Positions 1-38,918 of a stretch of DNA of 38,918 nt are shown here, piece after piece. This stretch comes from an uncultured Nitrosomonadales bacterium (lineage in GTDB: Bacteria > Pseudomonadota > Gammaproteobacteria > Burkholderiales > Gallionellaceae): positions 1 to 38,918 of the forward strand of contig CAIOSY010000052.1 of assembly GCA_903861075.1 (NCBI GenBank), written 5' to 3'. The notes beneath the pieces are model-generated. The model worked only from the letters and a program-made list of their open reading frames with translations, searched no databases and had not been told where the DNA came from. Position 1 is the stretch's first letter. Every line of letters begins with the position of its first letter. Made by a program: the position numbers and the translations under genes.

Positions 1-141
1 ATCGAGTCCGCGCGAAACCCGACGTTGTTGTTCGAGTTGCCGCGCACATTGTTGAGATTCAACGCCCACACCCCGGCGGTCGTCCCGTTGTCCCAATTGA
101 ACGCCGCGATCGGGCACATGTTAAGACGCCTCCCGTTTATC
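1..141. repeat. Direct terminal repeat, identical to 38778-38918; probably assembly overlap of a circular molecule
   Basis: Bases 1-141 read identically at 38778-38918. 141 nt equals a common maximum assembler k-mer, so this is probably one locus seen twice. Confidence 0.9.
8..121 (-). other. DGR template repeat (TR), same locus as 38785-38898
   Basis: About 113 bp aligned to 563-676. 9 of 11 differences are at T on the + strand (A in coding sense). Encodes CPIAAFNWDNGTTAGVWALNLNNVRGNSNNNVGFRA with Asn (AAC/AAT) codons at variable sites; lies between avd and RT. Confidence 0.93.
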
Positions 142-531
142 AATCTGACGATCGGCAACTATCCAGCCGCCGATCATTCTGCCCAATTCATCCACCAGCC
201 GAGACAAAGCGAGATATCGATGCTCGCCCAGCTCGGTTGGTGATTTTTCAGTGCGACGACCATCTTTAAACTCGAAATAGCCCATTGTGTATGCCAGACG
301 TATCAGCATGCGCAGCTGTTCATGTCGTGTATCAAGGTTGGTCATCGCCGTTTTCTTGTGATAGCGCTTTTGCGCCTCAACGATGAAGCCGTACACGTCA
401 TAGGCCGCGCGCCGAATTTCGAGCGCGAGACCATACTTTTCGTGTTTCGGAAAGTGGTTGAGGTGGATATTCATCAGTTTTGCAAACTCCATAAACTTCT
501 GATCCAATTTGGCTTCATCGTGCAGGCCCAT
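121..531 (-). CDS. avd: DGR accessory variability determinant (Avd/bAvd-like four-helix-bundle protein)
   Basis: 136 aa helical, basic protein between the VR gene and the TR; the stop codon abuts the TR. Typical DGR position. Confidence 0.85.
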   Translation of the reverse strand: MGLHDEAKLDQKFMEFAKLMNIHLNHFPKHEKYGLALEIRRAAYDVYGFIVEAQKRYHKKTAMTNLDTRHEQLRMLIRLAYTMGYFEFKDGRRTEKSPTELGEHRYLALSRLVDELGRMIGGWIVADRQIDKREAS

Positions 532-548
532 CGCTATCGCTCAGGCCC

Positions 549-2672
549 TCAGAGATACAAGGCCGCGCGAAACCCGACGTAGCTGCTCCAGTTGCCGCGC
601 ACATTGTTGAGATTAAACGCCCACACCCCGGCGGTCGCCCCGTCGGCCCAACCGAACGCCGCGACCGGGCACATGTCGTTCGGCCTGTAGTCGTACAAAT
701 AATCGTTACCGAAAGCATTTGTACCGCCAACCCCAGCCGCCAAAGGCAAGCCAGCGCCTGTTGCTGCCCAGGCATTGCCGCTAGTCGCTGCGTCAAATAC
801 CTGACTTGCAGATCCGATCAGTGTTGTGCGACTCACGCCGGTTGCCCAGAGTGCACCATATGCTGTGCCCAGGTTATCGAAGTTGTTGGATAACGCGGGA
901 GATCCCCATGCATCGGTTGATAACGTATTGCCTGCGGTTAGGCTCTTCATTGCAACGCTGGTTTTAGGCAGGTAATAGCTGGCAGGAACAATGGATACAG
1001 CGGTCGCGGCTGCTGGAATGGCTACTTTCAGTCCTGGTGCTGCAATCACAATAGTGCCGGGTGCCGCGATACCGGTTGTGACGGCATATTGATTTGTATC
1101 ACCGGCGAACACGATCATGTCTCCGGCCGCAACCGTTCCTGTTCCGGTGATTAACGGGATAGATGTGGTTCCGATCGCATACCCGGTTGCCGCACTGGTA
1201 TAGCCAGCGCCGGTGCTAGTTGGCACCTGAGCCGTCAGACCTATACAGATTTCATAGATCACGCCATTGAGGTCGGCAATGCCGCAGTTCTGACCGTTAT
1301 GAGTCGTCTTTGCAAACTGGTTTGCGCTGCCGGTTTTTGGCGCGGTTGGATAAGTTACGTTGCCTGCTGATGTATATAAGATCGCTGCATCGTTTGCATC
1401 GCCCAGCGCGTTGTTGTTGCAGCCCTTGGGAAAGTTATTTGTTGCGTGGTACCACGCGCACCATGTTGTCGACGTTGAGGATTGTGCGTGGGCCAGCGCC
1501 AATAGTGCCAACATTTTGTTGACGAACAAGCTGCCGGGGAAGAAGTTTGCTCCGCGTGTTTTAGCTGCTGCGATCACGCCGGAATAGTTGTTTGCAGGCG
1601 CACCGGTTAAGCCGCCAATTGGATTGTTTGCGGCGGCAGTTGAAAGTGGATTTCCGCCTCGGATGCTGGATGCGGTACCGTTATTATTCGAACACTTGTA
1701 CTTATCAACAAACACCCCGGCCTGAATATTTCCGCCATCATAGAATGCGCGATGCAGCGCATATCCGGCCGTATTGGCAGCAGCGACGTTTGCGTAAAAA
1801 CTGAATGGCTTTACGTCAACCGCATTAATCGCCAGCCCGTTTGCGCCGGTTCCAAATTTATAGAAAAAGGCTGGTATCCAAACCATGACAGAGCCGTCAG
1901 AATATTGGTAATTGCCGTAATCATCCGAGTATGGATTAAAGGTTGCGTTGCTTAATGGATACATGCCAAAGGGCGGTTGGGGGCAAATACCAGCCCCAAA
2001 TCCAGCAGCGCCCGCAACCCCGATATCATTCATCGCCACTGAGTAGTTTGTTACAAGCGGGATTATCGGCGTCCAGTTTGCAGGGTCATTTGCCGGATCT
2101 GTCGGCTTTGCTCCTGTTGTTTTAGCGCGGTAGGTCAGTAAATTTATTGGCGACCAAACCACGGCTCCGACGTTGTACGATCCACTTGCCCATGATGCAG
2201 CCCCTGCGCCGGCCAGCGCGCTGGTTGAGCTTGCTGCTGCCTCTGCTGCCTTGGCGATGGCCAGTGTAGTCTGCGTAGCTACCGTTATGGCATTCGTCCC
2301 TGTAGTGACAGCATCTGCATGCGTTGATGTGACATCTGCTGCCGTCAGCGCGGCTTTGGCGATTGCAATTTCTGCTTGATTAGCTGTTGTAACAACATCG
2401 GCATGCGTCAGCACAACATCTGCTGCTGTCAGCCCGGCTTTGGTAGTTGCGATTTCGGCTTGTGTGGTGGCCGTGTTAGCCCGGCTAGTTGCCTGAGCAA
2501 GAACTCCATCCGCCGCTGTATTGATTTCCGCATTTTTATCTGCGATCAGCTTGGCTGGGCTACGTACAGCTGCGCCCCCCATCGTCACAGACGTTGCTGC
2601 ATCACCCTGTGACCATGCGTGAATCAGTGCTGCGTCTGCTACCAGTTGATCAATATCGGTTTTTAAACTCAC
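549..2672 (-). CDS. DGR-diversified tail fibre / receptor-binding protein with C-terminal C-type-lectin-like variable domain
   Basis: 707 aa; Ala/Thr-rich N-terminal repeats; C-terminus CPVAAFGWADGATAGVWAFNLNNVRGNWSSYVGFRAALYL aligns with the TR translation; downstream of tail genes. Confidence 0.88.
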   Translation of the reverse strand: MSLKTDIDQLVADAALIHAWSQGDAATSVTMGGAAVRSPAKLIADKNAEINTAADGVLAQATSRANTATTQAEIATTKAGLTAADVVLTHADVVTTANQAEIAIAKAALTAADVTSTHADAVTTGTNAITVATQTTLAIAKAAEAAASSTSALAGAGAASWASGSYNVGAVVWSPINLLTYRAKTTGAKPTDPANDPANWTPIIPLVTNYSVAMNDIGVAGAAGFGAGICPQPPFGMYPLSNATFNPYSDDYGNYQYSDGSVMVWIPAFFYKFGTGANGLAINAVDVKPFSFYANVAAANTAGYALHRAFYDGGNIQAGVFVDKYKCSNNNGTASSIRGGNPLSTAAANNPIGGLTGAPANNYSGVIAAAKTRGANFFPGSLFVNKMLALLALAHAQSSTSTTWCAWYHATNNFPKGCNNNALGDANDAAILYTSAGNVTYPTAPKTGSANQFAKTTHNGQNCGIADLNGVIYEICIGLTAQVPTSTGAGYTSAATGYAIGTTSIPLITGTGTVAAGDMIVFAGDTNQYAVTTGIAAPGTIVIAAPGLKVAIPAAATAVSIVPASYYLPKTSVAMKSLTAGNTLSTDAWGSPALSNNFDNLGTAYGALWATGVSRTTLIGSASQVFDAATSGNAWAATGAGLPLAAGVGGTNAFGNDYLYDYRPNDMCPVAAFGWADGATAGVWAFNLNNVRGNWSSYVGFRAALYL
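563..676 (-). other. DGR variable repeat (VR)
   Basis: TR-aligned 3' end of the 707 aa gene. Adenine-site changes relative to TR give N>G, D>A, N>D, T>A, I>V, N>S, N>S, N>Y; invariant IMH-like end ccgcgcgaaacccgacg. Confidence 0.92.
2308..2475 (-). repeat. Two 84-bp (28 aa) tandem direct repeats in the fibre N-terminus
   Basis: AEIATTKAGLTAADVVLTHADVVTTANQ / AEIAIAKAALTAADVTSTHADAVTTGTN, with matching DNA repeats. Confidence 0.8.
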
Positions 2673-2681
2673 GGGTTACTC

Positions 2682-3158
2682 CTACAAATAGTTTGCCGAA
2701 GGCAGGGTTAAATTAGTTAATGTATGTAATGCGGGGGAGCTATGAGTTAGCTCATCCGGGAAATAGGTCAGTGAAACATCAAGATAGTCCTGCGTCAGTC
2801 GCGGGACGCTGCGGACTTCAAGTGCTGCACTAACCTCAAAATTCATCCCGCTGATCGCGGCCGACTTGGGTGGCGCTTCAAATTTGGCCTCCATCACTGT
2901 CGTACCCATTCCGTTTGCCAGGTGGATGTTGAACCAGTTCTGTCCGTCCAATATGCTCAGGTGATACCAGGACTCAAACACCGCGAATTCGCCCTGGGTA
3001 AAATGCCACTTGACGGTAATTTTTGATGGGAAAGTAGTGAACTGCCGACGAGTACGGGCGGGTCCGGACTGCATTTGCGTACGCAGGATCGGGTCGGTCG
3101 GCTCAATGCCATAGCCGGATTGCAGCGGCGTAGGTAGCGTGGCAGGAAAGTCAGCCAT
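2682..3158 (-). CDS. Putative minor tail protein
   Basis: 158 aa ORF directly downstream of tape measure in tail operon order. Confidence 0.55.
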   Translation of the reverse strand: MADFPATLPTPLQSGYGIEPTDPILRTQMQSGPARTRRQFTTFPSKITVKWHFTQGEFAVFESWYHLSILDGQNWFNIHLANGMGTTVMEAKFEAPPKSAAISGMNFEVSAALEVRSVPRLTQDYLDVSLTYFPDELTHSSPALHTLTNLTLPSANYL

Positions 3159-5689
3159 TATCTGAGCGCCCCAGCTGCACGGTTCAGGCCAAATGTCTGT
3201 GACATGACATTACTTAATGATCCGGTACCGCGAGATACGTTATTAGCGATCTTGCTTTCGATTTGCTCAATGATGAGATCGAATCCACCGCTTGAGTTTT
3301 GCTGTGCGGTTGCAGTTACCTGCTGGCTGGCGTTATTGACGACATTTACTTGCAAGGTGACCTGTGCGCCGCCCGCCCCTTGCGCAACGACTCCAAGCTT
3401 GCCATTTGCGCCACGCGTCAATGGCATAATAGCTTCGGGTCCAGCCTCACCCATAATCCCATTGGCAAAGCTTCCGCCGCTGGCAAACTTGAATGGTGTT
3501 GGTGTATTGAAAATTCCATTGGTGAAAGCGCCGCCATCCTTGAAGGCATGTACGCCACCGATATCAAACGCATTGCCGTTGGCGGATATCATTGCGCCAG
3601 GTAGATTTAAAGATGCGTCTACTCCAGAAGCGGATGCGCCACCGCCTCCCCCAAAAAAACTGCTAAACATATTTGCAATTCCGCCACCTGAATTCATTGC
3701 TGCGGAAAGTGGTTGAGTTATTGATTGCTGAATCTGAATACGGATTAAATCATTGATGATGTTATCCGCTAGGCTAGCGAAATCAAGCTTTCCGGTGCGG
3801 ACGAATTTCACCAATGCATCTTCCATTCCCTTGAATGCTTTGGTGAATAGGCTTTCTGATTGCTTGGCTACATTGCTGATTTCATCCAGGTAATTGCGCA
3901 ACGCAACTTTTGCGCCATATTCCCAAGATGAGTTATTTTTCTCAACTTGGAGTCGCAGTTCTTCAAGTTTTTGTTGTTGGTTAGTCTCCGCTTCATTAAC
4001 TAGGTTTAGTAATAATGTCCTGGCCTCTTCAGTCATTGCCAGCTTAGCAAGCTCCTCACGTGCTCGCCCAGCGCGAACTGATACGGCGTCCAGATTATCG
4101 GCATGCTGTTTATCGGTGGCTGACATCATCGCATCATTTAAAGTACGATTTTTTTTATTGATATCAATTCCAAATTCTTGCGTAAGTGTATTGACGATTG
4201 CTCCGCCTTTAGCGCTATCCTCTACAAGCTTTTGCAGATCTTTGCGATCTTTCAGCTCCTTATCCAAAATATCAATTTGAATTTGCGCTGTATTCGCTGC
4301 TGTAAGCTGCTTAGCCGTTGCGCCATCACGCGCCATCTCAAGCAGTTTAATTTGTGCGGCAGTATTTCCTGCTAACTCAGCTTCCTTGCGGAATTGCTCA
4401 GCACGCAGATTTTTTAAAGCGGTATCGTTTGGATCTGTTTTAGTTGGTTTTGTCGCAACTGGGTCTTGATATACAGGAAATTTATTTGCATATTCCGCAC
4501 CCATTGATTTTGATATAGCCAGCAAAATAGTGTTTCGCTCTCTGGCTGTTTTATCTGCATACTCAAGATTGATGCGCTTTTCCTGCTCTGCAAACTCTTT
4601 GGTTCTTTGAAGATGTGTTTGTGCATCAGCTTCAATAGCTGCTCTGCGTTCGGCCAATGAATCACGAAACAAAGAGGTTGATTTCAATATCGACTGCGTT
4701 TCTGCATCATTTGCTTTTTGTATTGCATCAAACCCAGCTTGATCAAAATGAGCAATTGCAGCTCCAGATGCTGCGGCATAACCAATCGCATTTCCTAACA
4801 ATCTAAATCCAGCTGCTGCACCCATTACGGAATCTGCAATGAAGGCAAGTACATCAGTGATATCTGATCCCCATTTTTTCAACTGCCCGTTCTGACTCAT
4901 CTCTGAGATCTGACCGTTGGAATCCTTCAAATGCGCTGTGAATGCCATAACGCTAACAGTTAGCGCTTCATTGAATGTTTCACCTAAAATTACTTTGTAA
5001 TTTTCTTGATAGCGAGTCATTGAATTGAGCTGTTTTCCTGCTGTTCCTAATGCAGCCTCATAAGTTCCCGCAATACCTTCCCCTTCCTTCATGACTGAAT
5101 TTAGAACGGCTTGCGTTTTTTCGGTTTGGGTTAATGAGGTACTGGTCTTGCCAAGTGTTGCGGCATAGGCTGCATAGGATTGCTCCATGCTGACATTAAG
5201 GCCGATTGTTCTTAAAACGTCGGTTTGTCCTGTTTGAATTCCATGAATCATGTTAGCGAACGCTTCAGATGAATTCATGTTCCCGATAACTGCGGCGTCC
5301 TGAGCGATACGCGCTAACTTATTGGCGTTGGATAGATCAATATGCGCCTGAACAAGTCTAAGGGCCTGCTGCCTAGATTCGATCATGCTAATCCCGGCCT
5401 TTTGCATTCCCTCGGCTGCGGAATTCATTTGGTCGGCGGTATATCCGGAATTATTCCCGACAATTTTCATTGAAACGCCTAGCGTTTCATAGCGAGCCTG
5501 AAGAAGTGATGCTTCTTTGATATATCCAGTAATTGCAGCGACAGATAATGCCCCAGCCAATGTCCCAGCAATTCCAGAAAATGAGATCATCTGCTTTGAA
5601 ACGCTGTCAAGTGAATCGCCCAGTGTGCGCAATGCGCGATCAGCCTGCTCGGTTGCAGCGGTAATGACGATTTTAGTTTCGTTAGCCAT
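3158..5689 (-). CDS. Tail tape measure protein
   Basis: 843 aa; N-terminal tape-measure-like region, Gly-rich C-terminal region with GEAGPEAIMPLTRGANGKLGV motif; longest gene after the tail chaperone. Confidence 0.9.
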   Translation of the reverse strand: MANETKIVITAATEQADRALRTLGDSLDSVSKQMISFSGIAGTLAGALSVAAITGYIKEASLLQARYETLGVSMKIVGNNSGYTADQMNSAAEGMQKAGISMIESRQQALRLVQAHIDLSNANKLARIAQDAAVIGNMNSSEAFANMIHGIQTGQTDVLRTIGLNVSMEQSYAAYAATLGKTSTSLTQTEKTQAVLNSVMKEGEGIAGTYEAALGTAGKQLNSMTRYQENYKVILGETFNEALTVSVMAFTAHLKDSNGQISEMSQNGQLKKWGSDITDVLAFIADSVMGAAAGFRLLGNAIGYAAASGAAIAHFDQAGFDAIQKANDAETQSILKSTSLFRDSLAERRAAIEADAQTHLQRTKEFAEQEKRINLEYADKTARERNTILLAISKSMGAEYANKFPVYQDPVATKPTKTDPNDTALKNLRAEQFRKEAELAGNTAAQIKLLEMARDGATAKQLTAANTAQIQIDILDKELKDRKDLQKLVEDSAKGGAIVNTLTQEFGIDINKKNRTLNDAMMSATDKQHADNLDAVSVRAGRAREELAKLAMTEEARTLLLNLVNEAETNQQQKLEELRLQVEKNNSSWEYGAKVALRNYLDEISNVAKQSESLFTKAFKGMEDALVKFVRTGKLDFASLADNIINDLIRIQIQQSITQPLSAAMNSGGGIANMFSSFFGGGGGASASGVDASLNLPGAMISANGNAFDIGGVHAFKDGGAFTNGIFNTPTPFKFASGGSFANGIMGEAGPEAIMPLTRGANGKLGVVAQGAGGAQVTLQVNVVNNASQQVTATAQQNSSGGFDLIIEQIESKIANNVSRGTGSLSNVMSQTFGLNRAAGALR

Positions 5690-5690
5690 A

Positions 5691-6020
5691 TCAGTGTTTA
5701 TTGATTTTCTGTACCGCTGCGCGCTCCATTACGCGCAACCCATTGAACACTTGCTGCTGATGCTTATGTTTTACCTGGTGTATTTTCAACACCAGCGGCA
5801 ATGACTCATAACGCAATCCAATTACACCGCTCATGCCAACATTCCACTGCGTAGCCATATCAGCAAAAATGATTATGATTTGCCAGTTGTCTGGCCATAC
5901 CTCGATATTTGTATCGATCTCTAGCGTGTCTAATTTCAAACCAAATGCAGCCAGCGCATCCTGCTGCTGTTCCGCGTCACCTGTATCGCCTGATACCAGC
6001 GCACAAGCGACGCGTTCTAG
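5691..6020 (-). CDS. DUF1799-like tail chaperone extension, probably expressed by -1 frameshift
   Basis: The frame is open from 6020 to 5691 with no stop; contains WPDNWQIIIIFADMATQWNVGMSGVIGLRYESL. Confidence 0.75.
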   Translation of the reverse strand, partial: LERVACALVSGDTGDAEQQQDALAAFGLKLDTLEIDTNIEVWPDNWQIIIIFADMATQWNVGMSGVIGLRYESLPLVLKIHQVKHKHQQQVFNGLRVMERAAVQKINKH

Positions 6021-6346
6021 TTTTTTACTTTGCTCTGAGCCAACTCATACATATAGCCACGAATGATCTCGTTGGTGGCAGGCTGATAGTTTTCCAGCAA
6101 AGTGGATAGCGCTTCACGGCTGAAGTCGATTTCATTACCTTTATCATCTTCGATGCCAGACCAGGAATCGATCAGCTCTTCCAGCGCTTCCGCAGAGTCG
6201 CGCTTTTCCTGTAACTTAAACCAAGCGGTGATTTGCTTCATAGTGCGGTGACGGAACACTATCTTGACTGGGATTGTCTTTTCGCTGCCCGGGACGCTGA
6301 TCTGCACCGTGGCGCTAAAAGTTGGGTTTGGGTTGATTTTTAACAT
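6017..6346 (-). CDS. Phage tail assembly chaperone (upstream frame)
   Basis: 109 aa; between tail tube and tape measure; ends with a slippery site before TAG. Confidence 0.8.
   Translation of the reverse strand: MLKINPNPTFSATVQISVPGSEKTIPVKIVFRHRTMKQITAWFKLQEKRDSAEALEELIDSWSGIEDDKGNEIDFSREALSTLLENYQPATNEIIRGYMYELAQSKVKN
6020..6026 (-). promoter_or_regulatory. Programmed -1 ribosomal frameshift site A_AAA_AAC
   Basis: Minus strand reads agc aaa gtA AAA AAC tag; a -1 slip continues in-frame into DUF1799. Confidence 0.8.
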
Positions 6347-7305
6347 TACATCACCACGATTCTGAGTTCGTCATTGCTGGCTAACGGTGTCAGACGTAGG
6401 TCGAAATCGTTAAGGCGACGACCATTCAGATTTCCCTTCTTCGGATTGATCATTTGCACGGCGGGCGCGAATACCAGCACCTTTGCGCCAGCTGTGTTGC
6501 CATGTACCAGACCAATGCTTTGCAGCGTGTTGCTTTTCACTGAGGCCATCATTGCAACTTCCTGCGCAGCAGTCAGTTCGGTGGAGATTGTTCCAACGGT
6601 TACGCGGTCGGTAATATCGACCGATTGCCCGCCCAGCAAAGGGGTGTAATGAACGGTATTTCCCAGATCAAGCGTCAAGCCTTGGCTTGGATAAGATGTC
6701 CCGGCCGATAGCGCTCCCGCCGCGTAAGTGCAGCCAAATAATACATCGGCGGTATTTGGATCGGTAATCACCAAAGGAGGCTTGAATCCGGTCAGTGTCA
6801 ATGCGGGATTTGCAGCAGCGCTGATTCCGCCATCGAGTCCGGTGAATTTGTATTTCATTACCGGGCGATTGCCTTGTGTCATATCCATGCTGAATGTGCC
6901 ACGCGCCCCAAGCAACTTGTGCAAAACGCCATCGTCATAATAGTAAATTGTCGATGACTCGAATTGCGCTGAAATCGGTGTGTATTCGACCCGGCTGGAT
7001 GCCGTTACAACTTCAGCCATTCCCGCTGATCGTAATAGTGAGCCATAAGCTGGTGCCGTACCTGCCGCGCCAGATCCGGCCAGTTCGACATCAAAACTAA
7101 TATCCAGGAAGGCATTTCCAACCAGCTGCTCTGCGCCACCCATAAATCCGCGCATCAAGGCGCGATCTACATTTTGTGCATTAAGCGGGTTTACTGTCAG
7201 ATTGCTGACAAGCATCGCGTTTGCAGCGCCGGAAGGCGCGGCATCAACCCCATAAGTCGTTTCGATTTTTGCCAAAATGGCACTATTGCGCAGAAAGCGT
7301 GGCAT
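6346..7305 (-). CDS. Major tail tube protein
   Basis: 319 aa; MPRFLRNSAILAKIETTYGVDAAPSGAANAMLVSN is typical of phage tail tube proteins. Confidence 0.8.
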   Translation of the reverse strand: MPRFLRNSAILAKIETTYGVDAAPSGAANAMLVSNLTVNPLNAQNVDRALMRGFMGGAEQLVGNAFLDISFDVELAGSGAAGTAPAYGSLLRSAGMAEVVTASSRVEYTPISAQFESSTIYYYDDGVLHKLLGARGTFSMDMTQGNRPVMKYKFTGLDGGISAAANPALTLTGFKPPLVITDPNTADVLFGCTYAAGALSAGTSYPSQGLTLDLGNTVHYTPLLGGQSVDITDRVTVGTISTELTAAQEVAMMASVKSNTLQSIGLVHGNTAGAKVLVFAPAVQMINPKKGNLNGRRLNDFDLRLTPLASNDELRIVVM

Positions 7306-7308
7306 GAT

Positions 7309-7446
7309 TTATTCCTCGTTTTGTTGTTTGGTACGCTCAATCAGCATCAGTGTGCCGTCAGGTTGAGCAATGTAGCTGCCACCCTGTGGTGGTGTTTCTG
7401 CTGGAATCTCAATTACGGGTTCGGATGTCTGATCTATCATTTCCAT
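7309..7446 (-). CDS. Small hypothetical tail-operon protein (45 aa)
   Basis: Not in the supplied track; minus-strand ORF MEMIDQTSEPVIEIPAETPPQGGSYIAQPDGTLMLIERTKQQNEE fills the gap between neighbouring genes. Confidence 0.6.
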   Translation of the reverse strand: MEMIDQTSEPVIEIPAETPPQGGSYIAQPDGTLMLIERTKQQNEE

Positions 7447-7878
7447 TTAAAACTCCAGACTGGTGGCTGTTGTTCGATATTCGATTAAATAATCAATTTC
7501 ATGCACGATGATCGGGAATTCCAGCACGTCTCGAGTTCGTTTAATGCCTTGCGGACGAATATCCATTGCCAGGCTACCTAGCGTTAAATCACTCATGATT
7601 CGGCTATACGACTGAGTCATTAGTGCGTCACCCGTATAAAACGCGTCGCTTCCACTACTTAAAACTCGAACTGTTACTGTCAGTCCTCGATCAGTCACAC
7701 CGATTACACTATCTGATACAGATTCATCACCAGGATGTACAGCAATGGCCGGTAGATCGGTGGTGGTATAGTGGTAATCCGGGTCTATCGTTACGCCGCC
7801 AACTCCAATTCCAGTCAAAGCTGGGAGTGTCAGTAAAGCAATAACTGCATCTGCGATTTGTAAAGATTTCGAGCTCAT
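7447..7878 (-). CDS. Putative tail terminator / minor tail protein
   Basis: 143 aa; gpU-like size and position upstream of tail tube. Confidence 0.55.
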   Translation of the reverse strand: MSSKSLQIADAVIALLTLPALTGIGVGGVTIDPDYHYTTTDLPAIAVHPGDESVSDSVIGVTDRGLTVTVRVLSSGSDAFYTGDALMTQSYSRIMSDLTLGSLAMDIRPQGIKRTRDVLEFPIIVHEIDYLIEYRTTATSLEF

Positions 7879-8213
7879 AGCGATATCGGCTTTAATTTCA
7901 AAATAGCAGCGGCGTATAAGACATCGTTTAATTGTTCAAGAACCAGTGCTGTCATTCCAGATCCATCTGGTGTTGCCCGACGAACCGCATAACCTACCCC
8001 GTTTATCTCCAGCAACTTCCCGCGCGGATCTTCTGTGATCACCGACGATAGGCAGGTATATATCGGGTCATTTCCATCCATCATCAATAAAACTGTAGCG
8101 GCTGCACTGGTAAATCTGCCGAGAATTGCGATGCCATTCAGCGTGGCCGCATCTGTCATGAGCTTTGCCGCCACGGCAGCGTTAACGCGTTGCTGGATGG
8201 CGGCGAAGCTCAT
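7875..8213 (-). CDS. Putative head-tail joining (neck) protein
   Basis: 112 aa; overlaps neighbours; position between capsid decoration and tail terminator. Confidence 0.55.
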   Translation of the reverse strand: MSFAAIQQRVNAAVAAKLMTDAATLNGIAILGRFTSAAATVLLMMDGNDPIYTCLSSVITEDPRGKLLEINGVGYAVRRATPDGSGMTALVLEQLNDVLYAAAILKLKPISL

Positions 8214-8216
8214 GGC

Positions 8217-8561
8217 TTAAGTTGCAGCTGGAACGCTTGATTCGAGCAGCATGCGGACCGTTGCAGACGGATTGACGGCATCTGCTACTGCGATACCAAC
8301 GCACTGCTGCGCTGTAGCGGTCTTATTGACGCACTTGTTAGTTGCATCCCAAAACAGACGGTCACCGGTGGTGATCGCGAGCGCAGATGTTTTAGCAATA
8401 TCAATCACACCTTCAGCTGCAAATGCGCCGGCTGTATTGGCTGCAACATCTGCAATTGCTACTGCAAATAGTGCCGCGCCAAACAGATATCCGGTTCCAG
8501 CGGCAACTGCTGCTGTCGGGGTTAAGGTCAGAACATCACCCTCTTGAATGTAATTTTTCAT
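8217..8561 (-). CDS. DUF2190-like capsid decoration protein
   Basis: 114 aa MKNYIQEGDVLTLTPTAAVAAGTGYLFG...; adjacent to capsid. Confidence 0.75.
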   Translation of the reverse strand: MKNYIQEGDVLTLTPTAAVAAGTGYLFGAALFAVAIADVAANTAGAFAAEGVIDIAKTSALAITTGDRLFWDATNKCVNKTATAQQCVGIAVADAVNPSATVRMLLESSVPAAT

Positions 8562-8610
8562 ACTTTTTTCTCCTAATTCATGGAGGGCGCACTAAGTGCG
8601 CCCCTATAAG

Positions 8611-10647
8611 TTATGCGCCAGGGTTTTTCTGCAGGGTGCGGTAGTCGAGTGCCGCAACACCAGCATCCATTCGCACTTTGAAGTCCACGCCATCCACTTC
8701 CCATCCGCCCTGCTGTTCCAGTGTTGGTGTTTGATTGCCATCCAGGTAGCTGACTTCGATGGTGTCAGTCACGCTGGAATTTGCTGCGCCATACCATGCC
8801 GTGGAGGATGCGGTATCCAGGCGTGCATCGGAAATGACTTCAAACATCCCGCGCATAGAATTTGGCGTGGTGTTATTTTTTGTAGTTGAAGTAGCGCCAA
8901 CTTCAAACTCGGAATTAGAAACCACGCGTGCGGCGCCTTCCAGTGCGACCGGGGTTAACAGGTAGGCAAGGCGAATATTCAACGGACCGCCGCCAGCAGT
9001 TTGTTTAGCCATTGCAACACGCAGCGCATCGGTGGATGCGGTGCTCAATACTGTACCGGTACCGATCAGGTTGCTATGGTTGGCATGGAACAGCGCTACG
9101 CCATCAGACATGGCAGGATTTCCTGTCAAGATGGCGTAAACCAAATCGCCAATAGTGCGGATTGCAGCGCGGCCCATACGCATCGGAATCTTGCTGAATG
9201 CATCCAGATCATCGTTGATGATGGTCTGGCGGGTCAGCGAGAACAGCTTGCCGTAGGTGGCGAGCTGGACGGTTTCGCCGCGCTCGCCCACCTGTGCATA
9301 CTTGTATTCCGCACCTTCTGCCACTTTATCAAGCGCAGGGAAGGAATTCAGATCGAGGCGCTTGCCCGGCTTGAAGTCGCCAAGCGTGCCGATTGACGTC
9401 CATTTTTGGAATGTTTCATCTGCTTCTTCATAGCCTTTCAGCATGGCCTTTTCAGCCACATTGGAAAGCAGCAGCGGGAAATCGCTGGTGGAAGTAAATG
9501 CGGCGGCGACAACATCCATTTTGCTCTTGCCGCGAACATCGATACGCTCTTGCGCGAGGCACTCGCGAGCGATGTCCATCATGGAATAACCACGGTACTG
9601 ATTAGCGCGATCATCTTTTTGCAGACCGGCGCGCGCCAAAACTGCGCTCATCGCACCCGCGCGGAATTGAGTGCGAGAATCATCAAGCATTACGATATGA
9701 GCACCTGCAACAGGTGACGAGTCTTTTGCAATATGCGCCAAAAGCTTAGCGTTTGCATTATCAACTGAGCAGTTGATATCATTTTCGCAAGCGGATTGCA
9801 CTTCACCGATACCGGCGATGGTGTTAAATTTTGCGAAAGTAGCTTTGATTTCCGTGCGGCGAGCTGCATCGGCAATCAGCGCGGCATTTGCAGCTGCTTT
9901 AATTTGTTCATCGGTTGCGGCGGCAATTTGTACAGCTGCCGCCGGTTGATTTGCTCCGGGCATAACGGTCTCCTTGGAGGTTGGTGCGGCGGCTGCCGCG
10001 ATTACTTTGCCGGAAATACCCGGCGACTTGAACCGCGCAGCCAAAGCAGCGCGATAAAAACTGGCGGCCATAGGCATGGCCTGAATAACGGATGTAACAA
10101 AATTTTCAGAAAGCGCCTGATCTGCGGTGTACCAATGATCTTCACCATCGGTTACCAGTGCTAGCATAGCTTCATTTGTCTGCCCGCTTTTTGCGGCATA
10201 GCTGGTAGACATTGCTTGCGCCCAGGTATCAAGCATGTCGGCAAATTCGCGCAAATCGGCGCTATTTCCTGAAGCACAACCCCATGGCGCATGAATCATC
10301 ATCAGTGCGTTTTCAGCCATCTCAACTGTATCGCCGGCCATAGCAATCAGGCTGGCGATGCTGGCAGCGATACCATCAATGACAACAGTAGTTGCGGCCT
10401 TGTGACGCTTGATGCTGTTGTAGATGGCGATACCATCGGAGACTGATCCGCCGAATGAGTTAATCCGGATAGTGATCTGGTCGACATCGAGTGCAGCGAT
10501 TTCGCGTACAAAATCGCTGGCAACAACGGAATCACCGTACCAGCTCTCACCGATATCACCATAAATAAGCACTTCAGCCGATTTCACGCCCTGTGCGGCA
10601 GCGCGGGCGCGAATGCTGTACCATTTTTGTAAATTTGCTTGTGGCAT
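8611..10647 (-). CDS. ClpP-type prohead protease fused to HK97-fold major capsid protein
   Basis: 678 aa; N-terminal ClpP motifs (INSFGGSVSDGIAIYNSI, DGIAASIASLIAMAGD, MMIHAPWG); C-terminal capsid-like domain. Confidence 0.88.
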   Translation of the reverse strand: MPQANLQKWYSIRARAAAQGVKSAEVLIYGDIGESWYGDSVVASDFVREIAALDVDQITIRINSFGGSVSDGIAIYNSIKRHKAATTVVIDGIAASIASLIAMAGDTVEMAENALMMIHAPWGCASGNSADLREFADMLDTWAQAMSTSYAAKSGQTNEAMLALVTDGEDHWYTADQALSENFVTSVIQAMPMAASFYRAALAARFKSPGISGKVIAAAAAPTSKETVMPGANQPAAAVQIAAATDEQIKAAANAALIADAARRTEIKATFAKFNTIAGIGEVQSACENDINCSVDNANAKLLAHIAKDSSPVAGAHIVMLDDSRTQFRAGAMSAVLARAGLQKDDRANQYRGYSMMDIARECLAQERIDVRGKSKMDVVAAAFTSTSDFPLLLSNVAEKAMLKGYEEADETFQKWTSIGTLGDFKPGKRLDLNSFPALDKVAEGAEYKYAQVGERGETVQLATYGKLFSLTRQTIINDDLDAFSKIPMRMGRAAIRTIGDLVYAILTGNPAMSDGVALFHANHSNLIGTGTVLSTASTDALRVAMAKQTAGGGPLNIRLAYLLTPVALEGAARVVSNSEFEVGATSTTKNNTTPNSMRGMFEVISDARLDTASSTAWYGAANSSVTDTIEVSYLDGNQTPTLEQQGGWEVDGVDFKVRMDAGVAALDYRTLQKNPGA

Positions 10648-10685
10648 TGTGTTGCTCCTAAGTCGGTAATGCAGTTTGCTTGTGC

Positions 10686-10722
10686 TGGAGTCTCATTTAC
10701 AGTTGAAAATGAGACTATTTTT
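10686..10722. repeat. 37-bp hairpin element, copy 1
   Basis: tggagtctcatttacagttgaaaatgagactattttt; 10-bp perfect stem agtctcattt/aaatgagact, 8-nt loop; identical to 12556-12592. Confidence 0.9.
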
Positions 10723-12247
10723 ATTTATCAGGTGGCGCGGTTTGTGCCGCAACGGCTTTCTCGTTTGCTAAATCAGAACCGAATACCAGCTTTTTATCTT
10801 TCGCTTCTTTACGGAATGCGGCGATCTGTTCCAATACATCGCGTGGATTTGCGCCACGCTTACGCATCACTTCTACCTCTGAAGCGAATCCATCTTGAAC
10901 CAGTCGATGCCAGGCGTTTGCTTCTCTGAGCGGATCGATCCACGGCATGGATTGCGCGACAAATAGCGCATCATCCTCACTGAATTTTTCGAGATCAGCG
11001 GGCATTCGAACTGTGCCGGACAGGTGCGCTGCCAATACAAACTGTTTCCAGACTGGCTGAACAAACTGGCCGACGAACTCATCAGTCAGTACGGCGTAAT
11101 GTATCCACTGCTCGACTAATTCCTGACGTTGTGCGGAATAAGTGCCGTTGTAGTCACGTGCGATACTGGAATAACTGCCGCCCAGACCAGCAGCAACAGC
11201 ACGCAACTGGCCTTGTCGAAAGGTAATGACGTTTGGATTGGGGCGATTGGAATCGATCATGCCGATCTCTTCACCGATTCCGAGATTGTCAATGATGGTT
11301 CCTGCCGACATGGATAGTTCACGCGGCAAAACATTCCCGTTAGCGTCGCGCTCAGCGGAACTCCCTGCATCATATAAATCAGGAGATCCTTTTTTAATAT
11401 ATGCGGTCAGTGATGCGGCAATTTTTGCGGCGATACGCTCAGATTCCTCATAGTCCTTGATATCCTCCAGCCGGGTAATCACGCTGGCAAACTCAGATAC
11501 TCCACGCATTTGACCGATGCGATCAATTGAAGCGAGCTGCAACATGCGAGATGCATCGATCAGCTTTAAGTCATTGGTCTGGGTAAGCGAAACGCGATCA
11601 TTCGGGAAGGATTTCCAGACGTAGTATCCGGTCGGTTTTCCCCAGGTATTACGTTGAATTCCCTGGCTGATATTTTTTCCCAAATCGTCGTAACCCATTG
11701 GGATCATATCTGCTTCAAACATCTCAATCGAAAATGGTACGCGTGAACCATGATCAAGAAACTGCACTGGCCCGGTCAGTGACTGGCTAAATACCTCGCC
11801 ATCGCGCAGCCAGCTTTTCGCCATCATGCGCTGTACTTTTGACCAGTGATGTCGCTGCGTCACCTCCGGGCATAAACACCAGTCACGCCATGCATCGCGT
11901 AGCGCCTTGGCGTACTCGTCATTGATGCTGCCATCTTTTCGACGCGGCTGCGGCTCAACCCCGATACCATTTGGCCCGACGACATTATTTACCAGCGTAC
12001 GCAGTGCGCCGCGCGCAATATCATGGTTCTGCTCCAGGTTGCGGGCTAGTATGCGCAATGAAACTGCGCCCTGACGGACTTGCAGATCAGGTGATCGCTG
12101 GTCTTTGGCAAATTTTCGCAAGCGCGATGGTTGCGCTGCTTCGTACTGATTGAGCACGCGGCGCGCCCCTAAACGCTTTAGTCCGGCGGATGGGTTGAAG
12201 TATGAAACGAGTTTATCGAATGGGTTCAGAGTGATGTGCTTAGGCAT
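10721..12247 (-). CDS. Phage portal protein (lambda gpB-like)
   Basis: ORF extends to 12325 but MPKHITLNPFDKLVSYFNPSAGLKRL (12247) is a plausible start; portal-like sequence and operon order. Confidence 0.85.
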   Translation of the reverse strand: MPKHITLNPFDKLVSYFNPSAGLKRLGARRVLNQYEAAQPSRLRKFAKDQRSPDLQVRQGAVSLRILARNLEQNHDIARGALRTLVNNVVGPNGIGVEPQPRRKDGSINDEYAKALRDAWRDWCLCPEVTQRHHWSKVQRMMAKSWLRDGEVFSQSLTGPVQFLDHGSRVPFSIEMFEADMIPMGYDDLGKNISQGIQRNTWGKPTGYYVWKSFPNDRVSLTQTNDLKLIDASRMLQLASIDRIGQMRGVSEFASVITRLEDIKDYEESERIAAKIAASLTAYIKKGSPDLYDAGSSAERDANGNVLPRELSMSAGTIIDNLGIGEEIGMIDSNRPNPNVITFRQGQLRAVAAGLGGSYSSIARDYNGTYSAQRQELVEQWIHYAVLTDEFVGQFVQPVWKQFVLAAHLSGTVRMPADLEKFSEDDALFVAQSMPWIDPLREANAWHRLVQDGFASEVEVMRKRGANPRDVLEQIAAFRKEAKDKKLVFGSDLANEKAVAAQTAPPDK

Positions 12248-12248
12248 A

Positions 12249-12512
12249 TCAGTTTCGCCCGAAAGAATTTCGATTATTGATTGGTGCATTGTTGAAACTT
12301 GCGACTGATACGGATAGCCCGCCAATTCCTGCTGCGCGATTGGCTTTTGCAGACTCTACAGATGCGCGACGTTCCCACTCAAGACGGCCTGAACGGATCG
12401 CTCCCAGATCTTCCATCTTCAGCATGCGATCTCCAAAGCGGACTTCTTTACCCTCTAATAAGGCAGATTCAGCAGTCAGATACTTGGCTAGCATTTCAGT
12501 TGCGGTGCTCAT
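12249..12512 (-). CDS. gpW-like head-tail connector
   Basis: 87 aa; short helical protein between terminase and portal. Confidence 0.65.
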   Translation of the reverse strand: MSTATEMLAKYLTAESALLEGKEVRFGDRMLKMEDLGAIRSGRLEWERRASVESAKANRAAGIGGLSVSVASFNNAPINNRNSFGRN

Positions 12513-12555
12513 TCGGCGAATCCTTTAATTGCAAGTTCACCGAATTTATTCGCAA

Positions 12556-12592
12556 TGGAGTCTCATTTACAGTTGAAAATGAGACTATTTTT
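12556..12592. repeat. 37-bp hairpin element, copy 2
   Basis: Identical to 10686-10722; overlaps the stop codon of the 86 aa ORF. Confidence 0.9.
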
Positions 12593-12845
12593 TTCGTTTT
12601 TGGCCTTTCGTTCCAGAAAAGTTAACGCCTGGTTGGATCGACATCTTGTCTGCTGTGATGAATTTCTTTGCCTCTGGCATTTTTGTTCCAACCTCAATAC
12701 CATTTTCGCAAGCATAAAATGTTGGTGAGCCATGCATCCCCTTGCGGATCTGCTCATTGATGATTTCAGCGCCAAAGACTGCTCGACATTCGTCGATGAA
12801 CGCGGCGACTCCTGCCATTGAGTCGCGCAGCGGCTTACTCATCAC
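12585..12845 (-). CDS. Hypothetical protein
   Basis: 86 aa ORF in operon. Confidence 0.55.
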   Translation of the reverse strand: MMSKPLRDSMAGVAAFIDECRAVFGAEIINEQIRKGMHGSPTFYACENGIEVGTKMPEAKKFITADKMSIQPGVNFSGTKGQKRKK

Positions 12846-13111
12846 CCGCCTTTCAAAATGCGGTAAAAATGCGCCTTGCCGATGCCAAATTTTGCGCAGA
12901 TTTCGCGACGATTTCGACCGTTAAATTCTTTGATGATCGATTCGCGACGAACATCGCTATCTGTTTTCGCCACATATACCGCTTGCCCGCCATATTCTTG
13001 CCGTATCTGCGTTTCAACCTGCTCTGCAAGATTTTCAGTAAATAAATTTTCACCCAATGCATGCTGCATCGTTTTAATCATAAATTTAATCAGGTCGTCG
13101 CCATATTTCAT
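12842..13111 (-). CDS. Mor-like transcription activator family protein
   Basis: 89 aa; C-terminal RRESIIKEFNGRNRREICAKFGIGKAHFYRILK resembles Mor/C helix-turn-helix. Confidence 0.7.
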   Translation of the reverse strand: MKYGDDLIKFMIKTMQHALGENLFTENLAEQVETQIRQEYGGQAVYVAKTDSDVRRESIIKEFNGRNRREICAKFGIGKAHFYRILKGG

Positions 13112-15072
13112 TTGAAACCTCTTTTTGACCAGTCATTTGTTGCAAAGTTACTGCGCGGTTTTTTTGCCGATGCAACAGGCGTTACCACTGTCATTGGTTG
13201 CACCTCAATCGTTTTACGCAAATCTTCAGCTGCTTGCTTTACCTGATCGGCAGGTTCCAGCATCACCGCTAACCGCGCCCAGTATTTCGGGTCAGGCCGT
13301 CCGGTGCGTCCCCGTCCAATGTTAATGTCGCGGTGATGGCCAATAGCCCATCCATACACCAGCGTATCAAGCGGCTCATTACGCTTGTAACGCGCGCCCA
13401 GGCGTTGTACATAGCGCTTTTTCTCTGGATCATAGGTTTCCGACAGCACACCATCGTAATAGGTCTCTTCTAGCCCTTCCGGAAAATTGAACACGCGTTC
13501 AGCATCGCTACGCTCACCATCAGCAGCCAGATTTGAAAATATAAAGTCTTTGCAATGTTCGGTACCGACATTCCATACGCAATATCCCTGACGTATCACT
13601 TTATTGTTTGCAGTTTTATTTGGATAGCTTCCGGACTGCGCGATAGCACGCCCGATTCTGGTTGTACTGCCCTGTACTGAATAGACGCGTATCTTTAGTG
13701 TGGTGCGCATTACAAAATCTTTGACTTGCTCAGTCCTGTGCCCGCGAGAGTCAATTCCAGCGGCAACGAGTTTCATTGATTTTCCATAGCTGTTAACCAT
13801 TGGTTTATGGATTTCAGCTTCCAGCTCATTCCATACTGTCGGGCTAACGGTATCGCCGACGATCTGCCCTTGATCAATGATCCAGTGGCGGCCTTCCGCC
13901 CCCCATCCAAGCCGTGTGTATTCGATCCATTTATCTTGTGTATCGATACCCATAGTGATGGCAAGGCATCCCGGCGGGATGATTCCAGATGTATAGCCAC
14001 CCGTACGTTTGGCTAGGTCGTTGGATTTTAGTTTTTCCGTCTGGTCTTCCCATGACTCACCAAGATTTGAATTGATAAACGTCTTTAGTTGTAATGGGTC
14101 TTTGTGGATGCGCTTAAACTGGATCATCAAATCCAGCCAGGAGGGTCCGAGTCCGATCGGCGCATACAATGCACTGATATGGTAACTGCGGCGATTTTTC
14201 ACTTCTGGATTTTCAGGTATCCATATACCGCCAGCCAGCATTGCGGGCTTGTGATGTTCCTCGATACAGCATCCGTTAGCCTCGCACTGATACCAGGCTT
14301 CAGTAAGTGTGGCATTCGCCTTGATATTGCTCCAGCGTATCACCATGCGTTCTCCGCAATGCGGGCACTCAACGTGATATCGGCGCATGTCTCCCGACTC
14401 AAACTCTCGCTCTATCAAGGAAGCGCCCTTCAGTGTTGGCGTGCTGGCCAGTAGGATCTTGTAACGCGGGAATGATTTAACACGGGAGCGCGCCAGCTCG
14501 ACAGGGTCTCCCTCCTCACCAACAGCAGATGGAAATCGATCAAGATCATCCAGCATCAAAAATCTGACTGACTTTTGGGCATAACTATTGGGAGAATTTC
14601 CTCCAGCTAGAAACAGAATTCCGCCCGGATAGTCGATCATGTCCTTGCTGTTCGCCGCATCGCGTGAACGGATACCGCCCAAAATATCTTTCACGCATTG
14701 TGTATCAGTCAGCAGCGGATTAAGTTTTTGTGCCTTCCAGGTATCGCGTGACTCTAGCGTCGGCATCAGTACCATTGCCGGGTAGTGTGCATGCTCAATG
14801 ATGTAGCCGATCCAGTTAACCGACATTTCGGTAACACCAACCTGCGAGGACTTCATCACCGAGATTTCCCGCACTGGGGAATGTACCGAGAGGCAATCCA
14901 TAATCTCGCGCAGCATTGGATTGCGCGAAGTCCTCCAGCGCCCTGTCTCACCTGCCTGCTTGCTTGATAGGATGCGGTGCTTATCAGCCCACTGCGATAC
15001 CGTCAGGCGTTCGCGCGGGCGTAGATTGCGGGCGCAGGAAGAGGACATTAGATCGCGGGCAGACAGGTTCAT
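13108..15072 (-). CDS. Terminase large subunit (lambda GpA-like)
   Basis: 654 aa; SQWADKHRILSSKQAGETGRWRTSRNPMLREIMD, VMKSSQVGVTEMSVNWIGYIIEH, FLMLDDLDRFP, CPHCGERMVIRW. Confidence 0.92.
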   Translation of the reverse strand: MNLSARDLMSSSCARNLRPRERLTVSQWADKHRILSSKQAGETGRWRTSRNPMLREIMDCLSVHSPVREISVMKSSQVGVTEMSVNWIGYIIEHAHYPAMVLMPTLESRDTWKAQKLNPLLTDTQCVKDILGGIRSRDAANSKDMIDYPGGILFLAGGNSPNSYAQKSVRFLMLDDLDRFPSAVGEEGDPVELARSRVKSFPRYKILLASTPTLKGASLIEREFESGDMRRYHVECPHCGERMVIRWSNIKANATLTEAWYQCEANGCCIEEHHKPAMLAGGIWIPENPEVKNRRSYHISALYAPIGLGPSWLDLMIQFKRIHKDPLQLKTFINSNLGESWEDQTEKLKSNDLAKRTGGYTSGIIPPGCLAITMGIDTQDKWIEYTRLGWGAEGRHWIIDQGQIVGDTVSPTVWNELEAEIHKPMVNSYGKSMKLVAAGIDSRGHRTEQVKDFVMRTTLKIRVYSVQGSTTRIGRAIAQSGSYPNKTANNKVIRQGYCVWNVGTEHCKDFIFSNLAADGERSDAERVFNFPEGLEETYYDGVLSETYDPEKKRYVQRLGARYKRNEPLDTLVYGWAIGHHRDINIGRGRTGRPDPKYWARLAVMLEPADQVKQAAEDLRKTIEVQPMTVVTPVASAKKPRSNFATNDWSKRGFK

Positions 15073-15614
15073 ATCAACCCTTTTTCAATCTTTTGTGAGA
15101 GGTCGAGTAGCACCTGCTCAAATGCTTCGACCAGAACGGCACGGATTGCATCTATATCTGACAATGGAACCAGTTCGGCGGCGATGCGATCGGGAAGTAT
15201 TTCCAGTGCTCCGCGAAAGGTTGCGCCAAGATCGGCGGCGAATAAGCGAACAGCTTCAGCCTCTACCAACTTTTCAGATGCGCGCTCATATTCCAATTTG
15301 GCTGTGAGCGCCTTATATTTTTCATTAATGGCCTTCGCGGTCTGATAGCTATTGCCAATATTTTCCTGCTGAGAAGTTTGCCCGGATCCTGTCGAGCGCG
15401 ACGCGCTTTCTCCGCGCATAGTCTCGTTTATGCGCGCTTCCACTGCAGCGTTGCGGCTTGGGTCGGCGGTAGACGCGATCAGCGCCCGACTTTTCTCGAT
15501 ATCAACCTTGCCGTCCGCTGTTAGCACCAGCCGCCCGGCCTGCTTGAGCCGGGTGACGTAGGATTTATCCTTGCCGATCAGGGCGGAAAATTCAGATTGG
15601 GTAGCGGTGGTCAT
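15069..15614 (-). CDS. Terminase small subunit (Nu1-like)
   Basis: 181 aa with N-terminal winged-helix-like region, overlapping the large subunit start. Confidence 0.75.
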   Translation of the reverse strand: MTTATQSEFSALIGKDKSYVTRLKQAGRLVLTADGKVDIEKSRALIASTADPSRNAAVEARINETMRGESASRSTGSGQTSQQENIGNSYQTAKAINEKYKALTAKLEYERASEKLVEAEAVRLFAADLGATFRGALEILPDRIAAELVPLSDIDAIRAVLVEAFEQVLLDLSQKIEKGLI

Positions 15615-15621
15615 TTACAAA

Positions 15622-16959
15622 TCACTTTGAAGTCGGGAAAGGTTGGCCTGTTGCTGCGTGATATGCTCGTTGCCCGGTATAGTCCTGCCACCGTCGAACG
15701 ATCACATCTACATATTGAGGTGATAGTTCCGATAATCGAGCCTTCATTCCGAGACGCTCCGCAGCCATTAGCGTACTTCCCGACCCTCCAAACGTATCCA
15801 GCACGATGTCCCCGCTCTGCGCACTGTTGCGTAACTGGCGCTCGATTAGTGCAACCGGTTTCATAGTTGGATGTACATCGTTTCTTTGTGGTTTGTTTTC
15901 GACGATCACCGAGGTCAGTAATTCCTCTATTTCCGCCTTTCCGTCTACTACGAAGATCCCCCCCCCCAAGTGTAATTCCCATTTCCCATCGGCGCGCTTT
16001 ACAAACGGTGAGCCGTCCCCCATCTGCTCAACGGTGGTCTTTTTTCGACCGCCGAACCAGCGGTGTGCGCCGCCCTTCTTCCATCCGTACAGAATAGGTT
16101 CATGTATCCACTGGTAATCAGAACGTCCAAGCACCAGTGTGTTCTTGCGCCAAATCACTACGCCGGAAAGCTTGAAACCGTTGTTCAGCATCTCGCGAGT
16201 GAAGTTTGAGCGCTCGGTCTCAGCGTGCGCGACGTAGATAGCTGCGCCTGACTTCATAGCGGAATAGGCAGTGCGGTAAAAATCGCCGAGGAATTTGGCA
16301 AAACTGGCATCGTCCATGTCGTCGTTATCAATCTTTCCTGCAGTTGTTTCGTAGGCTACGTTGTATGGCGGGTCAGTCCAACATACGTCGGCCATTTCTC
16401 CGGACATCAATGCATCCAATGCGGTCTGTGTGGTGCAGTCGCCACATATCACGCGGTGCTGACCAAGCAGCCAGATATCGCCAAGCCCGCTAACTGGCTC
16501 AACTACCACGGGCGGGCAGGATTCTGGGTCTTTTTTAGGATCAAGCACGGCATCGCCAAGTAGGTCATCCAGGTCTTCATTGCTGAATCCGAGAAGATCC
16601 AGCGCAAAACCGTCTTGCTGTAACTCTTTAATTTCAGTCGACAAAATATCGTTATCCCATCCGGACTGCAGGGCAAGCTGGTTATCAGCAATGATGTAGG
16701 CGCGCTTCTGGGCGTCTGTGAGCCAATCTACCCGCAGACAAGGTACGGACGCCATCCCAAGGCTTTGAGCCGCCATAACGCGCCCGTGACCGGCAACGAT
16801 TCCGCCCTGCCCATCGATCAGCACTGGATTTGTAAATCCAAACTCCTTGATGCTGCGTGCAATCTGGGCAATCTGCTCTTTGCTGTGCGTGCGGCTATTT
16901 TTGGCATAAGGTACCAGAGCGGCACAACTTAACATCTCGATTTTTTCCTGAACTTTCAT
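15622..16959 (-). CDS. ParB-domain DNA methyltransferase fusion
   Basis: 445 aa; ParB-like PYAKNSRTHSKEQIAQIARSIKEFGFTNPVLIDGQGGIVAGHGRVMAA; methylase DPPYN and DTFGGSGSTLMAAERLG motifs. Confidence 0.9.
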   Translation of the reverse strand: MKVQEKIEMLSCAALVPYAKNSRTHSKEQIAQIARSIKEFGFTNPVLIDGQGGIVAGHGRVMAAQSLGMASVPCLRVDWLTDAQKRAYIIADNQLALQSGWDNDILSTEIKELQQDGFALDLLGFSNEDLDDLLGDAVLDPKKDPESCPPVVVEPVSGLGDIWLLGQHRVICGDCTTQTALDALMSGEMADVCWTDPPYNVAYETTAGKIDNDDMDDASFAKFLGDFYRTAYSAMKSGAAIYVAHAETERSNFTREMLNNGFKLSGVVIWRKNTLVLGRSDYQWIHEPILYGWKKGGAHRWFGGRKKTTVEQMGDGSPFVKRADGKWELHLGGGIFVVDGKAEIEELLTSVIVENKPQRNDVHPTMKPVALIERQLRNSAQSGDIVLDTFGGSGSTLMAAERLGMKARLSELSPQYVDVIVRRWQDYTGQRAYHAATGQPFPTSK

Positions 16960-16980
16960 TATTTAACCTTAATTTTTAAA

Positions 16981-17241
16981 AACCACGCCAGAAGAAAAAC
17001 AAACCACGCCATAAACCACGCCTGATTTTTTTATAACTCTTTGATTATTTAATAAAACCACGTCAACCACGCTAACCACGCCAATAACGCATATAAGAGA
17101 ATATTTATTTATCTGCAAGCATCGTGCGAACGCATCGCGCATATACGTGAGGCAGTTCATGCGTGGTTGGCGTGGTTTCCCAATAATGGCGGTGTTTGTG
17201 GCGTGGTTTGTGGCGTGGTTGCTGCCGTGGTTGGCGTGGTT
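16981..17241. repeat. Inverted iteron array (AACCACGCC / GGCGTGGTT), candidate replication origin
   Basis: + copies at 16981, 17002, 17014, 17056, 17065, 17074; inverted copies at 17160, 17169, 17200, 17212, 17224, 17233 (some 1-nt variants); AT-rich centre. Confidence 0.75.
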
Positions 17242-17243
17242 TT

Positions 17244-19613
17244 TCATACTAAAGCCCCACTTGCATTGCCATATTCGAAAAAACATGCTGTTAACCAATG
17301 CGCTTTACTGTCGAATCGGTCGCGCTGGATGCGCTGTTGCACCTGACTCTTGCTGATTTTCAGGCTGGATTGCAGATCGGCCTCGCTAGGCACGATCATC
17401 TTGCGATTTTTTACCGCCTTATCCACCAGTGTTGTCCAGGTCGGGCTGGACACCCCGGCAGACCAGCCATTCATCTTGCCGCACAGGCTGATCAGATCCT
17501 TGATAGCCCGCTTGCGCTCACCGGTGCGCTCGCACCAGCGCTCATAGTCTCGGTACAGGTGTGATCCCAGGCACGGGCAGAATGGCAGCACCTCCCCATT
17601 CACGCCTTCGATATCCCCGCGCATCCATTCGCCGACAAACCGCTCTTCACTGGATAGACTTAACTCGATCAGTTCCGCCTTGGCCTGAGTCATCGGCGGC
17701 TTGGTCCAAGGCTTAAAGTCGCCCAGGTCAAGATTGAGCAGGTAGTGATGCAGAGCTGCCACGCCCCCGTTGTCGATTTCTTCGTTGATAGCCGTGAAAA
17801 ATTCTTCATCCAGCTTTGGCGGTACCCAGATCACACAATGGCGCCGGTCATCGTTTTCCAGCACTAGCGGATGACGCTCATTTGACAGGAACACGATGTT
17901 CATCTGGTTTTTTTCGTTGTGCGCAGCCACCCCCTTCGGGTTGACGCGGATCGTGCCGCCGGTAATGAATCCCTTCAGGCGGTTTTTGATGTGATACATA
18001 TCTGTTCTGGCCAGAACCTCATCCGCGAGAATGAACAGTTTTTTCTCAGACCAATCAGAATTGAATTTATCTTCCAGCGCTTCCTGCCCCAGCACGCGAG
18101 CATATTCTCCGAATATTTCGGCATATGCCTCAAAGAACCGACTCTTTCCAGTGCCCTGCCGGCCATGCACGACAATGGCGCTATGCATCTTCGCGCCACG
18201 GTGCTGCAATGGGTAGGCAAGCCACTTCAACACCCACTGATATACATCATGGCCATTGCTATCGTTCGAGCAGAGGTATTCCAGAAGAGACAGCAGCACG
18301 TCGCAGCGACCTTGCTTAGGCACAGTCGGCCAGCCGGAAAACAGATTGCAGCGGATTTGTTTGTCCGCTTCAGTTGGATCAAACCCGATTTCAGTATCAC
18401 GCGCAACGCGCCAGTCAGGATGCCGCTTTAGGTCACCCCAAGTGCGATCGGGTAACAAGTTCATCACATCATCGCGGTGCACCAGGCGACATTCAACTGC
18501 ATCAAATAATACCTTCCCGCCCAACCCATACGTTCCCCAGAACCGCGCGGCCGCCTCATCTACAGTAAGTAACGAGGCCATTGCTTCAATTTCCCCGCCC
18601 CCCTGTGGTTTAACGCCCGCGCGCGGCTGAGCAACGGCGACCCACTTCAACTCATCGAGACGCGCTTCGATCTGGGAGCGAACCGTGTGGAGGCCTTCTC
18701 CCAGGTGCAAGTCGTTAAAATCGGTCAATCCCTTCTTGCCGACATCTCGCTCGATGGTAAATATAGGTGCGATCACAGCGCCATGGACCAGCAGTGCGGC
18801 GGAAGAGGCGGCAGCCATGCCGGGATTACCTTCAGATTTGAAATCATCGTCTGCGCAGATCAGGATTTTCGCTGTTTTATGGCGTTTTTTGATCAGCTCA
18901 CAGACGGGTACGATGTTCCCGGCATCAAAAGCGATAATCACCGGCAACTGCGTAGCCTCGTGCAGGCTGGCAGCGGTGGCATAACCTTCTGCGACAAGTA
19001 CGATGTCGCGGATCACACCGATCTGGAAGAAATGCCCCTTCTTCACCAGTCCGGCAGGCCAGAAATCCTTATTACGTTGCGTCTTGGCAATGCGAGAGTG
19101 ACCTTTCGGCAGCAGGATTTGCAGACCATGCATCCCGCCGTTCACATCCAGCATCGGAATATAAGCACAATTCGTGTCTGAAAATCGCAGGCCGTGTGCT
19201 TGCACGCCCTTGGCTTCAAGATATTGGCATGATCCGGCTGTGGCCAGCTTGTCCCAGACCTGCTTGGCACGCGCAGCAGCCTTGTCGGCTTCGCGCTTGC
19301 GCTCTGCATCACAGCGTTTTTTATCGTCCGCCCAGCGTTTTTTCAGTGCGGCGCGCTGATCGTCTGAAAGTTTGCGGGCGGTAAGATCGATTTTCTGCGC
19401 GTTGTTCTCGTTGCCGCGCCAAATTCCATAGCTGCCGACCAGAACTGTATCGCCCTCATCGAGGCGCAGCTCGTGCAGCATGTACCAGCCGCGCTGTTCA
19501 CGATCACCTTCGACCTTGCAGCGCTTCATCTTTCCGGTATCAATCCCGCTGACGATCAGCCCGAAGTCGCGCAGCTGCTGAAGCACTTCGTCGTAGTTTG
19601 TCCAGGTAGTCAT
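17244..19613 (-). CDS. Primase-helicase (Toprim N-terminus, P4/D5-type helicase C-terminus)
   Basis: 789 aa; VLVAEGYATAASLHEATQLPVIIAFDAGN; Walker A VVHGRQGTGKSRFFE; KKLFILADEVLARTD; NIVFLSNERHPL. Confidence 0.9.
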   Translation of the reverse strand: MTTWTNYDEVLQQLRDFGLIVSGIDTGKMKRCKVEGDREQRGWYMLHELRLDEGDTVLVGSYGIWRGNENNAQKIDLTARKLSDDQRAALKKRWADDKKRCDAERKREADKAAARAKQVWDKLATAGSCQYLEAKGVQAHGLRFSDTNCAYIPMLDVNGGMHGLQILLPKGHSRIAKTQRNKDFWPAGLVKKGHFFQIGVIRDIVLVAEGYATAASLHEATQLPVIIAFDAGNIVPVCELIKKRHKTAKILICADDDFKSEGNPGMAAASSAALLVHGAVIAPIFTIERDVGKKGLTDFNDLHLGEGLHTVRSQIEARLDELKWVAVAQPRAGVKPQGGGEIEAMASLLTVDEAAARFWGTYGLGGKVLFDAVECRLVHRDDVMNLLPDRTWGDLKRHPDWRVARDTEIGFDPTEADKQIRCNLFSGWPTVPKQGRCDVLLSLLEYLCSNDSNGHDVYQWVLKWLAYPLQHRGAKMHSAIVVHGRQGTGKSRFFEAYAEIFGEYARVLGQEALEDKFNSDWSEKKLFILADEVLARTDMYHIKNRLKGFITGGTIRVNPKGVAAHNEKNQMNIVFLSNERHPLVLENDDRRHCVIWVPPKLDEEFFTAINEEIDNGGVAALHHYLLNLDLGDFKPWTKPPMTQAKAELIELSLSSEERFVGEWMRGDIEGVNGEVLPFCPCLGSHLYRDYERWCERTGERKRAIKDLISLCGKMNGWSAGVSSPTWTTLVDKAVKNRKMIVPSEADLQSSLKISKSQVQQRIQRDRFDSKAHWLTACFFEYGNASGALV

Positions 19614-20341
19614 TTTGCGAAGCCCATTGTATTGGTACTCATCGCAAAGCTAAACGCTGCATCAAAGTTAGGTTGGAATTCACTGGAAACAACCTCATTT
19701 GCGCTGCGCTCGAAGTTAATCACTTTTTTATAGGCAGCGGACTGGACAAAAATAAACAACGGCTTGATAGATTGTCGAGCGAATCGCTTATAAATGCCCG
19801 GATGCAATTTAGTTTGCGCGCCGATTGGAACGATGAAGTAGCCGATCAGCATCAGACGCTTTCCGCGCCCCTTGTAAACCTGCATCTTGGCGCGCAATGC
19901 CCCCAGCATCTCGCTTATCTCTTTACGGTTTGGATTACCATATGCATCCAGCTTGATTCCAGCACCTGGGATAGCACGATAACCGTGAGGTAGCCCACCG
20001 ATATTCTCGATGGCTTTTTCAAACGGCTTGTGGCCGCGAACTCCCCCGGTAAAATGCTCTTTAAGCAGCAGCGATGGTGCCGTTCCACCGGCAGGCGTCA
20101 TGTCTTTTAGGCCGACCGTTGCAGTCAGATCGCGTTTGTTTGCAATCTGCGTAAAAGTCGCACGCTTGACGTAAGGGCTTGGTGAACTGAACGCTCCAGC
20201 CATATCGGACTGTAAGCGCGCCTCGACAGACTTTGCTGTTTTCGTGATAGCCATCGCCGTAGCGAAAGGAAGTTGATCGCGCCCGATATTGCTTAGGCGA
20301 CTTTTCAACTCTTCCATCCCCTCAATTTTTACCGTGATCAT
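19610..20341 (-). CDS. Putative minor-tail/morphogenesis-like protein
   Basis: 243 aa; MITVKIEGMEELKSRLSNIGRDQLPFATAMAITKTAKSVEARLQSDM resembles gp10/minor-tail proteins; overlaps primase start. Confidence 0.5.
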   Translation of the reverse strand: MITVKIEGMEELKSRLSNIGRDQLPFATAMAITKTAKSVEARLQSDMAGAFSSPSPYVKRATFTQIANKRDLTATVGLKDMTPAGGTAPSLLLKEHFTGGVRGHKPFEKAIENIGGLPHGYRAIPGAGIKLDAYGNPNRKEISEMLGALRAKMQVYKGRGKRLMLIGYFIVPIGAQTKLHPGIYKRFARQSIKPLFIFVQSAAYKKVINFERSANEVVSSEFQPNFDAAFSFAMSTNTMGFAK

Positions 20342-20348
20342 GGCGAGC

Positions 20349-20552
20349 TCAGCGGGCGATCGAGTTGACTAAGTTTGAAACTCCACAGCCTAGCGCAACA
20401 TCGGGGCTCGGATTACCCGCAGTGGGAAATGCCAGGGAGTACCTTGAGCGCGGATGCTGTTGGATGTTGCGTTGCATAGTTGCAAGAGCGCGCAACTGTG
20501 ACGCTGTACTGCGCTTGCTAACCTGAAGGGGGATGGGGTTATGGGTGCTCAT
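20349..20552 (-). CDS. Hypothetical protein
   Basis: 67 aa ORF overlapping the upstream gene by ATGA. Confidence 0.4.
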   Translation of the reverse strand: MSTHNPIPLQVSKRSTASQLRALATMQRNIQQHPRSRYSLAFPTAGNPSPDVALGCGVSNLVNSIAR

Positions 20553-20995
20553 AGCTGCGCTCCCCGCGATTGCATTGCGGAAAGGATAGCCTCCAGCCTG
20601 CCGGACTGTGCGACCATTTCGGCCAGCTCCTTCTGTATTCCTTTCAGTTCGATGGCTGTTACCTTGCCATCAGCCAGTGAGTTGGTCACACTCTTTAGGT
20701 AGTCCGCGAACTCCTCACAAGTCTTGACGATTGCAGCGGTGATGTCTTGGTCGGCCGCCTCTGGAAGTGGTAGCGCCATGTGGCCGTGATCCATGCACAG
20801 TGTATGCAGTGCCCGATAGTCTCCGGTCAGTGTCATGATTGATTCCATGTCCCGCACTGTTAGGTGATTAGCCGTATCGTTTGGGTTAAGCTTATGGGTG
20901 AGTACAGAAGGATTAACCTGCATCCGTGCAGCCAGGGCGCGTATAGCGCCTGGGTATTCATGCGCGGATAGGTACAGTGTATCGAGTGTAGACAT
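20549..20995 (-). CDS. CII-like phage regulatory protein (CP76 family)
   Basis: 148 aa; LYLSAHEYPGAIRALAARMQVNPSVLTHKLNPNDTANHLTVRDMESIMTLTGDYRALHTLC. Confidence 0.8.
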   Translation of the reverse strand: MSTLDTLYLSAHEYPGAIRALAARMQVNPSVLTHKLNPNDTANHLTVRDMESIMTLTGDYRALHTLCMDHGHMALPLPEAADQDITAAIVKTCEEFADYLKSVTNSLADGKVTAIELKGIQKELAEMVAQSGRLEAILSAMQSRGAQL

Positions 20996-21054
20996 GGCAT
21001 TACTCCCTTTATATTGACGTTGAAAGTGCGCTCTTAGCGGCGCATTGTTGACGC

Positions 21055-21306
21055 ATGAAAACTACTGAACTCATTGACCGGATCAATGCCCTGCAAGCCG
21101 ACAACATCGCGCTGATGCAGATGCTGGCGGCGGTCATCAGGCAAAGCGGATTAGATGTACGCAGTGAATACCTGGCACGCTGCGAGATCGTGAAGCGGGT
21201 TACTGAACCGAATGTGGATACAGATGCCTGCGCGATCCAGCGCACTGCGATGGGCAAGGTAGAACGAGTGGTGCTTGGAGAACGCAATGCGCTCAATCCA
21301 GAATAA
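21055..21306 (+). CDS. Hypothetical protein
   Basis: 83 aa ORF, MKTTELIDRINALQADNIALMQMLAAVIRQSG. Confidence 0.45.
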   Translation: MKTTELIDRINALQADNIALMQMLAAVIRQSGLDVRSEYLARCEIVKRVTEPNVDTDACAIQRTAMGKVERVVLGERNALNPE

Positions 21307-21338
21307 AAAAATGCCACCCAATAAAAACTGGATGGCAT
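21303..21338 (-). terminator. Intrinsic terminator on minus strand
   Basis: Minus strand: atgccatcca-gtttttat-tgggtggcat followed by a T-run; lies between Cro-like and CII-like genes. Confidence 0.7.
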
Positions 21339-21400
21339 TAACCGCACAGAGGCTGCGCGGGCTTCGCTCAGGGAGTAGCACGAAGATAATCGAGGCGCGC

Positions 21401-21646
21401 TCACGCGGCCTCCTTTATTTGATTGGACTCACTGCACGGCGATGCGCCGAATACATCAGGACGTAACTGATGTCGTGTTACAGCGCTATTGGTAGCTTTC
21501 TCAATTTTTATACAGTATTCGGCAGGAACAACCCCATTTGAGCGATTTAACCAGTTCCAGACGTGAGATTGTCTAACTCCAATTAGCTTTGCCAAACTTG
21601 TTTGCCCGCCGGTTATTTCTACGGATTTTTGTAAAGGATTTTCCAT
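21401..21646 (-). CDS. Cro/YdaS-like helix-turn-helix regulator
   Basis: 81 aa; GGQTSLAKLIGVRQSHVWNWLNRSNGVVPAEYCIKIEKAT; divergent from the repressor. Confidence 0.8.
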   Translation of the reverse strand: MENPLQKSVEITGGQTSLAKLIGVRQSHVWNWLNRSNGVVPAEYCIKIEKATNSAVTRHQLRPDVFGASPCSESNQIKEAA

Positions 21647-21681
21647 GGAAGAAATAATAACATCACAGTGTTTATTTGGTC

Positions 21682-21695
21682 AACACAAAGGTGTT
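21682..21695. promoter_or_regulatory. Candidate repressor operator AACAC-AAAG-GTGTT
   Basis: Perfect 5-bp arms in the divergent intergenic region; extra half-site gtgtt at 21668. Confidence 0.65.
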
Positions 21696-21731
21696 TTGCT
21701 AATTGATAAATACCATAGTATTTTCTCAAAA

Positions 21732-22070
21732 ATGAACTACACACTTGGACAGCGACTTAAAATAGCGCGTGAATACGCAGGGATCTCTCAAACAGAACTG
21801 GCGGATGCGGTCGGGATTAGACAATCTGCAGTATCTAGAATTGAGCGGGATGAAGCGTTAACTACTGGATTTGCGTCCCGTCTTGCAAAAGCGTGCGGTG
21901 TTCGAACTGATTGGCTTTCTGAAGAGGATGGCGACATGCTTACTCATAAAGATATTAAATCATGCGAAAATATTATTAATCAGCTATCCCCAGAAAATCG
22001 GGCAAAATGGTTTCGAATAGGGAATTCGTTTGCTGAACCAGCCGAATATATACAAAACGGTACCAAATAA
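21732..22070 (+). CDS. CI-like XRE repressor (short, no S24 peptidase domain seen)
   Basis: MNYTLGQRLKIAREYAGISQTELADAVGIRQSAVSRIERDEA; start chosen at 21732. Confidence 0.8.
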   Translation: MNYTLGQRLKIAREYAGISQTELADAVGIRQSAVSRIERDEALTTGFASRLAKACGVRTDWLSEEDGDMLTHKDIKSCENIINQLSPENRAKWFRIGNSFAEPAEYIQNGTK

Positions 22071-22120
22071 CGTAATTCAATTGCAATTTCAGATGAAATT
22101 CGATTTTTAGGAGGTTTGTT

Positions 22121-22633
22121 TTGAGATTTATACTGGCATTCATTATTCCATTAATTATCACAGGGTGCGCAATACCAAAAATTGTTGATTTGAAATCTAC
22201 ATTTAACCAAGATTTAACATCTAAACTACTTGAAAAAGGATCAAATACTATTAAAGGAAGCGCTTTAATTCGACAGCAAGGAGGCGGAGTTGTAACGTGC
22301 GCAGGAATACCGGTTGGCCTGATTCCAGATACTGAATATTCGCGTGAAAGAATGCTTGCAATTTATAATTCTGATATTCGCGGATACTATCCTGCATTTG
22401 GATCGGCTACAGTAAAGTTTAATAATACAGATTCAGGTTATATAACCTACCAGCGAAAAACAGTTTGTGACGCTCAGGGATTTTTTAAGTTTGATGGTAT
22501 TTCTGATGGATCTTTTTTTATTGTAACTCAAATCGTATGGGGATCAGATACTTACGTCAAGCAAGGCGGTTGGATTATGCAGCGAGTAACAGTTTCAAAT
22601 GGAGATTCTAAAGATATTGTTATCTCTCCTTAA
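22121..22633 (+). CDS. Putative lipoprotein (lysogenic-conversion cargo candidate)
   Basis: MRFILAFIIPLIITGC signal with lipobox; apparent TTG start preceded by aggagg-like RBS. Confidence 0.65.
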   Translation: MRFILAFIIPLIITGCAIPKIVDLKSTFNQDLTSKLLEKGSNTIKGSALIRQQGGGVVTCAGIPVGLIPDTEYSRERMLAIYNSDIRGYYPAFGSATVKFNNTDSGYITYQRKTVCDAQGFFKFDGISDGSFFIVTQIVWGSDTYVKQGGWIMQRVTVSNGDSKDIVISP

Positions 22634-22713
22634 AAAATGCGTTAGACAAGATATACGTATACTGGTTATCTGCTCTAATAAATTTTGTTTAAATTTTACT
22701 GCGAAAGAAATAT

Positions 22714-23037
22714 ATGAATGATTTCCGTGCAACATTTCTTCCTTATTGCATTAAAAAACAAATAGATGGTCGTTATGCGATCCTTAATCGTCGCTATAAG
22801 CCAATAGGATTTAATACGACTAGTCATATCAATTACGGAGATTATCCGATCCTGGTTAATATTGAAGGATTGACTTCAGCGATAATAAAAAAACTCTCTT
22901 GGGAAGGTAGCGAAGATACCGAGTGTATATATCTATATAACGATGGTACAAACCCCATTGTTAATACGGAAAATATGACTTCCTATATGAAGCGACTCGC
23001 TATCCTCGCAAAGCTGACGATTAGCCCTCAGCCATAA
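22714..23037 (+). CDS. Hypothetical protein
   Basis: 107 aa ORF in an AT-rich segment. Confidence 0.5.
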   Translation: MNDFRATFLPYCIKKQIDGRYAILNRRYKPIGFNTTSHINYGDYPILVNIEGLTSAIIKKLSWEGSEDTECIYLYNDGTNPIVNTENMTSYMKRLAILAKLTISPQP

Positions 23038-23230
23038 CGTCAAAGTAATTTAACGCACCGACGATCTCCGGATCGTTGGTCAGTACCAGCACATCGCTGC
23101 TTAACATCCGCAAATCCCCCGCATCATCAATATCTACCGCCCTGGTACAGTCTAGCTTACGCATCAGCGCATCGCTATTCCTTGTCTTTCCACATCCCTG
23201 CGGCCCGTAAACCAATTTGCAATCAATCAT
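23021..23230 (-). CDS. Small P-loop protein
   Basis: 69 aa; Walker A GPQGCGKT, no other obvious NTPase motifs. Confidence 0.55.
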   Translation of the reverse strand: MIDCKLVYGPQGCGKTRNSDALMRKLDCTRAVDIDDAGDLRMLSSDVLVLTNDPEIVGALNYFDVMAEG

Positions 23231-23298
23231 TTTTTACCCCCTTATTAACCGTCAGACGCCCTGACGGTTTTTATTTTGCCACAAATTACACCTTAGTG

Positions 23299-23327
23299 TT
23301 GACATATTAAACACAAAAGTGTTTAAT
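23299..23327 (+). promoter_or_regulatory. Candidate sigma-70 promoter overlapped by operator ATTAAACAC-AAAA-GTGTTTAAT
   Basis: TTGACA (23299-23304), 17-bp spacer, TTTAAT (23322-23327); 9-bp-arm palindrome 23306-23327 sharing its core with 21682-21695. Confidence 0.7.
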
Positions 23328-23438
23328 ACACCCATACCGCAACCCAGCGGAGATGCGCTGCCAAGGCGACGCGAGCCGTAGTCCTCCCATATCGGGGCCA
23401 ACACGGAAAATCCGGGAGAAACCACAAGGGAGAAGATC

Positions 23439-23735
23439 ATGGGATTTCAAACCAAAAAACATCACACCCGATCAGTCAAGCTGGATGATGAGCGACTGAT
23501 GTACGGGGTGAGTATCGAAGTGTCGCATTGGCTGCACGATCATGGCGGGGAGCCACGGATCGTCTCGATACTTAAGACTTACTCCGGTCCGTTCGATATG
23601 CAAATTAATATCACAGCAGATCAGGCGCGTGAACTGTCAGCAATCCTGCTCGAGCATGCCGATGAATTTGAAGCGCGTCAAGCATGGTTTGACGCGCAAT
23701 CGAAAGCTTGTGGACAGAAAGCAGCACTCACTTAA
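23439..23735 (+). CDS. Hypothetical protein
   Basis: 98 aa ORF with upstream gggagaa RBS. Confidence 0.6.
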   Translation: MGFQTKKHHTRSVKLDDERLMYGVSIEVSHWLHDHGGEPRIVSILKTYSGPFDMQINITADQARELSAILLEHADEFEARQAWFDAQSKACGQKAALT

Positions 23736-23753
23736 ATAACGCTGCAAAAACAG

Positions 23754-23878
23754 TCAGCATCAGATAGGCGAAGCAAGTGCAGCATGGTCGGCAGCGGATA
23801 ACGTGACAAAGCGCCGCATGAGAAAAGCCGATTGCCCATGCCTCGCTGCTTTACGAGCAGCCGCCTACCTGATGCTGA
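23754..23878. ncRNA. Candidate structured RNA or small inverted-repeat element
   Basis: 17-nt arms 23754-23770/23862-23878 (one mismatch, G-U on minus); nested helix 23782-23792/23827-23841; hairpin 23845-23861. Confidence 0.4.
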
Positions 23879-23903
23879 TTAAGGCAACCAAACGGAGAAC
23901 ACC

Positions 23904-24344
23904 ATGACCATCACACTAGACCAAATCAAGACCGAGCAAAACAGGCTTTCAGCCTTGATCGCAGCATTTGAGCAGTTACCAGCACCCTATCTTCCAGAAG
24001 GTGTAACACTTTCTACTGGCGAAAGATTCTTGTGCACTATCACCCGCCCAGACGGGAAAGCATGCCACACGATTTTGTTGCCTATCGAATTTGATGCCGA
24101 CACCTGGGCTAATCAGATGGAACGAGCAAAGGCTATTGATGGCGATCTGCCAAATCGTGTTGAGCAAGCACTGTTGCTTGAATGCATGCCTGAAGAGTTC
24201 AAGAAAGAGGCTTATTGGTCTGGAACGCAGCACGCTAGCGGCTCAGATGATGCCTGGTGTCAGCTTTTCGGCTATGGCGGTCAGGACTTCATTCGCAAGG
24301 ACGTTGAGCTTAGAGCGCGTGCCGTCCGCAGATCAGTTATTTAG
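23904..24344 (+). CDS. DUF1566-like (C-type-lectin-fold) small protein A
   Basis: EAYWSGTQHASGSDDAWCQLFGYGGQDFIRKDVELRARAVRRS; paralogue of 26146-26520. Confidence 0.7.
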   Translation: MTITLDQIKTEQNRLSALIAAFEQLPAPYLPEGVTLSTGERFLCTITRPDGKACHTILLPIEFDADTWANQMERAKAIDGDLPNRVEQALLLECMPEEFKKEAYWSGTQHASGSDDAWCQLFGYGGQDFIRKDVELRARAVRRSVI

Positions 24345-24372
24345 TCCTTTATCAATTTATTTCGAGGATCTT

Positions 24373-24570
24373 ATGCAAACCACCTATTCCGTAAACATCC
24401 AGCCAAATCGAATGGTGATTACAGATAAAGCAATTGGCATGTTTTTAAACGCATCACCAGCGGCGGATGTGGAAGATGCGCTAGACGAAATATTCAATCT
24501 AGGCGTTGATGCGATGATCGCGCGCACCAACCCAGAAGAATCAACCGCTCCGAATGAGGTGTGCTTATGA
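24373..24570 (+). CDS. Hypothetical protein
   Basis: 65 aa, MQTTYSVNIQPNRMVITDKAIGMFLNAS; in-frame start within the 24091 ORF. Confidence 0.45.
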   Translation: MQTTYSVNIQPNRMVITDKAIGMFLNASPAADVEDALDEIFNLGVDAMIARTNPEESTAPNEVCL

Positions 24571-24721
24571 ACCGCGCTATCTTGCTTCCCCGTCGCAAGC
24601 CTAGCGTATATCACCAGGATAACTTATTGATCCGCGCATTACGCTGCGTCAAACATTTTCGCTATTACCGTAAACAAGGTCTTTGCGTCTCCGTTTCTTG
24701 GGCGCTTGCGAGGCACACGCT

Positions 24722-24928
24722 ATGAATTGCCCTGTACATATCCAGCAGTGCGATTGTCGCGAGCTGAAAATTGCCGCATTGCGCCAAGCTGCAATCGATG
24801 CTGCGATCGAACTGGACTGGACGAAAAATGAACCGGGTGTACAGCCTGAGATCCAGCAGCGCGCCGCCAGCATCATTCAGCGCGTGTTCGATGCTTGTGA
24901 GGCGCTTGATGAAGGTGCTGCGGCATGA
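24722..24928 (+). CDS. Hypothetical protein
   Basis: MNCPVHIQQCDCRELKIAALRQAAIDAAIELDW; translationally coupled to the next gene. Confidence 0.5.
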   Translation: MNCPVHIQQCDCRELKIAALRQAAIDAAIELDWTKNEPGVQPEIQQRAASIIQRVFDACEALDEGAAA

Positions 24929-25359
24929 GCAAACCAAAAGCAAAGCGCGATAAAGCCTATCGCCCGAAGAATGTCCGCATTCCTGTCACCAGCCTACGTG
25001 ACGAATTCGGCATTGTCCTGCACAGCATCATCGCCGGGGCGCGCATGGGGTATTTCGACAAATCCCAATTCGACAAAATCGGCCAAGCGATCAATTGCGT
25101 ATGGGGCGCTATGCACTTGCAGCCACCAAAAGATAAATCAGTAATGCCGGTGGTGGAAGGTGCAATGCGCGCAATGAATGACGTCAGCCATCGCGGCGAT
25201 GCAACTGGCGAATGGTCTATGCGCGAACTTGAGCAATCCGCCGTGCTGGCAGGCATCTATAAGATCGAAGCGCAGCTTCCATACATGGACGTGATGAAAC
25301 TCTATGAATCCATGCAAAGGTTCAAGATGATGGAATATCAAGAAAGGAAAGCGGCATGA
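24925..25359 (+). CDS. Hypothetical phage protein
   Basis: 144 aa, ATGA overlaps with both neighbours. Confidence 0.6.
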   Translation: MSKPKAKRDKAYRPKNVRIPVTSLRDEFGIVLHSIIAGARMGYFDKSQFDKIGQAINCVWGAMHLQPPKDKSVMPVVEGAMRAMNDVSHRGDATGEWSMRELEQSAVLAGIYKIEAQLPYMDVMKLYESMQRFKMMEYQERKAA

Positions 25360-25571
25360 AAGCCAACCAATTTGGAACACATACTGAGCAGCTAATGCAT
25401 CGCATGGATTATCAAACAATATCTGATCGCCCTAAATGCTCAACCTGCAAGCACCATGAATTCATAATTCGCATGCCCGATACAGCCTATGAAAGCAGCG
25501 TGTATCGCTGCAATAAGGGTGATTTCGCGATTTCTAAAAATTCAATCTGCAACGAGCACGCAGCAGCATGA
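25356..25571 (+). CDS. Small Cys-containing (CxxC) hypothetical protein
   Basis: 71 aa; PKCSTCKHHEF...YRCNKG...ICNEH. Confidence 0.5.
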   Translation: MKANQFGTHTEQLMHRMDYQTISDRPKCSTCKHHEFIIRMPDTAYESSVYRCNKGDFAISKNSICNEHAAA

Positions 25572-25834
25572 CTGAGCTGACCTTATTTTTATCCACCGCC
25601 TCGCTAGTGTTCGCGCTGGGGCTGCAACAGCTCAACGTGCAAGGTCATCATTACGTTCTGGCTGCATTGACCAGCTTCCTAATCGGCGGCGCGCAGATCT
25701 ACCTTTGGCGCACCATGCCTAGCGCGTCAGGTAGCGAGATTGTTGCCACCTTGTGCGGCGGTCCGGTTGGGATACTGGCGGCAATGTATGCCCACCCAAG
25801 ACTGGTGCGGTTTTTAGTTCGGAGGAAATCATGA
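25568..25834 (+). CDS. Small membrane protein
   Basis: 88 aa with three hydrophobic segments. Confidence 0.5.
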   Translation: MTELTLFLSTASLVFALGLQQLNVQGHHYVLAALTSFLIGGAQIYLWRTMPSASGSEIVATLCGGPVGILAAMYAHPRLVRFLVRRKS

Positions 25835-26106
25835 AAATTACCGCGACAAATACTCTAGGAAGAATTCTCTTGCTGCTCAGGCCCGGGAAAATGGATTCAG
25901 CTCAACTGAAAGAAGCGTTCCCTACTTCTGGCGGATGGCTTTACAAAATGAATACCGAAGGCCTAATTCAAATTAATGAAGATTTTGTCTGGAGCATCAC
26001 CGATGCAGGCCGCGCGGCCTGCCCGAATCGCCGAGATGCAAAACTGGAACCGCTATACATGAATAGCCCGCTACCTAAATATCAATCGCAAAGAGCTGCA
26101 GCATGA
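25831..26106 (+). CDS. Hypothetical winged-helix-like protein
   Basis: MKITATNTLGRILLLLRPGKMDSAQLKEAFPTSGGWLYKMNTEGLI; start after GGAGG. Confidence 0.5.
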   Translation: MKITATNTLGRILLLLRPGKMDSAQLKEAFPTSGGWLYKMNTEGLIQINEDFVWSITDAGRAACPNRRDAKLEPLYMNSPLPKYQSQRAAA

Positions 26107-26145
26107 GCAAACACTTTTACAAAGTAACTAAACCAAGGAGGCAAC

Positions 26146-26520
26146 ATGAACACTGAAAAAACCATTGCAACACCAGTCCTGAATGAAGGCGAAATCTATG
26201 CCGGCGCGATCATCAAACCCGACGGAACCGGTCACCACGCCATCCTACTTCCGGGCGATAACGATGACGCATCATGGGATAAACAGATGGAATGGGCCGC
26301 GTCAATCGGCGGCGATCTGCCTGATCGCGTTGAGCAAGCTCTTATGTATAAAAACCTTCCAGATCAGTTCAAAAAAGAATGGTACTGGTCAAACACGCAG
26401 CACGCTAGCGCCTCAGGTTTTGCCTGGTTTCAGTATTTCTACGATGGCAGCCAGGACTACGTTCACAAGGACGTTGAGCTCAGAGCGCGTGCCGTCCGCA
26501 GATCATCAGTGATTCAGTAA
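26146..26520 (+). CDS. DUF1566-like (C-type-lectin-fold) small protein B
   Basis: EWYWSNTQHASASGFAWFQYFYDGSQDYVHKDVELRARAVRRS. Confidence 0.7.
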   Translation: MNTEKTIATPVLNEGEIYAGAIIKPDGTGHHAILLPGDNDDASWDKQMEWAASIGGDLPDRVEQALMYKNLPDQFKKEWYWSNTQHASASGFAWFQYFYDGSQDYVHKDVELRARAVRRSSVIQ

Positions 26521-26654
26521 TTTAACAATTTAGGCTTTTCAGCATGGCTCTCCAGAATAAATTCAGGACTGAGGATTCAGGATTCAGGATTGAGTTGACA
26601 AACCAAAACATCCGGGCATACCATGCGCGCACTGACGCACATCGTCAGTCGAGT

Positions 26655-26849
26655 TTGACAGCTCGGATACAAGGCGGACAAGCCGCCAGCAATGCGGCTA
26701 TTTTTACGTCCGTCAACACGCGCACCCAGTTTGGGCGGCGGTGTGGGGCAGCTTCGGCTGCGCCGGTTCCTTGTACCGGTCTGTCAACCCGCATCGCCGC
26801 CCTCCTTCGTTTGACAGCGTCCGAGTGCGGCTTAACCAGCCATACAAGG
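26655..26849 (+). ncRNA. C4-type antisense RNA locus (core 26733-26802) with flanking target boxes
   Basis: Core closed by gggcggcg/cgccgccc with hairpins gcagc-ttcg-gctgc and ccggt-tccttgt-accgg; ccttgta and ctgtcaa boxes complementary to tacaagg and ttgacag on both sides. Confidence 0.6.
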
Positions 26850-26858
26850 ATTCTCGCC

Positions 26859-27128
26859 ATGTCTACCGTCACGTCCGCAAAAAAGTTTTTTAAAATCAAT
26901 AGTGAACACAGTATTTTTCAGGTAGTCCCCGGTGCGCCGGTACAGGATGCCCTTGAGCAAGCCAGCTGTTTCCTTGCATCAAGCTTTGAAGTGCTTATGA
27001 ATAATTCAGAACCCAGTGAATTGGATTTTGCTGCGGCTCATCTGATTGAAATGGCAAAGGCATTAGTTGATTCCGTCACATCTTCTCTCGCCAAGGATAA
27101 ATCAGGGGTTAATCATGGCATTCAATAA
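26859..27128 (+). CDS. DUF3077-like small protein under putative C4 control
   Basis: MSTVTSAKKFFKINSEHSIFQVVPGAPVQDALEQASCFLASSFEVL; SD aagga at 26846-26850. Confidence 0.6.
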   Translation: MSTVTSAKKFFKINSEHSIFQVVPGAPVQDALEQASCFLASSFEVLMNNSEPSELDFAAAHLIEMAKALVDSVTSSLAKDKSGVNHGIQ

Positions 27129-27585
27129 ATTAACCATTCAGCTCAAATTATCTAGCAAGGCACGCAGAGAGGGTGATTGCCTTGTGTGGTTTGGCGATAA
27201 AGACCCATGCGGATATGGGCGCATCAGATACGCAGGAAAGAAAGGCTATCCAGCACACCGGCTTGCATACGAACTTCGTCATGGCGAAATACCCGCTGGT
27301 CTTGTTATCCGTCACAAGTGCGATAACCCATCCTGCATAAATGTAGATCACCTTGAGACCGGAACCCACAAACAAAACTCAGCCGATAGCGTGGAGCGCG
27401 GCAGGGCAATCAGGGCGAAAGGTGAAAGCCACGGTCGCGCAAAGTTAACTCAGTCTCAGGTTGATGAAATTCGCCGGCGTTATATCCCGGGAAAACATGG
27501 ACACGGCAGCCATGCGCTTGCTAAAAAATTTGGCGTAGCGCAATCGACACTTATGGCCATTCTTCGTGGGGTGCATTGGAAATGA
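27115..27585 (+). CDS. HNH endonuclease (homing type)
   Basis: GYPAHRLAYELRHGEIPAGLVIRHKCDNPSCINVDHLETGTHKQN; C-terminal HTH. Confidence 0.85.
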   Translation: MAFNKLTIQLKLSSKARREGDCLVWFGDKDPCGYGRIRYAGKKGYPAHRLAYELRHGEIPAGLVIRHKCDNPSCINVDHLETGTHKQNSADSVERGRAIRAKGESHGRAKLTQSQVDEIRRRYIPGKHGHGSHALAKKFGVAQSTLMAILRGVHWK

Positions 27586-27881
27586 CCAAGATCAACCCAT
27601 CGAAAACAATCCTGCAACCAGTTTCGCGTGGTGTTGATTTCGTCGGGCAGGTGATCCGGCCATGGTGCCGCACAACGCGCAAGCGCACAGTGAATGAAGC
27701 GATCAAGCGAATCCATAGTATCGCTGCCAAAGACCTATTTGAAACTGCCAACAGTTATTACGGCCTGCTGCGTCAGGCGACAAACAGCTACCACCAGCGC
27801 GCAAAGATTTCAAACATCCTGATGTATCGCGGCCACACGATTAACGGGAACTTAACAAAAATTTATCGGAGAAAAACATGA
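27582..27881 (+). pseudogene. Reverse transcriptase C-terminal fragment (catalytic part absent)
   Basis: PSKTILQPVSRGVDFVGQVIRPWCRTTRKRT matches LSKSTIAPVSRGINFVGYRTW in the intact RT of this window; no YxDD. Confidence 0.75.
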
Positions 27882-28345
27882 ACTGGACGCATCAAAAAAG
27901 AGCATACAAAGCCCGGCTGTTGCAGTGGGATGGTACAAACCTTAGCGCGGTATCCGTAGAACTGCGCGAACTAGGGTATGACAGTTTTGAACTTGAACGC
28001 GGCACGATCATGGCGCGCGGAAAAGGAATGTCACTGCTGTGCGTTCACCAGGGAAACTGGCTGCGCTTCGGGCAGAACGGCAGTTTCAAGGTTATGCGCC
28101 CGGATGAGCAAGCAACGTATGTGCCTATCCAGAATATCGGATGGGTGTCTTCTGAAGAGCGCCTACCGCAATACGGTCAGAGGGTAATCGTCGCTTCAAA
28201 ACATAATATTGTTCAACATGAGCTTTTTTATTTAGATGACCCGGAAGAAATCGGATTAATTTGGCAGCATGATAGTTTTGATGGATTTGATATTACGGGA
28301 ACGCACTGGATGCCGCTGCCAGATGCGCCGAAAGGTGGTGAGTGA
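27878..28345 (+). CDS. DUF551-containing phage protein
   Basis: WVSSEERLPQYGQRVIVASKHN...GTHWMPLPDAP. Confidence 0.7.
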   Translation: MNWTHQKRAYKARLLQWDGTNLSAVSVELRELGYDSFELERGTIMARGKGMSLLCVHQGNWLRFGQNGSFKVMRPDEQATYVPIQNIGWVSSEERLPQYGQRVIVASKHNIVQHELFYLDDPEEIGLIWQHDSFDGFDITGTHWMPLPDAPKGGE

Positions 28346-28566
28346 TGAGTTCTGCTGTTAAAACGATTCGTATCGATGAGCTATCTGAGATATTGCATCG
28401 ATCGGCAACATCGATCGCATCTGATGTAACACGCCGCCCAGAATCACTACCACCAAGACTGCTTATCCCAAACAGCAGAACGGTATTATGGCGAATGATT
28501 GACGTAGAAAGATGGCTAGAAGATCGAGTGCAAAAGCCTATTGGAAGACCGCGAAAAGCGGCGTAA
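28342..28566 (+). CDS. AlpA/excisionase-like DNA-binding protein
   Basis: 74 aa; IRIDELSEILHRSATSIASDVTRRPESLPPRLLIPNSRTVLWRMIDVERWLEDR. Confidence 0.65.
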   Translation: MMSSAVKTIRIDELSEILHRSATSIASDVTRRPESLPPRLLIPNSRTVLWRMIDVERWLEDRVQKPIGRPRKAA

Positions 28567-28588
28567 ATAGCTGGTATTTTTAAGTAAA

Positions 28589-28802
28589 CACGACAAAATC
28601 ACGACAAACGACTGCAACATATTGATTTAATAAGGCACTAGAGTCCTCTTCTGGGCACCACGTATTATGTAGTAAACATCAACAAAGCCAGCATCTACAA
28701 CGATTGCTGGCTTTTTTGTGTCTGCTTTATTGTGCTTTATTTGCATTGTTTTGGCTCTATTTGTTATTGTGTCACGACATTTTCACGACATCATTCACGA
28801 CA
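28589..28802. other. Putative attP region
   Basis: CACGACA repeats at 28589, 28600 / 28773, 28784, 28796 flank a tRNA-3'-end-like core tagagtcctcttctgggcacca (28639-28660), next to integrase. Confidence 0.6.
28684..28717 (+). terminator. Intrinsic terminator
   Basis: aaagccagca-tctacaacgat-tgctggcttt followed by T-run. Confidence 0.75.
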
Positions 28803-29779
28803 TGGCAACAATTCGTAAACGCGGCGCGGCTTGGCAGGCTCAAGTATTCATGCATGGAGTCCGTAAATCAGGAACTTTCCCCACAAAAATCGAGGCCCAA
28901 CAATGGGCTGCTCAAGCTGAGGGCGCGATTCTAACAGGGAAGACGGACACAATCCCAGATAAAACATTTGCAGACCTTTTGAATCGGTACGCTGAAGAAG
29001 TTAGTCCAACTAAACGTGGGGCCCGATGGGAAAAAATACGCATTGCACTGACATGTCGTGATCCTGTCGTGAATGTGAAACTATGCGACCTTGATAGTCG
29101 GGCAATAGCAACGTGGCGCGACCGCAGGCTTACTCAGGTATCACCAGCCAGCGTGCGGCGCGAATGGAACCTATTGAGCAGCGCCTGTACCATTGCCGCA
29201 AAGGAATGGATGTGGTTAAATGAAAACCCAATGAGCGAGGTTAAGCGCCCCGCTCCACCAGATTCAAGAGACAGGATTGCTACACCGGATGAAATTGATC
29301 GGCTGCTTTTTGCAATGGGATACAGCAAGGAATCTGCGCCGGAAACAATAACGGCTCGTGTTGGTGCTGTCTGTTTATTTGCGATTGAAACGGCGATGCG
29401 CGCCGGGGAGATTGCCGGGCTAACGTGGGATAGGGTTTTGCTCGAAAATAGGCATTGTAAGACTTCAGGTAAAACAGCAGCAGCCCGCCGCGATGTTCCG
29501 CTATCCGCCGAAGCTGTCCGCATTATTGAGCAAATGCCAAAAGAACATGCCACAGTTTTTAATGTGACTACTGCACAGATAGATGCGTTGTTCCGCAAGG
29601 CAAAAGGTAAAGCGTTGGTTACGGAGCTGCACTTCCATGATCTGCGCCATACCGCGATTACAATGCTAGCGCGTAAGCTTGGGGTTCTCGACCTTGCGCG
29701 GATGGTTGGGCATAGAGATTTGCGAATGCTACAAATTTATTACAACCCATCTGCAGAGGATATCGCAAGCAGACTTTAA
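28802..29779 (+). CDS. int: Tyrosine recombinase / phage integrase
   Basis: C-terminal HFHDLRHTAITMLARKLGVLDLARMVGHRDLRMLQIYYNP; start MATIRKRGAAWQAQV. Confidence 0.92.
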   Translation: MATIRKRGAAWQAQVFMHGVRKSGTFPTKIEAQQWAAQAEGAILTGKTDTIPDKTFADLLNRYAEEVSPTKRGARWEKIRIALTCRDPVVNVKLCDLDSRAIATWRDRRLTQVSPASVRREWNLLSSACTIAAKEWMWLNENPMSEVKRPAPPDSRDRIATPDEIDRLLFAMGYSKESAPETITARVGAVCLFAIETAMRAGEIAGLTWDRVLLENRHCKTSGKTAAARRDVPLSAEAVRIIEQMPKEHATVFNVTTAQIDALFRKAKGKALVTELHFHDLRHTAITMLARKLGVLDLARMVGHRDLRMLQIYYNPSAEDIASRL

Positions 29780-30294
29780 TGCGCGCTCGACTGCCGCCTA
29801 ACCCACTCTTGCAACGCCTCCAGCTGCGTGGCTATTTCGCGGCTTTGCTGGTAGTTGCTGGCGATGGTAGCGGCAACGTCTTGAGCGGTGACGGGCTGCG
29901 CATCAGCGCTTCGGGCGGTGTCGGGTAGCTCACCACTGGCGGCAGCGTCGTGCAGCAACCGGAAGCCAGCAGGCAGAATACAAGTATCAGATGGGACATA
30001 ATGAGGAACCTCCTTAATGATTGTCTCGCCCTGGTCGTGAACGAGTTTAATTTTATCGACGTACTTAGTCACTACTTCCGTAGTAATCTCAGCTTGATGC
30101 TGTTTTACCTGGGCGACCTGCATGACCTGCTTGCTGATCGCCGCATCCCACTCAGCGTGCACACTCATCGAGCCTTTCACCCATCCAGTACCGAGCAGCG
30201 CAATGGAAAATAAAACCATGGCAAGCACCCGATATGGCCATGGCACAAGCGAAGTAAACAGGTTCACGCTACACCTCGCTAAAGTAATGCGCAT
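29776..30294 (-). CDS. Putative i-spanin (Rz-like)
   Basis: 172 aa; N-terminal TM, long helical region; downstream of endolysin. Confidence 0.55.
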   Translation of the reverse strand: MRITLARCSVNLFTSLVPWPYRVLAMVLFSIALLGTGWVKGSMSVHAEWDAAISKQVMQVAQVKQHQAEITTEVVTKYVDKIKLVHDQGETIIKEVPHYVPSDTCILPAGFRLLHDAAASGELPDTARSADAQPVTAQDVAATIASNYQQSREIATQLEALQEWVRRQSSAH

Positions 30295-31210
30295 ACCGTG
30301 CCCGGCGCACCACCATTACATTGCGCACGTAGTCACGGTTCACCTGGAAAAAACTTACCCCATAACCAGAGACCGCCTTTTTTGCTTTGAGACTGGTGTG
30401 CTCAACATTACCGAACCACCGGCCGGAGTCACAGCCGCGTATTGCCTGGCACATTTTGCGATCAGACATCACGCCGCCGATACCGCCGTTGTAACTGGCA
30501 AAAGTGAATGCCAACCGGTCGCTATCGCTCGCCGTGCCGTGCATTACTGACCAGCCCTGCTTGTCCTTGAGGACGAGCGCGCGCAGCTGGTATTTCGGAT
30601 CATAGAGGTTTGATTCCCACCCCCAGCCAGCCAGCGCCTGCCTGTTACTGGCCACCACTTCGCTCAGGGCGTCGAACCGTGCCGTCTTGGTGATCTGTCC
30701 AAGCCCCACGCCGCGCTCTCGGCTGGTGCGCAACTCCACGCGCGGCGACCAGCATCTCTTCGACTTTAGGGATGCGCACGTCTCCTGCTCGATCTGCGCA
30801 CCAAGCGCGGACGGTAGCGACATATCCGCCCAGTAGGCCTGCTGCTCTGCCTTCAGCATTGGCAGATAAAGCTTTGCGTTGGACGGCAACTCATCAGCGT
30901 GCACCACGTTGCCCATCAGGCTGACGAAAGCGGACAGCACTAGGCAGACGCCGACAAATACCAGCCCTGCCCCCGTAGGCTCATGCCGGGCTGACTCTGA
31001 GAACGACTTCAGATCAATGTATGGAAATAGCACGCGGCGAAGAATATGCGACAGTCCCACCCCGTATAATGCAAGCCCGGCAAACAGCAGCCATGGTGCA
31101 TAAGCGGGCTCGCCAACCAGATCGGCAAGCGGAGCGGAAACGGCCACCAGTAATGTAGCCACGATAAACACACCTGCGAAACGGGCGAAATCAACTTTAA
31201 TTCTACTCAT
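30269..31210 (-). CDS. Membrane-anchored muralytic endolysin (SLT-like) with N-terminal TM helices
   Basis: 313 aa; several hydrophobic helices, then LPSALGAQIEQETC, GVGLGQITKT, FASYNGG. Confidence 0.65.
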   Translation of the reverse strand: MSRIKVDFARFAGVFIVATLLVAVSAPLADLVGEPAYAPWLLFAGLALYGVGLSHILRRVLFPYIDLKSFSESARHEPTGAGLVFVGVCLVLSAFVSLMGNVVHADELPSNAKLYLPMLKAEQQAYWADMSLPSALGAQIEQETCASLKSKRCWSPRVELRTSRERGVGLGQITKTARFDALSEVVASNRQALAGWGWESNLYDPKYQLRALVLKDKQGWSVMHGTASDSDRLAFTFASYNGGIGGVMSDRKMCQAIRGCDSGRWFGNVEHTSLKAKKAVSGYGVSFFQVNRDYVRNVMVVRRARYAHYFSEV

Positions 31211-31219
31211 AATATCCTC

Positions 31220-31711
31220 CTATTTAGTGGTTAACCCGGAATCGCGCAACTCGCGCCGTACCAATTCACGCATATCATCCTGACTTGTCACTTTATCGTC
31301 GTGAATATGCATCGTTACCTGCGCATTCAAAGCACTCTGATCTTTGAATGCGCTCATTAATGCCCATCCACCAAGCATCCATAGAATGGTCAGCGTGCTT
31401 CCAGCTCCAGTACCGATCCAGATAAAGCGGGAATACAGTGGGTGCGGTGTTTTCTCATCGACCATATGATCACCTAGCTTGGTATTGATTTTCCCGATTT
31501 CGGTAAATGATCGCTCCTGGGCGAGGGTCATTGTTGATAGTCGCTCATCATGCACGGCGATCTTGGTTAAATCCTCGTGCATCTCACTAACTACCTGACC
31601 GAGCTTGTCGATCGCCTCAGCCATATGGCGGATGTCGGATTTAATGCTGATCGTTTCATGATCGGCGGATCGGCGGCGCTCAACAGCTGGTTGTATGGCT
31701 TCATCGTTCAT
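31220..31711 (-). CDS. Holin/XhlA-like membrane protein
   Basis: 163 aa; coiled N-terminus plus single TM; lysis module position. Confidence 0.45.
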   Translation of the reverse strand: MNDEAIQPAVERRRSADHETISIKSDIRHMAEAIDKLGQVVSEMHEDLTKIAVHDERLSTMTLAQERSFTEIGKINTKLGDHMVDEKTPHPLYSRFIWIGTGAGSTLTILWMLGGWALMSAFKDQSALNAQVTMHIHDDKVTSQDDMRELVRRELRDSGLTTK

Positions 31712-31744
31712 TTTGTTTTCCGTCTAGTCGGGTTAGGTTGAAAA

Positions 31745-31996
31745 TTATTTTGTCAGGTTTTGAAGGCCATCGATCATGCACTGGTTATCGAGCAAGTAGA
31801 CGCAGCCATCTTCTGAATCAAACAGCGGGCACGTAGGGTCGCACTCTGTCAGTTTGCTGCGATCAACGGATTTGATATGGCACTCACGAATAAACTGGCC
31901 GGCAGAAACTGGCCACTCATCGAACTTGTCATGAGGAACTGGAGCAAGTTTAAAAAATGACACAATCAAATCAATTACCTGAGATATTTTTTTCAT
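31745..31996 (-). CDS. Hypothetical protein
   Basis: 83 aa, several Cys; downstream of tail-tip gene. Confidence 0.45.
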   Translation of the reverse strand: MKKISQVIDLIVSFFKLAPVPHDKFDEWPVSAGQFIRECHIKSVDRSKLTECDPTCPLFDSEDGCVYLLDNQCMIDGLQNLTK

Positions 31997-32265
31997 AAAA
32001 TTATTTCAGCAGATCCCCATATCGGATCTGAGCAAACGAAATTAATCAGATTGTCGGCATAGACTGGGGACCAGTCGGGCAGCGGAACGTCTACTATTGA
32101 CCTTGCGGATGACATTGTGCGATTACGTGCAGCCTCTTCGGTGTCATACGACTCGACGATGATCTGCATACGATGCGTGGACATATCAAGATGAAACTCG
32201 GTAACGGCATGAAATTCAACTATTCTGGAGTCCGGCAGAATTTTTGAAATTTTTAATATATTCAT
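31993..32265 (-). CDS. Hypothetical protein
   Basis: 90 aa, overlapping neighbours. Confidence 0.45.
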   Translation of the reverse strand: MNILKISKILPDSRIVEFHAVTEFHLDMSTHRMQIIVESYDTEEAARNRTMSSARSIVDVPLPDWSPVYADNLINFVCSDPIWGSAEIIL

Positions 32266-35200
32266 ATTTGTACCAATCCGTGAGCTAGTTGAGAAGCGTT
32301 GAATGAAGTTATTCTTGCCATTAGGTCGCTGAACTCTTGTCTTAGTACAACTCCGTTTGGGTTAAAAAACTCTATAATTGCCTTCCCTGGTGAGCCATTT
32401 CCGCCAATTCCTCTACCACCACCACCGCCACCACCACCGCCACTACCAAATCCAGACGCACTAGCGCCGGATGTGCCAACCCCGCCATTTCCGCCAACGC
32501 CATACGGAGAACTTCCCCCTTTTCCGCCAGTTGAACTGCTTGGAGCTGTCGATCCGCCGATGCTTCCGCCAATTCCTTTTCCTGCCCCTGTGAATGGCCC
32601 TCCCCCACCAATTCCTCCAGAGGCAGTAATTAGTCCGGCAATTCCGGTACTCTCTCCGTTAGCGCCGGTTGAATTTGTATTTCCTCCATAACTTGGTGCA
32701 AATGGATAATCTACATATAGCGTACTACCCGCGCCATAGTTGCCAACAACGAGCGTATAGGTGGTTCCGGCAATTAATCCATTAAAAACAGCTGTAATAT
32801 CCTGCCCCGCACCGCCGCCACCAGCGGCTCCTGTTCGAGTAATATCCGATCCGCCGCCTCCACCGCCACCGCCGCCAATACATGTAATGCGTAATGAGGT
32901 AAAGCCAGCGGGGACTGAAATTGTGTAAGTTCCACGTGAAAAAACTTGAGTTGCATAAACGACGCTACTCAACGTCCCCGCAGTTAACATCCCTGCAAAA
33001 GTCCCAGTCGCTCCGGTGATATCCGCCCCGGCAAGCGATCCGCTTACTGACAAATTTGTCCCGTTAATTTCCGTTGCGGTAACTGAATTGGCTTCAATCT
33101 GTGCTGCGGTAATGGTTCTCGCTGCGATCTTATCTGCCGTGACCGCATTAGCTGCCAGCTTCGGGGTACTGATACTGTTGTCGCTGATCTGTGTTTCGGT
33201 GATTAATGTTGTCGCAGCGATATATTGCGCGGACTGGTTAAGCGCATCGGTGCCCCACTGATCGAACCCTGCCACGATCAGATAATAGGTGGTGCTACCC
33301 GGATTTAGGTCGATGCTGACCAGGCTATTCGGGCCTTCATATTTCAAGGTTGATGCGTCCGGCGTAAAGCCATCGACGGTCGATACCCACACGCATATTC
33401 CCGCAAAATCTGCGACGGAAGGGCGTTGGTATTTCACGAGTAGTGAAGCCAGCAATCCGGTTACTACCACGTTGTTGAGCAGGCCGATCTGTGGATTAGT
33501 GACAGTCAGAGTAGCCCATCCGTCTGACGTAATTCCGTTACCATTTCCGCGCACCTTAAAGATCAGATCGCGCCATGGTCCACCGTCCGTCTTTGCATCG
33601 CTGGACGAGTAACTGAAACTATTCAGGCTCACTACCCGCGAGCGGCGCAGAACGCCTGCGGCCCAGACCTCGACGGTGTAATTTAGTATGCGTGCCGTAC
33701 TGTTCCATGTGATGTTGCATACCGGCCCTGTGAATGCTTCAGCCAGTGCAAGGCCGGTCACGTCCGATGGTGCCGCCATCACTGCGCCTGCGCTGCCGTT
33801 CCAATATGCCCATGCCCCGCGTGTCATGCCGATGGCGGCCACGCGGATTTGTATCGTACCCGGCTGTACCGGAAGACTGATGCTGGTCGACCCAGAGCTT
33901 CCGGAACCTGTCCAAGCGATACCGTCTGCCGATTGCTCAATCAGATAATGATCGGCTCCAGATGCTGGCTGCCAGCTGATTGCCAGCACTGGGCTGGCAG
34001 GGGTTCCGCCCTGCACCACAGATAGTCCGATCACAGCTGGTACGGTCGGAACTTTTGGCAATTGCCATGCGGCCAGTGGCGCGGGCACGGTACCACTGTC
34101 GGCCTGATGTACCAGTGGATCTTCATTGATCAGTGCTAGTTCTACCTGGTTGCTTCCGCGAGGGCGGGCTGAGGTAACTAGCGCCAGCTGTCGGTACGCG
34201 ACCCCGGTACCGAAGGTAAAATAGGTTCGTTCTTCGTCGCCGCCAGTATAGGGGGTGATATCCGGCATGCTGGCCAGAACCGCATGATATTCATCGACAC
34301 CAGCTGATGCTTGCCATGGGCCTGAGAAACTTCCATCGCGCCGGCGCAGACCGAAATAGTGCGCCTGCCCAGCAGTCCATGTGACAGGTTCAGATAGTGT
34401 CAGCGTGCGGGTTGCCGAATCCCATCCGTTAACTTCCCCCGCCTGTGCGCGCGTCAGGCGTTCGCTAGATACCGCAACCAGATCGCCAAATGTTGGAATG
34501 AATCCTTCCATTTCGGTCGTAAAGGTAATCGGCTTACGGCGGTATCGGTTACACGCAGCAATGTACATGCCTTCACGGTACGCTTGATCGTGTGAGGTGC
34601 ATCCGAACAGCTGCACCTTGACCGGGGTCGCTGATACTGATCCTGGAAGCGCGGCGGTCACTTCGGCATTGCTCCAGGTAGTTGCATTGAAATACTGTAC
34701 GGTCACCGCGTCGGCGGTGGCCTCCGTCGGCATCAGGTAGTCGATTTTTAGTGTGCCGCGCGCCGTATTGCGCGGTGAGAACATCGCTACCGGCACAGAT
34801 TGCGCCTGATCGCGCACGATCTGCACAGCCCCGCCTTGCTGGTAGGGTTTAGCGCGACCGACACGAGCGATCTGAGTCAATCCCTCCCACAACGTCACGG
34901 TATTGTCGAAACGTCCATCAAAGGTATCGCCGCGCGTTGTCCAGATCGAATCCAGCGCATAGAGTTGTTCTAGGGGAATCAGTGCATCAGCCAGCTTTCC
35001 GCCGTAATCTGCCCGAGCTGCATCGGCGAATGCCCAGGCGATAGAGCGCGTCGCAACCAGTGCGGACCATCCGGTGGTCGGATTCCAGGTCGGCAACTTT
35101 CGGGTCGCAATCACCCCAATCTTTCGCGCGGCTTGAGCGGAAAGATTATTTGATGCCTTCATGCGCATCGCAATCAGCGTCAGGTTACCGTATTGCTGAC

Positions 35201-36341
35201 TACCTGGCAGATACGCGCGCAACCCTACCCAGCTAAGATCGTGTCCGGCGCGACTGGAGGTATCTTGCATATCAGTACGCATCAATCGAACTTGATAGCG
35301 TGCTTGAGTTACGGCATAACGATAGCTGCGGCGCTGTGCGGTGTTAGTAGCGGCGGTGATTGTTTCGGTACCCAGCGTCACCCAACTACCAAGCGATGTT
35401 CCATTGCTATCAATTGATTGAGCTTCTACGGTAAATGTGATGCTTTTACTACTCAAACCGCCTGAGTCTGTTGCGTAAAATAAACCCTTTGGACAGACGA
35501 TATCGATGCCGAGGTAGTTGGCCGACGTGCCCGATGCATTCGCGACAAAAGGTCCGAGACCAACATCGGTAAGCGCTGTCTGTCCGGATACTACTATCGA
35601 CGTGACAACATTCGAGGGGAATAATGAAACGGTTCCTCCAGGAGGAATAACCTCATAACTTATTTCCTCAAAACTGGATATAGGTGTGTCGGCAATATTG
35701 ATCGACTCAATACTGTACTCACCTTGTCCTAATACCAGTAACTGATATAGGAACTGCTCATTGCCGACAAACTCAGCATAAGGTTGAGCGGCAAAATCAG
35801 GATATGCAAGATGTCTGCCATATTGCACTGGGATTGATGCGCCAAGGCGCGCGCTATTTCCCTGAGCACCAAGCGAATAAGTCGGGCTAGGCGCGGCAAG
35901 TGTGGCAGCCTGCTGCGTAGAGGGTGGGCGAGGCGGCGGTAGGATAGCATTAACTAGTGCAGATCCAGCCATAAATGCAGCGGTTCCAAGCATTGCCCCG
36001 CCTAGCGTTCCGGCCATTCCAGCAGGCATCCATAAATCAGCTCCTGCGCCCATCGTAAAATAAGTGAGCGCAATCATTGCGACCATTTGCAGCGGATTGC
36101 TTCCACCACCACCGCCTCCTTGCGGAAGAGTGACAAATGCCACGATGTCACCATGCAACGGGCGTCTTCCCCAGCCAGTACGCAGCACCGGATCGCCGTT
36201 AACCAGGCAGATGAAAGGTAAATTCGTTTTAGGTGCAAGTGCAGAAATTCTCACTCGTCTCGATCGTGTGCTGATACTTCGATCCTGCAACGGATTGAAC
36301 GGGTTGCGCGCATAAACGACTGTGTAATTTTTGGCGGTCAT
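32262..36341 (-). CDS. Tail tip / host specificity protein J-like central fibre
   Basis: 1359 aa; N-terminal gpJ-like region with ...NAILPPPRPPS, repeated FnIII-like segments, Gly-rich C-terminus. Confidence 0.88.
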   Translation of the reverse strand: MTAKNYTVVYARNPFNPLQDRSISTRSRRVRISALAPKTNLPFICLVNGDPVLRTGWGRRPLHGDIVAFVTLPQGGGGGGSNPLQMVAMIALTYFTMGAGADLWMPAGMAGTLGGAMLGTAAFMAGSALVNAILPPPRPPSTQQAATLAAPSPTYSLGAQGNSARLGASIPVQYGRHLAYPDFAAQPYAEFVGNEQFLYQLLVLGQGEYSIESINIADTPISSFEEISYEVIPPGGTVSLFPSNVVTSIVVSGQTALTDVGLGPFVANASGTSANYLGIDIVCPKGLFYATDSGGLSSKSITFTVEAQSIDSNGTSLGSWVTLGTETITAATNTAQRRSYRYAVTQARYQVRLMRTDMQDTSSRAGHDLSWVGLRAYLPGSQQYGNLTLIAMRMKASNNLSAQAARKIGVIATRKLPTWNPTTGWSALVATRSIAWAFADAARADYGGKLADALIPLEQLYALDSIWTTRGDTFDGRFDNTVTLWEGLTQIARVGRAKPYQQGGAVQIVRDQAQSVPVAMFSPRNTARGTLKIDYLMPTEATADAVTVQYFNATTWSNAEVTAALPGSVSATPVKVQLFGCTSHDQAYREGMYIAACNRYRRKPITFTTEMEGFIPTFGDLVAVSSERLTRAQAGEVNGWDSATRTLTLSEPVTWTAGQAHYFGLRRRDGSFSGPWQASAGVDEYHAVLASMPDITPYTGGDEERTYFTFGTGVAYRQLALVTSARPRGSNQVELALINEDPLVHQADSGTVPAPLAAWQLPKVPTVPAVIGLSVVQGGTPASPVLAISWQPASGADHYLIEQSADGIAWTGSGSSGSTSISLPVQPGTIQIRVAAIGMTRGAWAYWNGSAGAVMAAPSDVTGLALAEAFTGPVCNITWNSTARILNYTVEVWAAGVLRRSRVVSLNSFSYSSSDAKTDGGPWRDLIFKVRGNGNGITSDGWATLTVTNPQIGLLNNVVVTGLLASLLVKYQRPSVADFAGICVWVSTVDGFTPDASTLKYEGPNSLVSIDLNPGSTTYYLIVAGFDQWGTDALNQSAQYIAATTLITETQISDNSISTPKLAANAVTADKIAARTITAAQIEANSVTATEINGTNLSVSGSLAGADITGATGTFAGMLTAGTLSSVVYATQVFSRGTYTISVPAGFTSLRITCIGGGGGGGGGSDITRTGAAGGGGAGQDITAVFNGLIAGTTYTLVVGNYGAGSTLYVDYPFAPSYGGNTNSTGANGESTGIAGLITASGGIGGGGPFTGAGKGIGGSIGGSTAPSSSTGGKGGSSPYGVGGNGGVGTSGASASGFGSGGGGGGGGGRGIGGNGSPGKAIIEFFNPNGVVLRQEFSDLMARITSFNASQLAHGLVQI

Positions 36342-36748
36342 GTTGCATCACCGGTAAATCGATAAAATTCAAGCGGATGCCAGCCCATACGTTTGAGCAC
36401 CGGCAGAGCGGTGCAGACTACGCCGGCGCCACGCACTGCATGCAGAATACGTCCGCCTTCAATCTCCAGATAAATACCTACGTGATCAACCTGATTTCCT
36501 TTATGCGTCAGCACGCAGTCGCCATCAATCGGCCCGTCGATCAGTTCCCAGCGGGATTTTTCAGGGTGGTTTTCGAAAGCGTCACTAACGGCCGCCAGAT
36601 CATCTGCGTCAACGCTGATGATCGGCAACGCACGACCATAATGCGCACGCTGTACATGGCGTACCAGCGCCCAGCAATCAAATGCATCAGGTCCCTGAGC
36701 GCCGTTTTCCCAAGGTAGGCCGATATAGTCAATTGCCCAGTGTGTCAT
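36338..36748 (-). CDS. NlpC/P60-type tail assembly protein (gpK-like)
   Basis: 136 aa; IGLPWENGAQGPDAFDCWALVRHVQ, NQVDHVGIYLEI. Confidence 0.85.
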   Translation of the reverse strand: MTHWAIDYIGLPWENGAQGPDAFDCWALVRHVQRAHYGRALPIISVDADDLAAVSDAFENHPEKSRWELIDGPIDGDCVLTHKGNQVDHVGIYLEIEGGRILHAVRGAGVVCTALPVLKRMGWHPLEFYRFTGDAT

Positions 36749-37269
36749 TGCACCAGCCCTGGGAAACGCGTGGCGCTGTAGCTCTCGCCAGGAAACGCCT
36801 TGTTCGCATAATCGCCCAGCTGCGCCCGCGCAGTCAGGCGGAACTGATCGGCGCTGATAGCGGTGATGGTTAGCGTCATCGGCGGATTCATCTGCGGTGC
36901 CGTCAGGTCGGTCGATAGATACGGGCGATACGTGACCTGCACCTTGTCGGTGGTGGCTAGCGCGGCATTGATGCTGTCCTCAATCTCCATACTCACGTTA
37001 TCGATGGTGATTACTACTTCGGGTGCGACACCCGCATCTACAGTCGGCAGCACAATATCGAATGAATACCCGACAAAGAGCACGGCAGCACCGGGATCAG
37101 ATGGGGCGCTATCTTCTAGTGTGCAGATATGATCTGCATGGTCCAAAACTACCCGCAGCGGCTGGGTAAATGCTGGATGGCGAAATTCAAGCGTAGTCAG
37201 CGTCACCTCATCCGATGGTGCAGCGGCATAAGCCTCTTTGATCGCCTGAGATAATGAGGTATTTGGCAT
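36745..37269 (-). CDS. DUF1833-like tail protein (gpL position)
   Basis: 174 aa; LSQAIKEAYAAAPSDEVTLTTLEFRHPAFTQPLRVVLD. Confidence 0.7.
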   Translation of the reverse strand: MPNTSLSQAIKEAYAAAPSDEVTLTTLEFRHPAFTQPLRVVLDHADHICTLEDSAPSDPGAAVLFVGYSFDIVLPTVDAGVAPEVVITIDNVSMEIEDSINAALATTDKVQVTYRPYLSTDLTAPQMNPPMTLTITAISADQFRLTARAQLGDYANKAFPGESYSATRFPGLVQ

Positions 37270-37270
37270 T

Positions 37271-37693
37271 TTACAGTCCTAGCTTTGCTTTTTCAGCACG
37301 ACCCCATGCCCGGCAGTCTTCGGCAAATGCGTTGTAGCTATTGAATTCGGTTGACGGTGCGGTACGCAGCAGCTTGATTTCATCTGCTGTCGTATAGCGT
37401 TCAGCAATTGCATCTGCAACGCGCTGATTGATCAATCGGATGTGCGGACTCGCCACTTTCAGTTCTGCAACAAGCTCGGGTGCAAGAATGGCAGGATTGA
37501 TAATGCTCGCAGCGATTTCTTCCGGCTGTTCAGTCGGTAGAGTGACGCCATCTGGCAGACATACATAAGTCACCCCATCAGGTAGGGTGGCTAGTTCAAC
37601 GCCTATCTGGTGATGATCCTCGTCTTCCTGAAGGCGCAATGTCCGCGTTACTTGCTGGTCGATATATTTTTTGTAAGAGATGATGGTCGGCAT
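37271..37693 (-). CDS. Hypothetical tail-operon protein
   Basis: Start MPTIISYKKYIDQQVTR at 37693 with aaagga RBS; overlaps the 3' end of the RT gene by 98 nt. Confidence 0.6.
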   Translation of the reverse strand: MPTIISYKKYIDQQVTRTLRLQEDEDHHQIGVELATLPDGVTYVCLPDGVTLPTEQPEEIAASIINPAILAPELVAELKVASPHIRLINQRVADAIAERYTTADEIKLLRTAPSTEFNSYNAFAEDCRAWGRAEKAKLGL

Positions 37694-38645
37694 AGTGTTT
37701 TTCCTTTGATAAACGCAGCATATGCTGCAAAGAATGGGTGCGCTGCGCGTGCCCAAGAATTGAAATGGCTGAATCTGTTTTTCCGTTGCGCAAGGCAACG
37801 CGGTAGTTATAAAGGCTATGGCGGCGAATAAATCGCTTGCTCACCCAGGTGCGATATCCAACGAAGTTAATGCCGCGAGATACGGGTGCTATGGTTGATT
37901 TTGATAATTCAAGGCTCAACTCATCCCTGATGAAAGTAATGATGCGTGTCTGACATTCAATAGCGTAATCATGAGTAATTCCAAACAGCACAAAGTCATC
38001 TACATAACGGCAGTAACGTTTGATCCCCAGCTCACGCTTAATAAAGTGATCAAGCGGATTCAGGTAGATCAGCGCATAGAGCTGTGACAGCAGGTTTCCG
38101 ATAGGGATGCCAACCGACTCACCGTGATCAGCGAACGCCATCATCAGATCGACCATGCGCGCGTCTTTGATCTTGCGCTCAATCAGTCTGCGCAAAATAA
38201 CGCGATCGATGCGGTAAAAGAACTTTCTGATATCAAGTTTTAGCGTGTAACTTCCGATCGGGCTGGCTTGCAAGGCGGCCTGCGCATAATCGGCTGCTTT
38301 GTGCGTGCCCTTGCCGATTCGGCATGCGAATGACTGATCAATAAATATCCGCTCAAAGATTGGTGATATCACTCGATATATTGCGTGCTGCACCACCAAA
38401 TCGCGGAATGCTGGTGCGTAGATTGTCCGGCGCTTCGGCTCGTGAACCGCAAAAGTGTAATACTGGCGCGGCGAATAACTTCCATCGCTCAGCTCACGAT
38501 GTAACTCATCCAAATTACTGGCTAGATGTTTCTCAAACTTAAAGCAGGCACGTTTGCCGTGCTTATGCCGGGCAGCCATGTGAAATGCATGCCGCAATGC
38601 TTCCGGCGTTAATGTGCGTGCATATAAATTTCCGACGCGCTTCAT
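37596..38645 (-). CDS. DGR reverse transcriptase
   Basis: 349 aa; YTLKLDIRKFFYRID, GIPIGNLLSQLYALIYLNPLDHFI, KRYCRYVDDFVLF (YxDD), SKSTIAPVSRGINFVGYRTW; next to TR and avd. Confidence 0.95.
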   Translation of the reverse strand: MKRVGNLYARTLTPEALRHAFHMAARHKHGKRACFKFEKHLASNLDELHRELSDGSYSPRQYYTFAVHEPKRRTIYAPAFRDLVVQHAIYRVISPIFERIFIDQSFACRIGKGTHKAADYAQAALQASPIGSYTLKLDIRKFFYRIDRVILRRLIERKIKDARMVDLMMAFADHGESVGIPIGNLLSQLYALIYLNPLDHFIKRELGIKRYCRYVDDFVLFGITHDYAIECQTRIITFIRDELSLELSKSTIAPVSRGINFVGYRTWVSKRFIRRHSLYNYRVALRNGKTDSAISILGHAQRTHSLQHMLRLSKEKHYADHHLLQKIYRPASNADIAPSGRRGSSPDRR

Positions 38646-38784
38646 ATCGTCTGACCTTCGAGACGATGACCCGCCCTACCAGAAAGGCGGAAGCCATCCG
38701 ATTTCGCCGTGAATTTCTTCACGCGCCGGAAAGCGTCTCCCTTGATTCCACTTTGACTAAATTTCAGTCTGTGAGGTATCGAGT
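38646..38784 (-). other. TR-RT spacer with hairpins (Sp-like RNA region)
   Basis: Hairpins atcgtct/agacgat (38646-38667), ccgcc/ggcgg (38671-38690), cgtgaa/ttcacg (38708-38723), gact/agtc (38755-38769). Confidence 0.6.
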
Positions 38785-38898
38785 CCGCGCGAAACCCGAC
38801 GTTGTTGTTCGAGTTGCCGCGCACATTGTTGAGATTCAACGCCCACACCCCGGCGGTCGTCCCGTTGTCCCAATTGAACGCCGCGATCGGGCACATGT
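38785..38898 (-). other. DGR template repeat (TR), second view of 8-121
   Basis: Identical to 8-121 through the 141-bp terminal overlap. Confidence 0.93.
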
Positions 38899-38918
38899 TA
38901 AGACGCCTCCCGTTTATC

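Follow-up and report, generated by a model that had tools for sequence, protein, structure and literature searches.

The question raised by this locus is whether a pair of similar repeats at the end of a phage contig, together with the genes around them, makes up a complete DGR and, if so, which protein it diversifies. The original prediction, made from the letters alone, placed all the components of such a system, namely, the template repeat (TR), the variable repeat (VR), Avd, and the reverse transcriptase (RT), within bases 1-676. The window, that is, the whole stretch of DNA analysed (38,918 bp), is the entire contig C52, part of a 2.3-Mb draft genome. It carries an exact terminal repeat of 141 bp (bases 1-141 = 38778-38918) and closes to a circle of 38,777 bp; 141 is also the largest k-mer that a widely used metagenome assembler takes by default, so that the repeat fits closure of the assembly graph better than a biological end. 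The joint of the circle falls on the TR, and because the contig is circular, the RT gene lies directly 3' of the TR, though at the opposite end of the window. Thus, the predicted placement holds for the TR, VR, and Avd, whereas the RT lies outside the predicted interval. On the minus strand, the order is target gene, hairpin, Avd, TR, and RT (Table 1).

The phage looks temperate and lambda-like, as judged from its gene set, which includes an integrase (28718-29779), repressor-like genes together with a CII-like activator (20.5-22.1 kb), primase, terminase, portal, capsid, tape measure, a gpJ-like tip protein, and endolysin. Beside the terminase genes, a DNA methyltransferase fused to a ParB-like domain is encoded (15622-16959, minus strand; phrog_498). 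The search for relatives of this phage within the genus and order of the host gave only distant portal matches, so that binning is the sole basis of the link to the host. Four genomes of the host genus (G009, G010, G014, and G018) contain distant SQ-motif (DGR-type) RTs of their own and, in G018, a pair of 120-nt repeats with 86% identity is located nearby.

Table 1. Coordinates of the DGR cassette and adjacent features in the window
Feature	Position	Strand	Remarks
Template repeat (TR)	8..120	-	full repeat 5-121; terminal duplication holds a second copy, 38782-38898
Avd accessory protein, 136 aa	121..531	-	Pfam bAvd 60.9 bits, cut-off 40
Hairpin right after the target stop codon	524..548	-	GC-GATA-GC cap 533-540; overlaps the avd start
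Target (variable) protein, 707 aa	549..2672	-	starts with GTG; C-type-lectin-like in the C-terminal part
Variable repeat (VR), 3' end of the target gene	563..675	-	9/23 template adenines, 2/90 other bases changed
Tape measure protein, upstream of the cassette	3158..5689	-	Pfam Tape_meas_lam_C 100.9 bits
Tail-tip genes (DUF1833, NlpC/P60, gpJ-like), downstream of the cassette	32262..37269	-	
p140, conserved 140-aa ORF	37271..37693	-	begins within the RT gene, at its 3' end
DGR reverse transcriptase, 349 aa	37596..38645	-	GNLLSQ, YVDD; Pfam RVT_1; phrog_1423
Terminal duplication of bases 1-141	38778..38918	.	circle of 38,777 bp after closure

Comparison of the window with itself detected a single long direct repeat (5-121 against 560-676; 117 nt, 90% identical, spacing 555). 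The TR and the VR differ at 11 of 113 positions, and these differences are concentrated in coding adenines, with 9 of 23 changed (plus-strand T at 26, 28, 31, 83, 89, 91, 97, 98, and 110), compared with 2 of the 90 other positions (G34 and C60; Fisher p = 5.8e-6). All the counts and positions given originally were reproduced, and a further A-to-C difference at 7/562 had been rightly omitted, as it falls on the edge of the repeat and is seen again in the relatives displayed. The C-terminus of the target, ...GVWAFNLNNVRGNWSSYVGFRAALYL, with ...NSNNNVGFRA in the template version, is likewise as first described; the stop codon lies 11 nt beyond the end of the VR. The proportion of changed adenines in the window is below the family average of ~54%. 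No further copies of the VR were found in the host genome assembly. The TR itself sits in an open 84-aa frame (38642-38896, minus strand) that shares 4 nt with the start of the RT gene; such TR-like frames match PHROG entries without assigned function, so they have been annotated as genes elsewhere.

The protein components are readily recognizable. In addition to the Pfam hit, Avd matches the phrog_3206 Avd (1.5e-23) and scores 76 bits with the NCBIfam Avd model, slightly below the cut-off of 80. The best match of the RT among solved structures is the BPP-1 bRT (PDB 8ub7; 3.2e-50), followed by group II-type RTs (2.4e-19). Failure of the RT to join the DGR clade had been named in advance as a finding that would speak against the system; in the tree, the RT groups with the BPP-1 bRT and other GxxxSQ RTs, split from the group II-type (PQG) RTs with 100/99 support, and only this split is used, not the inner order, because the tree is small and includes several long branches. 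The second RT in the assembly, on contig C32, was considered as part of the system and rejected, given its PQG motif and its place among the group II-type RTs in the tree. The hairpin in the window has an interrupted stem, and its stability compared with shuffled sequences is only z = -1.5; the evidence for the hairpin is its conservation, in that 46 of the 47 distinct loci have a GC-GNNA-GC cap immediately past the target stop codon.

Scanning IMG/VR with the RT yielded 80 related loci, in 69 of which an automatic repeat scan gave a TR/VR pair. Altogether, in 71 pairs (one each from the window and Pseudomonas phage Bise, and 69 from IMG/VR), changes affect 1022 of 1889 template adenines, compared with 75 of 6048 other positions. 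An even spread of the differences over the four bases, the outcome that was originally said to be incompatible with the prediction, was looked for in these pairs, and an adenine bias was found instead. We then delineated groups of sister phages with an identical TR and zero differences both in the 600 nt upstream of the VR and in the Avd region of 435-467 nt. Within these groups, VR differences number up to 22 and, save for single template-T sites, all lie at template adenines; this is the pattern that repeated mutagenic homing would predict. Such adenine-directed turnover of the VR, between flanks that are unchanged, means that this DGR lineage is active in nature. L009 and L010, the phages nearest to the window, have VRs that differ by one T only; for the immediate lineage of the window, activity is therefore inferred. 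Together, the bias in the 71 pairs, the VRs of the sister phages, and the RT clade bear out adenine-directed mutagenic homing as the right reading of the repeats.

The rare changes at other bases are themselves uneven. Among 63 distinct loci, non-adenine changes inside the repeats affect T at 26 of 1292, C at 12 of 1659, and G at 11 of 1915 positions, that is, 2.0% for template T against 0.6-0.7% for C and G (T versus C+G, p = 1e-4), and in the sister groups with identical flanks they occur at T only. Most of the template-T changes (20 of 26) are T-to-G, in a spectrum that may mix enzyme bias, protein selection, and shared ancestry; in a survey of 948 DGRs, non-adenine changes were common, and T changed mostly to C (PMC6642488). 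In the NAG context, all 80 of 80 changed adenines became G, which agrees with published work on the BPP-1 bRT, where G misincorporation in this context was near-absent (PMC12875486). An apparent difference in spectrum between AAC and AAT codons in the pooled counts was discarded because, at one homologous codon, the numbers were too small.

The target protein gave no match to Pfam or NCBIfam, and, as a single sequence, none to the PDB, so that an alignment profile was required. With a profile of 30 sequences, the match is to TaqVP, the DGR variable protein of Thermus aquaticus (PDB 5vf4; E = 1.5e-6), in the variable region. The AlphaFold2 model of target residues 208-707 (mean pLDDT 66) matches the same structure over the whole domain (E = 2.9e-8, probability 1.00), and Mtd and formylglycine-generating-enzyme folds follow as weak later matches. 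From these profile and fold matches, the target is a C-type-lectin-like DGR target, nearer to TaqVP than to Mtd, the protein proposed for comparison at the outset. The target and TaqVP are ~17% identical, and the target is longer, with an alanine-rich N-terminal part. Because the gene sits between the tape measure and tail-tip genes, a role in host contact is likely. A tail fibre is plausible, given the tail-region location and the modelled TaqVP-like fold, and the protein presumably binds the receptor.

The cassette resembles the BPP-1 DGR (mtd-avd-TR-brt) in gene order, in having one TR and one VR, and in the presence of Avd; the two RTs are 37% identical. The BPP-1 hairpin, with an 8-bp stem and a GAAA loop, occupies the same place after the target stop codon, and the GNNA loop is common to both. 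The differences are in the surrounding tail genes, in the target, which is nearer to TaqVP than to Mtd, and in p140, which follows the RT where BPP-1 has bbp4. Much closer RTs are found in uncultured freshwater phage contigs from IMG/VR (L008-L010; 91-92% identity) and in phage Bise (63%). L009, L010, and Bise share the same target-Avd-TR-RT cassette, which in Bise, unlike in the window, is flanked by contractile-tail genes, with no detectable p140. Two cultured strains, Halopseudomonas formosensis JCM 18415 (L114) and Spongiibacter marinus DSM 17750 (L119), also carry related cassettes.

Homologues of p140, whose family has no name as yet, were identified in 95 loci, and in all 20 mapped loci p140 lies directly downstream of the RT, among tail genes that are mostly without a match. 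Searches of Pfam and PDB gave nothing convincing, and there was no match among 50,697 phage records; 6 of 56 members have weak matches to PHROG tail-assembly chaperones. The predicted structure is confident (mean pLDDT 96), and no solved fold relative of the model was found. A separate scan with p140 recovered more complete cassettes and several loci in which the target is followed by p140 and the RT is missing. The opening codons of Avd are fused to the last codons of the RT at the junctions of L151 and L177/L178 (L151:3903-4001, L178:1800-2069), and these junctions are scars of ~1.5 kb deletions of the DGR core; the target gene, hairpin, and p140 are retained. Because the loci that lack the RT keep both genes, p140 apparently goes with the target and not with the RT, and our best guess is that it acts as an assembly chaperone for the target. 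Tentatively, and with somewhat more doubt than belief, we suggest that the target and the assembly-chaperone-like p140 form the co-inherited unit, to which Avd-TR-RT would be a removable diversifier, and that phages losing the latter would keep a working, locked receptor-binding protein. Two RT-less sisters, L160 and L172 (852-aa target), differ at 12 VR sites compared with 2 of 1388 positions outside; DGR activity was rejected as the source because, with the TR of L016 as reference, the changes are not directed at adenines, and they perhaps reflect recombination between stored alleles.

We are highly confident that the locus is a complete, probably functional DGR of the BPP-1 type in a temperate lambda-like tailed phage. 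By homology, the TR would be transcribed, and the RT with Avd would copy the TR RNA into cDNA, misreading adenines; this cDNA would then take the place of the VR at the end of the target gene, with the 3' end common to both repeats and the hairpin just past the stop codon as guides. Every round would re-randomise the C-type-lectin-like surface at the target C-terminus.

Three other readings were weighed against this one. The first, that the repeat arose by ordinary segmental duplication, with a group II-type or retron RT nearby and mismatches falling on adenines by chance, could appeal to the NCBIfam search, in which the best model for the RT is a group II maturase, at 117 bits, far under the cut-off of 300. 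We regard this reading as extremely improbable: p = 6e-6 in the window alone, the same bias recurs in the 71 pairs, the RT belongs to the DGR clade, Avd is present, and the comparison of sister phages refutes it. Much less far-fetched, but still unlikely, is that the DGR parts are real but belong to a copy that is inactive or in decay, its VR being the frozen product of earlier homing that is now drifting. The copy has fewer changed adenines than most relatives, along with two non-adenine differences, and relatives exist that lost Avd-TR-RT by deletion; against such decay, the RT (GNLLSQ, YVDD), Avd, TR, and hairpin are all intact, and up to two non-adenine differences are usual in active relatives.

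The remaining alternative accepts a true DGR but denies that its target is a tail fibre or receptor-binding protein; the diversified C-type-lectin-like protein would instead be a different virion component or be secreted. The target gave no match to a tail-fibre domain, and its partial PHROG matches include a head protein besides a tail protein; nevertheless, the position of the gene between the tape measure and tail-tip genes and the tail-assembly-chaperone matches of p140, weak as these are, favour the tail, and, in clades 1, 4, and 6, viral DGRs chiefly target tail structure proteins (PMC8144416). We consider a non-tail target improbable, slightly more so than decay of the copy, and retain the reading of a probably functional DGR with a target that is likely tail-borne.

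This type of DGR is already known, and the phage described here is one more well-supported example, which adds a TaqVP-like target within a lambda-like tail region. The set of sister phages provides a clean natural record of mutagenic homing, with VR changes almost only at template adenines. The RT-less relatives with deletion scars illustrate how a phage can lose the diversifier yet keep the target gene and p140 and, because they keep both, the role of p140 is directly testable.
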